The notes beneath the pieces were generated by a model, which had not been told where the DNA came from, did no database searches, and saw only the letters and a list, made by a program, of their open reading frames with translations. Below are positions 1 through 64,000 of a stretch of DNA of 64,000 nt, in pieces (the first letter of the stretch is position 1; each line of letters begins with the position of its first letter). The DNA comes from Paracoccaceae bacterium (GTDB lineage: Bacteria > Pseudomonadota > Alphaproteobacteria > Rhodobacterales > Rhodobacteraceae), in the NCBI GenBank assembly GCA_014239455.1, contig JAAZYV010000006.1, forward strand, positions 109,445 to 173,444. Reading direction: 5' to 3'. The position numbers and the translations under genes were made by a program.

Positions 1-635
1 TTTCCTCTGACGCTGAGAAAAATCGCATAGATGAAGCAATAAGATTGGTGAGAAAAAATTTCCCTAATTTATTGGTATCAATAGATACCCGGAAAGCTTC
101 CGTAGCAGAACATGCCCTAAGTTTAGGGGCAAAGATATTCAATGATGTTTCTTCCTTAAGCTTTGACCCTGAAAGCATTGAGGTAACCAAGAAATTTGGA
201 AGTTTCGTTTGCATAATGCATAATTCAGGCGCAGGGAAAGATTTGCATAAGAGAATTATGGGAAAGGATTTTCTTCTAGACATATTTGATCACTTAAGAG
301 AGCGTGTTGAATTCGCAGTGTCTAGTGGTATATCAAGATCTAAGATAATAATTGATCCCGGAATTGGTTTTGGTAAAACAGTGGAACAAAATTTAGCTAT
401 TTTATCTAATATTAGCCTTTTTCATTCCTTAGGATGTCCGATTTTAGTAGGGGTTTCTAGAAAAAAATTTATAGGTAGAATTACAGGTGAAAATAAGCCA
501 GAAGATAGATTAATGGGATCTGTTTTGGCAGCAGGAGAGTTAGTGAAGCATGGTGTGCAGGTTGTTCGAGTTCATGATATAAAAGAAACCAACCAGGTGA
601 TAAATATGCTCGATAAGTTGCACACTGCTGATTAG
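1..635 (+). CDS. folP: Dihydropteroate synthase, 5'-truncated by window edge
   Basis: Condenses 6-hydroxymethyl-dihydropterin diphosphate with p-aminobenzoate to make dihydropteroate in folate synthesis. The reading frame is open to the left edge, so the N-terminal third, including the first pterin-binding strand, lies outside the window. A TTG at 45 is an internal codon, not the start. Visible family blocks are SIDTRKASVAEHAL followed by GAKIFNDVS, the MHNSG segment, IDPGIGFGKT with its pterin-contacting Asp, VGVSRKKFIG with the phosphate-binding Ser-Arg-Lys, and the terminal RVHDI. glmM starts 15 bases after the stop, a folP-glmM pairing common in proteobacteria, so the two are probably co-transcribed. 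Confidence 0.95.
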   Translation, partial: SSDAEKNRIDEAIRLVRKNFPNLLVSIDTRKASVAEHALSLGAKIFNDVSSLSFDPESIEVTKKFGSFVCIMHNSGAGKDLHKRIMGKDFLLDIFDHLRERVEFAVSSGISRSKIIIDPGIGFGKTVEQNLAILSNISLFHSLGCPILVGVSRKKFIGRITGENKPEDRLMGSVLAAGELVKHGVQVVRVHDIKETNQVINMLDKLHTAD

Positions 636-650
636 ATCTAATTTAGGATA

Positions 651-2003
651 ATGAAAATGACAAGAAAGATATTTGGTACAGATGGTATAAGAGGGAAAGT
701 TAATTCAACTTTAATAAGTGCTAGCTTCGCTCAGAAAATTGGTATTGCTTGTGGCCAATATCTTTCCTCAAAGGGTCTTTCTGGAAGATCTAATCGGGTA
801 ATCATAGGTAAGGACACCAGAAGATCTGGTTATATGCTGGAAACGGCTTTGACATCTGGATTCACATCTGTTGGCATGGATGTGTTTCTTCTAGGCCCTA
901 TCCCAACCCCTGCTGTAGGAATGTTGACTAGATCCATGAGGGCTGAACTGGGAGTAATGATTACCGCATCTCACAATCATTATGAGGATAATGGAATCAA
1001 GTTCTTTGGACATGATGGTTTCAAATTATCGGATAGTGTTGAAAATGAGATTGAGGCTTTGTTGTTAAGTAAGCTCAAATGGAATAACTCAGATTTGATA
1101 GGCAGGGTCAAGAGAATAGACGAAGTTTTGGGTCGTTACATAGAGTTTGTCAAAACAAGCTTGCCAAGGAACCTGATGTTAAATGGACTCAAAATTGTAA
1201 TAGATTGTGCTAATGGGGCTGCATACAAATGCGCTCCCCAAATACTTTGGGAACTGGGGGCTAAAGTGATACCATTAGGTGTAGATCCCAATGGCTATAA
1301 TATAAATTTCAATTGTGGTTCCACTGATACCTCAAGGGCTGGAGAGCTAGTAAGGAAGCACAAGGCTGATTTAGGAATTTGTCTGGATGGAGATGCTGAT
1401 CGAGTGATCTTACTAAATGAGAAAGGTGAAGAAGTTGATGGAGATCAGTTGCTTGGTGTTTTGGCCGCTCACTGGAATCAAGAAGATAGGATTATCAAAG
1501 GCACAATTGTATCCACTGTAATGTCCAATCTGGGCTTGAATAGATATTTGAAGACACTAGGTATAAAGCTTCACCGTACCGCGGTAGGGGATAGGTATGT
1601 TGTTGAGGCTATGCGCCAAAAGGGACTAAACATTGGTGGAGAAAAGTCAGGCCATATAGTCATGACTGATCATGCTACAACAGGGGATGGTATACTCGCT
1701 GCTTTACATTTTATTTCAATCCTCCATGGTTCAGGTGTTAAGGCAAGTAGCCTTTTGACTGCTTTTCAACCAATCCCGCAACAACTTGTCAATATCACCT
1801 TTAATTCTTTGCAGGATCCTCTAGAAAATCATGATGTGAAAAATCTACTTAGGGAATGTGAGAGTAGATTAGGAAAATCGGGGGAAATGATAGTTAGAAA
1901 ATCAGGAACTGAATCTGTGATTAGAATTATGATTCAGCATGATGATGAAGCACTAGTATCAAGTATTGTAAGGAAAATAAGTTCTAAAATTGGAGGTCTT
2001 TAA
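651..2003 (+). CDS. glmM: Phosphoglucosamine mutase
   Basis: Converts glucosamine-6-phosphate to glucosamine-1-phosphate for UDP-GlcNAc, feeding peptidoglycan and lipopolysaccharide. 450 aa, a normal length. The N-terminus FGTDGIRG is diagnostic. The phosphorylated serine is Ser107 in TASHN, the Mg2+ loop DGDADR is at residues 246-251, the sugar-binding loop GGEKSGHI is near 331, and the C-terminal phosphate loop is RKSGTES. ATG at 651 follows an AGGAT motif; the ATG at 657 is an alternative that would drop two residues. It follows folP closely and is convergent with an EamA gene ending 37 bases downstream. Confidence 0.97.
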   Translation: MKMTRKIFGTDGIRGKVNSTLISASFAQKIGIACGQYLSSKGLSGRSNRVIIGKDTRRSGYMLETALTSGFTSVGMDVFLLGPIPTPAVGMLTRSMRAELGVMITASHNHYEDNGIKFFGHDGFKLSDSVENEIEALLLSKLKWNNSDLIGRVKRIDEVLGRYIEFVKTSLPRNLMLNGLKIVIDCANGAAYKCAPQILWELGAKVIPLGVDPNGYNINFNCGSTDTSRAGELVRKHKADLGICLDGDADRVILLNEKGEEVDGDQLLGVLAAHWNQEDRIIKGTIVSTVMSNLGLNRYLKTLGIKLHRTAVGDRYVVEAMRQKGLNIGGEKSGHIVMTDHATTGDGILAALHFISILHGSGVKASSLLTAFQPIPQQLVNITFNSLQDPLENHDVKNLLRECESRLGKSGEMIVRKSGTESVIRIMIQHDDEALVSSIVRKISSKIGGL

Positions 2004-2039
2004 TTCATTAAAATATGGGGCTAGATGATCCAATCAAAT

Positions 2040-2957
2040 TTATTCTTGTTGCTCAAATTGACAAATTAGAACACCTGTTAATATAAGTATAAGAGATATG
2101 ATAAAATTGTTTGGAAGGACTTCTTTCAGAAGAAATACTCCAAAGATTGCGGACCATACAGGTACTTTAAAATTTACCAAGCTTAGAAAAATTGCCCCTT
2201 GATATTTGATCAACGAGACAAGAATTATAGTAGCGATTCCTGTCGGGAACACCCCGAGGTATAGAATTGCGACTATGGATTGATAATTGAAGACTGCAGG
2301 AAATTTACCAAATATTAATAAAAATGGTATGCACATTAAGCTGGCAATTAATAGGGAATGAGTCGAAAAAGCCAGATAATCCAAGGGTTTTGATTTTCGT
2401 ATAATTATAGCACCTGAAGCATAACAAAAAGGTGCCAACACACATAGCCAGACAAAAATATTTTGGTGTATGGAGAAAGGGTTTTGGGTCATCCCATCTT
2501 TTGATGCAATAAGAATAGTTGTTCCGCACACGCCTAGTAATATTCCAAAAACTTTTTGAACTTTGACTTCCTCATCAGTTGATAATAGGTAGGTGAGTAG
2601 TAAAACAATTAATGGAATTGTCGCCATGCATAATCCCACAAACACTGAAGAAAGATATTCTTGGGCAGTGGCTAACAACGTGAACGGTAAGGCATTTGAC
2701 AATAATCCGACCCCCACGCAGCTCATCCAATACCTTCTAGTTTTTAGTCTAATGAACGATCTTTTTCTAAGAAAGGTCGAGCATAATAAGAGCGTTAACG
2801 AACCAATCATTATTCTTAGTGAAGATACATGTATAGGATCAAAAGAAATAAGAGCAATTTCGATTGCTAGAAAAGAACTACCCCAGATCACCCCAAGGAC
2901 TGACAGAAGTAACCAAGAAGAAATCTTTTGTGATTTAAATTCAAAATTAGTTTCCAA
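2040..2957 (-). CDS. EamA/DMT-family permease
   Basis: An inner-membrane permease of the drug/metabolite transporter superfamily, 305 aa, with about ten hydrophobic segments arranged as two EamA repeats. The first repeat begins at LSVLGVIWGSSFLAIEIAL and the second at the segment after residue 160. Start is probably TTG at 2957, preceded at good spacing by AGGA. Substrate cannot be told from sequence; family members move amino acids, nucleosides or other small metabolites. It is convergent with glmM and divergent from serC, so it is probably a single transcription unit. Confidence 0.85.
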   Translation of the reverse strand: METNFEFKSQKISSWLLLSVLGVIWGSSFLAIEIALISFDPIHVSSLRIMIGSLTLLLCSTFLRKRSFIRLKTRRYWMSCVGVGLLSNALPFTLLATAQEYLSSVFVGLCMATIPLIVLLLTYLLSTDEEVKVQKVFGILLGVCGTTILIASKDGMTQNPFSIHQNIFVWLCVLAPFCYASGAIIIRKSKPLDYLAFSTHSLLIASLMCIPFLLIFGKFPAVFNYQSIVAILYLGVFPTGIATIILVSLIKYQGAIFLSLVNFKVPVWSAIFGVFLLKEVLPNNFIISLILILTGVLICQFEQQE

Positions 2958-3090
2958 AGTTTTCCTATCGTGCTACTTAGCTGTTCAATTATTATCTTGT
3001 ACCTTTTAGGTCTTTTTCTGTTTTAATGTTTGAGTTTCCTGCTTTATAGATATATCCAAAATTAGCAAACTAATTTTCTGAAAGCAAAAC

Positions 3091-4254
3091 GTGTTAAATA
3101 AACCTGACAAAGTGCCGTCAAGGCCGAATTTTTCTAGCGGTCCATGCGTAAAGCGACCAGGTTGGGATATTAAAAATTTAAGTAATATTGCTCTACTAGG
3201 TCGTTCACATAGGTCTGCTGAATGCAAAAAGCAGTTGGAAAATGTTATTGAGCTCATTAAGGAAACTTTAGGTCTACCAAATGATTACATTGTGGCAATT
3301 ATTCCAGGATCAAATACTGGGGCATTTGAAACAGCTTTGTGGTCTATGTTGGGGCCCTTGCCTGTCGATGCTTTGGCTTGGGAAAGCTTTGGTTCTGGCT
3401 GGGTTTATGATATCAAAGAGCAGTTGGTCTTAAAGGATGTAAAGGTTCTGTCCGCAAGATATGGTGAAATACCTAACCTAGATTGTGTGAGGAGGGAATC
3501 TGATATTTGCTTTACCTGGAATGGAACAACCTCTGGTGTTCGTATACCTAACGCTAATTGGATCAGTGAAGACAGAATAGGTTTAACGTTTTGTGACGCG
3601 ACTTCAGCTATTTTTTCTCAAGAATTAGATTGGAAAAAATTAGATGTCACAACATTTTCTTGGCAAAAAGCTATGGGGGGAGAAGGTGGGCATGGTGTTC
3701 TTATACTTAGCCCTAAAGCCATTAACCGATTGAAGAATTTTGTTCCTTATAGACCTATTCCAAAGATTTTTAGACTTGGTACAGAAAAAGGAATAAATTT
3801 GGACCTTTTTAAAGGGAAAACAATAAATACTCCATCTATGCTATGTGTGGCCGATGCCCTTGACTCTCTTTTGTGGATTAAGGAATTAGGTGGATGGAAA
3901 GCAACTTGCGAGAGAACCTCCAATAATTTTCGAATCGTTTCAGATTGGTATCGAAAGAGAGACTGGATAACTAATTTAGTAAAAGATGAAGCTATACAGT
4001 CTAATTCTTCAGTCTGTTTGCAGATTATAGATAATCAGTTTTTAAAACTTGCAGATTTAGAGAAATGGAAATTCATAAATCATATGGCCTCCATACTGGA
4101 AAAACATGAGGCAGCATTTGACATAAAGGGCCATAGAGATGGCCCACCAGGTTTAAGGATTTGGTGTGGGCCGACCGTTGAACCTGAAGATTTAAAATAT
4201 TTATTACCCTGGTTAGATTGGACTTTTCAGTATCTAAAAACAAATAAGCTTTAA
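3091..4254 (+). CDS. serC: Phosphoserine aminotransferase
   Basis: PLP enzyme that transaminates 3-phosphohydroxypyruvate to phosphoserine in serine synthesis. 387 aa. The N-terminal motif RPNFSSGPCVKRPGW and the PLP-lysine segment TTFSWQKAMGGEGGHG match the alphaproteobacterial serC subfamily (TIGR01365 type), not the E. coli type. Start is a GTG at 3091 with only a weak Shine-Dalgarno; a second GTG at 3112 is possible. serA starts 21 bases after the stop, so the first two serine-pathway steps are in one operon. Confidence 0.93.
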   Translation: MLNKPDKVPSRPNFSSGPCVKRPGWDIKNLSNIALLGRSHRSAECKKQLENVIELIKETLGLPNDYIVAIIPGSNTGAFETALWSMLGPLPVDALAWESFGSGWVYDIKEQLVLKDVKVLSARYGEIPNLDCVRRESDICFTWNGTTSGVRIPNANWISEDRIGLTFCDATSAIFSQELDWKKLDVTTFSWQKAMGGEGGHGVLILSPKAINRLKNFVPYRPIPKIFRLGTEKGINLDLFKGKTINTPSMLCVADALDSLLWIKELGGWKATCERTSNNFRIVSDWYRKRDWITNLVKDEAIQSNSSVCLQIIDNQFLKLADLEKWKFINHMASILEKHEAAFDIKGHRDGPPGLRIWCGPTVEPEDLKYLLPWLDWTFQYLKTNKL

Positions 4255-4275
4255 TAGCCAGGAAAGGGATTTCTA

Positions 4276-5874
4276 TTGAGTTACAAAGTATTAATATCGG
4301 ACAGTCTTTCTAAAAATGCGGTTAAGATTTTTCAGGCCAAAGGCATAGAGGTCAGTTACTGGCCAGAAATTGGTCAGCAGCGTGACATTTTAATTAAAGA
4401 GATTGGAGAATTCGACGGGTTGGCTATTAGATCAACTACCATCTTGAACGAGGAAGTTTTAGAAAAGGCCGACAATTTAAAAGTGATTGGGCGAGCGGGC
4501 ATAGGTGTTGATAATATAGACTTAGAATTTGCTTCAACAAAAGGGATTGTAGTGATGAATACTCCCTTTGGTAATGCTATTACAACTGCCGAGCATACGA
4601 TTGCGATGATATTTTCAGCGGCCAGGCAAATTCCGGCAGCTGATAGTTCAACGCGCTCTGGTAAATGGGAGAAGAAGAAATTTGTGGGAATGGAATTGTC
4701 TGGGAAGAAACTAGGCTTAATAGGGTTAGGAAATATTGGTTCCGTGGTTGCCACTCGTGCTCAGGCTTTGGGAATGGAGATACTGGCTTATGATCCATTT
4801 TTGTCAGAGGACAGGGCCAAAAATCTTAAAGTGACCAAATTGTCCAAGTTAGATCAACTCTTGATTCAATCAGATATAGTGTCGCTTCATCTTCCTAAAA
4901 ATGAAAATACCAAAAACTTTCTGTCAAGAAGTAAAATATTAATGATGAAAAGAGGATCAATTCTCGTCAATTGTGCAAGGGGGGGATTAGTTGATGAGGA
5001 AGCAGTTGCAGAAGCAATTAGGGAGGATATTTTGTTTGCTGCTGCATTTGATGTATTCTTAGATGAACCTGCCACTCAAAGCCCATTATTTGATTTGCCA
5101 AATGTTATTTGTACTCCTCACCTTGGCGCCTCCACAAATGAAGCTCAAGAAAAAGTTTCGTTGCAGATTGCAGATCAAATTTCTAACTACCTTGTAGAGG
5201 GATCTGTAGAAAATGCTTTAAACGCTCCATCCATGAATGCTAAGGAAGCTCCTTTATTAGAACCATGGATAAAGCTTGCTAAAGTACTAGGATCATTTTC
5301 TGGTCAAATGACTGATTCTGCAATTGTAGAAATAGAGATAGAGTTTGTAGGTATGGTTGGTAAATTGAATATCTCCCCCATTACCTCGGCTTTAGTGGCG
5401 GAATTACTCAGGCCACTGGTTGGGAGTGGGGTAGTCAATATGGTATCAGCGCCCCTTATAGCAAGGCAAAGAGGGATAAAAATTTCTGAAATTAGAAGAG
5501 ATGCACAAGGAGCATTTGGTTCATACATTCGCCTTATAGTCAATTCCGAGAATCTACAGCGATCAGTTGCGGGCACTATTTATTCTGATGGAAAGCCTAG
5601 ATTTATTCAAATTAAGGGTATCAACTTAGAAGCAGAGCCGGCTTCTCATATGCTTTATACAACTAACAAGGACATTCCAGGTTACATAGGTGCTCTTGGA
5701 ACTGTGCTCGGTAAAGCTCAAGTCAATATCGCAACTTTTGCTCTTGGTAGAGATGCCAAGAATGGCGAAGCAATAGCCTTATTAGGAGTTGATGAGGCAA
5801 TAGGAAATTCGATAATCAAGAAGATACAGAATCTTCCTCAAGTGGCTAAAGCTAGAGCTTTAAAATTTTCATAA
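4276..5874 (+). CDS. serA: D-3-phosphoglycerate dehydrogenase
   Basis: Oxidises 3-phosphoglycerate to 3-phosphohydroxypyruvate with NAD+, the committed step of serine synthesis. 532 aa, the long form. Domains in order: substrate and NAD domains (residues 1-320, Rossmann loop GLGNIG near 150), an intervening allosteric-substrate-binding domain (about 325-450), and a C-terminal ACT domain (about 455-532) ending in the usual PQVAKARALKF region. Catalytic Arg235, Glu264 and His282 are present in CARGGLVDE, DEPA and TPHLGAST. Start is TTG at 4276 with GGAAAGGG 8-15 bases upstream. Operon with serC. Confidence 0.96.
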   Translation: MSYKVLISDSLSKNAVKIFQAKGIEVSYWPEIGQQRDILIKEIGEFDGLAIRSTTILNEEVLEKADNLKVIGRAGIGVDNIDLEFASTKGIVVMNTPFGNAITTAEHTIAMIFSAARQIPAADSSTRSGKWEKKKFVGMELSGKKLGLIGLGNIGSVVATRAQALGMEILAYDPFLSEDRAKNLKVTKLSKLDQLLIQSDIVSLHLPKNENTKNFLSRSKILMMKRGSILVNCARGGLVDEEAVAEAIREDILFAAAFDVFLDEPATQSPLFDLPNVICTPHLGASTNEAQEKVSLQIADQISNYLVEGSVENALNAPSMNAKEAPLLEPWIKLAKVLGSFSGQMTDSAIVEIEIEFVGMVGKLNISPITSALVAELLRPLVGSGVVNMVSAPLIARQRGIKISEIRRDAQGAFGSYIRLIVNSENLQRSVAGTIYSDGKPRFIQIKGINLEAEPASHMLYTTNKDIPGYIGALGTVLGKAQVNIATFALGRDAKNGEAIALLGVDEAIGNSIIKKIQNLPQVAKARALKFS

Positions 5875-5951
5875 AAGTGAATAATGTGGTTAAAAGAGCA
5901 TCTATTAATTATTGTAAATGTTCTTTGATATGAGCTTTGAAAGGACTTCTA

Positions 5952-7256
5952 ATGACTAATGTCGTGGTTGTAGGCTGTCAGTGGGGAGATGAGGGAAAAG
6001 GAAAATTAGTTGATTACCTAAGCGGAAAAGCTGATGTTATTGTAAGGTTTCAAGGGGGGAATAATGCAGGTCATACCATAGTCATTGATGAAAAAGTTTT
6101 TAAATTGTCTCTCTTACCTTCAGGAATAATAAGGGATGGGAAATTGTCGGTCATTGGTAACGGTGTTGTACTTGATCCTTGGGCATTAAGAGTAGAGATC
6201 GAGTCCTTAATTAAATTAGGCATTAGTGTTACCAAATACAATTTAATTATTGCAGAAAATGTACCATTAATCTTATCTTTTCACAAAGATTTAGACTTAT
6301 TAAGGGAAGAAAGGGCAGGTTCCAAAAAGATTGGTACTACCGGCAGGGGTATTGGACCGGCCTATGAAGATAAAGTGGGTAGGAGAGCTATTCGCTTGTC
6401 AGATCTAGAAAAACCCAAAGGTCTTCGCGCCCGCTTAGAAAGATCCCTAGAACATCACAATATTTTGAGGAAAGGATATGGTAAATCAGTCATAGAAACA
6501 GGAGAAATTTTAGAGCAACTGGAAGAGATTTCAACTTTTGTTACAAAATTTTCAGCACCAGTTTGGAAAGTCTTAAATGGTAAAAATAGAGAAGGTGCGA
6601 ATATTTTATTTGAAGGTGCACAAGGTAGTCTTCTAGATGTAGATTTTGGAACTTATCCGTTCGTGACTTCCTCTAATACTATGGCTGCATCAGCATCACT
6701 GGGTTCTGGTTTTCCCGCCCAAAAAATTGATTTTGTGTTGGGAGTGGTTAAAGCTTATACGACTAGGGTCGGGGAGGGTCCTTTCCCCACAGAACTAAAG
6801 AATGATAAAGTCGGTTTGCACCTGGAAACAGTTGGTCATGAAAAGGGAACTGTTACAGGGAGAAACCGAAGGTGCGGTTGGTTCGATGCTAGTTTAGTCA
6901 AGCAAAGTTGTATTTTAAATGGAGTTAATGGAATTGCTATAACTAAATTAGATGTTTTAGATGGTTTGAAAGAATTGAAGATTTGCACAGGCTATGAGAT
7001 AAGTGGTCAATTTTATGAATACTTACCATCATCCATTCATTCGTTTGGCGAAATCAAACCTATTTACGAAAGCTATGAGGGATGGGATGAAACCACTGAA
7101 GGCATTTCTTCATTTGATAAGTTGCCAAGTAATGCTATCGCATATTTAAGAAGAATAGAAGAATTAGTTGGATGTCCAATCAGCTCAATTTCTACATCAC
7201 CTGAAAGGGAAGATTTGGTTCACCTCAGAGATCCGTTTGAGAAACCTATTAAATAA
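5952..7256 (+). CDS. purA: Adenylosuccinate synthase
   Basis: GTP-dependent ligation of IMP and aspartate to adenylosuccinate, the first committed step to AMP. 434 aa from ATG at 5952, chosen because AAGGA at 5941-5945 precedes it and the protein then begins [18 protein letters not shown], the canonical N-terminus; an in-frame TTG at 5937 would add only five residues. Family signatures seen: [17 protein letters not shown] with the catalytic His, [14 protein letters not shown], the IMP loop VTSSNT, and [14 protein letters not shown]2842 gene abuts the stop codon. Confidence 0.97.
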
Positions 7257-7457
7257 ATGAACATAATTTCTAGAAAAAAGCTGGCTTATTTAATTTTATT
7301 AGTTTTTCTTCCTGCTTACATAGGTTTTGTGGTGACTCTCATTTCTCTTTTAGATCGCTTCAATATATGGGTTGAATTATTGGTTTATGTCTTGTTGGGT
7401 ATAGTATGGGTTTTTCCTTTTAAATTTGCATTTAAGGGTTTGGCCTCAAAGAATTAA
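7257..7457 (+). CDS. DUF2842 small membrane protein
   Basis: 66 aa with two hydrophobic segments (about residues 8-30 and 38-58) and a short basic N-terminus; matches the DUF2842 family of alphaproteobacterial inner-membrane proteins. ATG follows immediately after the purA stop codon, so translation is probably coupled to purA. Function unknown. A terminator-like hairpin lies 14 bases downstream and likely ends the operon. Confidence 0.8.
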   Translation: MNIISRKKLAYLILLVFLPAYIGFVVTLISLLDRFNIWVELLVYVLLGIVWVFPFKFAFKGLASKN

Positions 7458-7470
7458 AAGAAATAGTGTG

Positions 7471-7494
7471 AGGGAGGATATCTCCCCATTTTTT
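7471..7494 (+). terminator. Rho-independent terminator-like hairpin after purA-DUF2842
   Basis: Arms GGGAG (7472-7476) and CTCCC (7482-7486) with a five-base loop, followed by a run of six T (7489-7494). The stem is short but the T tract and the position just after the DUF2842 stop fit an intrinsic terminator. Confidence 0.55.
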
Positions 7495-7528
7495 AATCAG
7501 AGTTGACTTTTGTTTCAAGGATTTCAAG

Positions 7529-8197
7529 ATGGTAAAAATCTTACAGAGATTTGAGCAACCTATAACAATCATTGGAGGCGGGGAATTTGTCTCCGATATT
7601 TTTGAGGCGTCTTTACAAGTAGGAAAAGAGTTGATCGCGGTCGATGGTGGCCTTAATCATCTAATCCCTAGACGGCATTTCCCACTATGGATAATTGGCG
7701 ATTTGGACTCGGCAATAGATACCGAATTTTGGGTAAAGGCTGGGGCTAAAATAAAATTATTGCCGGAACAGAATTCAACTGATCTTGAAAAGTGTTTATA
7801 TTCGATTGAGGCACCCCTTTACTTGGCAAATGGCTTCCTAGGACATAGAATTGACCACACATTGGCATCTTGTTCTACGTTAGTAAGACGGAAGGATAAA
7901 AATATCATCTTACTGGGTAAAAGAGATATAATAATCCATATAAATAAGAAAATGAGGTTAGACTTGGAAGTAGGGACTAGATTGTCTCTTTTTCCTTTCA
8001 AAAAGGTTTGTGGAGTTCATAGTCATGGTCTGAAATACAGCATAGAAGGATTGATTTTTGCTCCAGGATCAATGATAGGGACTTCTAACGAAGTAATTCA
8101 TGCAAAAGTTGATATGAATTTTGATGATGAAGGTATGCTTTTAATCTTGCCAATAGAATCCTTGCCTAAGGTTTTGGATTCATACAGGTTAGTATAA
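7529..8197 (+). CDS. Thiamine diphosphokinase
   Basis: Transfers diphosphate from ATP to thiamine, giving the active cofactor used for instance by Dxs encoded downstream. 222 aa. TPK catalytic-domain motifs are present: GGGEFVSD near the start, AVDGGLNHL, GDLDSA, the PEQNSTDLEK metal/ATP segment, and GFLGHRIDHTLA. The C-terminal thiamine-binding half carries GLKYSIEG and ISNEV-like GTSNEVIH. ATG at 7529. Convergent with sdaA, only four bases apart. Confidence 0.9.
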   Translation: MVKILQRFEQPITIIGGGEFVSDIFEASLQVGKELIAVDGGLNHLIPRRHFPLWIIGDLDSAIDTEFWVKAGAKIKLLPEQNSTDLEKCLYSIEAPLYLANGFLGHRIDHTLASCSTLVRRKDKNIILLGKRDIIIHINKKMRLDLEVGTRLSLFPFKKVCGVHSHGLKYSIEGLIFAPGSMIGTSNEVIHAKVDMNFDDEGMLLILPIESLPKVLDSYRLV

Positions 8198-8201
8198 ATT
8201 C

Positions 8202-9593
8202 TTAACATTCAATAACATTGACTGCTAAGCCTCCTTGGGATGTCTCCTTGTATTTTGACATCATGTCTTTCCCTGTTTCAAACATTGTCTTTATGCATGC
8301 ATCTAGGCTGACTAAATGTATACCATCACCTCGCAAAGCCAAAGAAGCAGCAGACACTGCTTTAATAGCTCCCAGACCGTTTCTCTCTATACAAGGTGCT
8401 TGCACTAATCCTTTTATTGGATCACAAGTCATACCAAGGTGGTGCTCTAGGGCTATTTCTGCTGCATTTTCAATCTGAGCCACTGATCCTCCCAAAATTG
8501 CGCATAAACCAGCTGCTGCCATAGCTGCGGCAGAGCCAACTTCTCCTTGGCAACCTACCTCAGCACCGGAAATAGAAGCATTTGATTTTAATATACCTCC
8601 TATCGCAGCAGCTGTAAGTAGGAAGTCACCAATCCTGTTAGGGTCCGCGTTTGGAACATGCTCTAAATAATACATTAAAGTAGCAGGAATAACACCTGCT
8701 GCTCCATTAGTTGGTGCAGTCACGATTTTGCCTCCTGCAGCATTTTCTTCATTGACTGCCATAGCATAAACTGAGATCCAATCATTTATTACATGTGGTG
8801 CGGTACTGTTCAAACTTTTCTCAGAATTGAGTGATTTATAAAGAGCTTTCGCTCTTCTGCGTAATTTAAGGCCGCCAGGTAGAATTCCATACTTATTTAA
8901 TCCTGCTTCAATGCTATTTTTCATGGATTTCCATATTTCTTGAAGTCCAGAATTTAGAGATTGTACAGAGAGGAAAACCAACTCATTTTTCCTCTTCATT
9001 TCAGAGATTGAAATATTATTTTTAGTAGCAAGCTTCATCATTTCCGCAGCAGTTGAGAAGGGATAGGGAACATTTTGTGAATCTTTTTCGGATTTCAGGT
9101 TTTCTAACTCGGAATCTGTTTTCACAAACCCACCGCCAGTAGAGAAAAAAGTTTTTGATGTGCAAAGATTTCCGTCTTCATCAACTACTCTGAAGATCAT
9201 TCCATTAGCATGCTGTTTAAGTGGCGGGCCATAATCAAATATTATATCTGAATCGGGATGAAATTTTATGGCTGGGAATCCATGAACTTTTATGTGCCCA
9301 GTGCAATGTAATTCTTCCTTAATACTTTCAACCAACCTGGTTTCAAAATTGTTCGGTACTATTCCAGCTATTCCTAAGAGTATAGCTTTGTCTGTACTAT
9401 GACCTTTTCCAGTAAAAGCTAAAGACCCATATAGAGTGCAGGTAATTCTATTAAAAGACTTGGAGCCAGGTACGATATCATGCGCCTTTTTCAAGTGAGA
9501 CAAAAACATTGAGGTAGCAATCATGGGGCCATTGGTATGAGAGCTAGATGGTCCGATTCCTATCTTAAAGATGTCGAATACGCTTAAAAACAA
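8202..9593 (-). CDS. sdaA: L-serine ammonia-lyase (Fe-S type)
   Basis: Deaminates L-serine to pyruvate using a [4Fe-4S] cluster. A single-chain SdaA of about 463 aa with N-terminal beta domain (GPSSSHT motif) and C-terminal alpha domain. Cluster cysteines fall in the conserved [16 protein letters not shown] and [17 protein letters not shown] blocks. The longest frame starts at TTG 9623, but the TTG at 9593 has AGGA seven bases upstream and yields [19 protein letters not shown] at the very N-terminus as in homologues, so 9593 is preferred. Serine made by serC/serA nearby can be routed to pyruvate here. Confidence 0.93.
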
Positions 9594-9714
9594 ATTATAT
9601 TTTCCTGCTATAGCTATAAACAATTAAGATTACTAGATTATTTTTTTTGATTTGACTATAGAGAGTAAAGAAAACAGTATTTATTAGGCGGTGTAGCGCT
9701 TTTTAGGAGGCATG

Positions 9715-10425
9715 ATGTCAAATGATACCAATCTAGGCAAACAAGCGGCAGCTAGAGAAGCATTGAAGTTTGTTAAAACTGACATGATAATCGGTTTAGG
9801 AACTGGCTCAACTGCAAAAATATTTGTTGACTTGTTGGCACAAAGGTATTTTGACGGAGGTTTGAATATTAAGGTACTATCAACATCTTCAAGCACCGCC
9901 AGTCAGGCAAAAAAATTGGATCTGCCTTTAACTTCTCTAAATCATGTTGGGAGAGTAGATGTTGTAGTAGATGGGGCAGATGAGGTTGACGCAAATCTTA
10001 ACCTGATTAAAGGAGGGGGAGGTGCCCTTTTGCAAGAGAAAATAGTCGCTGAGAGCAGTGACACCATGATAGTAATTGTGGATGAAGGCAAAATAGTTAC
10101 CAATCTTGGTAGGTTTCCTCTTCCCATAGAAATTATCAAGTTTGGGTGTGAATTCACTAGGCATATGATCTTAGAAGAACTAAGGAATTTGGGATACGAA
10201 GACATTTATTCTAACTGGAGGCGAGATGGCAAAGGGTTCTTTTTGACTGATGAAGGACATAATATTTTGGACCTTAATCTCAGTCAAATAAAAGACCCAA
10301 TCCTCCTGCATGACAAAATTAAAGCCATTACTGGAGTAGTGGAAACTGGTTTATTTATCAATTTAGCTAATGTTGTAATTATTGGGGATAATTCAGGTCA
10401 ATTTAAATTGAAAGAACAAAGGTAA
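9715..10425 (+). CDS. rpiA: Ribose-5-phosphate isomerase A
   Basis: Interconverts ribose-5-phosphate and ribulose-5-phosphate. 236 aa. Diagnostic blocks: GLGTGSTA (phosphate loop), DGADEVD with catalytic Asp, and KGGGGALLQEKIVA with the catalytic Lys/Glu region. Two adjacent ATGs exist; the second (9715) has the strong TAGGAGG (9704-9710) at workable spacing, while the first (9712) is only one base from it. gor begins six bases after the stop. Confidence 0.95.
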   Translation: MSNDTNLGKQAAAREALKFVKTDMIIGLGTGSTAKIFVDLLAQRYFDGGLNIKVLSTSSSTASQAKKLDLPLTSLNHVGRVDVVVDGADEVDANLNLIKGGGGALLQEKIVAESSDTMIVIVDEGKIVTNLGRFPLPIEIIKFGCEFTRHMILEELRNLGYEDIYSNWRRDGKGFFLTDEGHNILDLNLSQIKDPILLHDKIKAITGVVETGLFINLANVVIIGDNSGQFKLKEQR

Positions 10426-10431
10426 CTCACC

Positions 10432-11772
10432 TTGGCAAAAGATGAATTTGATTTATTTGTGATTGGAGGCGGCTCAGGTGGAGTTAGAGCATCTAGATTG
10501 GCAGCAAACTTAGGTTTAAGGGTGGGTGTAGCTGAAGAATATAGGTTTGGGGGTACCTGTGTTATAAGAGGTTGTGTTCCAAAGAAGTTGATGGTTTTTG
10601 CCAGTGACTATGCCAGCAAATTCCAAGATTCAAAAGGTTTTGGCTGGGATTACAGTTCGATGTCGTTTTCATGGAGAAAATTTTCTAATTCAATGCAATC
10701 TGAAGTTGATAGACTAGAAAAATTGTATGAAAGCATGCTCCATTCTTCAGGTGTTGTCACCTTTAAACAAAAGGCTAAATTGAATGGCGATTCTTCTGTA
10801 ATATTACATGATGGAACAATTCTTAAAGCTAAATATATCTTGTTAGCAGGAGGAAGTGGTCCTAGCAGAATTTCTATTCCAGGAGAAAATTTAGCAATAT
10901 CTTCTAACGAAATCTTCTCTTTGACTGAATTGCCCGAGAAATTACTAATTGTTGGTGGGGGCTATATAGCCTGTGAATTTGCATCCATTTTTAATGGATT
11001 AGGTGTAAATGTAAGACAAATTTATCGTGGTGAAAAGATACTTCGAGGTTTTGATAATGATATTAGAAATCATGTGGAAATCTGTATGAGAAATAGAGGG
11101 GTTACTATTACCAATAATGTACAGCTAAAGAGTATTAATGAAGTGAAAAACGGGCTTGAGGTTTATCTCACTAACGGAGAAAAAGAAATTGCAGATCAGG
11201 TATTATTAGCTGTAGGACGTCGGCCAAAAGTTCAGGATCTAGGTTTAGATAAAGTTGATCTTAGGTTAACAGAAACGGGAGCCATTTACGTGGATCAATT
11301 TCTAAAAACTTCAATTGATTCAATATATGCAGTGGGGGATATAACTGATCGACTCAATCTGACGCCTGTGGCAATTAAGGATGCTGTGGCATTTATTAAC
11401 ACAGTTTTTTGTGCGAAAAAAACATTACCAGATCATGATCTTGTGCCGACTGCGGTATTCACTAGACCTGAAGTTGGAACCGTAGGGTTAACCGAGGCCG
11501 AGGCCGTTATTAAACACAAGATTAAAATCTTCAAAACTTCTTTTTCCCCTATGGGAAACAGAATATCATGTAGGGAAGAACAGATTCTTATAAAGCTAAT
11601 TGTATGCCATGAAACTGACAAAGTTTTGGGCTGCCATATTGTAGGAGAAGGAGCGAGTGAGATGATTCAGATTTTTGGGATCGCTATAAAAATGGGAGTA
11701 AAGAAAAGTGACTTGGATGCAACTTGTGCTGTCCATCCGACCATAGCAGAAGAGATAGTAACCCTGAAATAA
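10432..11772 (+). CDS. gor: Glutathione-disulfide reductase
   Basis: FAD/NADPH enzyme reducing glutathione disulfide. 446 aa. N-terminal FAD loop GGGSGG, redox-active disulfide Cys43-Cys48 in GGTCVIRGCVPKK, NADPH loop GGGYIACEFA, second FAD block YAVGDI, and C-terminal catalytic His435 and Glu440 in HPTIAEE. The CxxxxC context and absence of a lipoamide-type extension support glutathione rather than dihydrolipoamide as substrate. TTG start six bases after rpiA. An rpiA-gor pair is common in Rhodobacterales. Confidence 0.93.
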   Translation: MAKDEFDLFVIGGGSGGVRASRLAANLGLRVGVAEEYRFGGTCVIRGCVPKKLMVFASDYASKFQDSKGFGWDYSSMSFSWRKFSNSMQSEVDRLEKLYESMLHSSGVVTFKQKAKLNGDSSVILHDGTILKAKYILLAGGSGPSRISIPGENLAISSNEIFSLTELPEKLLIVGGGYIACEFASIFNGLGVNVRQIYRGEKILRGFDNDIRNHVEICMRNRGVTITNNVQLKSINEVKNGLEVYLTNGEKEIADQVLLAVGRRPKVQDLGLDKVDLRLTETGAIYVDQFLKTSIDSIYAVGDITDRLNLTPVAIKDAVAFINTVFCAKKTLPDHDLVPTAVFTRPEVGTVGLTEAEAVIKHKIKIFKTSFSPMGNRISCREEQILIKLIVCHETDKVLGCHIVGEGASEMIQIFGIAIKMGVKKSDLDATCAVHPTIAEEIVTLK

Positions 11773-11835
11773 TTAGAAACCTTGAAATTTCACCATTCAA
11801 GCACACTTTAGTTTAAATAGTGTAAGGAATATAAA

Positions 11836-12990
11836 ATGCCGTATAAAGACGACTCTGAAGGCCCTTGGGGGTCTGGAAAGAAAAAAGGTTCTAAAGATAA
11901 TACTAATAAGAGCCCCTGGGGTAGTAATGGTTCTGATAATGAAAAGGGAGATGGCAGTATACCAGAGATTGATCAAATTGTCAGAAAAGGGCAGGAACGC
12001 CTCAAGGTTTTAATGGGAGGCAAAGGTGGAGGAGGCCCCAGCAGTGGTGGCGGTTCGGGTTTCGGCGGAGTCCCCAACTTTGGGAGAGGAAGTTTTTCTT
12101 TAATTGCACTAGCATTGATTATCATCTGGGCCTTTCTATCATTCTATACGGTGAAGCCTGAAGAGAGATCTATAGAGCTTTTTTTCGGTAAGTACTTTGA
12201 GACTGGTGAATCAGGTCTAAACTTTGCCCCATGGCCTTTGATTACATACGAAGTACTAACAGTTACAAGGGAAAACACCGAGGATATTGGGGTAGGCGGT
12301 CAAGGGGGAAGACAAGATGAAGGTTTAATGCTAACGGGTGATGAGAATATTGTAGATATTGATTTCCAGGTAGTTTGGAATATTTCTGATCCAGCAAAAT
12401 TTTTGTTTAATTTAGCAGATCCAACAGAGACAATAAGAGCTGTTTCTGAGTCTGCCATGAGAGAAGTGATTGGGAGGTCTGAACTTAGTCCAATACTAAA
12501 TAGAGATAGGGCTTTAGTAAGTGCTGATGTTCGGGAATTGATTCAAAATATCTTGGATTCTTACAACAGTGGAGTTAATATCGTGCGTTTAAATTTTGAT
12601 CGTGCAGATCCGCCAGCTGAAGTTATAGATGCTTTTAGGGATGTTCAGGCAGCAGAGCAAGAGCGTGATACTCTTGAAAAGAAAGCTGATGCATATGAAT
12701 ACCAGGCATTAGCTCAAGCTCGAGGAGAAGCAGAACAGATCAAACAAGAAGCTGAGGGGTATAAAGCTAGGGTTGTAAATGAAGCGACTGGTGAAGCAAG
12801 TCGGTTTATAGCCATTTATAACGAATATGTAGAAGCCAAAGATGTGACGAGAAAGCGTTTATATATGGACTCAATGGAACGCGTTCTAGGTGATGTTGAT
12901 AAAGTCATTTTGGATCAAAAATCGGAGACTGGGCAAGGCGTAGTGCCATATTTGCCCCTGAACCAACTTAAGGTCGGAGGTAACAACTAA
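11836..12990 (+). CDS. hflK: FtsH-protease modulator HflK
   Basis: Membrane-anchored SPFH-domain protein that with HflC forms a large periplasmic assembly around FtsH. 384 aa: Gly/Lys-rich cytoplasmic tail (1-82, with two PWGS-type repeats and a Gly-rich stretch), one transmembrane helix (about 86-106), SPFH/band-7 domain (about 106-290), a charged coiled-coil (AEQERDTLEKKADAYEYQ onwards, about 272-335), and a C-terminal tail. ATG at 11836 follows AAGGAA. It overlaps hflC by one base. Confidence 0.95.
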   Translation: MPYKDDSEGPWGSGKKKGSKDNTNKSPWGSNGSDNEKGDGSIPEIDQIVRKGQERLKVLMGGKGGGGPSSGGGSGFGGVPNFGRGSFSLIALALIIIWAFLSFYTVKPEERSIELFFGKYFETGESGLNFAPWPLITYEVLTVTRENTEDIGVGGQGGRQDEGLMLTGDENIVDIDFQVVWNISDPAKFLFNLADPTETIRAVSESAMREVIGRSELSPILNRDRALVSADVRELIQNILDSYNSGVNIVRLNFDRADPPAEVIDAFRDVQAAEQERDTLEKKADAYEYQALAQARGEAEQIKQEAEGYKARVVNEATGEASRFIAIYNEYVEAKDVTRKRLYMDSMERVLGDVDKVILDQKSETGQGVVPYLPLNQLKVGGNN

Positions 12991-13859
12991 TGAACAAATC
13001 TTTAATCCTCCTAATATTTCTTGCAGTTATTCTTATTGGGGTTGTCTCCTCTATTTTTATCGTTGATGAAAGGGAAAAAGTTCTCGTTCTACAATTTGGA
13101 CAAGTAAGAAGTGTTAAGACAGAGCCAGGAATTAAATTTAAAATACCATTTATCCAAAATGTGGTAAGGTATGATGATAGAATTCTTTCATTGGATACAA
13201 TGCCATTAGAGGTCACGCCACTTGATGACAGGCGTCTAGTGGTAGATGTTTTCGCACGGTATCGAATTGTTGATGTGGTGGTGTTTAGAAAAGCTGTTGG
13301 CACAGGCGGAACGGCTTCTGCTGAGGTCAGGCTTGAAAGAATATTAAACGCAGCGTTGAGAGAGGTACTTGGTTCAGTAACATCTAATGCCGTGACATCA
13401 GCTGAGCGAGTGGATTTAATGACTAGTATCCGAGATGCTGCCATCGCAGAAGCGGGCGGTCTGGGAGTGGAGGTAATCGATGTTAGAATTAAGCGTGCTG
13501 ATTTACCAACACAGAATCTGTCGGCCACTTTTCAAAGAATGCAAGCAGAGAGAGAACGAATGGCTGCTGATGAAAGAGCACGTGGTAGAGAAGCAGCTCA
13601 ACGTGTTCGAGCCTTAGCTGACAGAAAAGCAGTTGAGATAGTTTCAGAAGCGCGTCGGGATGCTGAAATAATTAGAGGTGAAGCTGATGCTGAGACGACC
13701 CGTCTTTTAGCAGAGGCTTTTGGTCGGGATCCTGAGTTTTATGCATTTGTGAGGTCATTAAAAGCCTATGAGGGTTCAATGACGGGGAAAAATACGACCA
13801 TAGTACTTAATCCAGACTCTGAATTCTTTGATTACATGAAGGAAAGTGGGTCAAAGTAA
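12990..13859 (+). CDS. hflC: FtsH-protease modulator HflC
   Basis: Partner of HflK. 289 aa: N-terminal transmembrane helix (5-25), SPFH domain, then an alpha-helical Arg/Ala/Glu-rich coiled coil (about 180-245) and the conserved DPEFYAFVRSLKAYE segment near the C-terminus. Overlaps hflK upstream and the DUF2065 gene downstream by one base each (TAATG), which implies translational coupling of all three. Confidence 0.95.
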   Translation: MNKSLILLIFLAVILIGVVSSIFIVDEREKVLVLQFGQVRSVKTEPGIKFKIPFIQNVVRYDDRILSLDTMPLEVTPLDDRRLVVDVFARYRIVDVVVFRKAVGTGGTASAEVRLERILNAALREVLGSVTSNAVTSAERVDLMTSIRDAAIAEAGGLGVEVIDVRIKRADLPTQNLSATFQRMQAERERMAADERARGREAAQRVRALADRKAVEIVSEARRDAEIIRGEADAETTRLLAEAFGRDPEFYAFVRSLKAYEGSMTGKNTTIVLNPDSEFFDYMKESGSK

Positions 13860-14044
13860 TGGACAAACTTTTGTTTGCTTTGGGTTCAGTAGCTGTATTT
13901 GAAGGATTTTTTTTGGCGATTGCCCCTGGACGTATACCCAAGGTTTTGGAAGTTTTGAGCAAACTTACTAGAGTGGAGCTATCTAGAATTGGACTCATAG
14001 TCATGGCTGCGGGTGTAGCTATACTGATGATCACGGATTTTTAG
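13859..14044 (+). CDS. DUF2065 small membrane protein
   Basis: 61 aa with two hydrophobic helices separated by a short loop containing LSKLTRVELSRIG; matches DUF2065 (YjeT type), regularly encoded next to hflC. Start ATG overlaps the hflC stop by one base. Function unknown. Confidence 0.85.
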   Translation: MDKLLFALGSVAVFEGFFLAIAPGRIPKVLEVLSKLTRVELSRIGLIVMAAGVAILMITDF

Positions 14045-14126
14045 TTTAGATATAAATAAGCAATGGATTAGTGACCAAATATAGGGTTTAAGCAAAAACC
14101 AAAAGAATAGGTTTTTGGAGTGGGGA

Positions 14127-15611
14127 ATGTCGACAATTATTTTGAATGAAAAAAAACGTAAGAAGTTAATCTCATTAAGATATATAGCTGATAGCTTAAT
14201 AAAACTTTTTTTAGTGCTATTTTTTTCAATACTTAGCAACGTTGCCAGTGTTGCCAAAGACTTGCCGGATAGTTTTGCAGATTTAGTTGAAAGACTGAGC
14301 CCAGCTGTGGTAAATATTACCACTACTGCTGTAGTTCCGCAAAGAGAACAGTTTAATCCAATGGTCCCAAGGGGGTCTCCTTTTGAGGAGTTTTTTAGAG
14401 ACTATATGGAAAAACAAAAGCCAGGAGATCAGCAACGAAGGCAACAGAGGCGTGGCACGGCATTAGGATCTGGTTTTATCATTTCTCCTGATGGATTATT
14501 GGTTACAAATAATCATGTCATAGAGAATGCAGATGAAATCAAGATTGAAATGCTAAATGGATCTACCTTAGAGGCTAAGGTACTTGGAACAGATCCTAAA
14601 ACTGATATAGCCTTGCTTAAGGTTAATTCAGAAATGGCTCTTCCGTATGTGAAATTCGGTAACAGTGATAAATCAAGGGTAGGGGATTGGGTTTTAGCGA
14701 TTGGTAACCCATTAGGCCAGGGATTTTCAGTTTCCGCAGGAATAATTTCTGCCCGAGGAAGAGATTTACAAGGACCTTATGATGATTTTATACAAACAGA
14801 TGCTGCTATAAATAGGGGGAATTCCGGAGGCCCTTTATTTAATACTGATGGAAAAGTAATAGGTGTGAATACCGCGATATTATCTCCAAATGGCGGTTCA
14901 ATAGGTATTGGATTTTCAATGTCTTCAGCAGTAGTAGAAAAAGTAATCGATCAACTGCGCGAATATGGGGAAACACGAAGGGGTTGGTTAGGTGTTCGGA
15001 TTCAGAATTTGAACGAGGAAGTAGCAGAAGCACTGGGTCTCGAGGATATAGGAGGTGCACTAGTCACAGATGTGCCAGGGGGACCAGCTCAAAAAGCTGG
15101 AATAAGGTCTGGCGATGTTATTGTGGAATTTGATGGAAAGAAGATTGAGGATAGCAGTGCATTGGTAAAGGTAGTTGGTGATAGCGAAATCGGAAAAGAA
15201 GTTAAAGTTTTAATATGGAGGGAAGGTACTGAAAAGATAATTTCTGTTGTGTTGGGTCGTCTTGAGACAGTTCAAATTTCGAACAATAGTTCAGATAATC
15301 AGGATCAGAAAATGTTGTATTTTGCTGGCATGAGTTTGGTTAGTATCAGCGATGATTTAAGAAAACGTTTTGATGTACTGGAAGAAGTCACTGGTGTCTT
15401 AGTAACTGAGGTTAAAGATGGCTCGGCAGCTAGAGCTAGGGGTATAAGTGCTGGTGATGTAATTGAAAAAGTGGACCAAGTAGAAGTCGATTCGCCTTCT
15501 TCAATTGTAAAAATGGTTGATGAGGCCAAATCAAAAAACAAAATGTCAGTTTTATTACTTGTAAAAAGAGGAATGAATGGAAGATTTGTGGCTATTCCAG
15601 TAGAAGAGTAA
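14127..15611 (+). CDS. degQ: Do-family periplasmic serine protease with two PDZ domains
   Basis: Periplasmic protease/chaperone for misfolded envelope proteins. 494 aa from ATG 14127, preferred over the upstream TTG because GGAG at 14117-14120 is well spaced. Residues 1-44 form a basic N-region and hydrophobic signal/anchor ending ASVAKD. Trypsin-like domain: His130 (TNNHVIE), Asp160 (DPKTDIALL), Ser233 (RGNSGGPL). A Gln/Arg-rich LA loop lies at 95-110. PDZ1 spans about 290-380 and PDZ2 about 400-490. It follows hflK-hflC-DUF2065 as in many alphaproteobacteria. degP and degQ cannot be separated safely; the shorter Q-linker favours degQ. Confidence 0.9.
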   Translation: MSTIILNEKKRKKLISLRYIADSLIKLFLVLFFSILSNVASVAKDLPDSFADLVERLSPAVVNITTTAVVPQREQFNPMVPRGSPFEEFFRDYMEKQKPGDQQRRQQRRGTALGSGFIISPDGLLVTNNHVIENADEIKIEMLNGSTLEAKVLGTDPKTDIALLKVNSEMALPYVKFGNSDKSRVGDWVLAIGNPLGQGFSVSAGIISARGRDLQGPYDDFIQTDAAINRGNSGGPLFNTDGKVIGVNTAILSPNGGSIGIGFSMSSAVVEKVIDQLREYGETRRGWLGVRIQNLNEEVAEALGLEDIGGALVTDVPGGPAQKAGIRSGDVIVEFDGKKIEDSSALVKVVGDSEIGKEVKVLIWREGTEKIISVVLGRLETVQISNNSSDNQDQKMLYFAGMSLVSISDDLRKRFDVLEEVTGVLVTEVKDGSAARARGISAGDVIEKVDQVEVDSPSSIVKMVDEAKSKNKMSVLLLVKRGMNGRFVAIPVEE

Positions 15612-15640
15612 ATTTAAGCTATAGCTTGCATTATATTCGA

Positions 15641-15970
15641 TCAGCCTAATTCTGAAGATATTTTCTCTATTTCTGCTAATAGATAAGAAAGATTATCTAT
15701 TCTTTTAGCTATAATATTTACTAATGGACCATTTTTTTCTATGTAGCCAGTGATTTTAAGGAGGTTTCCAGTTATAATATAGTAGCGATATCTGTAATAT
15801 AATTTTCCCCAACAAATAATATTTGCTGTCCCACTTTCATCTTCAAGACTAAGAAACGTAACACCATTGGCAGTACTTGGTTGTTGTTTAATTATCAACA
15901 ATCCTGCAATAGATACTATAGACTCTTCAGGTAACTTCGAAAGTTCAGATATTTTTATAATAGATGGGGT
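15641..15970 (-). pseudogene. imuC: C-terminal fragment of error-prone DNA polymerase ImuC (DnaE2)
   Basis: About 110 codons in one frame match the C-terminal OB-fold of DnaE2/ImuC: VSIAGLLIIKQQPSTANGVT, FLSLEDESGTANIICWGK, and the closing IIAKRIDNLSYLLAEI. In the family this tail follows a polymerase of roughly 1000 residues. Here the polymerase part is absent: upstream sequence shows no homology and runs straight into the ferredoxin gene on the other strand. The open frame to 16126 is chance extension. ImuC works with ImuA/ImuB in SOS mutagenic repair, so that system is probably lost from this locus. Confidence 0.8.
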
Positions 15971-16022
15971 CTTTTCACTGTTATAATGCATGAGAACATA
16001 AATAGAACATTTTGTATTTTGA

Positions 16023-16406
<384 letters not shown>

Positions 16407-16414
16407 ACTAAAAT

Positions 16415-17680
16415 TCATTTCTTAAAGTACTTAAAACCAATGTCATTTCTGTAAAAACCGTTTTCCCATTGGATAACAGTTAATGCATCATAAACTTTTT
16501 TTCTAGCACTTTCTAAGTCCTTTGCCCGTGCTGTTACGCTTAGTACTCTTCCTCCATTTGATACTAGTTTTCCTTCTTCAAATGCTGTCCCGGAATGAAA
16601 AACTTGAATTTCCTCATCGTCATTCAAACTTTCTAATCCGGATATCTCTTTCCCTGTTTGAAACTCCCCTGGATATCCTTTACTCGCAATTACTACAGTT
16701 ATTCCAATATCATCAGCAAAACTAATTTTCGTTTCCAGGAGTTTCTTTTGCGCGCAATTTAATAGAATATCTAAAAGTTGGGCACCTAACCTTATTGCCA
16801 AGACTTGGCATTCGGGGTCACCAAGGCGTGCATTATATTCAATGAGGAGAGGTTCATCCTTTATTATCATTAGACCCGCATATAAAATTCCACAGAAAGG
16901 AGTGCCATTCTTTCTCATTTCATCTAAAGTCGGTTTAACAATTCTATCTATTATTTTTTTTTCAATTTTTGGCGAAATATTAAATGCTGGAGAAAATGCT
17001 CCCATACCTCCAGTATTTGGGCCACGGTCATTATCAAAAGCCCTTTTGTGATCTTGAGCGCTTCCCAACGGAAGTATGTTGTCTCCATCAGTTAAAATAA
17101 ATAAGCTAGCTTCTTCACCATGAAGAAATTCTTCAATAACAACTGACTTGGAGCCTGGTTTTGATAATTGAAATATTTTCTTAAGTGCTACAGTCGCCTC
17201 TTGTGCAGTTTCGGCGATAAAAACACCTTTTCCTGCAGCTAAACCATCATCTTTGATTACGTATGGTTTTGTGAATTCATTTAAACAAATAAGAGCTTCG
17301 TCCTCTGAACTTGCAAGCTTATACTGGGCTGTTGGGATATTTCTTTTGCTACAAATCATCTTCGTAAACGTTTTGGAGGACTCTAAGATAGCAGCGTTTT
17401 TTGTCGGCCCAAATGAAAGTATTCCATTTTTATCCAAAAAATCTACTAGACCGTTGGCCAATGGGCTCTCCGGACCTATCATAACAAAATCAATCCCCTT
17501 ATCTTTACAGAAATTTAAAATTTTATCATTGTCTAAGATATCTATTTGCTTGCATTTTGCTATGGATGCAATCCCTGCATTTCCTGGGATACAGTAAAGT
17601 TCATCACATTTGGGATTTTGTTTAAAGGCCCATGCTAGGGCATGCTCACGTCCACCACTACCAATTAATAATATTTTCAA
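16415..17680 (-). CDS. purD: Phosphoribosylamine-glycine ligase
   Basis: GAR synthetase, second step of purine synthesis. 421 aa, ATP-grasp fold. N-terminal MKILLIGSGGREHALAW is diagnostic; further blocks are GPESPLANGL, KDDGLAAGKGV, EEFLHGEEASL, GGMGAFSPA and EYNARLGDPECQ with metal-binding Glu/Asn. Start TTG at 17680 with GGAG well placed upstream. Divergent from xseA, with a 97-bp shared promoter region; the purD/xseA divergence is common in Rhodobacterales. Confidence 0.96.
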   Translation of the reverse strand: MKILLIGSGGREHALAWAFKQNPKCDELYCIPGNAGIASIAKCKQIDILDNDKILNFCKDKGIDFVMIGPESPLANGLVDFLDKNGILSFGPTKNAAILESSKTFTKMICSKRNIPTAQYKLASSEDEALICLNEFTKPYVIKDDGLAAGKGVFIAETAQEATVALKKIFQLSKPGSKSVVIEEFLHGEEASLFILTDGDNILPLGSAQDHKRAFDNDRGPNTGGMGAFSPAFNISPKIEKKIIDRIVKPTLDEMRKNGTPFCGILYAGLMIIKDEPLLIEYNARLGDPECQVLAIRLGAQLLDILLNCAQKKLLETKISFADDIGITVVIASKGYPGEFQTGKEISGLESLNDDEEIQVFHSGTAFEEGKLVSNGGRVLSVTARAKDLESARKKVYDALTVIQWENGFYRNDIGFKYFKK

Positions 17681-17777
17681 AGTTACTCCAAACCAGTTAA
17701 ATTCAAGAGAATCACCTAATGAAAAATTGTGGATATCTTAACTCAGGAAGCTCTAATAAGAATAGGATAAAACTTAA

Positions 17778-19133
17778 TTGACCGATGAATTAACAAATCT
17801 TAAGGAGTTTTCTGTTAGCGAAATATCAGGTGTGCTTAAAAGACATGTAGAAGAAGGTTTTCCTCTGGTCAAAGTTAGAGGAGAATTAGGTAGGGTATCC
17901 AGACCAGCCTCTGGCCATATTTATTTTGATTTGAAAGATGATCGATCTGTCCTAGCGAGTGTAATTTGGCGCACCACACGAATAATTCAGTCAGAATTTG
18001 TTGAAGAGGGTTTGGAAATTATAGCAGTTGGGAAGCTCACAACTTTCTCTGGACAGAGCAGGTATCAGTTGATTGTTAGCAACATTTTTCCAGCTGGAAC
18101 CGGGGCATTGATGGCTATGCTTGAGAAGCGCAAAGAACAATTCATTAAAGAAGGTCTTTTTGAAAAGGATAAAAAAAAGCCTTTACCGTTTTTACCTGAA
18201 ATCATTGGAGTAGTGACTTCAGAAACAGGTGCTGTATTTAGGGATATTCTCCATCGTTTAAGAGAAAGATTTCCAAGGCAGGTTATAATATGGCCAGTAC
18301 CCGTCCAGGGCGAGGGGAGTGCAGAAAAAATAGCAGAAGCCATAACTGGGTTTAATTTGTTACTTAAGTCCAGTAAATCTCCAAGGCCAGATTTATTAAT
18401 AGTTGGTCGTGGAGGAGGATCTCTTGAAGATTTATGGTGTTTCAACGAAGAAATAGTGGTGCGTGCTGTAGCCCAGAGTGAGATTCCAATAATTTCTGCC
18501 GTGGGTCACGAAACTGACACGACTCTGATAGACTATGTTGCTGATATCAGAGCTCCAACACCCACTGCTGCTGCAGAGATTGCTGTCCCTGAACTTAAAA
18601 ATTTGTTGGGCAAAATAGATGACTTTGGAGGAAGATTAAAGCGCCCTGTTTTCTTAAGATTGGAAAATGTAAGAAAAAATATGACTCATGCTAAGAAGAG
18701 TATGGAAAATGTAAAATACATTCTTTCTGAATATATTCAGCGCTTTGACATCTTGATAGTTCGTTTTCCTAATATCCTCAGAATTTACCTTCAGAAAAAA
18801 AAGGAACAACTATTCCAGATGAGAGTAGCAGTTCTCGATTTAGATTTTGTGAAGAGTGATTTGAAAACAAAGCATAGATTGGTGAAAGATTTGGGGAAAG
18901 CGCTTAATCAGCAAATTGAAGGTGTGCACAGGAATAAAAAAAATATGCTTTTTAGCCATTCTAGACTGCATGATAGTTTAGGCTATAAGAGAACCTTATC
19001 CAGAGGCTATGCAATTGTGAGGGATAAGAACATGAAGCTAGTGAGGAATAAAGACGGGGCAGTTAAGGAAAAACATCTCCACATTGAATTTAACGAAGGA
19101 CTTATAGCTGTAGAAGTCAAAGAAACCGAATGA
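17778..19133 (+). CDS. xseA: Exodeoxyribonuclease VII large subunit
   Basis: Large catalytic subunit of exonuclease VII, which degrades single-stranded DNA. 451 aa: N-terminal OB fold (about 10-105, with GHIYFDLKD), catalytic region with VTSETGAVFRDI, the invariant GRGGGSLEDLWCFNEE and SAVGHETDTTLIDYVADIRAPTPTAAAE blocks, then a long Lys-rich coiled coil and C-terminal RTLSRGYAIV. Start is TTG at 17778 with AGGA ten bases upstream, giving an N-terminus like homologues. No xseB is seen nearby. Confidence 0.93.
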   Translation: MTDELTNLKEFSVSEISGVLKRHVEEGFPLVKVRGELGRVSRPASGHIYFDLKDDRSVLASVIWRTTRIIQSEFVEEGLEIIAVGKLTTFSGQSRYQLIVSNIFPAGTGALMAMLEKRKEQFIKEGLFEKDKKKPLPFLPEIIGVVTSETGAVFRDILHRLRERFPRQVIIWPVPVQGEGSAEKIAEAITGFNLLLKSSKSPRPDLLIVGRGGGSLEDLWCFNEEIVVRAVAQSEIPIISAVGHETDTTLIDYVADIRAPTPTAAAEIAVPELKNLLGKIDDFGGRLKRPVFLRLENVRKNMTHAKKSMENVKYILSEYIQRFDILIVRFPNILRIYLQKKKEQLFQMRVAVLDLDFVKSDLKTKHRLVKDLGKALNQQIEGVHRNKKNMLFSHSRLHDSLGYKRTLSRGYAIVRDKNMKLVRNKDGAVKEKHLHIEFNEGLIAVEVKETE

Positions 19134-19263
19134 AAATCGTAATATAAATGGCACAGATTTTGATGGTTCTAGGAATAACGATTGAACTGAAAAATAACTA
19201 ATGAGATAAGATGGCATACCAAATATCAAGCTAGCACTTAGGTGCCAAATACTGGTTAAGACA

Positions 19264-20397
19264 ATGAAGTTTTTTAAAAAGTTAAAAGAAAAGCTTTTTT
19301 CCACCTCTTCGAAACTTGGAGGTGGTTTAGAAGAAATAATTGATTCTAAAGTAAAATATTCGGAAAAAAAGAATGATGAAAATTTGGTTTCTAAAGAAAT
19401 AAGGTCCACAGTTGGCGATACTAGAGATTCACAAAGTTTTAACAAGAATGAAAAAGATTCTGAATCAAATGATAAGACCTTGGTAAGAGACAAGAAGAAA
19501 AACATTGGTTTCATAAAGAAAATAATATCTTCAGTTGAGTCTATATCTAGAAGAAGAAGGTTGGATGAAAGCATGTTAGAAGATTTAGAAGATCTTTTGA
19601 TTACCTCAGATATAGGAGTGAAAACTTCTGCATTAATAGTAGAGAGAATCCGAAAGGAAAATTTTTCAAAGGAGTTGAGTGCTACGGAACTTAAGAATCT
19701 TATCAGTATGGAGATCTACAATATTATGAGGACGTCTGGGGATTTGCCCAAGCATAGTGAAGGTAAGCTAAATATTTGGCTTTTCGTTGGTGTTAACGGG
19801 TCAGGCAAAACTACAACAATAGGCAAGATAGCTAGCCAAGAAAAAGAGAAGGGTAGAAAGATAATTATAGCTGCAGCTGATACTTTCAGAGCTGCAGCAG
19901 TGGATCAGTTATTGATATGGGGTAAACGTTCAGGTATTCCGATGGTTAAAGGTGAAGAAAAGAGTGATCCAGCATCCGTAGTATTTAAAGCTATTGAAAA
20001 AGCTAGGAATGATGGAAGTGATTTACTCATGATTGATACAGCAGGTCGATTGCAAAATAAAGCTGATTTGATGCAAGAATTAGAAAAAATCATAAGAGTA
20101 ATTAAGAAGCAGGATGACACAGCTCCTCACAATGTTATATTGGTCTTAGATGCTACTTCAGGACAAAATGTACATTCCCAGGTAGATATCTTCTCCAAAT
20201 CAGCTGGTGTCACGGGTATAATCATGACTAAATTAGATGGAACCGCGAAAGGTGGAGTTTTAGTTGCTTTAGCAGATAAATTTAACCTACCAATACATTG
20301 TGTTGGCTTAGGTGAGAAGCTAGAAGATCTAGAACCTTTTGATCCAAAGTTGTTTGCAAATGCCATAGTAGGATTAGACAGCGTGACGCAGACATGA
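19264..20397 (+). CDS. ftsY: Signal recognition particle receptor FtsY
   Basis: GTPase that docks SRP-ribosome complexes at the inner membrane. 377 aa. An acidic/basic low-complexity A domain (1-85) is followed by the N domain and the G domain. GTPase motifs: G1 GVNGSGKTTT at 176-185, DTFRAAAVDQL (insertion box), DTAGR (G3), TKLDGTAKGG (G4), and closing GLGEKLEDLEPFDP. ATG 19264. ispZ follows 94 bases downstream, as often in alphaproteobacteria. Confidence 0.96.
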   Translation: MKFFKKLKEKLFSTSSKLGGGLEEIIDSKVKYSEKKNDENLVSKEIRSTVGDTRDSQSFNKNEKDSESNDKTLVRDKKKNIGFIKKIISSVESISRRRRLDESMLEDLEDLLITSDIGVKTSALIVERIRKENFSKELSATELKNLISMEIYNIMRTSGDLPKHSEGKLNIWLFVGVNGSGKTTTIGKIASQEKEKGRKIIIAAADTFRAAAVDQLLIWGKRSGIPMVKGEEKSDPASVVFKAIEKARNDGSDLLMIDTAGRLQNKADLMQELEKIIRVIKKQDDTAPHNVILVLDATSGQNVHSQVDIFSKSAGVTGIIMTKLDGTAKGGVLVALADKFNLPIHCVGLGEKLEDLEPFDPKLFANAIVGLDSVTQT

Positions 20398-20422
20398 AGA
20401 ATCATTTAATTGGATAATAAGG

Positions 20423-20494
20423 ATGAATGTGTTTGAGATGCTCAAATCAGATGATGTTTTAATGAATAATTTAAAAAGGATTTTTTTCGGATGA
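20423..20494 (+). CDS. Possible 23-codon leader ORF upstream of ispZ
   Basis: ATG at 20423 opens a 23-codon frame (MNVFEMLKSDDVLMNNLKRI, then three more residues) whose TGA overlaps the ispZ ATG by four bases (ATGA), the arrangement seen in translational coupling. An AAGGA-like sequence lies too close upstream to be a convincing ribosome site. No family recognised; it may be chance. Confidence 0.2.
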   Translation: MNVFEMLKSDDVLMNNLKRIFFG

Positions 20495-21123
20495 AAGAAA
20501 AAGAAGTAAATAAACCATTCTCCAAACTGGCTTTAGAGCTAGGGCCACTGATCATTTTCTTCGTATCTTATTATAATGCACCAATTCCTGAAAGTATGGT
20601 TAAAGATTCTGGTCAAGCTGACGTTTTTAAGATCATTTTTGCGACTAAAATATTTGTTCCAACAATCTTGATCGCTCTGTTTTTAGGTTGGTGGCAGACT
20701 CGTCAACTTGCTAAAATGCCTCTCATCACAGCTATTTTAGTAGTAGTTTTTGGAGGATTAACTATTTGGCTGAACAACCCAGTTTTCATAAAAATGAAAC
20801 CTACAGTGATTTATCTTATCTTTGCAGCAGTTTTAGGTTATGGAATTATTAAGAGAAAGGCCTATCTCAAATATTTGATGGGTTCTGCAATCCTCCTGAC
20901 TGAAGAGGGTTGGATGAAATTGAGCAAAAGATTTTCAGTTCTTTTTATTTTGTTGGCGATAGGGAATGAAATAGTATGGAGAACTTTTTCCCAAGATTTT
21001 TGGGTCAATTTTAAGACTTTTGGTCTCCCTGTTATTCTTTTAGTTTTCATGATTTCACAAGTTAAACTATTGAGCACCTATTCTTCTGATCCCATCAAGA
21101 ATGATATAAAATCTCAAGATTAA
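20491..21123 (+). CDS. ispZ: Inner membrane protein YciB/IspZ (septation protein A family)
   Basis: 210 aa polytopic membrane protein with five to six hydrophobic helices. Family features are LALELGPLIIFFVSYY near the N-terminus, GWWQTRQL, FGGLTIWLNNPVFIKMKPT and the NEIVWRTFSQDFWVNFKTFG block. Implicated in cell-envelope and division processes; exact role unsettled. Downstream of ftsY; its stop overlaps the convergent ccmG stop within TTAATTAA. Confidence 0.9.
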   Translation: MKEKEVNKPFSKLALELGPLIIFFVSYYNAPIPESMVKDSGQADVFKIIFATKIFVPTILIALFLGWWQTRQLAKMPLITAILVVVFGGLTIWLNNPVFIKMKPTVIYLIFAAVLGYGIIKRKAYLKYLMGSAILLTEEGWMKLSKRFSVLFILLAIGNEIVWRTFSQDFWVNFKTFGLPVILLVFMISQVKLLSTYSSDPIKNDIKSQD

Positions 21124-21686
21124 TTAAGTAAACTCTTAATAGTTTTTTTGTATATATCTTTAGTTATTGGACCTGGGTGCCTATAAATTATATGTCCTTT
21201 TTGGTCCATAACAAACGTTTCTGGAACACCATAAACACCCCACTCAAGGGCATTTCTCCCAATAGGATCAGCTCCTAGCTTACTAAAAGGATTACCATAT
21301 TTAGTTAGAAAATTTAAGGCAGATACCTCCTTATCTTTATAATTTACCCCAATTATTTTTACATTATGCATCGAGGAAATTTTATCAAGCTGGGGGTGTT
21401 CAGCTCTGCAAGGTGGACACCAGCTAGACCAGAAATTGATGAGTCTAATTTGTTTCCCGTTCATAGATTGCAAGTCTTCTTCAGTAACTCTAGGTAGCTT
21501 CCCTAATGGATCTAGAATAAGAGGAGGAGGTTTTTTGCCAATGTATGCAGATGGCATATTATCACTATTATCATTTTTTAATGCGGTAAGAGCCAGGATT
21601 ATTAGTAATAAGAATATGGTTAATGGGATTATCTTAATCCAATTAATCATCTTTGGTATTGATGCTTTTTTCCTGTTCAATAACAA
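21120..21686 (-). CDS. ccmG: Thiol:disulfide interchange protein CcmG/DsbE
   Basis: Membrane-anchored periplasmic thioredoxin that reduces apocytochrome c or CcmH for heme attachment. An N-terminal anchor helix precedes a thioredoxin domain with WCPPC active site (FWSSWCPPCRAEHP) and the cis-Pro segment YGVPETFVMD. Start is uncertain: TTG at 21686 has AAGGAG four bases upstream inside ccmD; TTG at 21680 or ATG at 21650, overlapping the ccmD stop, are alternatives. Last gene of ccmABCDG. Confidence 0.92.
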   Translation of the reverse strand: MLLNRKKASIPKMINWIKIIPLTIFLLLIILALTALKNDNSDNMPSAYIGKKPPPLILDPLGKLPRVTEEDLQSMNGKQIRLINFWSSWCPPCRAEHPQLDKISSMHNVKIIGVNYKDKEVSALNFLTKYGNPFSKLGADPIGRNALEWGVYGVPETFVMDQKGHIIYRHPGPITKDIYKKTIKSLLN

Positions 21687-21807
21687 GCAACTCCTTTCTT
21701 ACCTTTCTTGATTTTAACACAGTTTGAGTTATCAAGGTTATTATCAGAAAGCTGGTGCCGCCATAGGCTGATATTATTGTCCAGGTATATTTACCAAAAT
21801 CTATCAT
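21643..21807 (-). CDS. ccmD: Heme exporter protein CcmD
   Basis: 54 codons read from the sequence: starts MIDFGKYTWTIISAYGGTS, then a single transmembrane helix (LIITLITQTVL) and a basic/acidic cytoplasmic tail with SRKVRKELL. The size, the FGKYTWTIISAYG-type N-terminus and the position between ccmC and ccmG identify CcmD, which helps release holo-CcmE from CcmC. ATG overlaps the ccmC stop by four bases (ATGA). Confidence 0.88.
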   Translation of the reverse strand: MIDFGKYTWTIISAYGGTSFLIITLITQTVLKSRKVRKELLVIEQEKSINTKDD

Positions 21808-22547
21808 TTTTCTGAATTTCTTCTCATCAGACTGGTCGTTCTTCTAATTCTAATCTCCGTGCGAGTTCTGATTAATAGGAGAGTTAAAAAGAGAGAAAAA
21901 AATCCGAACAAACATACCAAAAGGGGGAGATAAAAAACATTGGAGATATTCTCTTCTTTATCTAGTGACATAGATGCCCCTTGGTGCAAGCCTTGACTCC
22001 AAAAAAGAACTGCATACCTGGACAGTAACGCAAAGATTGACCCAATTATACAGAGTAATGCTGACAAATCGCCAACTTTTTCATTATACTCCAGCGCAGA
22101 CCATATACTTATATACCCAATATAAAACATTAAAAGGATAGCGAAGGATGTCAGTCTAGGATCCCAAACCCAATAAGTCCCCCAGATTGGTTTGCCCCAA
22201 ATAGCTCCAGTTAAAATAGCAATAAGGGTCATTGTAAGACCAATTGGGGCAGCAGCTTTAGCCGCTAGTAGACTTACGTGGTGCCGGCGTACTAGCCAAA
22301 TAATTGAGGTAATCAGCATCATGATATAGATATTAATGGCAAGAAATGCACTTGGAACATGGATATAGATGATCTTTACAGCAGAGCCTTGGTGGAAATC
22401 GTCTGGTGTAAAGAAGATACCCCAAGGGATACCCACAACCAGGCTAAATATGGTAACAATTACTAATAAAGGAATTAATTTACCTGATATTGAGACAAAG
22501 CGTTTCGGATTAGCAATTTCCCATATTGATCTTCTATTTTTATGCAT
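21804..22547 (-). CDS. ccmC: Heme exporter protein CcmC
   Basis: Heme handling protein that attaches heme to CcmE. About 247 aa with six membrane helices and the tryptophan-rich WWD signature WGKPIWGTYWVWDPRLTS on the periplasmic side. Conserved His in YIHVPSAF and in the GLHQGAS segment are the expected heme ligands. ATG at 22547 preferred over TTG one codon upstream. Overlaps ccmD; ccmB ends ten bases before. Confidence 0.95.
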   Translation of the reverse strand: MHKNRRSIWEIANPKRFVSISGKLIPLLVIVTIFSLVVGIPWGIFFTPDDFHQGSAVKIIYIHVPSAFLAINIYIMMLITSIIWLVRRHHVSLLAAKAAAPIGLTMTLIAILTGAIWGKPIWGTYWVWDPRLTSFAILLMFYIGYISIWSALEYNEKVGDLSALLCIIGSIFALLSRYAVLFWSQGLHQGASMSLDKEENISNVFYLPLLVCLFGFFSLFLTLLLIRTRTEIRIRRTTSLMRRNSEK

Positions 22548-22557
22548 CAAGTACTTT

Positions 22558-23220
22558 CTAAGTGTAATGAACTTTTATAATCATGGAAGTGATGAAAGGT
22601 GTTATTGCAATGCAGACCAAAGAAATAGCGAGTAAAATTAAGAATGCACTGGAATCATAGATAGAATTGGTTAATAGCATGGAAATCTTAATACCAAACA
22701 CTAATATGGGCAAAAAAGTGGGTAATATGAAGATAGATAATAATAAGTGGCTACCTCTTTCCCCTAAAGTCAGAGCAGCACCAATAGTGGAAATAAAACT
22801 AATAGCTGGGGTTCCTATAAGCATAACAAGTAATATCCACAAAGCAGAGTCAAAGGCTATTCCAAGAGGAATACAAACTAGTGGTGTCAAAACCATCATA
22901 GGCAGGCATGTTGTAAGCCAGTGAGTTATAGCTTTTAACATTATTATGGTTTCTAATGATATTGGAGAAAGCATTAACCAATCAAGGGTCCCGTCATCAT
23001 AATCTGTTTGGAACATAACTTTTACTGATAGCAGGGCTGATAAAGCCAAAGCAATCCACAAAATTGCTACAGAAGTTGCCGATGTCTTTACTCCGAATTG
23101 GCTGATACTGATACTGGCAGTCAAAATAATAATTATGAAAAAACAAGTAGACAAAAATAGACTCTTGCTGGTGGTAGAAAATTTCATTTCGTGTCTTAAA
23201 ATATATATAAATGGTTTCAT
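22558..23220 (-). CDS. ccmB: Heme exporter protein CcmB
   Basis: Membrane component of the CcmAB transporter. 220 aa, six hydrophobic helices; the conserved FQTDYDDGTLDWLMLSP segment (about residues 70-86) is characteristic, as is the ALTLGERGSHLLLSIFILP stretch. Starts six bases after ccmA. Confidence 0.94.
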   Translation of the reverse strand: MKPFIYILRHEMKFSTTSKSLFLSTCFFIIIILTASISISQFGVKTSATSVAILWIALALSALLSVKVMFQTDYDDGTLDWLMLSPISLETIIMLKAITHWLTTCLPMMVLTPLVCIPLGIAFDSALWILLVMLIGTPAISFISTIGAALTLGERGSHLLLSIFILPTFLPILVFGIKISMLLTNSIYDSSAFLILLAISLVCIAITPFITSMIIKVHYT

Positions 23221-23226
23221 TTGTTT

Positions 23227-23862
23227 TTATATGAATGGATCATTTTGCTCAGTTGAAGATTTTTTCATACTTAGTAGAATTTCAAAACTTGGGTTAATTC
23301 CTATATTGTCATGAGTAGCTATAAAAGCTGAACCTCCATTGTCACAATGGTCTTTTAAAGATTCTTTAAATAGTTGAACATTATTGTCATCTAGAGACAC
23401 TGTAGGTTCATCTAAAAACCAAAATCTCTTCTTCTCTATAGACAGGCGGGTTAAAGCTACCCTCCTGCGCTGTCCCTCGGAGCATTGGTATAGCTTTTTC
23501 TTTAGAATTGAATGAACTTTCATTGGGTCAGATTCAAAGTTGTACGTATTTTGTGAAACCCCTTGCCAAAGTAATATTTGCTCGATTACGGTTAGCTGGG
23601 GCTTCAGTACATTTTCATGACCCAGGTATAAGAAGTTTTCTGCACGGATTTCTCTGTCATTAGTGATGTCTTGGTCATCAAGGGTTATATATCCAGTCTC
23701 AGATTTCAAGAATCCGACCAATAATCTTATTAGTGTAGATTTCCCAGATCCATTTGATCCTTTCACAAAACATATAGAACCAGAATTGATAGAAAAATTA
23801 ATTTCAGAGAATATTAAGCTTTCACCTCGTTTACATGATAAAGAATGTCCAGTTAACTTCAT
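23227..23862 (-). CDS. ccmA: Cytochrome c biogenesis ATP-binding protein CcmA
   Basis: ABC ATPase of the heme-export/maturation system. 211 aa: Walker A GSNGSGKST (about 36-44), Q-loop region, signature SEGQRRRVALTRL, Walker B WFLDEP and switch His in ATHD. First gene of the leftward ccmABCDG operon; a 175-bp region separates it from divergent acnA, the ccm/acnA neighbourhood being typical of Rhodobacterales. Cytochromes such as the FccA-like protein at 49475 need this pathway. Confidence 0.95.
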   Translation of the reverse strand: MKLTGHSLSCKRGESLIFSEINFSINSGSICFVKGSNGSGKSTLIRLLVGFLKSETGYITLDDQDITNDREIRAENFLYLGHENVLKPQLTVIEQILLWQGVSQNTYNFESDPMKVHSILKKKLYQCSEGQRRRVALTRLSIEKKRFWFLDEPTVSLDDNNVQLFKESLKDHCDNGGSAFIATHDNIGINPSFEILLSMKKSSTEQNDPFI

Positions 23863-24037
23863 TTTAAAAATCTATAAATGCTTGAAATTTGTCTGATACT
23901 ATTTGAAATCTAGGAAGTAAATGTTTATTACACATAATAGAATTTTAGGAAACAGGTTAAGATTAGGAAATTGTGAAACTTTAGCTTGTTAACGCTACTT
24001 TGATCTTCTAGAGAAGACAGTATTTGGAGTAATAGTG

Positions 24038-26725
24038 ATGATTACAGTTGGAAGCAACTCGTTAAACTGTAGAAGAAAGTTTAGCTTAGCTGGGGAAGAT
24101 TACACCTACTATTCGATTTTAGCATTAGAAGAGAGTGGTCTCGGAGATTTTGGAAAGTTACCAGTTTGTTTAAAAGTGCTTTTGGAAAACTTACTCAGGT
24201 TTAATTTTGAGGAAGAAGTCGGGATCAATCAGATAAAGGCATTTAAATTGTGGTCAGAGAACTCAGGACGATATAGCGAAGAGATATCTTTCAGACCCTC
24301 TAGAGTCTTAATGCAAGATTTTACTGGGGTCCCAGCAGTGGTCGATCTCGCTGCAATGCGTGATGCGATGGTTGAATTAGGCGGTGATCCGAAAAAAATT
24401 AATCCGCTAAACCCAGTGGATTTAGTAATTGATCATTCTGTGATGATTGATTTTTTTGGAACAGCAGATTCATTTAGTAAAAATGTGAAGAGAGAATATG
24501 ATAGAAATCTAGAACGATATAGTTTTCTGAAATGGGGTCAGCAGGCTTTTCAGAATTTTAGAGTCGTACCTCCAGGTACCGGAATATGCCATCAAGTTAA
24601 TTTAGAGTACCTTAGCAAGACAGTTTGGACAGATGTGGACCAAACTGGCAAGTTGATAGCCTATCCTGATACTCTCGTTGGTACTGATAGTCATACCACA
24701 ATGGTTAATGGCTTAGCAGTTTTAGGTTGGGGTGTTGGAGGTATTGAGGCTGAGGCCGCAATGTTAGGACAGCCAATTTCCATGCTTTTACCGGAAGTTA
24801 TCGGTGTCAAATTCACTGGAAAAATGAGTGAGGGTGTAACGGCGACGGACTTAGTTTTAAAAATAGTGAAGGTGTTACGGGACTACGGTGTAGTTGGTAA
24901 ATTTGTTGAGTTTTTCGGTGAAGGCCTAAAAAACCTAAAATTGGCAGATAGAGCTACGATAGCTAATATGGCTCCAGAGTATGGGGCAACATGTGGTTTT
25001 TTCCCAGTCGATCAAGAAACCTTGAAGTATCTTCAGCTATCAGGGAGAGAAAGAAAACTAATTAATTTAGTTGAAAAGTACTCAAAAGAAAATGGCATGT
25101 GGGCTGGTTCAGGATATAACCCCATCTACACAGACATTATAGATCTTGATATTAGTGAGATAGTGCCGGCAATTTCAGGGCCAAGGAGACCACAAGATCA
25201 TGTCCCATTAATGACCGCCAGTAGAGCTTTCAATCAAGAGCTGTGTAAAACATATTCTCAAAAAACTAAGAAAAAGGTTAGAGTGCAAGGCAAAAATTTT
25301 TCTTTGGATTCTGGAAAAATTGTCATAGCAGCTATAACTTCGTGTACCAACACTTCTAATCCAAGTGTGATGATTGCAGCAGGATTAGTTGCTCGCAAAG
25401 CCAAGGCAGTTGGTCTAAAACCTAAACCATGGGTTAAAACGTCGTTAGCACCAGGCAGTAAAGTAGTTTCAGACTATTTGATTAAGTCTGGTTTGCAGAA
25501 TGATCTAAATTGGCTTGGATTTAATCTTGCAGGGTATGGATGCACAACCTGTATAGGTAATTCTGGACCACTGGATTTAGAAATTTCCAAAGCAATTGCA
25601 AAAGGTAATATAGTAGCAGTTTCGATATTATCTGGTAACCGCAATTTTGAGGGTAGGATCAGTCCGGATGTGAAAGCAAACTATCTCGCATCTCCACCAC
25701 TAGTAGTAGTATACTCTTTGGTTGGTGACATTAGTGTAGATTTAATCAATGAAGCATTAGGGCATGACAAAGATGGTTTAGAGATTTTTCTTAAAGACTT
25801 GTGGCCAACCTCTGATGAGATTAATCTTTTGTTAGACCAGGTTGTTACCCGGAAATCATTCCAAGATCAGTATGCCATAGTCTTTGAAGGAGATGAGAAT
25901 TGGCAATCAGTGGAGACTATTTTCGGTGAAACATATTCATGGCCTTTAGAGTCGACTTATGTTCAAAACCCACCCTATTTCAAGAATATGGGAATGGATA
26001 AAGGGAAACTAAATGATATAGAAAATGCTCGCATACTTGCCATTCTAGGAGACATGGTCACTACAGACCATATTTCTCCTGCAGGTTCTTTTAAAGCCGA
26101 ACATCCAGCGGGACAGTATCTAGTTGAAAGACAAATTCCGGAAAGACAATTTAATTCTTATGGTTCTAGAAGAGGCAATCATGAAGTCATGATGCGTGGT
26201 ACTTTTGCAAATATAAGAATACGGAATGAAATACTAAATGGGGTCGAGGGTGGTTTTACAAGGGATCCAGAGGGCAATATTAGTTCAATTTTTGATGCAG
26301 CCATGGCATTTAGAAAAGAGAAAACGCCGCTCGTAGTAATTGCAGGAAAAGAATATGGAGCAGGTTCTTCAAGAGACTGGGCGGCTAAAGGCACGTCTCT
26401 ATTAGGGGTAAAGGCTGTAATTGCAGAAAGTTTTGAAAGAATTCATAGGTCGAACCTTATTGGTATGGGTGTAATTCCATTTGAATTTGAGAAGAGTATG
26501 GACAGGAAAAAGCTTCGTCTAAATGGCTCAGAGACGGTATCAATATTCGGCCTTTCGGATCGCTTGGAGCCTTCTATGATATTGGATGCAAGGGTTACCT
26601 ACATTGGAGGAGATTCATTAAATTTTCAGGTGAAATGTAGGATAGATACCAGAGTTGAACTTGAATACGTCATGCATGGTGGAGTGTTACATTATGTCCT
26701 TCGCAATCTAGCAAAAGCAAATTAA
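24038..26725 (+). CDS. acnA: Aconitate hydratase A
   Basis: TCA-cycle isomerisation of citrate to isocitrate, [4Fe-4S] enzyme of the AcnA/IRP1 family. 895 aa, normal length. Cluster cysteines: SCTNTSNPSVM and GYGCTTCIGNSG. Other blocks: GTDSHTTMVNGLAVLGWGVGG, GNRNFEGR, and the swivelling domain with EYGAGSSRDWAAKG and GVIPFEF. ATG 24038, eight bases after GGAG, is preferred over GTG 24035. Divergent from ccmA. Confidence 0.97.
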   Translation: MITVGSNSLNCRRKFSLAGEDYTYYSILALEESGLGDFGKLPVCLKVLLENLLRFNFEEEVGINQIKAFKLWSENSGRYSEEISFRPSRVLMQDFTGVPAVVDLAAMRDAMVELGGDPKKINPLNPVDLVIDHSVMIDFFGTADSFSKNVKREYDRNLERYSFLKWGQQAFQNFRVVPPGTGICHQVNLEYLSKTVWTDVDQTGKLIAYPDTLVGTDSHTTMVNGLAVLGWGVGGIEAEAAMLGQPISMLLPEVIGVKFTGKMSEGVTATDLVLKIVKVLRDYGVVGKFVEFFGEGLKNLKLADRATIANMAPEYGATCGFFPVDQETLKYLQLSGRERKLINLVEKYSKENGMWAGSGYNPIYTDIIDLDISEIVPAISGPRRPQDHVPLMTASRAFNQELCKTYSQKTKKKVRVQGKNFSLDSGKIVIAAITSCTNTSNPSVMIAAGLVARKAKAVGLKPKPWVKTSLAPGSKVVSDYLIKSGLQNDLNWLGFNLAGYGCTTCIGNSGPLDLEISKAIAKGNIVAVSILSGNRNFEGRISPDVKANYLASPPLVVVYSLVGDISVDLINEALGHDKDGLEIFLKDLWPTSDEINLLLDQVVTRKSFQDQYAIVFEGDENWQSVETIFGETYSWPLESTYVQNPPYFKNMGMDKGKLNDIENARILAILGDMVTTDHISPAGSFKAEHPAGQYLVERQIPERQFNSYGSRRGNHEVMMRGTFANIRIRNEILNGVEGGFTRDPEGNISSIFDAAMAFRKEKTPLVVIAGKEYGAGSSRDWAAKGTSLLGVKAVIAESFERIHRSNLIGMGVIPFEFEKSMDRKKLRLNGSETVSIFGLSDRLEPSMILDARVTYIGGDSLNFQVKCRIDTRVELEYVMHGGVLHYVLRNLAKAN

Positions 26726-26757
26726 TTGATTATTAAATTGGTAGTGGTAGATTGACA

Positions 26758-27537
26758 ATGCAACCATCTGTTTTTCGTTTCAGTGATACACAGTGGTTAT
26801 TCTTTTATATTATAGTGGTTCTATCTTGGATAGGAATTTTTTTAATGATTCTTGAAGCAAATCGAGGACCTGATTTAGAAAGTTTTTATGGTTCAGAGCT
26901 TTGGGCTACTTTATGCAAACCTGTTGAGAGTTATAGAGATTGGCCTTATTCTTTTTTGATGTGGGCTCTCATGGGAGTTGCCATGATGGTTCCAACGATT
27001 TATCCGACTCTGGAAACCTATGATGATCTAGTACATACAGGTGCAGCTCCTAAACTTGGCTTTTTCTACATACTGTTAGGTTTCCTCATGATTTGGCTTG
27101 GTTTTGCAATCTTAGCATCTCTTTTTCAGGTTTTCTTAACAGAACAACGTTTTTTAAGTTCTGATGGCAGGTTTATAAGTCCATTGGCTTCTACAATGCT
27201 TCTAATACTTGCGGGACTTTACCAATTCTCCAGTTTGAAAAAAGCATGCTTACATCGATGCCGACACCCTTTCACCTTCTTTTTAAGCAATTGGAATGGA
27301 AGACCTGAAAATATATTCTTTATAGGATTAAGGATCGGAATATTTTGTTTGGGTTGTTGTTGGCTTCTTATGCTCTTGGCTTTTGCAGGTGGTATCATGA
27401 ATATAGGCTTTATGGCAATTGCAACACTAGTGATGATTTGTGAGAAATTGCCAAAGTTTGGACAATATGTCACTTTACCGTTATCAGTTTTACTTTTGAT
27501 TTCCGGATCACTAGTTGCTATATCAAATTTCAACTAA
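26758..27537 (+). CDS. DUF2182 integral membrane protein
   Basis: 259 aa, about seven helices. DUF2182 hallmarks: WALMGVAMMVPT, GLYQFSSLKKACLHRCRHP (Lys-x2-Cys-x3-Cys motif thought to bind metal) and GLRIGIFCLGCCWLLMLL with a Cys-x2-Cys-Cys cluster. Annotated in databases as predicted metal-binding membrane protein; function unknown. Begins 32 bases after acnA and is followed 11 bases later by its usual partner, DUF1326. Confidence 0.8.
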   Translation: MQPSVFRFSDTQWLFFYIIVVLSWIGIFLMILEANRGPDLESFYGSELWATLCKPVESYRDWPYSFLMWALMGVAMMVPTIYPTLETYDDLVHTGAAPKLGFFYILLGFLMIWLGFAILASLFQVFLTEQRFLSSDGRFISPLASTMLLILAGLYQFSSLKKACLHRCRHPFTFFLSNWNGRPENIFFIGLRIGIFCLGCCWLLMLLAFAGGIMNIGFMAIATLVMICEKLPKFGQYVTLPLSVLLLISGSLVAISNFN

Positions 27538-27548
27538 AAGGATTATAT

Positions 27549-28184
27549 ATGAAACCAGTACTAACGTCTTTCCTAAAAAAGTGGAAAATTAAAGGTGAAC
27601 TCATATTAAATTGTAACTGCACAGTATTTTGTCCCTGTGTAGTGAGTTTGGGGAAACACCCTCCGACCGAAACATTCTGCCAAGCATGGACCGGAATAAG
27701 GATAGATGAGGGTTATTATGATAAGTATGATTTGTCTGGGATCAATATAGCTATGATGCTTGAAATACCTGGAAGAATGGCTAGAGGAAATTGGAAGGCT
27801 GCAGTCTTTATAGATGAAAATGCAAGTACGGAGGCATATGACGGCCTATTAAAAATTCTAAGTGGCCAGGCTCGTGGAACCACAGGGCTTTTTACTAAAT
27901 TGGTTAGTGAAATAATAGGCGTAGAAAGAGCTCAGATTTCTTATCAAACAGATGGTAATACACGCCATCTTACCGTGGGAAATAAAATACAAGGGGCAGT
28001 TACTCCTATTGTAGGCAATGATCCTAAACAGGAAGTTACTGTAAATAATACAAGATATTGGATGGGCTCTGACATAACAGTAGCCCAAGCAGATAAAGGT
28101 CGGGTTAGGGCTTTTGCCAGAATATGGGATTTCAAAGGATTAAGCGCAGAAATTTGTCAAATTGATTGGCACGGCCCAAATTAA
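27549..28184 (+). CDS. DUF1326 protein
   Basis: 211 aa, soluble, matching DUF1326. The N-terminal ILNCNCTVFCPCVVS carries four cysteines in a C-x-C-x4-C-x-C pattern that could bind metal. Other conserved blocks are ETFCQAWTGIRIDEG and the LSGQARGTTGLFTKL segment. Paired with DUF2182 in many proteobacteria, so a shared metal or redox role is likely but unproven. ATG at 27549 with AAAAGGA upstream. Confidence 0.78.
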   Translation: MKPVLTSFLKKWKIKGELILNCNCTVFCPCVVSLGKHPPTETFCQAWTGIRIDEGYYDKYDLSGINIAMMLEIPGRMARGNWKAAVFIDENASTEAYDGLLKILSGQARGTTGLFTKLVSEIIGVERAQISYQTDGNTRHLTVGNKIQGAVTPIVGNDPKQEVTVNNTRYWMGSDITVAQADKGRVRAFARIWDFKGLSAEICQIDWHGPN

Positions 28185-28222
28185 TAAGAAAAAGCAAAGT
28201 TTAAAATATATTGGAGGAAAAA

Positions 28223-29467
28223 TTGGCTGAAAAAGAAATTTTTGAGTTGGGAGAAAAACCAACATTAGGTGAGGTTCCGAAGAAAATGCATGCTTTTTTG
28301 GTTAGGCAGGATAGATTTGGTAAACCTATAGATTCATGGCAGAGAGGACTCATTGATGTGCCAAAGCTGGGACCAAAAGATGTGTTGGTCTATGTGATGG
28401 CCACAGGTATTAATTACAACAATGTGTGGGCTGCTTTAGGGTATCCGATAGATGTCATTGCGGATAGACAAAAGAAAGGTGAACCAGAAGATTTTCACGC
28501 TGGAGGTTCAGATGCTTCTGGAATTGTATGGGCGGTAGGCGAGCAGGCAGAAGATTTTAAAATAGGAGATGAAGTCGTTGTGCATTCAGGTTGGTGGGAA
28601 CCAGAAGACCCCTGGGTCCTATCAGGAAAAGATCCTATGTTAGCCCCTAGCGTAAGAATTTGGGGATACCAGACGAACTATGGTTCCTATTGTCAGTTTG
28701 CAAAGGCCCAATCACACCAATTAAAGAAGAAACCTAAACATTTGAGTTGGGAAGAGGCGGCTTGCTATATGCTATGTGCTTCCACTGCATATCGACAACT
28801 CATGGGTTGGAGCCCACATACCGTGGAAGAAGGGGACATAGTACTTGTATGGGGAGCAGCGGGTGGTTTAGGGGCCTTGGCATTACAAATCGTATCTGCG
28901 TTGGGAGCCAAACCAATTGCTGTAATCTCGGATGAAAGTAAGCGGCAATTTTGTATGGAAAAAGGAGCAATCGGTGTCATCAACAGAAATGATTTTAATC
29001 ACTGGGGTGTTCTTCCAGCAACGGATGCTCCTGAATATAAAGCTTGGTTATCAGGAGCAAGATCTTTTGGAAAAGCGATATGGGAAATAGTAGGAGAACG
29101 GAAAAATCCAAAAATTGTTTTTGAGCATCCTGGTGAAGCAACATTACCTACGTCGTGTTTCATCTGTGACTTAGGCGGAATGGTTGTGATTTGTGCCGGG
29201 ACATCTGGCTACAATGTCACTCTTGACCTTAGGTATCATTGGATGCAGCAAAAAAGACTACAAGGATCTCATCTAGCTAATGATGAACAAGCTGAAGCAG
29301 TCAACGACTTAATCATCGCAAAAAGGGTTGATCCTTGCCTGTCAAAGACCTATTCGTTTGATGAGATTGGACATGCCCATCAATTGATGCATGATAACAA
29401 ACACCCTTATGGCAATATGGCATGTCTCGTAAATGCACTTTCTAAGGGGGAAGGAAGAACAGGTTGA
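28223..29467 (+). CDS. ccr: Crotonyl-CoA carboxylase/reductase
   Basis: NADPH-dependent reductive carboxylation of crotonyl-CoA to ethylmalonyl-CoA, key step of the ethylmalonyl-CoA pathway for acetyl-CoA assimilation. 414 aa of the medium-chain dehydrogenase fold. Supporting blocks: [63 protein letters not shown] loop [13 protein letters not shown] and [10 protein letters not shown]. The NYN and GSHxAN motifs are kept in carboxylating members, unlike simple enoyl reductases. Start TTG at 28223, five bases after GGAGG. Other pathway genes (ecm, mcd, mch) are not in the window. Confidence 0.93.
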
Positions 29468-29558
29468 TATAATCCACGTAATTGTAGTTTTTAAAAGAAT
29501 AAGAATAAATAATGTTAGTGGAATCATATCCAAACCATTTTTCCTGGGAGAATAGAAT

Positions 29559-30797
29559 TTGAGATCTCTAGACACAAAATTTGTGAGGAGTCAGTTTCCT
29601 GCTTGCGAAAACGATGATTCGGCTGGAGCAGGTTTTTTTGAGAATGCTGGTGGTAGCTACATGCCATATCAGGTGATCAATAGGTTAGGACGTTTTCACT
29701 CGCAAAGGCGAGTGCAACCTTACTGGCCTTTCATGTCATCAACTTTGGCTGGAAATGAAATGGATGAGTCAAGAATTCGGATGGCTGAGTTATTAAACAT
29801 CCCGTCTGAAACTCTACATTTTGGATCTTCAACAAGTCAAAATACTTTTGTTTTGGCGACTGCCTTTCGGGATCTAAGAACTGACAGACGAGTAATTATT
29901 GTTACAAATCAAGATCATGAAGCCAACTCAGGAGTGTGGAGGCGGTTAAATCATTGTGGATATCAAATAAAAGAATGGAAAGTTCGAGAAGATACTGGTC
30001 AGTTGCTTGTAGATGATTTAAAGGAACTGCTTGATGAAAATGTTTGTCTGCTAACCTTCCCACACTGTTCAAACATTATTGGGGAAATAAATCCGGTTAA
30101 AGAGATCTGCGCTCTTGCCAGAAAATTTGGTGCGCTAACATGCGTTGATGGAGTAAGTTTTGTTCCGCACTCATTTCCAGACATTAGTTCATTGGGAGCA
30201 GACATTTATTTATTTTCTGCATACAAGACTTATGGTCCTCATCTGGGCTTAATGTATGTCAATCCTGACTTGAATAGTCGCTTACCTTCACAGGGACATT
30301 TTTTTAATGATCATGACTTAACAAAAACCCTTACTCCGGCGGGGCCAGATCATGCTCAGATAGCGTCTATCGCTGGGATAGTGGATTATGTGGAATTGAT
30401 TGATAGACATCATTTTGGAGAAAACTCCAACGGAAATCTAGGACAGGCTGCTAAAAGATTCGGTAAATTACAACGGGATATGGAAACGGCTCTTCTTACT
30501 AACTTGATGGATTTTCTGAATGACAAAGACGGTGTTCATATCTTGGGTAATCCAAATATTGATATGAAGCGAAAAGTTCCCACCGTATCTATTCATGTGG
30601 GGAACCGGGGAGAAGAAATAGTGCAAAAATTGGCAAGTAAAGGTTTGATGGCTGGGTCTGGAGATTTTTATTCAGTGAGGCTTCTTAAGGCACTTAGAAT
30701 AAAATTACCTGCTGGCGTACTTAGATTAAGCTTCGTTCATTATACCAAATCAGGTGATGTCTCTTCAATGATTCAGGCTTTGGATGAAATATTATAA
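29559..30797 (+). CDS. Class V aminotransferase, cysteine desulfurase-like
   Basis: 412 aa PLP enzyme of fold type I. Motifs: FFENAGGSYMP near the N-terminus, GSSTSQNTFVLA (phosphate-binding region), NQDHEANSGVWRRL, VDGVSFVPHSFPD with the PLP-pyridine Asp, and SAYKTYGPHLG with the Schiff-base Lys. No clear catalytic cysteine loop of IscS/SufS is seen, so the reaction is uncertain; kynureninase-like or desulfurase-like activities are both possible. Start TTG with GGGAG eight bases upstream. Stands alone between ccr and the lipid cluster. Confidence 0.8.
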   Translation: MRSLDTKFVRSQFPACENDDSAGAGFFENAGGSYMPYQVINRLGRFHSQRRVQPYWPFMSSTLAGNEMDESRIRMAELLNIPSETLHFGSSTSQNTFVLATAFRDLRTDRRVIIVTNQDHEANSGVWRRLNHCGYQIKEWKVREDTGQLLVDDLKELLDENVCLLTFPHCSNIIGEINPVKEICALARKFGALTCVDGVSFVPHSFPDISSLGADIYLFSAYKTYGPHLGLMYVNPDLNSRLPSQGHFFNDHDLTKTLTPAGPDHAQIASIAGIVDYVELIDRHHFGENSNGNLGQAAKRFGKLQRDMETALLTNLMDFLNDKDGVHILGNPNIDMKRKVPTVSIHVGNRGEEIVQKLASKGLMAGSGDFYSVRLLKALRIKLPAGVLRLSFVHYTKSGDVSSMIQALDEIL

Positions 30798-30923
30798 AAA
30801 CCTGAGAACCTAATAGACCCAAATTTACCAATCTGCTGGAAAAATATTTGAGACCTATCAAAATAATTGTCGGCCGGGAAGATGTAAAAGGCTGTAGATC
30901 TTATAATTCACGGGTAATGAAGT

Positions 30924-32222
30924 ATGAGTAAACAAAGGATCGCAGTGATAGGGTCTGGCATATCAGGGTTAGGAGTATCCTATTTATTGTCTAGTAAGCA
31001 TGAAGTTCATCTCTTTGAAAAAGATACTCGTTTTGGAGGGCATGCAAATACAATTACGGTCCCACTCCAGGAAGGAGAAGTTAAAGTTGATACAGGTTTT
31101 ATAGTATATAATGATCACAATTATCGGAATTTCTCGAGACTTTTAAAGCACCTGAATATTCAGTCAAAGTGGTCGGACATGTCTTTAGGTTTTTCATTTG
31201 ATGGTGGAAAATTTGAGTATGCTTGTGATAATCTAGGCAAGATTTTTTCCCAGAAAAAAAATATATTCAACCTTAGTTATTTAAAATCTCTAACTGAAAT
31301 TCTAAAGTTCAATAAAGAGACTCCAAAGTTGTTAGATGCAGGGGAGCTTTCGGGCTTAAGTATGGAAGATTTTATCGCAAGGTATAACTATAGCAAATTT
31401 TTTAGAGAACGTTTCATACTCCCCATGGTTGGGGCGATATGGTCTACAAGTCTTGAAAAGGTTTTAGATTTTCCAGCAGAGAATTTCATTAGTTTTTTTA
31501 GGAATCATGATTTGATGACTGGTTTGTGGCAAGCACAGAAATGGCGGACCCTTGAAGGTGGATCTGAGTTATATGTGGGAGAAATCATCCGAAGGCTTGG
31601 GAAAAAAAATAAAACAAATGCTGAGGTTGTTCAGGTCAATCGAACTCAAAAAGATTGCAAAATTCTTTTCTTAAATGGAAGTGTTAGAAGTTTTGATCAT
31701 GTTATTTTTGCCATTCCTGCCCCTGTTATACGAGGTTTACTTACTAACCAATCCACCACCGAGGTCTCAACACTTTCAAAATTTAATACAACAAAGAACA
31801 AGGCGGTTTTACATTCAGACATGAGATGTATGCCTCAAATGAAAAAAGTATGGTCTAGCTGGAATTTCCTACATAGTTTCAATGGCAATTTGGAAGGGGA
31901 CCCCCCTGCAGTCACTTACTGGATGAATAGGCTTCAGGCAATAGACCAGAGTCAAAACTTTTTTGTATCATTAAATCCCAGGGAGAATATAGAAAAGTCA
32001 AAGGTTTATTATGAGACAGAGTATGTGCACCCTCAATTTGACCTGGATACTCTGGATGCGCAATTAGAAATTGAAAGAATGCAGGGGACTGGAGGGATAT
32101 GGTATGCGGGTGCTTGGTTAGGACACGGTTTCCATGAGGATGGCTTTTTATCGGCTATTAAAATTGCAAAAAAGTTTGACTGTCTGCCCGCATGGTTAAA
32201 TGATATAGACAATCAAGATTAG
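30924..32222 (+). CDS. FAD-dependent oxidoreductase (amine-oxidase fold)
   Basis: 432 aa. N-terminal dinucleotide-binding GSGISGLGVSYLLS and FEKDTRFGGHANTITV, closing GIWYAGAWLGHGFHEDGFLSA FAD motif. First gene of a conserved set: FAD oxidoreductase, DUF1365, cyclopropane-fatty-acid synthase. Such sets occur in many proteobacteria, often under sigma-E/ChrR-type stress control, and members have been linked to modification of unsaturated phospholipid acyl chains; the role of this copy is inferred from context only. Confidence 0.85.
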   Translation: MSKQRIAVIGSGISGLGVSYLLSSKHEVHLFEKDTRFGGHANTITVPLQEGEVKVDTGFIVYNDHNYRNFSRLLKHLNIQSKWSDMSLGFSFDGGKFEYACDNLGKIFSQKKNIFNLSYLKSLTEILKFNKETPKLLDAGELSGLSMEDFIARYNYSKFFRERFILPMVGAIWSTSLEKVLDFPAENFISFFRNHDLMTGLWQAQKWRTLEGGSELYVGEIIRRLGKKNKTNAEVVQVNRTQKDCKILFLNGSVRSFDHVIFAIPAPVIRGLLTNQSTTEVSTLSKFNTTKNKAVLHSDMRCMPQMKKVWSSWNFLHSFNGNLEGDPPAVTYWMNRLQAIDQSQNFFVSLNPRENIEKSKVYYETEYVHPQFDLDTLDAQLEIERMQGTGGIWYAGAWLGHGFHEDGFLSAIKIAKKFDCLPAWLNDIDNQD

Positions 32223-32243
32223 GGATTGCTTATTTAAAAACCA

Positions 32244-33002
32244 ATGACTTTAGATAACTGCATATATGTAGGAAAAGTAATGCACATGAGGCTGGTTCCC
32301 AAAAAATACCAGTTTCGGCACAAAATATTTAGTCTCTTTCTAGACATTGATACTTTTGAGAAAATAAATAGCAAACTTCGATTATTCAGTCTAAATTGCT
32401 TTGGTTTGATATCCATACATTACAAAGATCATGCTACCAGAAATGGCATGAAACTGAGACCTTGGGTTGACGCATTATTAAAGAAGAATGATTTACCACC
32501 TGCAGAAAAAGTTTTTCTATTGAGTTTTCCTAGAATCTTAGGATTTGGATTTAACCCTATTTCAATTTATTTTTGCTATGTACGAGAAAAACTTTGTTCT
32601 GTGATTTATGAAGTTAAAAATACCCATGGAGATCAGGTCCCCTATGTTTTTCGAGTAAAAGTAAGTGAAGATGGCATTATTCGCCATCAGCAAAAGAAAG
32701 AAATGTATGTCTCGCCTTTCCTAGATATGGAAAAGACTTATTATTTTGCGATTCATCCACCGGGTAGAAAATTAGCGGTTCGAATCAAAGAAACTGGGAA
32801 AGAAGGGAAGGTCTTAATAGCCACTCAGAACGGACGGTTTAAGCCCTTAACCGATCGTAATCTTTTGGGAGCTGTGCTTTCATATCCGTTGCTGGGTATT
32901 AAAGTTACTCTTGCAATTCATTGGCATGCCCTTAGATTATTTTTAAAAGGCCTACGTTATTATTCTTATGACGAATGGGTGCGTACTATTGGAAAGCGTT
33001 GA
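32244..33002 (+). CDS. DUF1365 protein
   Basis: 252 aa, DUF1365 family. Recognisable by IYVGKVMHMRLVPKKYQFRHKIFSLFLDID at the N-terminus, LGFGFNPISIYFCY, YEVKNTHGDQ and VSPFLDMEKTYYF. Encoded between the FAD oxidoreductase and the CFA synthase, 21 and 19 bases from each. Biochemical function not established. Confidence 0.88.
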   Translation: MTLDNCIYVGKVMHMRLVPKKYQFRHKIFSLFLDIDTFEKINSKLRLFSLNCFGLISIHYKDHATRNGMKLRPWVDALLKKNDLPPAEKVFLLSFPRILGFGFNPISIYFCYVREKLCSVIYEVKNTHGDQVPYVFRVKVSEDGIIRHQQKKEMYVSPFLDMEKTYYFAIHPPGRKLAVRIKETGKEGKVLIATQNGRFKPLTDRNLLGAVLSYPLLGIKVTLAIHWHALRLFLKGLRYYSYDEWVRTIGKR

Positions 33003-33021
33003 CTAATCCTAGGAGGAACTT

Positions 33022-34227
33022 GTGCAGAAGATTAGTTTAGTGGGTAAATCCAATATACCGAGATGGTTTAATGGGGTTTCACTAATTCTAAAAAACTTGA
33101 GATTTGGTGAATTGACAATTATCTTGCCAGATAAAAGATCCTTTCAATTTTCTGGAAGCTTGGAGGGGCCAAAAGGTTGCATCATTGTTAAGAACGAGGA
33201 ATTCTTCTCAAGATTGGTTAGAGAAGGAGAGAATGGCTTTCCGGAATCATATATAGATGGATGGTGGGATACTCCCAATCTAATGGCTGTTCTCGATGTG
33301 ATTTTGATGAATAATAATGAAATAGGTAGAAGTTTTCCTGGTGGTTTCATCTTTAAAAACTACGAAAGGTTAGTTCATTGGTGGCATTCAAATTCTAAAA
33401 AGCAGGCAATGAAAAACATTTTTTACCATTACGATTTAGGAAACGAATTTTACGCCAAATGGTTGGACAAGACCATGACCTATTCTTCGGCCATTTTTAA
33501 AACAGGAGCAGAGAGTTTAGAGAAGGCTCAGGAAAATAAATATAAGACCATTTGTGATAGTATAAATCCCAAACCAGATGATCACATTCTAGAAATAGGA
33601 TGTGGCTGGGGAGGTTTTATGGAGTATGCCATAAAAAAACGTCAGGTTACTGTAACAGGGTTAACTATTTCAAAAGCACAGCAAGATTTTGCCAAACAAC
33701 GTCTTTTTGAAGCAGGGATTTCCGAACGTGCTAAGATATTACTTAAAGACTATCGGAATGAAACCGGAAAATATGATGGGGTGGCTTCGATTGAAATGTT
33801 TGAGGCCGTGGGGGAAAAATATTGGCCTTTATATTTTCGATCAATGCAAAACTTCATGAAAAATGGAGCACACTCAACTTTACAAATCATAACAATTGCA
33901 GATGAATTGTTCCCAGATTATAGAAAGAGAGTGGATTTTATTCAGAAATATATTTTTCCAGGCGGTATGTTGCCAAGTATGAAAGCTTTGGATAAGCAAA
34001 TTTCAAAGGTAGGTCTACAAAAAATAGACACAAAATATTTCGGGTCTAGTTACTCTAAAACGCTTCGTTTATGGCATAACAGGTTTAATTCTGCTTGGGG
34101 TGAAATTGCGTCTGGTAAGTTTGATTCAAGGTTTAAAAGAATGTGGAATTTCTATTTTGCTTCGTGTGCTGCAGTCTTCCAGTCTAAGACTGGTGATGTA
34201 GTTCAAGTCACTCTAAAAAGAACCTAG
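33022..34227 (+). CDS. cfa: Cyclopropane-fatty-acyl-phospholipid synthase family methyltransferase
   Basis: 401 aa SAM-dependent methyltransferase acting on unsaturated acyl chains of membrane phospholipids. N-terminal lipid-binding region with PESYIDGWWDTPNL, then FYHYDLGNEFYAKWLDKTMTYSSA, SAM loop LEIGCGWGGFMEYA, SIEMFEAVGEKYW, and FIQKYIFPGGMLPS. Start GTG at 33022 after AGGAGG (33011-33016). Product could be a cyclopropane or another methylated acyl chain. Confidence 0.9.
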   Translation: MQKISLVGKSNIPRWFNGVSLILKNLRFGELTIILPDKRSFQFSGSLEGPKGCIIVKNEEFFSRLVREGENGFPESYIDGWWDTPNLMAVLDVILMNNNEIGRSFPGGFIFKNYERLVHWWHSNSKKQAMKNIFYHYDLGNEFYAKWLDKTMTYSSAIFKTGAESLEKAQENKYKTICDSINPKPDDHILEIGCGWGGFMEYAIKKRQVTVTGLTISKAQQDFAKQRLFEAGISERAKILLKDYRNETGKYDGVASIEMFEAVGEKYWPLYFRSMQNFMKNGAHSTLQIITIADELFPDYRKRVDFIQKYIFPGGMLPSMKALDKQISKVGLQKIDTKYFGSSYSKTLRLWHNRFNSAWGEIASGKFDSRFKRMWNFYFASCAAVFQSKTGDVVQVTLKRT

Positions 34228-34243
34228 ATCTTATCAAAACATT

Positions 34244-35584
34244 TTGACAAAGATTCTAGCATATAGCCTACCCTCTTTACCTTTAGCGGCGCTGTATTTT
34301 TCTTTATATGTCCTTCTAGGAAATTTTTATTTCAATGAATTCAGTTTATCACTTTCTGCCATCGGGTTAAGTTTCATACTTGTTAGATTGTTTGATGCTT
34401 TTTCAGACCCAGTAATGGGTTATGTTAGCGACAATTTCTATACAGGATTTGGAAAACGTAAGCCCTGAGTGCTTTTGGGTGGGTGTATTTTTGTTTATGC
34501 ATCTTGGATGCTTCTTGTTCCGGATCCAGATTCAGAAATAGGAATTTCTTACTTTGTCTTCTGGCTTTTAATTTCAACTATTGGTTGGACCATAATGTAC
34601 TCGCCATATTATGCTCTGGGAGCAGAGTTAAGTAATGATTATTCTGAGAGAAGTAAAATAACCTTTTGTCGGGAACTATTGGCTCTTTTAGGAATCGTCC
34701 TAGCTTCTTTACTTTATTCTATAGGCTTTGACCCGAAAACAAACCTATTTATTTTTGATATTAGATCTTCTGTCGGGCTTAAGCAGATATGTCTCACCTC
34801 TGGAGTCCTTTTTTTGTTATCGATGATATTCTTTTTGGTCTCAAGAGGATTTGGAAGAGATATTCATGACCAAAAAAACCAAAAATTTAAAATCCAGGAA
34901 ATAACAGAAGTACTCAGAACCCAAAGGCTATTTTCGCGGTTACTAACATCACAGCTTTTAAATGGATTAGCAAATGGTTTTCCACCTGCTCTTTTCGTGG
35001 TTTTTGTGAATTATCTTTTGCAACTGCCAGCTCTTGCTGGACCGTTATTAATATTATATTTTTTAGGAGCCATCATAGGTGTACCGTTTTGGCTTTTACT
35101 AAGTCACAAATATGACAAACATAGGCTTTGGTGCGTGGCCATGATTTACGCATGCATAGTATTCTCCTTTGTGACCCTACTTAGTAGAGGAGATTTAGTA
35201 GGCTTTTCCATCATCTGTTTTTTGAGTGGATTGGCTCTAAGTGCTGATTTAGCTTTACCAACTTCTATTCAAGCTGATGTGCTGGATTTGGAAGTACTTC
35301 GTACCGGAAAGCGGCCTTCTGGTCAATTTTTTGCTATTTGGGGTTTTGTCTCTAAATCTGCTGTAGCTGTTTCAACTGGTTCAGCACTGATTTTATTGGA
35401 TCTGGCAGGATTCCAACCAAACATTTATAATGGTGCATTTGCATTAACTTCTCTTTCCTTTATGTATGGAGGAATCCCAATAATGCTCAAGTGTTTGTCG
35501 GTTTATTTAATGTGGAATTTTGAGCTAGACCGCAAAAGACACCAGGAAATCATGGATTCACTACAATCTAAAGAGACGATCTAA
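34244..35584 (+). pseudogene. MFS transporter of the GPH/MelB type, interrupted by TGA
   Basis: Twelve-helix permease gene (446 codons) split by a single in-frame TGA at 34466-34468; frame is otherwise continuous. The stop falls in the conserved cytoplasmic motif GKRKP*VLLGG, where relatives have Trp (PW), so TGG to TGA is the simplest explanation. Upstream part carries RLFDAFSDPVMGYVSD. A GTG immediately follows the stop and could permit re-initiation, but two separate halves are unlikely to work. TTG start 16 bases after cfa. Related genes accompany the same lipid cluster in other genomes. Confidence 0.82.
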
Positions 35585-35593
35585 TCACAGACT

Positions 35594-36439
35594 TTAAAAA
35601 AATTGATCCATTAACTTTTTAGGAACATAGGGCCATATTTTCTGAGAATAGGCGTTTGTAGGAGTATATCTTATTTTTGGATTTTTTGTTTCTATACTTT
35701 TCAGTATTACCTTTGAAAGTTGTTCAATCGGGAGAGAGTTTTTATCAAATTGTTCCAATGACTTCAGAACTTTATTAAAAGGGACATGGTATTCAGTGTC
35801 AGAAAAACTCATGCTTCCTATATGATTTTTTAGAGCGTTCCATATTGGGGTGGAAATCGAACCTGGTGCCACAATTATGACCTTAATACCGTATGGCTTT
35901 AGTTCTCTTCTTAGCGATTCAGAGAAAGCCTCAACAGCATGTTTGCTGGCACAATATGCACTCATGAAAGGTGAACCAATCTTACCGCCCAAAATACTGC
36001 TGATATTCACAATTCTTCCAGCAGGTCCTTTTAGTTTCTTATTTGTTCCCAGTAATGGTAGAAAAGTTTTTGTACACAAAAATGTTCCTAGTATTTTAGT
36101 ATCTATTTGTGTCACAAATTCAGATGTAGGGATATGTTCTACTGGGCCAAGGGTAGCAACCCCTGCATTATTGATTAAGGCCCAAAGCTGCCTTCCCTCC
36201 AAGCATTTTTCCACTTGATTTCTAGCTTTGAGGACTTGAGATTCAATTGTCACGTCCATGATTAGGGGTTCAAATCCAGAGCCCAGTTCTTTTGATAAGG
36301 CACCAGCATCATTTTTGGATCTGACAGAACCAAATACTTTGTATCCCTTTTTTACGAGCACACGGCATAAATCTTTTCCAATACCACTGGAACTTCCCGT
36401 AACAATAACGGCTCGTTCTGTTCTCTTTAGGCTTTCCAT
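35594..36439 (-). CDS. Short-chain dehydrogenase/reductase
   Basis: 281 aa classical SDR: cofactor loop VTGSSSGIGKDL near residue 16, NNAGVA, catalytic Ser in VNISSILGG and Tyr-x3-Lys in YCASKHAVEAF, then IVAPGSISTPIW. Substrate unknown. Its start overlaps the end of the DUF6134 gene by 13 bases, so both are co-transcribed leftward and converge on the MFS gene ten bases away. SDRs accompany the FAD/DUF1365/CFA set in other genomes, so a lipid substrate is plausible. Confidence 0.85.
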   Translation of the reverse strand: MESLKRTERAVIVTGSSSGIGKDLCRVLVKKGYKVFGSVRSKNDAGALSKELGSGFEPLIMDVTIESQVLKARNQVEKCLEGRQLWALINNAGVATLGPVEHIPTSEFVTQIDTKILGTFLCTKTFLPLLGTNKKLKGPAGRIVNISSILGGKIGSPFMSAYCASKHAVEAFSESLRRELKPYGIKVIIVAPGSISTPIWNALKNHIGSMSFSDTEYHVPFNKVLKSLEQFDKNSLPIEQLSKVILKSIETKNPKIRYTPTNAYSQKIWPYVPKKLMDQFF

Positions 36440-37101
36440 AGCGAGTGCATGTTCCCACTGCTACTATTAAGGATAAATTCAGCTTGAGATCCAGCTGCAT
36501 AAAAACGGCTCCCAAGCCATTTACCTTCCTCAGAGTAGAGTAAATCTAATTCAATATCTCCCGTCACTTTCCATAGTGTTGCTGGTAAATCACCATTGAC
36601 ACTTTTAGCCATATCCGTACCTATTTTGGAGGTAGAAACTGACAATGGATCTCCGTCTTGAGTGCTAATCCATATGCTCCTTTTTAAGAAGTCGGGTGAG
36701 AAGTAACTTGTGGTCGCAGGATTACCTTTAATCAACCCAGAGAATTTTGAACCTTCAACCAAAAACCCTTTGCTTGTTCGCTTTCCTTTTGCAAATTCTT
36801 TCTTCTTGCCGACTAGCGTTTCCGAGTTTAGTGTCATTAAAGTTTCAGATTCCCAAGTTTCTTTATTTTTGAGTTTGTAAGAAAACGCATCGAAGTTCAA
36901 AATCTTGACTGATAGTTCCACGTCAACTTCGGCTACTAATGTCTTACCTGATTTCGATAGATTTATCCTTGAAAATCCGACGTTTAAGCCTCTCCAAACC
37001 AGTGAGAAATAAGTTGAAGCTTGTTGGGCTATAGATATAGAAGGGTACATCCCGGTAAAAACCGAGGCACAAGTTCCAATTAATAACTTTCGTCTATTCA
37101 T
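36427..37101 (-). CDS. Putative secreted DUF6134-type protein
   Basis: 224 aa with an N-terminal export signal (basic MNRRK, hydrophobic core, cleavage near SIAQQA). The rest is beta-rich, starting TYFSLVWRGLNVGFSRINLSK and containing alternating strands to the C-terminus; it resembles alphaproteobacterial DUF6134 proteins, whose role is unknown. First gene of a two-gene leftward operon with an SDR, divergent from the MscS-type gene. Confidence 0.6.
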   Translation of the reverse strand: MNRRKLLIGTCASVFTGMYPSISIAQQASTYFSLVWRGLNVGFSRINLSKSGKTLVAEVDVELSVKILNFDAFSYKLKNKETWESETLMTLNSETLVGKKKEFAKGKRTSKGFLVEGSKFSGLIKGNPATTSYFSPDFLKRSIWISTQDGDPLSVSTSKIGTDMAKSVNGDLPATLWKVTGDIELDLLYSEEGKWLGSRFYAAGSQAEFILNSSSGNMHSLWKA

Positions 37102-37206
37102 TTGGTCAAAAAAAGTATTAAATGCCGATTATTAACATGGCTTTTATTATTCAAAAGTCATGTAAGTCAAACTTGGATTTAGCATCATTTTTTTCTCTTG
37201 TACAGG

Positions 37207-37220
37207 TGATGAATTCATCA
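37207..37220. promoter_or_regulatory. 14-bp perfect palindrome in divergent promoter region
   Basis: TGATGAATTCATCA is a perfect inverted repeat in the 210-bp gap between the DUF6134 gene and the mechanosensitive channel gene. Its position, 92 bases before one start and 106 before the other, is compatible with an operator for a dimeric regulator. No regulator is known; chance occurrence is possible. Confidence 0.25.
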
Positions 37221-37311
37221 AACATTTTAGAACAATTAAAATCTTAAAAATGTGGTAATAAAATGCTAAATGTGTAAGAAAGCAAGAATGTAAGTTTGTT
37301 GTACTGAGCAT

Positions 37312-39696
37312 ATGTTATTTAATACGGTCCCAGCATTGAAAAATCTTGTGAAAATCTCCTCTCGGTTTGGTTGTTTAGTTTTACCTCTAAATGTGATGTT
37401 GTGGATCACACTGATCTTGTTCCTGACCTTTGTTTTATCCTATGCAGATGATCATAAAGCCGGGGATAAACAGTCTCAAATCCTTTTAAACTATGCAGAA
37501 AAGATTATCACTAATGATCTTACCTCAGAATATTCATTGAAAATGACCAGATCTCGATTAGTTAAGATGCGAGGTAATTTGTTGGGGAATGAAAAGGTTC
37601 AGTTAAATAAAGTAAAAAACTTAACAGATCAAATTGAGGCCATGGATTCGCCTGTCTTAGATGGTGAAATAATATCAGATCAGCTAAGGGAATTACGGGA
37701 AAGTTTGAAATCGGATTTAGCTAGAGAAAGTTTCCCTTTAGCCTTCTCAAGATCTGCAAGGGAACGGGCAGAACAATATATTGATAAAATTGACAGCTTA
37801 TTACTTGAGAGATTCAAATCAAAACTTTTGTCTAAAAGCCCTAGTCCTTTATATTTATTTTCCTGGAATTCTACTATTTCTGAACTATCAGTGATAGTTC
37901 AAGAAATTGCAAACCAAGTAAGTGTATCGGTTTCAAATTTTGGTGATAATACAACCGGAGAAATAATGATTTCATTATTGTTTCTTATCCTTGGATTTGC
38001 ATTCTTTTGGTTGAAGCAATTTCTTAATAATGAAATAGAGGGAAGAGTTAAGTTCGTAAATTCGAAAAAATGGGAAGCAATTTTTTCGGTTTTTAAAAAT
38101 CTAAACCAATTAATACCGGCGGTGATAGGATATTTGATAATCTGTCATGGTTTGAAGTTAACAGGGGTTTTTGGAGAATATAGCGGACTATTTTTTGACT
38201 ATGCCCTGCGAATTATTTTGTCCTTAGTAGTGGCAAAGTGGTTGATTTTGAGCCTTGCATCTCAGAGTGTTCAGGTTGGTCATTTATTCAATTTTAGTAA
38301 AGAAAAAGAAAAAACAGTTGTCAGGCTAGTTGCTCAACTAGCGCTATCCTTTAGTGCAATTTTATTTGTCGAAATGATTCACAAAGGTTTTAATTTAAGC
38401 GAAACATCTCAGGTGAACTTATATTTTCCCATAGTTATAATCAGTGCACTTGCTTTATTTTATCTAAGCAGAATAATTAAGAGTGCTGAGAATTATGAAT
38501 CTTTTGCAGAAAGATCCACTACTTTTCCCAAAATATTTAGCAAATCAATTCTAGTGACAACCATTCTAATTCCAGCTTTTACGGCTTTAGGATATGTCGA
38601 GGCATCGCTTTATCTTTTGAGAGGAATTATTCTGAGCTTGACAGTGATAGGTGGTGCATACGTGTGTCACAGAGTTCTTGCTGTGATCATCAAGGTATTC
38701 TCAACCAGAGATAATCTCGAAGATGAGGGTACTTTGGACAAGCTATTTTCTAGTCTTATAGCACTATTTATTAGTATCATTGCTGTCATGCTTATTTTGC
38801 TGATTTGGGGGTTAGGGATAAATAATCTTCAGGACATATGGTTTCGAATCAATGAGGGTGTGCAACTTGGAGATAGTCGTATAACACCTTCAGGCTTAAT
38901 AAAATTTCTGATTATTTTCATATTAGGCTATATAATTACCCGGTTCCTGCGAGGAATACTCAAGGAAAGAATTTTACCCTCCACTAATTTGGATGCTGGA
39001 GGGAAAGGGGCACTTCTTTCTGGTTTAGGATATATTGGGTATTTTTTGGCGGGAATTCTGGCGTTATCATCAACAGGTTTAGATTTGTCGAGCCTTGCCA
39101 TTCTGGCTGGTGCATTGTCTGTTGGTCTAGGTTTTGGAATGCAAACTATAGTGTCAAACTTTGTTTCTGGAATAATAATGCTGATTGAGAGACCAATTAA
39201 AGAAGGAGATTGGATTGAGGTTTCAGGGTATTCTGGGACTGTTAAAACTATTTCTGTCAGATCTACTCATCTACAGACCTTTAATAAGGCAACAGCTATT
39301 ATACCAAATTCAGCTATTATTTCGAGTTCGGTTTTGAATTGGATGCATGGTGACGTTGAAGGGCGCGTGAGTGTTCCAATAGAAGTTGCCTATGGAACTG
39401 ATCCAGATTTAGTCAAGCGGTTGCTTCTCGAAATAGCTAACAAAAATTCTAAGGTGCTTGATGAGCCTGAACCAGTTGTCTTGTTGAGAGATTTTGGTGA
39501 AAGTGCATTAAAATTTGAACTCAGAGCGTTTATTACAGAAAAGTTTAGCCTCAATGTACAATCAGAATTAAATTTTGAAGTACTAAAGGTTTTTAATGAG
39601 TGCAATATCGAAATTCCTTATCCGAAACGTGATTTAAATGTAAGAATTGAACCTACAGAACTTAGTCAGTCAACAATACTTGAGAAAAAAAAATGA
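37312..39696 (+). CDS. Large mechanosensitive ion channel of the MscS family
   Basis: 794 aa. A membrane or signal helix (about 25-45) precedes a helical, charged periplasmic domain (45-215, DUF3772-like region), about ten further membrane helices, then the MscS core. The pore helix with Gly/Ala repeats LAILAGALSVGLGFGMQTIVSNF starts near residue 593, followed by the beta domain (ERPIKEGDWIEVSGYSGTV and IPNSAIISSSVLNW). Likely osmotic safety valve. The alaX ATG overlaps its stop by four bases. Confidence 0.88.
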   Translation: MLFNTVPALKNLVKISSRFGCLVLPLNVMLWITLILFLTFVLSYADDHKAGDKQSQILLNYAEKIITNDLTSEYSLKMTRSRLVKMRGNLLGNEKVQLNKVKNLTDQIEAMDSPVLDGEIISDQLRELRESLKSDLARESFPLAFSRSARERAEQYIDKIDSLLLERFKSKLLSKSPSPLYLFSWNSTISELSVIVQEIANQVSVSVSNFGDNTTGEIMISLLFLILGFAFFWLKQFLNNEIEGRVKFVNSKKWEAIFSVFKNLNQLIPAVIGYLIICHGLKLTGVFGEYSGLFFDYALRIILSLVVAKWLILSLASQSVQVGHLFNFSKEKEKTVVRLVAQLALSFSAILFVEMIHKGFNLSETSQVNLYFPIVIISALALFYLSRIIKSAENYESFAERSTTFPKIFSKSILVTTILIPAFTALGYVEASLYLLRGIILSLTVIGGAYVCHRVLAVIIKVFSTRDNLEDEGTLDKLFSSLIALFISIIAVMLILLIWGLGINNLQDIWFRINEGVQLGDSRITPSGLIKFLIIFILGYIITRFLRGILKERILPSTNLDAGGKGALLSGLGYIGYFLAGILALSSTGLDLSSLAILAGALSVGLGFGMQTIVSNFVSGIIMLIERPIKEGDWIEVSGYSGTVKTISVRSTHLQTFNKATAIIPNSAIISSSVLNWMHGDVEGRVSVPIEVAYGTDPDLVKRLLLEIANKNSKVLDEPEPVVLLRDFGESALKFELRAFITEKFSLNVQSELNFEVLKVFNECNIEIPYPKRDLNVRIEPTELSQSTILEKKK

Positions 39697-40418
39697 TGGG
39701 GTGCATGTATAGCTTTTGGGAAGATTCTTACACTACAAGTCAACCTGCTACTATCAAGGATATTATCTCCGACCAGGGTATAATCATGGAAGAGAATTTG
39801 TTTTACCCTACTAGTGGTGGACAACCTTCTGACAGTGGTCAGATAAAATTTGATAATCAGATTGCAAACATATTAGAAGCAAGGAAAACTAAAAATGAAG
39901 ATATTTTGTTAGTCCTTGAATCATTTCTGGATAACCTTCAGGTTGGAATGAAGGGAGTGCAAGAGATCAATTGGGAACGCCGTTATAGACATATGAGGAT
40001 GCATACTGCGCTACATTTATTATCTGTTGTCATTTCATTGCCCGTAAATGGAGGACATATTGGAGAAATGAAAAGCCGGTTAGATTTCAATATGCCTGAT
40101 CCTATTGAGGACAAGCAAAAAATTGAGGATGAAATAAATGATTTGATTCAACAAGATCTTAATGTTGAACAACTCTGGATAGCAGAGATTGAATTGGATA
40201 AAAACCCTAAGCTAGTTAAAACAATGTCCGTATCACCTCCGCGAGGTAAAGGGGACATACGGTTGATAAGGATTGCTTCTTCTGATAGCCAGGTTGATCT
40301 TCAACCTTGTGGCGGGACTCACGTTAGAAGAACTAGCGAAATTGGAAGGATTACTCTGGGTAAGATTGAAAAAAAGGGTAAAAACAATAGGCGGGTTAGC
40401 ATACATTTTTCTGATTAA
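39693..40418 (+). CDS. Alanyl-tRNA editing protein AlaX
   Basis: Free-standing homologue of the AlaRS editing domain that hydrolyses Ser- (or Gly-) mischarged tRNA-Ala. 241 aa. Zinc ligands are visible: His104 and His108 in HTALH, Cys206 and His210 in CGGTH. The N-terminus carries FYPTSGGQPSDSG typical of the family. Starts within the stop of the channel gene (ATGA). tRNA-Ser follows 72 bases downstream on the same strand. Confidence 0.92.
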   Translation: MMGCMYSFWEDSYTTSQPATIKDIISDQGIIMEENLFYPTSGGQPSDSGQIKFDNQIANILEARKTKNEDILLVLESFLDNLQVGMKGVQEINWERRYRHMRMHTALHLLSVVISLPVNGGHIGEMKSRLDFNMPDPIEDKQKIEDEINDLIQQDLNVEQLWIAEIELDKNPKLVKTMSVSPPRGKGDIRLIRIASSDSQVDLQPCGGTHVRRTSEIGRITLGKIEKKGKNNRRVSIHFSD

Positions 40419-40490
40419 TGTCTTAATCAGTCAATAATCAGTCAAACAGTGCTTGATTCTTTTCGTCAATACTAGTTATTTGAAACTTGT

Positions 40491-40580
40491 GGAGAGGTGG
40501 CCGAGTGGTCGAAGGCGCACGCCTGGAAAGTGTGTAGGCGGGAGACCGTCTCCAGGGTTCGAATCCCTGTCTCTCCGCCA
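40491..40580 (+). tRNA. tRNA-Ser (anticodon GGA)
   Basis: 90 nt including encoded CCA. Seven-base acceptor stem (GGAGAGG with TCTCTCC, discriminator G), D arm GCCGAGTGG, anticodon stem CACGC/GTGTG with loop CTGGAAA giving anticodon GGA, a long class II variable arm (about GCGGGAGACCGTC) and T arm AGGGTTCGAATCCCT. The long variable arm and anticodon fix the identity as serine, reading UCC/UCU. Confidence 0.97.
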
Positions 40581-40613
40581 TGAACCCCCATTTTGAGTTA
40601 TTAGGGTTAACCT

Positions 40614-41807
40614 ATGTATATTTATTTGTTTCCAATTATTAGTGCCAGTGTAATAGTTGCCGTAAGCTTTGGCGGCCGTCAAATCCTTCCTCTAACAATT
40701 GATGACATCATTACCAGTACTTCCCTGGATTATTTGACCTTGAGCTTTGCTTTCGCAATTGGACAGGTAATGTGGGGATTTGCAAATTATATTGGTGGAA
40801 TAATTGCGGATAAATTTGGAAATGAGAAAGCTTTGATTTTGGGAATTTTACTTTCTGCCTTTGGATGTTCTGTCATTCCTTATTGTGAGAGTCCAATTGA
40901 AATTATATTGGCAGTTGGATTACTTTCTGCTGGTGGATCTGGAATAGCAGGTTTGGCTGTTGCTATGTCGGCGGTGAACAAAAAAGTTCCTCCAGAAAAG
41001 TCTGGAATGGCGTTTGGGATACTTAATGCTGGTGGATCTTTAGGTCAAACCTTTTTAGCTCCAATAGGGGTTATTTTGATTGCAAATTATGGTTGGGCTA
41101 TTGCTCTTAATGCATTAACTGTTCTGTTGCTTTGTACATTGCCATTCGCCTATATGCTAAAAGATAGTGGTTCAAGAGTGGGATCCACTGGTAAAAATGG
41201 AACCGAAAACATTAGCCGTATGATTAAGATTGCATTCGCTACCCCGAGCTACAATTTTTTGGCATTAGGATTTTTCACTTGTGGGTTTCATGTAGCTTTC
41301 ATCGCTGTACATATGCCTGGTGTGATAGCCTACTGCGGGTTACCTCCCACATTATCAGGGTGGTCCCTGGCTTTGATCGGCTTGTTCAATGTCATGGGAA
41401 GTTTAGTTGCAGGATGGTGTATTAGCAGATGGAGCAAGAAACTTTTTTTATCATTGGTTTATTTGTCTAGAGCCATAATTGTCGTTGTGTTTCTGGTTTC
41501 GCCCAAAAGTGAAGTTACTTTCCTGGTTTTTTCTGCTGCATTAGGCGCCACTTATTTGTCTACTGTTCCTCCAACTGCTGCTTTGGTTGCTAAGATGTTT
41601 GGAGCAAACTGTATGGCTACCCTTTTTGGTATTGCTTTATTTTCACATCAAGTAGGAGGATTCTTAGGAGCTTACTTAGGAGGTTATTTTTTCGATATCA
41701 CGGGTGAATACACTGTGGTATGGCTCATTGATATAGTCTTAGCTCTTTTTGCAGCAACAATTCATTTGCCTATAAAGGAAAAATTAGTAACTCAAACAGC
41801 TATATGA
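40614..41807 (+). CDS. MFS transporter
   Basis: 397 aa with twelve hydrophobic helices. Conserved loop 2-3 motif GGIIADKFGNEKAL and the motif GMAFGILNAGGSLGQTF resemble the monocarboxylate/oxalate-formate-like branch of MFS, but substrate is not determined. ATG at 40614 lies 33 bases beyond tRNA-Ser; trkH follows. Confidence 0.8.
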   Translation: MYIYLFPIISASVIVAVSFGGRQILPLTIDDIITSTSLDYLTLSFAFAIGQVMWGFANYIGGIIADKFGNEKALILGILLSAFGCSVIPYCESPIEIILAVGLLSAGGSGIAGLAVAMSAVNKKVPPEKSGMAFGILNAGGSLGQTFLAPIGVILIANYGWAIALNALTVLLLCTLPFAYMLKDSGSRVGSTGKNGTENISRMIKIAFATPSYNFLALGFFTCGFHVAFIAVHMPGVIAYCGLPPTLSGWSLALIGLFNVMGSLVAGWCISRWSKKLFLSLVYLSRAIIVVVFLVSPKSEVTFLVFSAALGATYLSTVPPTAALVAKMFGANCMATLFGIALFSHQVGGFLGAYLGGYFFDITGEYTVVWLIDIVLALFAATIHLPIKEKLVTQTAI

Positions 41808-41865
41808 TAAACTCACTGAGGGATTTTATCCCTATAAAAAATATAACAGTAATCTAGAGGATTTA

Positions 41866-43314
41866 ATGCTTTCCAAGGAATTAAGAGCAGCCAGTCAAAT
41901 AGTGGCGCTTGTTGGGTTAATTTTTTCTTTTTTAATGTTCATACCATGGTTGGCTTCTGTGGCAATTGGTTGGTACGGTGGCGAGCCTTTCTTATGGTCA
42001 GGATTAACAGCGGGATTTGGATGTATTCTAATCTTATTAGCAACGAGAGGGGAAACACCTAGGATTTCTGCCCGATTTGGAATTTTGGTTGTGAATTTTC
42101 TATGGTGGATCATCCCATTAATATGTGCATTGCCATTTATTTTAGCTCTTCCAGAATTAACTACTATAGATGCTATATTTGAGGCCACCTCAGGTTTGAC
42201 CACTACAGGAGCTACTGTTTTGACTAATTTGGTAGAGCAACCAAGACCCGTTTTGCTGTGGAGAGCTATTATGCAATGGATTGGAGGATTAGGAATTTTA
42301 TCTCTAGGCTTGATTCTTTTACCTTTCTTAAGAGTAGGAGGTATGCAGCTGTTTAGAATGGAGAATTCAGATCGAGCTGAAAAACCACTGCCAAGATTAA
42401 TAGAAATATCAAAATCAATTATTTTGATATACCTAGGGTTATCTGGCGCTTGCACGCTGGCGTATGTAGCCACCGGTGTAGCTCCTTTTGACTCTATAGC
42501 TCATGCAATGACGACGGTCGCAACTGGGGGGTTCTCAACCCATGATGAGTCCATAGGTTATTATCAGGATTCCGCAGTTCTCTGGGTTGCTATAATATTT
42601 ATGTTTTTTGGGGGCTTGCCTTTCAGTTTTTTTATCGCCTTGTTCTTTACTAGAAGTCTCCCAAAACCGGATCCTCAAATCTATTTTTTTCTTGTCCTTA
42701 TTGTAGCATCTAGTCTCATAGTGATAATGCTTGATCTGGAAATGACAGAGTTAAGTACATTCAAGATTTCTCAATATATTTTTAATGTTGTCGCTATAAT
42801 CACAACTACAGGTTATGCTTCAGGAGATTTTATGTCTTATTCGGGTGTAGGCCCCGTGTTATTTTTCTTTTTGATCTTTGTTGGGGGCTGTGCAGGCTCA
42901 ACTTCTGGGGGCATCAAAATATATCGATTTGTAATCTTAGCGCAATTGATAAGATCGTCCCTTAATGAGCTGATATATTCACGTGGAGTTTTTCTAATGA
43001 GGTATGGTCGACAAGTAGTTGATCAAGCCGTATTTCGGTCTGCAATAATTATGATAACAACTTTTTTAAGTTTCTTGGCTTTATTTACGATTATTTTAGG
43101 GGCTATGGGATTAGATTTTATTACAGCTCTTTCTGGTGCTGCCAGTGCTCTAGCAAATGTCGGTCCAGGTATAGGGGATATTATTGGACCAACAGGAAGC
43201 TATAGTACTTTAGACGATCCAGAGAAAGGGGTCTTGATTATTGCTATGATTTTAGGAAGACTCGAGTTGTTAGTAGTCATGGCGCTATTCCTGCCAATTT
43301 TGTGGAGAGATTGA
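41866..43314 (+). CDS. trkH: Trk potassium uptake membrane subunit TrkH
   Basis: 482 aa K+ channel-like subunit. Four selectivity-filter half-motifs are visible: LTTTGATVL, VATGGFSTHD, TTTGYASGDF and LANVGPGIGD, each in a pore loop between membrane helices. Also SGGIKIYRF after the third pore. ATG at 41866 after AGAGGA. The regulatory subunit TrkA is not in the window. Confidence 0.95.
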   Translation: MLSKELRAASQIVALVGLIFSFLMFIPWLASVAIGWYGGEPFLWSGLTAGFGCILILLATRGETPRISARFGILVVNFLWWIIPLICALPFILALPELTTIDAIFEATSGLTTTGATVLTNLVEQPRPVLLWRAIMQWIGGLGILSLGLILLPFLRVGGMQLFRMENSDRAEKPLPRLIEISKSIILIYLGLSGACTLAYVATGVAPFDSIAHAMTTVATGGFSTHDESIGYYQDSAVLWVAIIFMFFGGLPFSFFIALFFTRSLPKPDPQIYFFLVLIVASSLIVIMLDLEMTELSTFKISQYIFNVVAIITTTGYASGDFMSYSGVGPVLFFFLIFVGGCAGSTSGGIKIYRFVILAQLIRSSLNELIYSRGVFLMRYGRQVVDQAVFRSAIIMITTFLSFLALFTIILGAMGLDFITALSGAASALANVGPGIGDIIGPTGSYSTLDDPEKGVLIIAMILGRLELLVVMALFLPILWRD

Positions 43315-43353
43315 GGATAGTTTTTTATAATTTTTTAATGTTTGGAGGAAAAG

Positions 43354-44046
43354 ATGAGTAAAGTGTTTCCGTCTGCTCGGGAAGCTCTGGATGGCCTAGT
43401 ATTTGACGGAATGAAGATAGCCGCTGGTGGTTTTGGGCTATGTGGCATTCCTGAAGAATTAATAGAAGCTATCAGAGTATTAAAAGTAAAGGATTTGGTA
43501 ATTGCTTCTAATAATGCCGGAGTAGATGACTTTGGAATTGGTATTCTGCTTCAAACAAAGCAAGTCAAGAAAATGATATCCTCATATGTGGGAGAAAATG
43601 CAGAATTCATGCGACAATACCTCAGTGGGGAATTAGAGTTAGAATTCAACCCACAGGGTACTTTAGCTGAAAGGATGAGAGCTGGCGGTGCGGGAATTCC
43701 GGGGTTCTATACCAAAACCGGTGTAGGAACTGTGATTGCTGAAGGGAAAGAGCATAAAGACTTTAAGGGAAAGACATATATATTGGAAGAAGCTTTTGTG
43801 GCAGATTTAGCTATAGTTAAGGCATGGAAAGGCGATCCAGAAGGTAATCTAGTTTACCGGAAAACAGCGCGCAATTTTAACCCTAATGTAGCAACTTGTG
43901 GTAAAACATGTATAGCTGAGGTAGAGGAAATTGTGCCAGAAGGGAGTTTAGATCCTGACCATATTCATACTCCTGGAATTTTTGTAAATAGGCTCATACT
44001 AGGTGAGCATGAAAAGCGCATAGAAAATAGGACTTTGACCAGGTAA
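43354..44046 (+). CDS. scoA: 3-oxoacid CoA-transferase subunit A
   Basis: Alpha subunit of a succinyl-CoA:3-oxoacid (acetoacetate) CoA-transferase. 230 aa. Start ATG 43354, six bases after GGAGG, gives the typical [15 protein letters not shown]. Family blocks: [40 protein letters not shown], and [11 protein letters not shown]. Partner scoB follows ten bases downstream. Confidence 0.93.
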
Positions 44047-44056
44047 GGAGTGACAG

Positions 44057-44683
44057 ATGTGGGATAGAAATGAGATGGCGGCCAGGGCAGCAAAGGAAAT
44101 CAAGGATGGGATGTATGTAAATCTGGGAATAGGCATACCCACCCTAGTTTCAAATTTTATCCCAAAAAATTTGAATGTCACTTTACAGTCAGAGAATGGG
44201 ATGCTTGGAATGGGACCATTCCCAAAGGAATCTGAGGTTGATCCAGATTTAATAAATGCTGGCAAGCAAACTATTACCGAGCTTGATAAAACAAGTTATT
44301 TTTCGAGTGCTGACAGTTTCGCTATGATCCGTGGTGGCCATATCGATATGGCTATACTAGGCGCTATGGAAGTTTCTGATTCAGGTGATTTAGCTAATTG
44401 GATGATTCCCGGGAAACTTGTTAAGGGCATGGGTGGAGCTATGGATTTAGTTGCTGGAGTAAAACGTGTAATTGTTATTATGGATCATACTAACAAGAAA
44501 GGCGAAAGTAAGTTGCTCAAGGAATGTACATTGCCATTGACGGGTAAGGGTGTTGTAGATTCCCTTATTACAAATTATGGTATGTTTGAGGTTGTTAAAG
44601 GAGGCATAAAGATTGTAGAAATTGCTGAAGGTTCAAGCTTTGAAGAAATCCGGGCGGCTACTTTAGGAAACTTGATAGTTTAA
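44057..44683 (+). CDS. scoB: 3-oxoacid CoA-transferase subunit B
   Basis: Catalytic beta subunit, 208 aa. The CoA-thioester-forming glutamate is Glu46 in SENGMLGMGP; other blocks are GIGIPTLVSNF, RGGHIDMAILGAMEVS, and VIVIMDHTNKKGESK. AAGGAG six bases before ATG. With ScoA it activates acetoacetate for use as carbon source, feeding C2/C4 acyl-CoA to pathways such as that of Ccr. The 3' end overlaps the convergent MFS gene by 26 bases. Confidence 0.94.
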   Translation: MWDRNEMAARAAKEIKDGMYVNLGIGIPTLVSNFIPKNLNVTLQSENGMLGMGPFPKESEVDPDLINAGKQTITELDKTSYFSSADSFAMIRGGHIDMAILGAMEVSDSGDLANWMIPGKLVKGMGGAMDLVAGVKRVIVIMDHTNKKGESKLLKECTLPLTGKGVVDSLITNYGMFEVVKGGIKIVEIAEGSSFEEIRAATLGNLIV

Positions 44684-45911
44684 AATATCCGTGTGTTGTA
44701 GGCTTAGTTTTCAAGACAATCATCCAAAGGCCTATGGTGGAGAAACTCATTATGAGGGCCATCATCTGAAATTGACTTGAGAGAGAGACGTGGGCGTCTA
44801 GGAATATTCCACTAAATAATGGTCCCAATGCTGATGCGATAACCATCGAGGAGGCAGCTATTGCCCGTACATCTCCCAGGTGTCTTGTTCCAAAAAATTC
44901 AGGCCAAAAGGTTCCACTAAAAGCATTGCTCAGACCTTGCATCATACCTAGGAATGCAAACGCAATAGCACTGACAATAGGGTCATTGAGGAAGCTACCA
45001 AGAATGAAGCCAAGTATTCCGGGAACTAAATAAAAAGGGATCAAAAGTCTAACTCCAAATTTATCAATAAGAATTCCAGCTATGAATGTAGCAATGACAC
45101 TCACCATGGTATAGATAGGGACAAGGATGGCAAATTGATTTATTTCCCAACCTTTTTCAACGCCTAAATGTACTTGTTGAAAAAAGAAAATAGTGACAAA
45201 CATTGATTGTGCCATTGTAGCCAGTAGCATTGGCCAAGAAATCCAACTCCTAAGTACCTCACCCTTAGTCCAGTGTTTTCCATTAAGACCGACCCCAATA
45301 TTGTTATTGAGACTATTCACCGCACTTCTCGGAGTTCTTTCTCCATTGAGCAGTTTTCTAAAGATGAAACTTACTAGCAACAAGAGAATTGCGGCTATTC
45401 CCCAAGAGTATCTCCAACCAATCCATCCCATGAGTGAGACAAAGGTCAAAGGCATTAAGGCTTCTCCAAAAGCAAAGCCAAGGCTGGTGGCGGCAACGGT
45501 CTTACCTCTATTTTTAAAGAACCATCTTCCACAAAGCACCATTGATAAGTGGCTTACAAACCCCTGCCCAAAGAATCGCAAACCAAAGATCAATATTGGA
45601 AGGAACCAAACATGTGAAACTAACATCATTCCCAGGCAAAAAATAGCTAATGCAATGATTATAATAGTTCCCAGTTCTCGAGGCTTCCACTTATCTGCCA
45701 GGCCGCCAAAATTGAACATCAAAACAGCTGACAATAGCGTACCAATAGCGTATATGCTTCCCCAGATTGTATGGCTTATAGCAAATTCCTGTCTAATTTC
45801 TCCAGCAAATATTGCTATAAAGAAAGTTTGTCCAAATGAAGAGGAGAAATATAGCAGTGTAGTTATGGAAAGCCATCTGGAATTTTGAAGATAAAAGTTG
45901 GTTTTACTCAT
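44658..45911 (-). CDS. MFS transporter
   Basis: 417 aa, twelve hydrophobic helices. Loop 2-3 motif FGGLADKWKPRELG and the GFAFGEALMPLTFV segment place it in MFS; substrate unknown. Overlaps scoB by 26 bases tail to tail. A three-helix stretch HLSMVLCGRWFFKNRGK is conserved in this branch. Confidence 0.8.
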   Translation of the reverse strand: MSKTNFYLQNSRWLSITTLLYFSSSFGQTFFIAIFAGEIRQEFAISHTIWGSIYAIGTLLSAVLMFNFGGLADKWKPRELGTIIIIALAIFCLGMMLVSHVWFLPILIFGLRFFGQGFVSHLSMVLCGRWFFKNRGKTVAATSLGFAFGEALMPLTFVSLMGWIGWRYSWGIAAILLLLVSFIFRKLLNGERTPRSAVNSLNNNIGVGLNGKHWTKGEVLRSWISWPMLLATMAQSMFVTIFFFQQVHLGVEKGWEINQFAILVPIYTMVSVIATFIAGILIDKFGVRLLIPFYLVPGILGFILGSFLNDPIVSAIAFAFLGMMQGLSNAFSGTFWPEFFGTRHLGDVRAIAASSMVIASALGPLFSGIFLDAHVSLSSQFQMMALIMSFSTIGLWMIVLKTKPTTHGYFKLSSFLK

Positions 45912-45956
45912 TCCTAGGCTACACCTGTTAAGTCAAAGATTTACTAAACGCGGCGT

Positions 45957-46295
45957 CTATTTCTGCATGCAGGAGAAGCACTTTCTTACTGCCGGATTTA
46001 TTCTTATCCGTCTTATATCTATTTCCTCACCACAATCAATACAAAATCCAAAGTCCTTTTCTTTAAGCCTTTTGAGAGCTTCAATTAATTGTGATTTCTT
46101 CTGGATGCGACGTACAATATTGGCTTTAGTCATTTCTTTATCCTGTATGCTATCCATCCTGCTTAACCGACCAATTAATTGTTGATCTAGCTCTACTACC
46201 TTTGAAGTGTTTTTGATGCTGTCTAAACTATCCTCTAAGGCGCTAAGCTCCTTAAGAATCATTTCTTCTAACTCAATATATTTTCTATTTTCCAT
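45957..46295 (-). CDS. DksA/TraR-family zinc-finger protein
   Basis: 112 aa: helical N-terminal hairpin (residues 1-80) and a C-terminal C4 zinc finger with Cys85, Cys88, Cys106 and Cys109 in FCIDCGEEI and KCFSCM. Such short DksA-like proteins bind the RNA polymerase secondary channel and adjust transcription with ppGpp; whether this one does so is inferred from family. Confidence 0.85.
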   Translation of the reverse strand: MENRKYIELEEMILKELSALEDSLDSIKNTSKVVELDQQLIGRLSRMDSIQDKEMTKANIVRRIQKKSQLIEALKRLKEKDFGFCIDCGEEIDIRRIRINPAVRKCFSCMQK

Positions 46296-46417
46296 TACGA
46301 AACATTAAGTTATGTTGTGCATAATATATCGCATCGTTGGTAACACAATAATCATACTAATTGAATTATTATATTCGATTTAATAAATATGTTATTAACT
46401 CAGTAAGAAAGAGTTCA

Positions 46418-47194
46418 ATGTCTCAAGAAAATATTATTAGCTTTGATGTCAATAGCGGATTAGCTGAGGTCATCTTAAAAAGGCCGGCTCAGTATAATTC
46501 ATTTTCGCACAATCTTAGGATCAAATTAAACCAAACTCTTAAACAAGTAGAAGATAATCCAAACATTAGGGCTGCCATAATTAGAGGAGATGGTCCTGGT
46601 TTCTGTGCGGGGGCTGATCTGGCAGAAAACCCAAGAAGTTCAATTCCTGATCAGTTGGAAAAAGAGTACAAACCAATTTTCCAGCAAATAGTTGACGGAA
46701 AGAAATTATATATTGCAGCAGTTCATGGATCTGCTGCCGGAATAGGGGCTGCTTTAGCCTTAGCATGTGATTTTTTGGTTATGTCAGAGAAATCGCGTTT
46801 ATCATTAGTATTCTCTAATATAGGCCTAATCCCTGACGGAGGGGCTAACTGGTTATTGTGTAAAAAATTGGGTTATGGGAAAGCGTTGGAGATTATAGTC
46901 CACGGAGAGCATATCAATTCTGAAGATTGTGAAAAATACGGGCTTGCAAACAAAATTTTTCAGGAAGAGACATTCCAGGAGGAATCCACAGCTTGGGCTC
47001 GGGAGTTAGTAAAACGGTCTCCACTGGCTATGATTGAAACCAAAAAGCTTTTGAGGTTGTGTCAAAATAATACGTATTGGGATATCTTTGATGCCGAAGC
47101 CGAAGCTCAGGGTAGGTTAGCCAAAACTGAGGACTTCCATAATGCGATACAGGCATTTTTTAATAAAGAGAAACCTGTTTTTTTTGGAAAGTAA
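46418..47194 (+). CDS. Enoyl-CoA hydratase/isomerase family protein (PaaG-like)
   Basis: 258 aa crotonase-fold protein. ATG 46418 is preferred; it has AAGAAAGAG upstream and starts MSQENIISFD like relatives, while the frame from 46361 lacks a ribosome site. Oxyanion-hole blocks FCAGADLAE and SAAGIGAALALACDF; IGLIPDGGANWLL is closest to the PaaG/PaaB isomerase branch, with Asp rather than hydratase Glu. Substrate not certain. Confidence 0.85.
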   Translation: MSQENIISFDVNSGLAEVILKRPAQYNSFSHNLRIKLNQTLKQVEDNPNIRAAIIRGDGPGFCAGADLAENPRSSIPDQLEKEYKPIFQQIVDGKKLYIAAVHGSAAGIGAALALACDFLVMSEKSRLSLVFSNIGLIPDGGANWLLCKKLGYGKALEIIVHGEHINSEDCEKYGLANKIFQEETFQEESTAWARELVKRSPLAMIETKKLLRLCQNNTYWDIFDAEAEAQGRLAKTEDFHNAIQAFFNKEKPVFFGK

Positions 47195-47258
47195 AGTAAA
47201 TCCAACAAGGCAGTATTAAGAAAACAGATCTTACCTAAGCAATTTGTAAAACCCAAAA

Positions 47259-48137
47259 ATGAACGATGGCATGCACACTGTCCAGCAGAATAATCCACTA
47301 GCTGTATTTTTTATGGTTCTCACTGGTGCTTGCATGGTGGCAGTAATGGTTAATCTCCGATACTTAGATGAAAGTTTGCCATCTGTCCAAGTTGCTTTCA
47401 TTAGGTACTTATTTGGCCTGGCAATTATCTTTCCATTTGCTATCCACGAGCTAAAGTTAAGAAACCTTGAGATACCCATTATCAAACATGGGATAAGAGG
47501 AACTCTTCACGGCTTTGGTGTGGTTTTATGGTTTTATTCTGTTTCTCAAATACCATTGTCAGATGTAACTGCCATTAGCTATCTTACTCCCATTTTTACT
47601 ACTATTGGAGCAATTATTGTATTTAAGGAAAGACTGACTAAACAGAGGTCTTTGGCGATTCTTACTGCCATCACTGGAGCCATATTGATCTTAAAACCAG
47701 GTTTTGAAGTCATATCAGCAGGAATATTGGCTCAATTGTTGAGCACTTTACTATTAGCAACTTCATACTTAATCACCAAGAATTTGACCAAGACAGAAGG
47801 AATTTTCCTCATCGTTTTAATGTTAAATTTATTTGCAACCCTAACTTTATTACCATTTGCCTTGCTGAGTTGGGTCACTCCTTCTGTTCATGATTTGGGC
47901 TTATTACTAGCTATTGCCATTTTAGCTTCATTTGGCCACTATTTTGTTACTACAGCTGTGGCTTTAGCCCCTTTATCGGTGACACAGCCCGTCATCTTTC
48001 TGCAGTTGATATGGGCTACCCTCATAGGGCTACTAATCTTTGGAGAGCCAATAGACTTTCTAATAATTATGGGTGGCGGCTTTATTGTTTTAGCTATTAC
48101 ACAAATAGCTTATTCGGAAAAAAAAACAAAAGGTTAA
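47259..48137 (+). CDS. EamA/DMT-family permease
   Basis: 292 aa with ten hydrophobic segments and two EamA repeats, the first with YLDESLPSVQVAFIRYLFGL, ISYLTPIFTTIGAIIVFKERL closing it. Substrate unknown. A strong hairpin lies 13 bases after the stop. Confidence 0.85.
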   Translation: MNDGMHTVQQNNPLAVFFMVLTGACMVAVMVNLRYLDESLPSVQVAFIRYLFGLAIIFPFAIHELKLRNLEIPIIKHGIRGTLHGFGVVLWFYSVSQIPLSDVTAISYLTPIFTTIGAIIVFKERLTKQRSLAILTAITGAILILKPGFEVISAGILAQLLSTLLLATSYLITKNLTKTEGIFLIVLMLNLFATLTLLPFALLSWVTPSVHDLGLLLAIAILASFGHYFVTTAVALAPLSVTQPVIFLQLIWATLIGLLIFGEPIDFLIIMGGGFIVLAITQIAYSEKKTKG

Positions 48138-48150
48138 TCGTGGACTTCAT

Positions 48151-48176
48151 CCGAGGGAGAATTCTTGCTCCCTCGG
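48151..48176. terminator. Hairpin between convergent EamA and fccB genes
   Basis: Perfect nine-base arms CCGAGGGAG (48151-48159) and CTCCCTCGG (48168-48176) with an eight-base loop, centred between the stops of two convergent genes. Likely a bidirectional terminator, although neither side has a long T tract. Confidence 0.6.
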
Positions 48177-48192
48177 AAATATTTCAAAATAC

Positions 48193-49455
48193 TTAGCCAA
48201 ACATGTCAGAAGTAATTCCAGAATACCAACCTAGGCTTTCTTCATAGGTTGCTTTTCTTAACGCGACATCTTCGCCAGTTTTTGACACAAACCCAGAGAC
48301 TTTGGCTATTTTCTCGTCTGTTGCTTCATAACTTGCACCCACTTTGATTCCATCGTTAGTTTCAACAAGCGACCAGCAAGTATTGGAAAACTTAGCTGGG
48401 AACAACTTTGAGTCAGTTAAAGCAGCCCTAACGGCCATGGCACATACTTTAGCTTGAGAGTTCGCAGAAAAACCTGATTTTGGCATATCGCCTTGAGATG
48501 AAGCATCTCCAAGAACATGAATATGATCATTCTTTCTGCTTTGCATAGTATGTGGAATCACAGGAGCCCAATTACCGTCAGTAACTCCAGCAATTTCAGC
48601 AATTTTCCCAGCTTTCATCGCAGGAATAACATTACAGACATCCACTTTTTCAGAACTTCCATCTATGACAACTTCCATGCTATCAGGTCTAACTTCAACA
48701 CTTTTACCGCCCATGTCAGGTCCTATGCGCTCAATCATTCCTGAATAATGTTTGTTCCAACCTTCTTCGAAAAGACCTTGCTTAGAGAATTTTGGTTTAG
48801 GATCAAGAATTAGAATTTTTGCGCTTGGATTGCTCTTCTTTAGTTTGTGAGCAACCATGGATACCCTTTCATAGGGGCCTGGAGGACATCTGAATGGATT
48901 TGGCGGGGCTACCATACAATAAGTGCCCCCAGATTTCATATTGTCAATTTGGGCACTCAAAAGTTGAGTTTGAGATCCAGCTTTATAGGAGTGCGGCATT
49001 TTATTCTGTGAGGATAAATCCCAACCAGGGACTGAGCCATCTACAAAATCAATCCCAGGAGATAGGATCAGTTTATCATAACTCAAAGATCCTCCACCTG
49101 CCAAAGAAACGTTCCTATTATTTGAATCTACATCTACAGCCCAGTCATGAACAACATTAATTCCGTAATCATTCGCTAATTTTCCATAGGTGTGACCTAT
49201 GGAATCAAAATCTCTAAAGCCACCCAAATAAAGATTTGAGAAAAAACATGTATAATAGCTTCTCGTAGGCTCCACCAGAGTCACATCTATGGCACCTTTT
49301 GAGTCTTTGGCGATATACCTTGCTGCTGTCGCTCCTCCAGCTCCTCCCCCAATTACAACCACCTTAGATCTGGAAGCTCCAAAAACCACAGGTGCTGCCA
49401 TTGTAGCAGTAATGCCGGCCGAAGCCGAAATAAAATGTCTTCTATTGAGTTTCAT
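48193..49455 (-). CDS. fccB: Flavocytochrome c sulfide dehydrogenase, flavoprotein subunit
   Basis: Oxidises sulfide to sulfur/polysulfide and passes electrons to the partner cytochrome. 420 aa. N-terminal twin-arginine-like export signal (RRHFISASAG, then hydrophobic stretch). FAD loop VVIGGGAGGATAARYI, active-site cysteines in YYTCFF and NPFRCPPGPYER (redox disulfide pair), HVLGDAS FAD block, and the C-terminal FCSD domain to SLGWYSGITSDMFG. AAGGAGG lies seven bases before ATG. Encoded just downstream of its likely cytochrome partner. SoxF is the same family. Confidence 0.9.
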   Translation of the reverse strand: MKLNRRHFISASAGITATMAAPVVFGASRSKVVVIGGGAGGATAARYIAKDSKGAIDVTLVEPTRSYYTCFFSNLYLGGFRDFDSIGHTYGKLANDYGINVVHDWAVDVDSNNRNVSLAGGGSLSYDKLILSPGIDFVDGSVPGWDLSSQNKMPHSYKAGSQTQLLSAQIDNMKSGGTYCMVAPPNPFRCPPGPYERVSMVAHKLKKSNPSAKILILDPKPKFSKQGLFEEGWNKHYSGMIERIGPDMGGKSVEVRPDSMEVVIDGSSEKVDVCNVIPAMKAGKIAEIAGVTDGNWAPVIPHTMQSRKNDHIHVLGDASSQGDMPKSGFSANSQAKVCAMAVRAALTDSKLFPAKFSNTCWSLVETNDGIKVGASYEATDEKIAKVSGFVSKTGEDVALRKATYEESLGWYSGITSDMFG

Positions 49456-49474
49456 ATTTCATCCTCCTTATGAA

Positions 49475-50167
49475 TTAATTATTTATCGAATTGAAAAAAA
49501 TAGCAAGTGACGCAATTTCCTCATTAGAAAGTCGTTTTGTGATCATCTCCATAATGGGATGTTTTCTATTTCCATTTTTATAAGCATGCAGGGCTATAAT
49601 AAAGGATTTTACTGGCCAATTTGTTATAGATGGGATGCCTTCATCTTTTCCTGAAGCTTGATGACATGTGGCACATTCACTTGATAAATACTCCCCATAA
49701 TCACGATCTCCTGCAATGGACAAAATTTCTTCCGGCAGCGAATTTTCTTGAACCGAAGATCCTTGAGACGATTCGGATGCTTGCCATATAAATTCAATAA
49801 TTTTCTTTCTTTCCAATTCGTCCTTTATTCCTGAAAAATTCATGTTAGTTCCCTGAATGAACTTTCTTGGTTCTTTCAAGTATTTGTCTAACATTGGTTT
49901 TTCCCAGCGGATGGCTTGTTCCTTCAATTCTAGCAGAGAATTTGAATATTTAAAATTTTCAACAGATCCAACCACTCTGCCTCCAATTTCGTTAAGGTGG
50001 GGGCCAACACGATTCTTTGCCTCAGCACCAATTTGGTGGCAGGTTTTGCATTTCTTAAAAATTTTTTCTCCGCCCACTATTTCAGTTGCTGAAACGTTAT
50101 GCAGTCCGACATTCAAAAAAATTGAAGCAATTAGCATTAATGCGAAAAGTACCGTGAACAATCTCAT
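49475..50167 (-). CDS. Diheme cytochrome c, probable FccA-type partner of FccB
   Basis: 230 aa from ATG 50167 (the open frame reaches 50257 but the signal peptide begins here; no good ribosome site for either). Signal peptide 1-27. Heme 1: Cys40-x2-Cys43-His44 with axial Met109 in GTNMNFSG, a cytochrome c2/c550-like domain (residues 30-130). Heme 2: Cys165-x2-Cys168-His169 in a c553/FccA-like domain (150-230). The linker is Ser/Gln-rich. Accepts electrons from FccB and probably delivers them to a terminal oxidase or soluble carrier. Twenty bases separate it from fccB. Confidence 0.82.
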   Translation of the reverse strand: MRLFTVLFALMLIASIFLNVGLHNVSATEIVGGEKIFKKCKTCHQIGAEAKNRVGPHLNEIGGRVVGSVENFKYSNSLLELKEQAIRWEKPMLDKYLKEPRKFIQGTNMNFSGIKDELERKKIIEFIWQASESSQGSSVQENSLPEEILSIAGDRDYGEYLSSECATCHQASGKDEGIPSITNWPVKSFIIALHAYKNGNRKHPIMEMITKRLSNEEIASLAIFFNSINN

Positions 50168-50226
50168 AAGTATGATTATATAAACCGCAGTTTTTCTCCT
50201 CAAGGTTCTATATTTATTGAAATTAC

Positions 50227-50450
50227 TTAAAAAGACACTAGTTTTTTGTAAAAACATTTAATTTGTCGAGAAATCAAATCTGGATCTTCTTCATGCATTA
50301 GGTGCCCGTGATTTTTATTAATTTGTAACTCCGAGAACATCATTTGCTTTGATGCTTTCATACTATCTGAATTTTGAACTATATTATCTTTCTCTCCCAG
50401 AATAAAAGAAATTGGTATGCTTAAGTTTTGCCATTCTCGGGTTAACTTAT
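50227..50450 (-). pseudogene. bchO: C-terminal remnant of BchO-type alpha/beta hydrolase
   Basis: About 72 codons ending at TAA (50229-50227): REWQNLSIPISFILGEKDN followed by the catalytic-His region NHGHLMHEEDPDLI. The GHLxHEE block is that of BchO, the hydrolase encoded after bchI-bchD in photosynthesis clusters. No 5' part, lid or nucleophile elbow remains. The reading frame runs straight into the crtC remnant at about 50450, so this is one side of a deletion junction. Orientation (leftward) and place relative to crtC/crtD match the classical order. Other alpha/beta hydrolases could give a similar tail; the context makes bchO most likely. Confidence 0.68.
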
Positions 50451-50555
50451 TGAGATTCCATCAACGTACCACCAGGCATAGCCATTCTTCTCTACTATGA
50501 CATCAAATTTAGGTTGCGTAAGATTGTTTCTGCCGCATGCTTGCCGGATTGGCAT
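50448..50555 (-). pseudogene. crtC: 5' remnant of hydroxyneurosporene synthase (CrtC)
   Basis: From ATG at 50555 about 35 codons are readable: MPIRQACGRNNLTQ, then FDVIVEKNGYAWWYVDGIS. The GYAWWYVD block, followed in complete enzymes by SDDG, is a hallmark of the CrtC N-terminus (1,2-hydration of neurosporene-type carotenoids in spheroidene synthesis). The start overlaps the crtD 3' end, as expected for a crtDC operon. After the last matching codon the sequence becomes bchO-like, so nearly all of crtC has been deleted. Confidence 0.78.
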
Positions 50556-51994
50556 GCCATCGGTACTCCTGCTCCTGGATGGGTTCCTCCTCCGGGCGAC
50601 CAACAAACCCTTTATCTGGCTTTGGGATAGAGGCTTTTTGAATGTAGAATTGATTCCATGAGGGTTTCTTCCGTATAAAGATTTGGATGAGCCAGGAAAT
50701 AATTTGTCGAATTCGAAGAGTGTGGTCAACATTTCTTTTTTTGGGCTTAATTTCAGTTTCAGTCCCATCGATTCTAGGATTGGAAATGTTGTATTTTTGC
50801 ATCTTTGAAATTCCTCATGTTTATCCGGACTCTTTGGGTTTGAAATAGAGGCGGCGTTGATTATTATTTCGAAGCCACCAATGGCAGTGGAACTTGGCGT
50901 TGGATCCTTATTATTGCCTTGGGTGCAAACATACAGAATTGGATCTGTAGGGATGATTCCCTCATTGATATCTTGAAACTCCTTTTTGTAGTTAATATTG
51001 AAGAAGACATTGTGATGAACCAATTTGTAGTTAGCTGGTTTAGTCGCAAAACTCCACACATAAGCAGAGAGCATACTAGGCTGTGGTTTCTTTTGAGCAA
51101 TATTTTTTTAACTTGGTTACCCAATAAACCCATTGTTAAAGCCCTAGGATCTCCGTTGAACAGGACTATATCGGCAAATATTTCCTCACCGTTCTCTAGT
51201 TTAATTCCTTTTACTTTTTTATCCTCAATCAGAATTTTATCTACTGATTGCCCATAATTAAAAACAGCGCCAGTCTTTTGAGCTATTCTTTCCATAGATT
51301 TTGGCATTTGATGCATATCACCTTTGATTCTCCAAACTCCTTTACTTTCCACATTCCAGATTAAGGATAATATGGACGGTGACATGAAAGGTGAGTCACC
51401 AACATATGTTGCATAACGAGCAAATAGCTGGATTAAACGAGGATCAGAAAAATTGTCTTCCAGGAATTCATACAGAATTCTCTGCCTTAGCAAAGTTTCA
51501 TAGAGTGCTTTTCCATTTTTAATTCCATTAATCAGTATGGGCAAAACCTTAGGTTTAGGGCTTTTAATAATGGGTTCATTAAATAGGCTGAAGAGTTTTT
51601 TTGAAAGAGAGTTAAATTTTTCAAATTCTTTAGCTGATCTTACTCCTGAAAAATCTATGATGGAGACCATGTTTTTTTCGAATGAGGGGAATAGATCTAA
51701 GGAGCTTCCATCTCTCCACCAATGACGGGCTAAAATTTCTTTAGGAACAAGCTCTAGATGATCTTCAATATGTTCGCCGTACGTCCTGAAAAGTTCTTCA
51801 AATATTTCATGCATTATTAAAACTGTTGGGTCAGAGTCGATTAATCCGGCAGCGCTATTTTTGGTTCTAATCTTACCACCAGGATAGGATTGTTTCTCAA
51901 ATATTTGAACATTAATCCCACAGGTCGAAAGTCTCATAGCAGCTGCCAGGCCACCTATGCTACTACCTACAATGATCACTTTCTTATATTTCAA
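50495..51994 (-). pseudogene. crtD: Hydroxyneurosporene desaturase CrtD, twice frameshifted
   Basis: Carotenoid 3,4-desaturase of the spheroidene/spirilloxanthin branch. First frame (51994 to about 51090) is excellent CrtD: GSSIGGLAAAMRLS, PGGKIRT, DSDPTVLIMHEIFEELF, ARHWWRDGSSLDLF, FARYATYVGDSPF and GVWRIKGDMHQMP. A one-base shift near 51090 moves the match to a second frame (SAYVWSFATKPANYKLVHHNVFF, PTDPILYVC); a second shift near 50598 moves it to a third (GGGTHPGAGVPMA, KHAAETIL) ending at TAG 50497-50495. All three pieces are colinear, so the gene was once complete and is now broken. Confidence 0.9.
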
Positions 51995-52026
51995 AATCTT
52001 AAAACCAAATTGATTCAGAACTTCTG

Positions 52027-52044
52027 TGTATTAAGGCACTTACA
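52027..52044. promoter_or_regulatory. PpsR/CrtJ-type operator (TGT-N12-ACA)
   Basis: TGTATTAAGGCACTTACA fits the TGT-N12-ACA consensus of PpsR/CrtJ, the redox/light repressor of photosynthesis genes. It lies in the 116-bp gap between divergent crtD and crtE, where PpsR sites are known in Rhodobacter. Symmetry beyond the outer triplets is poor. No ppsR gene is in the window. Confidence 0.55.
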
Positions 52045-52050
52045 TTTAAG

Positions 52051-52067
52051 TGTCGAAAAATTCGACA
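52051..52067. promoter_or_regulatory. Second PpsR-like palindrome (TGT-N11-ACA)
   Basis: TGTCGAAAAATTCGACA is a perfect inverted repeat with seven-base arms and three-base centre. It matches TGT-N11-ACA and is one base shorter than the usual PpsR spacing. It sits six bases from the first site, so the pair resembles the tandem operator that PpsR/CrtJ uses cooperatively. It could also be an operator for another regulator. Confidence 0.45.
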
Positions 52068-52110
52068 ATTTTTACTCCATATGCTAGATCGTATTCGCTA
52101 AGGAGCAACT

Positions 52111-52992
52111 ATGACGAAAGCAAATAATATCCAAGAGAGAATAAATATAGCTTTGTCTCAAACGCTGAGGAGTGCGAAAGATTCGCCAGCTCCACCAAAA
52201 GTGGCAGCAGCGATTGATTACGCTGTTTTTCCAGGAGGAGCAAGGGTCCGACCACGTTTGTGCTTAGCAGTTGCAGAAGCCTGCGGAGAGGATTTTCCTA
52301 AAATAACTGACTCTGCTGCAGTTGCCATTTAGCTAATGCACTGTGCTAGTTTGGTGCACGATGATCTTCCTTGTTTTGATGATGCGGCTTTGAGGCGCGG
52401 CAAACCAACTGCACACCGGGCTTTTGGTGAGACTGTGGCTGTTTTGGCTGGCGATGCATTGATAATACTAGCTTTTGAAAATCTGGCCAAAGGTTGCATG
52501 AAATGTCCAGAAAGATTACCCAGTCTCATTAGAATCCTTACTAAATCATCGGGCTTGCCTTTTGGGATTTGTTCAGGCCAAGGTTGGGAAAGTGAAAAAA
52601 AAATCAAATTGAGTGCTTACCATCAACTTAAAACCGGATCCTTATTTATTGCAGCCAGCTGTATGGGCGCTGTATCGGCTGGGGAAGATTTTGAACCTTG
52701 GGTTGAATTAGGAGCAAGGGTTGGGGAAGCATTTCAGGTGGCTGATGACCTAAAAGATGTGGTTGGACAATTGGATGAACTGGGTAAACCGAAAGGGCAG
52801 GACGCTATTAATAGCAGGCCAAGTGCCGTGTCAGAATTAGGAGTCGAGGGAGCCATAGATCGTTTGCAGGAAATTTTGAGTGGGGCTATTGCGTCTATTC
52901 CCGCTTGTGCAGGTGAAGCACAGTTATGTGAAATCATTCGTCATCAGGCTAAGCAATTAATGCCCGCCTTTGCTGCAGATAAAGTTCTATAA
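52111..52992 (+). pseudogene. crtE: Geranylgeranyl diphosphate synthase CrtE with internal amber codon
   Basis: Prenyltransferase making GGPP for carotenoids and bacteriochlorophyll tails. 293 codons in one frame, broken only by TAG at 52330-52332 in the context AVAI*LMHCASLVHDDLPCFDD, where homologues have Glu (GAG to TAG). Otherwise complete: first Asp-rich motif DDLPCFD, RRGKPTAHRAFGE, and second Asp-rich motif VADDLKDVVG. AGGAG stands before ATG 52111. Lengths and motifs are those of a CrtE/IspA-type enzyme. A sequencing error cannot be excluded, but neighbours on both sides are broken. Confidence 0.88.
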
Positions 52993-52998
52993 GCTCTT

Positions 52999-53250
52999 GT
53001 GACTTATAATGGATTGGTTTTTAGTTGGATGAATAATCTCGTAGCCAAGCCGAAGTTTCACACTTTGGTTAAAAAAATTCCCATACTTAATAGATTGGCG
53101 GCGAAAGACGGTCGTAGAATTTATGACTTAGTTTCGGGTTTCGTCTATAGCCAAGTTTTGCTTGCAATGGTGGAACTTAGACTATTCAAATTTTTGTTGT
53201 CCGGGAAAAAAAACATCAGGGAACTTTCTGATTATGCGCAACTTGATCAA
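52999..53250 (+). pseudogene. crtF: 5' remnant of hydroxyneurosporene O-methyltransferase (CrtF)
   Basis: Starts at TTG 52999, six bases after crtE. About 84 codons match the N-terminal dimerisation domain of CrtF: WMNNLVAKPKFHTL, GRRIYDLVSGFVYSQVLLAMVELRLFKFL and GKKNIRELSDYAQLD. The SAM-binding catalytic domain of roughly 270 residues is missing. Homology ends at a run of A (53248-53256). Position after crtE is the classical crtEF order. Confidence 0.85.
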
Positions 53251-53255
53251 AAAAA

Positions 53256-53339
53256 ATGCTTGAGGAAGAGAAAATTTGTGCATATTATACTGGAGGAAAG
53301 ATCTATGCGGCTTATGACCGCTTAGTATCTCCGGTATAA
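53256..53339 (+). other. Unidentified 3' gene tail upstream of dxs
   Basis: After the crtF remnant an open frame MLEEEKICAYYTGGKIYAAY then DRLVSPV* remains for 27 codons. It looks like the C-terminus of a real protein (ordered composition, stop before a non-coding gap), and would be the right edge of the deletion that removed crtF 3', bchCXYZ and puf genes. I do not recognise the gene; in related clusters the gene just before dxs is a puf gene. Confidence 0.35.
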
Positions 53340-53420
53340 GAGTGCATAATTAAACAGTGGTGGAAGAGGATGGTTCTCACATAGCTCTTCAGTACTGTTT
53401 TTTTTCTTTAAGGACTAATT

Positions 53421-55346
53421 ATGGTAAATTTTCCAATTTTAGACCAAGTTGATCTGCCTTCTGACCTAAGGCAGTTATCAGACAGCCAACTCGCTAGCTT
53501 AGCTAGGGAGTTACGAGCTGAGACAATATCTATTGTTTCAGAAACGGGAGGACATTTGGGTTCTAGTTTAGGGGTAATCGAACTGACTGTTGCATTGCAT
53601 GCTGTTTTTAATACTCCGCATGATCGGTTAATTTGGGACGTAAGCCATCAGTGTTACCCGCATAAGATACTTACTGGAAGACGAAATAGAATGAGAACCA
53701 TGAGGCAGAAAGAAGGCCTTTCTGGTTTTACTAAGAGATCCGAGAGCGAATACGATCCTTTTGGAGCGGCACATTCCTCAACGTCGATCTCAGCAGCTTT
53801 AGGTTTTACAGTGGCCAGGGAACTGGGAACATCGGTTGGTGATGCAATAGCCGTGATTGGTGATGGATCCATTAGTGCTGGTATGGCATACGAAGGATTA
53901 AACAACGCAGGTTCAGAAGGTCGTAGACTTTTCGTGATTTTGAATGATAACGAGATGTCTATAGCACCACCAGCAGGTGCAATGTCGAAATATCTTTCCA
54001 GTCTTTATGCGAATAATGAATTTTATAGCCTCACAAAACTAGCAGAAGGTTTAGCTAAGAGCTTGCCTAGCCCAATACAGGAGGGCGCTCGAAGAGCTAA
54101 GAGTCTAATTACCGGTATGGCTTCTGGGGGAACTTTTTTCGAGGAATTAGGTTTTTCTTATTTGGGACCAATAAATGGTCATGATCTTGACCAGCTGTTG
54201 CCAGTGCTCAGAGCTGTAAAAGCGAGAGCTTCCGGTCCTACATTAATTCATTGTGTAACAAAAAAAGGAAAAGGCTATGAGCCAGCTGAAACTTCCTCAG
54301 ACAAGTATCATGGTGTAGCAAAATTTGATATAGCTTCTGGAGAGCAAAAGAAATCGAAACCAAATGCTCCCTCTTATACCAGTATTTTTGGAAAGGAATT
54401 GGTAAATCAGGCAAAAAAAGATCACCGGATTGTTGCTATAACGGCAGCGATGCCATCGGGTACAGGTTTAAATATTATGCAAGAAACCTTTCCGGAGAGA
54501 GTTTTTGATGTAGGTATTGCAGAACAACACGCTGTAACTTTTGCTGGTGGGATGGCTGCCGGGGGGTTGAGGCCTTTCTGTGCAATATATTCAACCTTTC
54601 TGCAAAGAGGCTATGACCAGATCGTTCACGATATTGCCCTCCAAGGTTTACCAGTGCGTTTTGCTATAGATCGAGCGGGATTAGTAGGTGCTGACGGTGC
54701 CACACACGCTGGCTCATTTGATGTTGCATATTTAACAAATTTACCAGGATTTGTTGTAATGGCTGCTGCCGATGAGGTAGAGCTCATGAACATGGTTGCT
54801 ACCGCTGCCGAATACGATTCTGGACCGATAGCCTTTAGATATCCACGTGGGGAAGGGGAAGGGATTGAACTTCCTGAGTCAGGAGTGCCAATTGAAATTG
54901 GTAAAGGTAGAATGATTCAAGAAGGGACTAGTGGTGTGGCTATTCTCAACTTTGGAGCACATTTGGGGGAAGTTCGTGATGCATCCACACTGTTAGAAAA
55001 ATCTGGAATCAGTTTAACGATCGCTGATGCTAGGTTTGCGAAGCCCTTAGATACAAAAATGCTAAAGGACTTGGCGGTTAATCACTCGGTATTGGTAACT
55101 ATTGAAGAAGGAGCAATAGGTGGTTTTGGTTCACACGTGGCTCAATTTCTAACGGAGAATGGTTTATTGGATGGTGATCTAAAATTTAGAGCCATGTTCC
55201 TGAAGGACAAATTTGTTGATCAAGCTTCCCCGAAAGAAATGTACCAGGCAGCTGGATTAGACTCTCAAGATATTGTAGAAAAAGTGCTCGACCTACTTGG
55301 AGTATCTGTAGGTAGATTTAAACAAAAAAATAATGAATCTGCTTGA
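53421..55346 (+). CDS. dxs: 1-deoxy-D-xylulose-5-phosphate synthase
   Basis: TPP enzyme that condenses pyruvate and glyceraldehyde-3-phosphate, entry step of the MEP isoprenoid pathway. 641 aa, complete. Blocks: [11 protein letters not shown] with substrate His, [18 protein letters not shown] (TPP-diphosphate motif), [17 protein letters not shown] with catalytic Glu, [18 protein letters not shown], and [11 protein letters not shown] at 53421 after AAGGA. In Rhodobacterales dxs commonly closes the puf operon; here it survives intact while that operon is gone. Needs thiamine diphosphate, made by TPK at 7529. Confidence 0.97.
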
Positions 55347-55358
55347 ATACTTGGATTT

Positions 55359-55889
55359 TTATAGAACCTTATTAAAAATATTTTCGGAGTGCTGTTTCAT
55401 GTAAATCTTAAACCATTCAGTGAATTTCTGAGGGTAAAGTTTCATTTCTACTTTAACTTCGGAAATGCTTATCCACTTGACCGACTTTACTTCCATGGAA
55501 TTTGGTCTCACATACAAATCAAGATCAGGAGATAAATCTGATACAAAGACCCTTACCACCTCATGTTCGATAAGCCCATTTCCTATTTCTGCCCGGTATT
55601 CCACTTCACTGCGAAATTGCAAATCTAATTTGCCTATCTCCAGTTCCTCTGAAAGCCTTCTATTTGCGCAGTTTTCAGGATTTTCTCCCCAGTGTGGGTG
55701 CGTGCAGGCTGTGTTTGCCCACAATTCCGGACTATGATATTTTATAGATGCGCGCTGTTGGATAAGTATATTCTCTTTCTGTTTAACGAAAACAGACACA
55801 GCTGGGTGCTTCAAGCCAAGTTTATGTACTTGAAGTTTTTCTACTGGTACTAAGCTATTATTTTTCCATGCCGCAATAACTTCGGTCAT
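55359..55889 (-). CDS. idi: Isopentenyl-diphosphate delta-isomerase, type I
   Basis: Interconverts IPP and DMAPP. 176 aa Nudix fold: metal/active-site segment NTACTHPHWGENPENCANRRLSEEL carries catalytic Cys62 and metal ligand His64, and HEVVRVF provides the acidic partner. Its ATG overlaps the bchP stop by four bases (ATGA), so it was the distal gene of a bchP-idi operon. Intact; because bchP is truncated its transcription must come from a new or internal promoter. Confidence 0.95.
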   Translation of the reverse strand: MTEVIAAWKNNSLVPVEKLQVHKLGLKHPAVSVFVKQKENILIQQRASIKYHSPELWANTACTHPHWGENPENCANRRLSEELEIGKLDLQFRSEVEYRAEIGNGLIEHEVVRVFVSDLSPDLDLYVRPNSMEVKSVKWISISEVKVEMKLYPQKFTEWFKIYMKQHSENIFNKVL

Positions 55890-56300
55890 GTAGTGGCTCT
55901 AACTAACCCTGATAAATGTAAAAGATTCTTAACCATAATTTTTAAATGGACTAGAGGTATTCGAGTGACCAATTTCTTATGAATATATGACTCAAAAGTC
56001 AATCTTTGAACGTCAACGTTTTTACACAAACTAACAAAACACTCCTTTCTATCATCAGATTTGTAGTAAGCGTTTTGCATGGCTTCGAGAACTCGAAAAA
56101 CAGTTTTGTGTTTTGACATAAATCTTTTACAAGCCAATTGTAAATCCTTAGAGTTTCCTGATAATAGACAGCTATGGGTAGCCAGGGCCGCTTCTTGGCC
56201 TCCTATCATGGCGTAGTAAATTCCCTCTCCGGATGAAGGAGCAACAAGCCCGGCCGCATCACCAGCCAACACTAAGTCTTTCCCAATATGATGAATCCTA
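55886..56300 (-). pseudogene. bchP: C-terminal remnant of geranylgeranyl reductase BchP
   Basis: About 135 codons matching the C-terminus of geranylgeranyl-bacteriochlorophyll reductase: GKDLVLAGDAAGLVAPSSGEGIYYAM (FAD second motif), KRFMSKHKTVFRVLEAMQ and CKNVDVQRLTFESYIHKKLV. The N-terminal FAD-binding half, about 250 residues, is missing. Upstream of about 56300 the sequence turns into the 3' end of hemA on the opposite strand, so the gene ends at a deletion junction. It retains the ATGA overlap with idi. Confidence 0.9.
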
Positions 56301-56536
56301 GCCATATTGTTCTGGTTATGATTAAGGACCCTGTGAAATGTAGAGAAATTAGCGATATTTTGCTCAATGAGAATGGTTTTTATGTTCAACCGATTAATTA
56401 TCCAACTGTCCCTAAGGGAAAAGAGAGGTTAAGATTTACACCATCACCGTTACATTCAGATGAAGATATTGATTATTTAGTAGAATGCCTAGCAAAATTG
56501 TGGAAGCAGTGCGCTCTCTCTAGAGTGGTTGCTTAA
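56297..56536 (+). pseudogene. hemA: C-terminal remnant of 5-aminolevulinate synthase
   Basis: About 80 codons match the ALAS C-terminus: SHIVLVMIKDPVKCREISD, LLNENGFYVQPINYPTVPKG, ERLRFTPSPLHS and LWKQCALSR. The PLP-binding N-terminal 320 residues are absent, replaced by bchP sequence. In Rhodobacter-type clusters hemA lies at the far end of the bchF-bchNBHLM-lhaA-puh superoperon, rightward, exactly where and how this fragment stands. Heme synthesis must rely on another gene elsewhere. Confidence 0.9.
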
Positions 56537-56626
56537 AGGATTTGATTCTCCTATGAAATTAGAGTAAACCGACATTTAGTTGTCGAGTAAATTGGTACTA
56601 TTATTGTCTTACTTTGTGAGGGAAAG

Positions 56627-57067
56627 ATGAAAAAATTTGTTTTATTGATAACGACCGTGCTTTTTGCACTGTCAGCAAATTTGTTATCCGCCGCTGAAAT
56701 TGAAGTAAAAATGTTAAATAAAGACGCAGATGGTAATACGATGGTATTTGAACCTATGCTTATAAAGGCAGAAAAAGGTGACACTGTGACTTTTTTACCC
56801 ACACAGAAGGGGCATATGGCTGCAAGCATGAAGGGTATGTTACCTAAGGGAATTAAGAAGTTTAAAGGTAAAATAAATAAAGCAGTCAGCATAGTTGTTT
56901 CAGAAGATGGACTTTATGGTATCAAATGTACTCCGCACTTTGCGAACGGTATGGTAGCTATCATAGTAGTTGGCGAAGCCAATACAGAAGGGTTTCTTGA
57001 CGGTAGGAAAGTCCCCACGAAGGCTAAGGCCAGAATGAAAGAAATGCTTGCTGAATTGGCTAACTAA
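56627..57067 (+). CDS. Pseudoazurin
   Basis: Periplasmic type I copper protein, electron donor to e.g. nitrite reductase or oxidases. 146 aa with signal peptide 1-22 (cleavage near SAA|EIE). Copper ligands are present: His63 (QKGHM), Cys101 and His104 (KCTPHF), Met109 (GMVA). The C-terminal helices KAKARMKEMLAELA are typical of pseudoazurin. ATG after GAGGGAAAG. It is the first gene right of the photosynthesis remnant; its partner enzyme is not in the window. Confidence 0.93.
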   Translation: MKKFVLLITTVLFALSANLLSAAEIEVKMLNKDADGNTMVFEPMLIKAEKGDTVTFLPTQKGHMAASMKGMLPKGIKKFKGKINKAVSIVVSEDGLYGIKCTPHFANGMVAIIVVGEANTEGFLDGRKVPTKAKARMKEMLAELAN

Positions 57068-57079
57068 GAGGATTTCAGA

Positions 57080-57777
57080 TTACTGAAAAAGCAGCTGGCA
57101 AAATTCTTTTGGCAGCTGTTCTCTCTCGAAGCCAGAACATATATAGTCAGCCTCAGTAAAATCGTCTGCCATGTGGTAGAAACTGGGGGACACAAGAGTC
57201 CGAATGTTAGTTCCTTTAGCTGCCATTAATCCGATTTTGCTATCCTCTATAGCAAGACATTCTTTTGGTTCTAAAGACATTTTTTGTAAAACCAAATGGT
57301 ACAAGTCTGCTGCAGGTTTCTTTCTTTTCACCAAGTCTCCTGTCGCAAGGTAGGAAAAAATCTCGGTAGGTTTTTTTCCAAAGCAGCTTTGAGTTAATGG
57401 AATTAAGTTTGAATGGCTAGTAGATGTAGCCACGGCCAAGAGGATTTTTTTCAAGTGCATTTGTAATTATGGAGTGGATCCCTGGTCTTAAAGTTAGAGC
57501 TCCATTTTCAACCAAGCTGGTGTATATTTGTGTTTTCTCTTTGTGTATTAGTGAAACATCAAGATCACCTAAAGACCGGTTATGTTCGGAAATATTGGTA
57601 TGATAGAATTTAATCCTTTCTTTTCCACCTGCTATTCGCAGTAATTTGGCATATAATGATTTATCTCAGTACCAGTTCAACCCCTTTTTCTTAAACACAT
57701 CATTGAAGGCTCTTCTATGAAGCTCCTCTGTTTCAGCTAAGGTGCCATCTACATCAAAAATAAATGTACTAGTTTCA
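57080..57777 (-). pseudogene. cbbY: CbbY-type HAD phosphatase, broken
   Basis: HAD-superfamily sugar-phosphate phosphatase of the CbbY branch. Colinear pieces: [21 protein letters not shown] (motif I) and GLNWY*DKSLYAKLLRIAGGKERI with an in-frame TGA at 57668-57666 where homologues have Trp; then a frameshift in the A-run near 57450 to LLAVATSTSHSN (motif II), KKPAADLYHL (motif III Lys) and AIEDSKIGL (motif IV). The start codon region is also out of frame after a run of A. Beyond rescue by one change. Confidence 0.85.
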
Positions 57778-57902
57778 TTCTTTTTTTTTCAATACTTTAC
57801 CAATAACTATCAGTAATTTAAACTAAGACAAACGGATGAACGGCTAGGTTCTGTACTGCTCATCTATAGAGAAAAATAATTGGCAAGTTAAGGAGATTTT
57901 AA

Positions 57903-58295
57903 ATGGAAAAAACTTTATTTGAAGTTGGGCTGGAGGAGAGAAAGGCTACCCTTGGAGAAAAGTATGTAGAAGCAAATTTGGGTAATGCAAGTGAGTTTTC
58001 AAGACCTTTCCAAGAAATGATGACTGGTTGGTGTTGGGGTTTTGGGTGGGGTGATAAGTGCATAGACAGAAAAACTAGATCGATGATGAATCTCACTATG
58101 TTGGGAGCTCTAGGAAAAATGGGCGAATGGAAAATACACTGCCGTGGTGCCCTAAAAAATGGTGTTTCTGAGGAGCAAATTAGGGCAATTATTCACGTTA
58201 TAGGCATTTACTGTGGAGTTCCTCAAGCGTTAGAGTGTTTTAGGGTTGCGAGCTCTGTATTTGAAGATTTTGATACTCAAGGTGCAAAAAAATGA
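57903..58295 (+). CDS. Carboxymuconolactone decarboxylase family protein
   Basis: 130 aa, all-helical CMD fold. Matches PcaC-like proteins through GLEERKATLGEKYVE, WGFGWGDKCIDRKTRSMMNLTMLGAL and the WKIHCRGALKNGVSEEQIRAIIHV segment, where the His region forms the active site. AAGGAG before ATG 57903. No protocatechuate genes are near, so true 4-carboxymuconolactone decarboxylation is not supported; a peroxidase-like or other role is possible. Confidence 0.85.
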   Translation: MEKTLFEVGLEERKATLGEKYVEANLGNASEFSRPFQEMMTGWCWGFGWGDKCIDRKTRSMMNLTMLGALGKMGEWKIHCRGALKNGVSEEQIRAIIHVIGIYCGVPQALECFRVASSVFEDFDTQGAKK

Positions 58296-58330
58296 ATCAT
58301 ATTTTCCTTATAAATTGTGAGAAAAATGAA

Positions 58331-58350
58331 AATCCGTAATAATCCGTAAT
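58331..58350. repeat. Tandem duplication of 10 bases
   Basis: AATCCGTAAT occurs twice in direct succession in the gap before xdhA. Probably a replication-slippage duplication; could double a short protein-binding site. Confidence 0.5.
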
Positions 58351-58380
58351 ACTATTATTGTTTATCGGTTCAGATAATTC

Positions 58381-59871
58381 ATGGCAAAAGCATGTGATAA
58401 CAAAAAGCCTCATGAAGTTGAGATTCAATTTTATCTCAATCAGCAGTTTATTAGTATCTCAAATCCTAATCCAACAGAAACTTTATTAGATTTTTTGAGA
58501 ATCAACCTTAAACTTACTGGAACAAAAGAAGGTTGTGCTGAAGGTGATTGTGGGGCCTGTACTGTTTTGATAGGGAAAATTAATGAAGATAGAGAAATTG
58601 TTTATAAAACTGCAAATTCTTGCATAATTTTTTTACCATCCTTGGCATATTGTCATGTGATATCTGTGGAAGGATTAACCGGTAAATCGGGTGAGCTTCA
58701 CCCTGTACAAGAAGCAATGATAGAAGCATCTGGCGCACAGTGTGGTTTTTGTACGCCTGGTTTTGTGATGTCCCTTTATGGTTTATGGTTAAAAGATTCC
58801 AAACCGTCCAAACAGAAGATCTTAGATTCTTTGCAAGGGAATTTATGCAGATGCACAGGTTATGGTCCTATCATAGAAGCGGCCTTAAAGGTCACCAAAA
58901 CAGGTTCAATTTCCAGGAAAGGCTTGGCCTTGCAACAGAGAAATTGGAAAAATAAGTTGATAAAATTGATGACCGGAAAAGAACCGATTGTTTCTGAAAT
59001 TCCGAAATGTTTTTCTCTACCTAGAACAATTTCCGAACTGAAAGCAATTTTATCTCATAATAAAGATGGCACTATCGTTGCTGGATCTACTGATATAGGT
59101 TTGTGGGTCAACAAGACTTTTAAAAATGTTAAGCCCATGATTTTCATCGAGCAAATTGATGAATTAAAACATATTAAGACTCAGAATGATAAAATTGTTG
59201 TAGGGGCCATGGCATCGTATACTGATCTTTTAGCAGTCCTGCCAAGATATTTCCCGGAATTGAAACAGTACATCATTCAAATTGGAGGTGATCAGATAAG
59301 GAATATGGGAACTATTGGGGGTAACATTGCTAACGGTTCCCCAATAGGAGACATGGCGCCAATCTTGATAGCTCTTGGTGCAAAGATGGCTTTAGTTAAC
59401 TACGTGGGATCTAGAAAGATAAATGTGGAATCGTTCTTTCAGAGTTATGGTTGTCAGGACCTAAAACCAGGTGAATTTATTCGTAATTTTGAAATTCCAT
59501 TACTGCAAAAGACAGATTCTAAATTAAGGGTGTATAAAGTTGCTAAACGGCGATATGAGGATATAACAACCGTATCAGCAGCTTTTTATTTGGAAACTTC
59601 TAAAGAAAGACAACCATTAGTACGGTTTGCTTTTGGAGGAATGGCAGAGATACCAAAAAGAGCTAGAAAGTTGGAAAAAGTTTTTAAGGAGCAAGCTGAT
59701 TTTCTTGATCAGGATTTAATTATTAGTGAAGCCATAGCTAAGGACTTTAATCCTCTAACTGATTGTCGAGGTTCTTCTGAATTCCGGTTGAAGCTAGCTC
59801 AAAATTTATTTAAGAAGTTTGCTATGTATGTTAACGAGGGGATCGAAATTGATATAGAGAAGGGACCCTGA
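58381..59871 (+). CDS. xdhA: Xanthine dehydrogenase small subunit
   Basis: Fe-S/FAD subunit, 496 aa. First [2Fe-2S] domain: Cys52, Cys57, Cys60 (GCAEGDCGACT) plus Cys near 80; second: CGFCTPGF and CRCTGYGP (about 120-160). FAD domain from about 205 with AGSTDIGLWVNK and QIGGDQIRNMGTIGGNIANGSPIGD. C-terminal CO-dehydrogenase flavoprotein-like domain. Transfers electrons from the molybdenum site in XdhB to NAD+. ATG 58381 has a weak ribosome site. xdhB follows after one base. Confidence 0.95.
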   Translation: MAKACDNKKPHEVEIQFYLNQQFISISNPNPTETLLDFLRINLKLTGTKEGCAEGDCGACTVLIGKINEDREIVYKTANSCIIFLPSLAYCHVISVEGLTGKSGELHPVQEAMIEASGAQCGFCTPGFVMSLYGLWLKDSKPSKQKILDSLQGNLCRCTGYGPIIEAALKVTKTGSISRKGLALQQRNWKNKLIKLMTGKEPIVSEIPKCFSLPRTISELKAILSHNKDGTIVAGSTDIGLWVNKTFKNVKPMIFIEQIDELKHIKTQNDKIVVGAMASYTDLLAVLPRYFPELKQYIIQIGGDQIRNMGTIGGNIANGSPIGDMAPILIALGAKMALVNYVGSRKINVESFFQSYGCQDLKPGEFIRNFEIPLLQKTDSKLRVYKVAKRRYEDITTVSAAFYLETSKERQPLVRFAFGGMAEIPKRARKLEKVFKEQADFLDQDLIISEAIAKDFNPLTDCRGSSEFRLKLAQNLFKKFAMYVNEGIEIDIEKGP

Positions 59872-59872
59872 T

Positions 59873-62209
59873 TTGAAGGCTAACGAGAAATCAAATGCAG
59901 TTACTTCGGCTAAAGAATTAAAATCGGAAAAACATGAGTCACTGAGAAAATTTGTTACCGGTAAAGCTCTCTATTTAGATGATATGCCTACAGAAGCTGA
60001 AACTTTGCATGCTTATATAGGTAAATCAGATTTTGCAAGGGGAACAATTTCAGAAATTGATTATAAGGATGTCTATTCATTTCCTGGGGTCATTGATGTT
60101 TTTACGGCAAAGGATATTCCAGGAATTAACGATATTAGTCCAACAGGAATGAATGATGAACCAGTTCTTGTCGATAAAGAAGTTTCCTTTTTTGGGCAAC
60201 CCCTGTTTGTTGTGATAGCAAGCACCAGAGCTCAGGCTAGAATGGCAGCTTCTTTAGCTAAAATAAGAAAAGAAGAAAAAGAACCATTTCTGGATGTAAG
60301 TGATAAGCATCATAAAGATTATAAATTGGTCACTGAACCTTTGATGTTAGAAAGAGGAAATGTTGCCGAGGGGTTAAGTGAATCAAAAAACCGAGTGTCA
60401 GGCAATATGCATATTGGTGGGCAAGACCATTTTTACTTAGAAGGCCATATTGCGATTGCCAAGCCAGAAGAATCAGGAGATCTGTTGGTTTTGTCCTCTA
60501 CTCAGCACCCATCTGAGGTTCAACACATGGTAGCAAAAGTATTGAACTTATCATCGAACCGGATAGTAGTCAGAGTCAAACGAATGGGCGGTGGTTTTGG
60601 TGGAAAAGAAACCCAGTCAAATCTATTTGCAGTAATTGCGGCAATTTCCACACATCGAACGGGAAAAACAGTCAAAATAAGACCTGATAGAGACGATGAT
60701 ATGATTATGACTGGTAAGCGGCACAGCTTTTTTGTTGAATACGAGGTTGGATTTAATGGCGATGGGCAAATAAAAGCTCTAGATGCGCAGCTCAGTGCTA
60801 AATGTGGGTACTCATCTGATTTATCTGGACCAATTACTGATCGGGCCTTATTCCATTCGGATAACTGCTATTATTATCCAAATGTTAGGCTCGTATCCAA
60901 GCCTGTCAAAACAAACACGGTTTCAAATACTGCATTTCGAGGATTCGGGGGACCTCAAGGTATGCTCCTAGCAGAGAGAATTATTCAGGAAATTGCATTT
61001 TTTTTAAATAAAGATCCTTTGGAAGTTAGGAAAATTAATCTCTACGCTAAGGGGAAAAGATCTATTACGCCTTATTACCAAAAGGTTACCGATAACATCT
61101 CAGAGAGAATTATCGATGAGCTGGTTAGATCCTCAGATTATCATAAACGCAAAAAAGAGATAATGAATTTTAATACAGGTAGTCAATTCTTAAAAAGGGG
61201 AATAGCCCTAACCCCGGTGAAGTTTGGAATATCTTTCACAGCAACTTGGTTCAATCAGGCTGGTGCCTTAGTACATGTCTATACTGACGGTTCAATCATT
61301 GTGAATCATGGGGGAACTGAGATGGGGCAGGGATTACACACCAAGGTTCTAGGGATAGTTAGTTCGGTGTTAGGTGTTACATTGGACAAGATAAGAATTT
61401 CCGATACAGATACGAGTAAGATAGCCAATACCTCTGCGACTGCTGCTTCGTCAGGATCTGATTTGAATGGCATGGCGGCTTTGATTGCCGCAAAGAAAAT
61501 AAGAAAGAGGTTAGAAAATTTTATTTCTAAGAAATATAAAGCAGACAAAAAAGATATTTCGTTCACTGGTAATAGTGTGATTTTTGGTGGTCAAAAATAT
61601 ACATTTTCAGAAATAGCTAGAAATGCTTATATGGCAAGGGTTCAACTTTGGGATTCGGGTTTTTATCGAACACCAAAAATACATTGGGATAGAAAAAAAG
61701 GGAAAGGAAGACCATTCTATTATTTTTCATATGGTGCTGCAGTTTCTGAAGTTTTGCTTGATGTCTTGACAGGTGAGTATCGCGTCAAGAAGGTAGACAT
61801 ACTGCATGATGTTGGTCAAACTCTCAATCCCACCATAGATCTTGGTCAGATAGAAGGAGGATTCATACAAGGTATGGGATGGTTGACTAACGAAGAACTT
61901 TATTGGGATTCCTTAGGTATTTTAAAGACCCATGCTCCATCTACCTATAAGATCCCACTAGCCTCTGACCGACCTGATGATTTCAACATAAGGCTTGCAG
62001 ATTGGGCGAAAAATACTGAAAAAACTATCAAGAGATCAAAAGCAGTCGGTGAACCCCCTTTTATGCTAGCAATTTCAGTACATGAGGCAATAACTATGGC
62101 AGTTGCATCAACAGGCAATTACAAGATTAATCCCAGACTAAATACTCCTGCTACATCAGAAATAGTTTTAGAGTCTATTGGTAGAATACAAAGTGAGAAT
62201 TTAGTTTGA
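59873..62209 (+). CDS. xdhB: Xanthine dehydrogenase molybdopterin-binding subunit
   Basis: 778 aa catalytic subunit oxidising hypoxanthine and xanthine to urate. Blocks: GKALYLDDMP, GQDHFYLEGH, RMGGGFGGKETQ, NTAFRGFGGPQGM with the substrate Arg, GGTEMGQGLHTK and, near residue 730, VGEPPFMLA with the catalytic Glu. TTG start one base after the xdhA stop. Its TGA overlaps the xdhC TTG by four bases. Apparently intact. Confidence 0.96.
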   Translation: MKANEKSNAVTSAKELKSEKHESLRKFVTGKALYLDDMPTEAETLHAYIGKSDFARGTISEIDYKDVYSFPGVIDVFTAKDIPGINDISPTGMNDEPVLVDKEVSFFGQPLFVVIASTRAQARMAASLAKIRKEEKEPFLDVSDKHHKDYKLVTEPLMLERGNVAEGLSESKNRVSGNMHIGGQDHFYLEGHIAIAKPEESGDLLVLSSTQHPSEVQHMVAKVLNLSSNRIVVRVKRMGGGFGGKETQSNLFAVIAAISTHRTGKTVKIRPDRDDDMIMTGKRHSFFVEYEVGFNGDGQIKALDAQLSAKCGYSSDLSGPITDRALFHSDNCYYYPNVRLVSKPVKTNTVSNTAFRGFGGPQGMLLAERIIQEIAFFLNKDPLEVRKINLYAKGKRSITPYYQKVTDNISERIIDELVRSSDYHKRKKEIMNFNTGSQFLKRGIALTPVKFGISFTATWFNQAGALVHVYTDGSIIVNHGGTEMGQGLHTKVLGIVSSVLGVTLDKIRISDTDTSKIANTSATAASSGSDLNGMAALIAAKKIRKRLENFISKKYKADKKDISFTGNSVIFGGQKYTFSEIARNAYMARVQLWDSGFYRTPKIHWDRKKGKGRPFYYFSYGAAVSEVLLDVLTGEYRVKKVDILHDVGQTLNPTIDLGQIEGGFIQGMGWLTNEELYWDSLGILKTHAPSTYKIPLASDRPDDFNIRLADWAKNTEKTIKRSKAVGEPPFMLAISVHEAITMAVASTGNYKINPRLNTPATSEIVLESIGRIQSENLV

Positions 62210-63051
62210 CAATTACCAGATCTGCATTTCTTGACTTCATTTCTAATCCTAAGGAGATAGCTTTCTGTGAAATCTTAAGAAGTGAAGGATCATCACCTAG
62301 AGAAGTTGGAGCTTGGATGCTTATAAAGGGATCAGGAAAAACTTTAGGAACTATTGGTGGCGGTCAGTTAGAGTATAAAGTCGTAGAACAGGTGAAAGAA
62401 CAAGACTGGAAGCTTGAATTTGAGTTGAATATGGAAACAAAACTAGGTCCGGAGATTGGGCAATGTTGTGGAGGAAAAATTCTTGTCTCCATAAGTAGAT
62501 TTAATTCAGAGCTTAAAGCTAATTTGCTATCAAGAATAGATGAGGAAACTTCCAACTATCCAGAAATTTTAATCTTTGGTGCTGGAAATATTGGTATTTC
62601 ATTAGCAAATCAGTTGTATAACATGCCACTCAGAGTCACGCTTATAGACAACAGAAAAAACCATATATTGGGTCTAAATAGGAATAATAAAACAAAATTT
62701 AGCTTGATTCCTGAACAAGAAATAAGAGATGCCAATCCCAATAGTGCGTTTATCATAGTTACACATGATCATGGTTTGGATTTTGTACTCTGTTATGAGG
62801 CTTTACTCAGAAATGATGTTGCTTATCTAGGTATGATCGGTTCTAAATCAAAAAAGGCGGTGTTAGTGCATTGGTTAAATAAGAAAGGTATAACGGATGT
62901 CAGCAGAGTAAAAATACCTATAGGGAATACTTTTTTTGAAAGCAAGGACAAGCGTCCCGAAATAATCTCAGGCCATATTATTTCTGAAATGTTGTTTAAT
63001 TTGGAGATGCATAAGAGCTATTGTGGAATCCAAAATCGAGGGTTTAGATAA
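62206..63051 (+). CDS. xdhC: Xanthine dehydrogenase accessory protein XdhC
   Basis: 281 aa chaperone that sulfurates and inserts the molybdenum cofactor into XdhB. N-terminal XdhC/CoxI domain: GSSPREVGAWMLI, GTIGGGQLE, LGPEIGQCCGGKI with Cys-Cys; C-terminal Rossmann domain: ILIFGAGNIGISLANQL, THDHGLDF, and GMIGSKSKKA. TTG start overlapping xdhB. The guaD remnant begins three bases later, so a four-gene xdhABC-guaD operon once existed. Confidence 0.94.
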   Translation: MTITRSAFLDFISNPKEIAFCEILRSEGSSPREVGAWMLIKGSGKTLGTIGGGQLEYKVVEQVKEQDWKLEFELNMETKLGPEIGQCCGGKILVSISRFNSELKANLLSRIDEETSNYPEILIFGAGNIGISLANQLYNMPLRVTLIDNRKNHILGLNRNNKTKFSLIPEQEIRDANPNSAFIIVTHDHGLDFVLCYEALLRNDVAYLGMIGSKSKKAVLVHWLNKKGITDVSRVKIPIGNTFFESKDKRPEIISGHIISEMLFNLEMHKSYCGIQNRGFR

Positions 63052-63053
63052 AA

Positions 63054-64000
63054 ATGATAATAAGAGGTAGGGTTCTTCATTTTCTAGAACAACCAAATAC
63101 AGACAATCCGGAAGGTTCTTATGAATACATAGAAGAAGGAGCTTTGGTAATAAATGAAGGGAGAATCTTGGAAATAATTTAATATTTCCTGGTTTTATTG
63201 ATTTGCATAACCATTTTCCTCAAGTTCAAGTTATCGGTTCTTATGGGACTTAGCTTTTGGAATGGTTAAACAAGTACACTTTTCCTGAATAGGCAAAATT
63301 CTGGGATAAGGCTTATGCCAAAGTACAAGCAGAAAAGTTTGTTAAATTGTTGTTCGGCAATGGGACTACGACTTTAGTATCTTTTTGTTCTGTTCATAAA
63401 GATTTTGCTAACACACTTTTTGAGGAAGCATCCAAGTATAATATGTGCATGATTGCAGGAAAGATCATGATGGATAGAAATGCACCAGACAACTTAATTG
63501 ACGATCCCAAATCTTCTTATCATGACACAAAGGAATTAATTTCTAAGTGACATGAAAAAGGTAGAAATTATTATGCAATATTCCCTCGTTTCGCAATTAC
63601 CTCTTCTCCAAAACAATTATCACAGGCTGGAAGGTTGGTATCTGAGTTTGCTACCTGCTATATGCAGACACATTTAGCAGAAAATGAAGAAGAGATTTCA
63701 TACACTATGTCCTTATATCCAAGGTTAAATCATTATTTGGATATTTATCAAGAATTTGGATTAATAGGTAATAAATCACTCATGGGACATTCAATTCATT
63801 TGAGTTCAAATGAAACTGCTATATTGAAAGATTTACAGGCAGTTGCTGTTTATTGTCCAACATCTAATATGTTTTTGGGAGTGGTTTTTTCCCATTAAAC
63901 AATTTGATGAAATTTGGTGTGAAAGTGGGTATCGCATCTGATGTTGGGGGAGGAACATCTTACTCAATGATTAATAATCTTGATGCAGCGTACAAGATTC
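63054..64000 (+). pseudogene. guaD: Guanine deaminase, heavily decayed, continues past window
   Basis: Would deaminate guanine to xanthine for XdhAB. The frame from ATG 63054 (MIIRGRVLHFLEQP) stops at TAA 63180. Homology resumes in another frame without about 40 intervening residues: GFIDLHNHFPQVQVIGSYGT (metal HxH motif), with TAG at 63251, TAG at 63290 and TGA at 63548 (a conserved Trp position), MMDRNAPDNL, QTHLAENEEEI and FCPTSN-like YCPTSNMFLG; a one-base deletion near 63880 shifts to GIASDVGGGTSYSM. At least five lesions. Confidence 0.92.

Follow-up and report, generated by a model that had tools for sequence, protein, structure and literature searches.

Is the patchy distribution of phototrophy in the Proteobacteria the product of gain or of loss? 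The question is still open (PMC6052148): regressive-evolution and horizontal-transfer models compete for the Rhodobacteraceae in that source, and both gain and loss of phototrophy are treated for Erythrobacter (PMC4919336). The locus described here raises it in a particular form. Within the window, as we call the whole 64,000-nucleotide stretch of DNA that was analysed, the photosynthesis gene cluster (PGC) occupies 6.3 kb (50227..56536), against ~44 kb in the intact cluster of a congener. We asked how the cluster was reduced and whether its reduction was inherited together with the genes on either side.

Remnants of a photosynthesis gene cluster

The comparison covered 12 genomes of one low-GC Rhodobacteraceae genus, among them the genome that holds the window (G000, a draft, 73% complete) and a second species with a collapsed cluster (G006, 97% complete), in which the locus lies on a 62.9-kb contig. 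As reference for the remnants we used the intact 44-kb PGC of G004 (contig C3), whose genes match the profiles for bchO (TIGR03056, 275 bits), crtC (NF045922, 426 bits), crtD (NF045637, 640 bits), puhA (TIGR01150, 318 bits) and bchP (TIGR02023, 521 bits). Eight photosynthesis-gene remnants, of bchO, crtC, crtD, crtE, crtF, puhA, bchP and hemA, are arranged around open dxs and idi genes and are collinear with the G004 cluster (Table 1). The initial annotation had overlooked the puhA 3' end and was to that extent incomplete; the place, order and strand of the other remnants that it named agree with G004, and dxs and idi are open as it had proposed. The crtC remnant overlaps the end of crtD.

Table 1. 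Features of the collapsed locus (window positions)
Feature	Position	Strand	Remarks
Tract common to window and G006, attributed to recombination	48450..56440 (approximate ends)		not uniform, crtE ambiguous
bchO 3' remnant, about 70 open codons	50243..50461	-	aligns to G004 bchO 6080-6298 and G003 C66
Junction 1	50455..50461		7-bp microhomology; about 8.3 kb missing
crtC 5' remnant, about 15-20 codons	50455..50510 (end approximate)	-	aligns to G004 14570 onward
crtD pseudogene, full length	50498..51994	-	one -1 and one +1 frameshift
crtE, full length	52111..52992	+	one in-frame TAG (codon 74, 52330-52332)
crtF 5' remnant, frameshifted	53009..53260	+	start codon inferred from relatives
Junction 2	53256..53260		5-bp microhomology; about 9.3 kb missing
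puhA 3' remnant	53256..53339	+	last 27 codons and stop
dxs, intact, sole copy found	53421..55346	+	TIGR00204, 776 bits
idi, open in window	55359..55889	-	110 and 98 bits, under cut-offs 127 and 106
bchP 3' remnant	55886..56285	-	
Junction 3	56280..56283		4-bp microhomology; about 20.0 kb missing
hemA (5-aminolevulinate synthase) 3' remnant	56280..56536	+	last ~80 codons; TIGR01821, 104.7 bits, E 5e-30

Order and strands are like those of the classical PGC as given in PMC3176799, with the exception of puhA, which lies between lhaA and puhB in the classical cluster and between pufM and dxs in this genus. The lhaA-puhABC arrangement is thus not found: puhA of the congeners adjoins pufM, and the window retains the puhA 3' end before dxs. 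By the known gene order and the shared flanks, the window holds a PGC of the Rhodobacteraceae type as a degenerate locus. In another congener, G003, the cluster is spread over three contigs with pufL, pufM, crtD, crtE, idi, dxs and hemA open, and the pieces flanking junctions 2 and 3 are 91-92% identical to it at the DNA level, a value far beyond chance. One might also imagine that the lineage at no time possessed a working cluster and merely acquired fragments of one, as whole-cluster horizontal transfer is documented in the Rhodobacteraceae (PMC6052148). However, the flanking genes and their order are those of the congeners, the flanks run on into those of G004 on both sides and the pieces have the identity to G003 just given; contradicted by this synteny, the idea has a negligible chance of being right.

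The phototrophic ancestry supposed in the initial annotation is borne out by the genus, in which 8 of the 12 genomes retain matches to PF00124 (pufL/pufM), for both genes or for just one. A loss would have been contradicted by puf genes still intact at another place in the genome; the same profile has no match in the G000 draft or in G006, and the locus is therefore a remnant and not a working PGC. Both bacteria are accordingly predicted, from gene content, to be no longer photosynthetic. Rhodopsin was considered as a substitute light system: none of the 12 genomes matches the profile PF01036, but neither does any control genome, so the result does not establish that rhodopsin is absent. Two further genomes lacking a pufLM match were not counted as losses, both being incomplete drafts: the contig of G001 stops before the locus, and in G010 bchO and crtC are still spaced as in an intact arm.

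Deletion junctions and later decay

The remnants meet at three deletions, whose ends share 4-7 bp at each joint. Gone at junction 1 are the 5' part of bchO, bchD, bchI, crtA, crtI, crtB, tspO and most of crtC; at junction 2, the 3' part of crtF, bchC, bchX, bchY, bchZ, the puf genes and the 5' part of puhA; and at junction 3, the 5' part of bchP, bchG, ppsR, bchF, bchN, bchB, bchH, bchL, bchM, lhaA, puhB, puhC, acsF, puhE and the 5' part of hemA. Junctions 1 and 2 fall on the same base in the window and in G006 and, because they recur in this way, are not assembly errors. The open reading frame (ORF) that spans junction 2 has an identical protein listed elsewhere (longest contig 964 bp), which lends that joint weak outside support.

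Three large deletions had been proposed from the window, and all three are seen there; a version in which the window and G006 have all of them in common was rejected because of junction 3, which in G006 retains 36 bp more of bchP and about 157 bp less of hemA. The 36 bases are additional bchP sequence, and their reading as filler was rejected. Since neither form is nested in the other, either junction 3 was made twice, by an independent deletion, or an older deletion was re-trimmed in both lineages. A protein search with the ORF across junction 3 gave no match of more than 79% query coverage among the 120 listed of 699, so outside support is lacking for this joint.

Each of the stops and frameshifts that we compared occurs in one genome only; crtE is open in G006, for example, and idi is frameshifted there. 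As the lesions other than the shared junctions are private to each lineage, decay came after the shared deletions, in keeping with the point decay that had been suggested.

Conflicting ancestry of the block and its flanks

Closeness to G006 changes between the collapsed block and its surroundings. In the flanks, G006 is nearest to G003 in 33 of 38 1-kb bins, nearest to the window in 4 and tied in 1; in the block it is nearest to the window in all 6 bins, narrowly so in the crtE bin (5.0 versus 5.3%), while the block's right-edge bin is tied. The bins used are those in which more than 300 sites were present in all three genomes. In AU tests, all trees but (G003,G006) were rejected for the left flank (35.8-44.6 kb) and the right flank (p < 1e-4), and all trees but (G000,G006) for the dxs-idi-bchP segment (p <= 0.002) and the bchO-crtD segment (p about 0.016); for crtE, no tree was rejected. 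The phylogeny of the tract conflicts with that of both flanks. The stretch shared with G006 extends left to about 48.4 kb, an edge set by window-G006 identity alone, as the G003 contigs have a gap at 44.65-49.98 kb.

Synonymous divergence of the tract is far below that of the flanks, crtE excepted. Between the window and G006, flank dS is 0.26 pooled over 41 ORFs (range 0.093-1.574), leaving out 9 ORFs in 20.5-29.5 kb that had no G006 sequence to be compared with and those with fewer than 80 residues aligned or less than 60% identity. Within the block, dS is 0.036 for dxs, 0.029 for idi (nucleotide-based), 0.035 for bchP, and 0.050 for part of crtD with 0.111 over another stretch; the exception, crtE, gives 0.145, and 0.190 over another stretch. 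For dxs, dS to G003 is 0.363 from the window and 0.365 from G006, against the low value between the two, so the copy in G006 is the foreign one. The dN/dS ratios between the window and G006 are 1.08 for bchP, 0.87 for crtD, 0.76 for idi and 0.19 for dxs; for dxs of the window and G003 the ratio is 0.03. A search for a second dxs found one full-length match each in 9 of the 12 genomes, the remaining matches being distant.

Three deletions, then, cut a ~44-kb cluster to 6.3 kb around dxs and idi. We consider it most likely that the block of G006 was imported from the window's lineage by homologous recombination and that loss thereby spread sideways. The deletions would have formed by RecA-independent joining at the short repeats, and the single-copy dxs could not have been lost, so that the collapse would have been divided into separate deletions. 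The short allele, carried on a DNA fragment, would then have replaced the long allele in the ancestor of G006, where we place the event because G003, the closest flank relative of G006, still has the cluster; both lineages would have kept decaying independently after the import. Four flank bins that also pair G006 with the window count against recombination, and so do the different junction 3 of G006 and the misfit of crtE. For crtE the trees are undecided, dS is raised and the G006 frame is open, which points to a mosaic import or a second exchange of crtE. A third lineage might also have been donor to both the window's lineage and G006. Of the initial view that this lineage lost its cluster, the loss stands; simple descent from parent to offspring does not fit the conflict between block and flanks.

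Vertical inheritance from a single collapse in an ancestor shared by G006 and the window's species would account for junctions 1 and 2 being the same to the base. Yet the flanks make G006 the sister of G003, which retains the cluster, and the dS values of dxs, idi and the bchP remnant, near 0.03, amount to roughly one seventh of the flank divergence, whereas unconstrained remnants of that age should show the reverse; we regard such descent as very unlikely. Hardly more can be said for independent deletion of the same segments at the same short repeats with exchange of the dxs region only. Short repeats can be repeated deletion points, and junction 3 does differ, but two junctions are identical to the base and at junction 1, too, the sequence places the window with G006 (p about 0.016), the two differing there by only 2.4% over 500 bases. 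A chimeric assembly, in which reads from a collapsed strain had become part of another species' contig, would look like a block of discordant ancestry, and both genomes are drafts. Against it, the two block copies differ by about 3% and carry private lesions, so that neither can be a copy of reads from the other. Distance to G003 also marks the window's block as native (9.2%, compared with 7.9-8.6% in the flanks), and a crtF remnant with the extra bases of the G006 type occurs on 5 listed contigs, of which the longest, at 3,306 bp, is therefore not the G006 contig. We judge a chimera to be improbable.

Relation to known losses and supply of 5-aminolevulinate

In a known chemotroph case, as here, loss is shown by the intact cluster of a close relative between the same flanking genes; there one hypothetical gene replaces the whole cluster, whereas here eight remnants and their joints are readable and a second species carries the collapsed allele, most likely through recombination. 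Remnant carotenoids of non-phototrophic Acetobacteraceae, as cited in a review (PMC12654162), are likewise left over from a phototrophic past, but they are a pigment trait of a family and not a gene cluster readable deletion by deletion. Transfer of the cluster is documented in PMC6052148, whose main text does not use the words 'remnant' or 'pseudogene'; what appears to have moved here is the loss. A mechanistic parallel is asymmetric transformation, in which import of a shorter allele deletes loci (PMC4774983, PMC5850275) and, as proposed here, homologous arms around the missing segment let a short allele oust a long one. It was described for mobile elements and for islands, pneumococci serving as the test case; here the object is a native 44-kb metabolic cluster, and the exchange would be between marine species, with transformation, a gene transfer agent or phage as candidate routes. 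In the open-access literature consulted we found no description of a partly collapsed PGC or of a transfer of PGC loss.

The locus shows phototrophy in the course of being lost, and its deletion joints, constraints and decay can be read. The route that it suggests, by which loss itself can move between species, is one that we did not find proposed in the open-access literature consulted and, if true, would account for a patchily distributed trait with no need for numerous independent gains and losses. More tentatively, and with the odds somewhat against it, loss could be infectious in this genus: a collapsed allele would sweep between species by homologous recombination, swap out the 44-kb cluster in one step and leave recipients non-photosynthetic and dependent on neighbours for 5-aminolevulinate or heme.

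That dependence is a prediction from the gene lost along with the cluster, whose hemA is the sole 5-aminolevulinate synthase that we found in this genus. Of the 395 family genomes searched (those at least 95% complete and, in addition, G000), 391 have a match above the cut-off, and G000 and G006 are among those without; the best match in G006, 97% complete, is a glycine C-acetyltransferase, and for G000 the result refers to a draft only 73% complete. Glutamyl-tRNA reductase of the C5 pathway was found in 0 of the 12 genus genomes and in 10 of 14 controls. Since hemB is intact while the one synthase found in the genus is gone, the prediction is that these bacteria depend on an outside supply of 5-aminolevulinate, or of a later heme precursor, and take it up.

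The intact cluster and the segments that the window lacks

The window has a GC content of 38% and lies on contig C20 of G000, a 73%-complete draft of 997 kb; the congener G006, a second genome with a collapsed cluster, comprises about 2.5 Mb at 97% completeness, a size gap larger than completeness accounts for. In the congener G004, the whole photosynthesis gene cluster resides on a single contig in the order bchO, bchD, bchI, crtA, crtI, crtB, tspO, crtC, crtD, crtE, crtF, bchC, X, Y, Z, pufL, pufM, puhA, dxs, idi, bchP, bchG, ppsR, bchF, N, B, H, L, M, lhaA, puhB, puhC, acsF, puhE, hemA. Within this order, crtB (443 of 500 bits), crtE and idi are named below their cut-offs, bchX from a scan that covered only its cut C-terminal part, crtF from a weak methyltransferase match together with position, and lhaA from position; pufB and pufA, too short for the ORF list used, are assumed. 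Three ORFs in the stretch matched no family in the profile scan. On DNA comparison, the window falls on the G004 map as four collinear pieces; between them about 8.3, 9.3 and 20.0 kb are absent, a total of 37.6 kb. This pattern bears out the three large deletions proposed in the initial annotation. Its list of remnants had omitted one, the end of puhA that forms the right side of joint 2.

Among the 12 genus genomes, dxs is single-copy in the nine where it was found. One missing segment stops some 160 bp short of dxs, the puhA stub filling part of that interval, and the next starts about 390 bp past idi; the extent of the collapse was, we infer, shaped by selection on dxs. As G000 and G006 each hold two other members of the prenyl synthase family, crtE is not required as the sole such enzyme.

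In all 17 genus stretches where pufM, puhA and dxs were each matched (they overlap and come from seven genomes: G002, G003, G004, G007, G008, G009 and G011), puhA sits between pufM and dxs. This placement occurs in none of 13 pufM-bearing stretches from other genera; the two of these that extend to puhA both show it between lhaA and puhB. The genus puhA has moved from the lhaA–puhB arm to the pufM–dxs interval, which brings the genes for all three reaction-centre subunits (pufL, pufM and puhA) next to one another.

Coordinates of features (window positions unless stated)
Feature	Coordinates	Observation
Repeated segment	40489-40582	~93 bases; many partial copies (73-97%) elsewhere in genus genomes
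Gene with high dS	44661-45911	dS 1.57 to G006, 1.70 from G004; neighbours 0.2-0.4
Genes adjoining cluster, inside exchanged tract	48193-50257	Flavoprotein weakly like sulfide:quinone reductases (66 bits, cut-off 525); cytochrome c with two CxxCH motifs
puhA remnant	53256-53339	Right side of joint 2
hemA remnant	56280-56536	
puhA of G004	L032 (a G004 stretch): 6026-6781	

Joints and later decay

With the congener G003, whose cluster lies on three contigs, as unbroken reference, the two parent sequences share ATTCCAT (7 bp) at joint 1, ATGCT (5 bp) at joint 2 and TTCC (4 bp) at joint 3, overlaps that point to probable joining at short repeats. Joints 1 and 2 consist of the same bases in G006; joint 3 does not, bchP being 36 bp longer and hemA starting about 157 bp later. 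The ORF across joint 2 has an identical copy in the protein database, from a sample that may not be independent (longest contig 964 bp, against 173 kb for the window's contig). A shorter relative, carrying a duplication of the G006 type, is listed on five contigs (longest 3,306 bp), and its samples may likewise not be independent. For joint 3, no outside copy was seen among the protein matches listed.

Lesions outside the joints are private to each genome. In the window, crtE contains a stop, and crtD and crtF carry frameshifts; in G006, crtE is open, crtD has lost 624 bp in frame, crtF has an 8-bp duplication and idi is frameshifted twice. By contrast with G006, idi is open in the window. Because these lesions are private, the deletions common to both genomes came first and the decay later, as had been proposed. 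For the window-G006 pair, dN/dS values are close to 1 in bchP (1.08), crtD (0.87) and idi (0.76) and lower in dxs (0.19), as expected for dead versus living genes.

Loss of hemA and 5-aminolevulinate supply

The cluster hemA, found once in each of six of the 12 genus drafts, is the sole genus match over the 5-aminolevulinate synthase cut-off; the copy lost in the window seems to have been the lineage's only such synthase. G006 has no match over that cut-off, its best hit scoring instead as a glycine C-acetyltransferase (620 bits versus a cut-off of 460). The search covered 395 family genomes, namely G000 and those with completeness of at least 95%, and 391 of them gave a match over the synthase cut-off. 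The remaining four appear to be G000, G006 and, read from best E-values, G080 and G236, two Rhodobacteraceae genomes of 95-99% completeness in which a clear synthase was not found. Glutamyl-tRNA reductase has no match in any of the 12 genus genomes. Meanwhile hemB is intact and constrained in G000 and G006 (dN/dS about 0.12). From gene content, both would be predicted to depend on uptake of external 5-aminolevulinate or a later precursor.

Ancestry of the collapsed block

Block and flanks differ in ancestry. Over 35.6 kb of flank present in the window, G003 and G006 (17,512 + 11,059 + 6,994 sites), distances are 4.7-4.8% for G006-G003, 6.8-7.4% for window-G006 and 7.9-8.6% for window-G003; over 5,365 block sites they are 8.6%, 3.1% and 9.2%, respectively. 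In 1-kb flank bins, G006 pairs with G003 in 33 of 38 and with the window in four (at 9, 10, 40 and 41 kb), with one tie. It pairs with the window in 6/6 block bins, narrowly (5.0 versus 5.3%) at 52 kb, in crtE; the bin at 56 kb, on the block edge, is a tie. Likelihood tests agree with these pairings for two flanks as well as for two segments of the block, and favour no single pairing for crtE. For dxs, dS is 0.036 for window-G006, compared with 0.363 for window-G003 and 0.365 for G006-G003. The left edge of the block is placed near 48.4 kb by a jump in window-G006 identity from about 90% to 96-98%; within the block, identity drops to 92-96% over crtD and crtE, and the best right-flank bins reach 95.6%. 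As these ranges overlap, the phylogenetic tests, rather than identity alone, bear the argument.

Transfer of the block from G006's lineage into the window would be expected to lower the window-G003 distance. That distance is not lowered, and the recipient is therefore G006's lineage. On these alignments, the cluster loss itself appears to have moved sideways into G006's lineage, with the lineage of the window, or a close relative of it not among these genomes, as the probable donor.

Whole-cluster loss is known from Citromicrobium (PMC3338782), where the entire cluster is gone, whereas four collinear pieces persist in the window. For Rhodobacteraceae, whether loss or gain explains the pattern is described as an open debate (PMC6052148). 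Transformation is known to import shorter alleles of islands and mobile elements (PMC4774983, PMC5850275). In the open-access literature searched, we found no report joining cluster loss with shorter-allele import. Left of the block, the gene with high dS to G006, similar to that from G004, may represent either another exchange or a fast-evolving locus.
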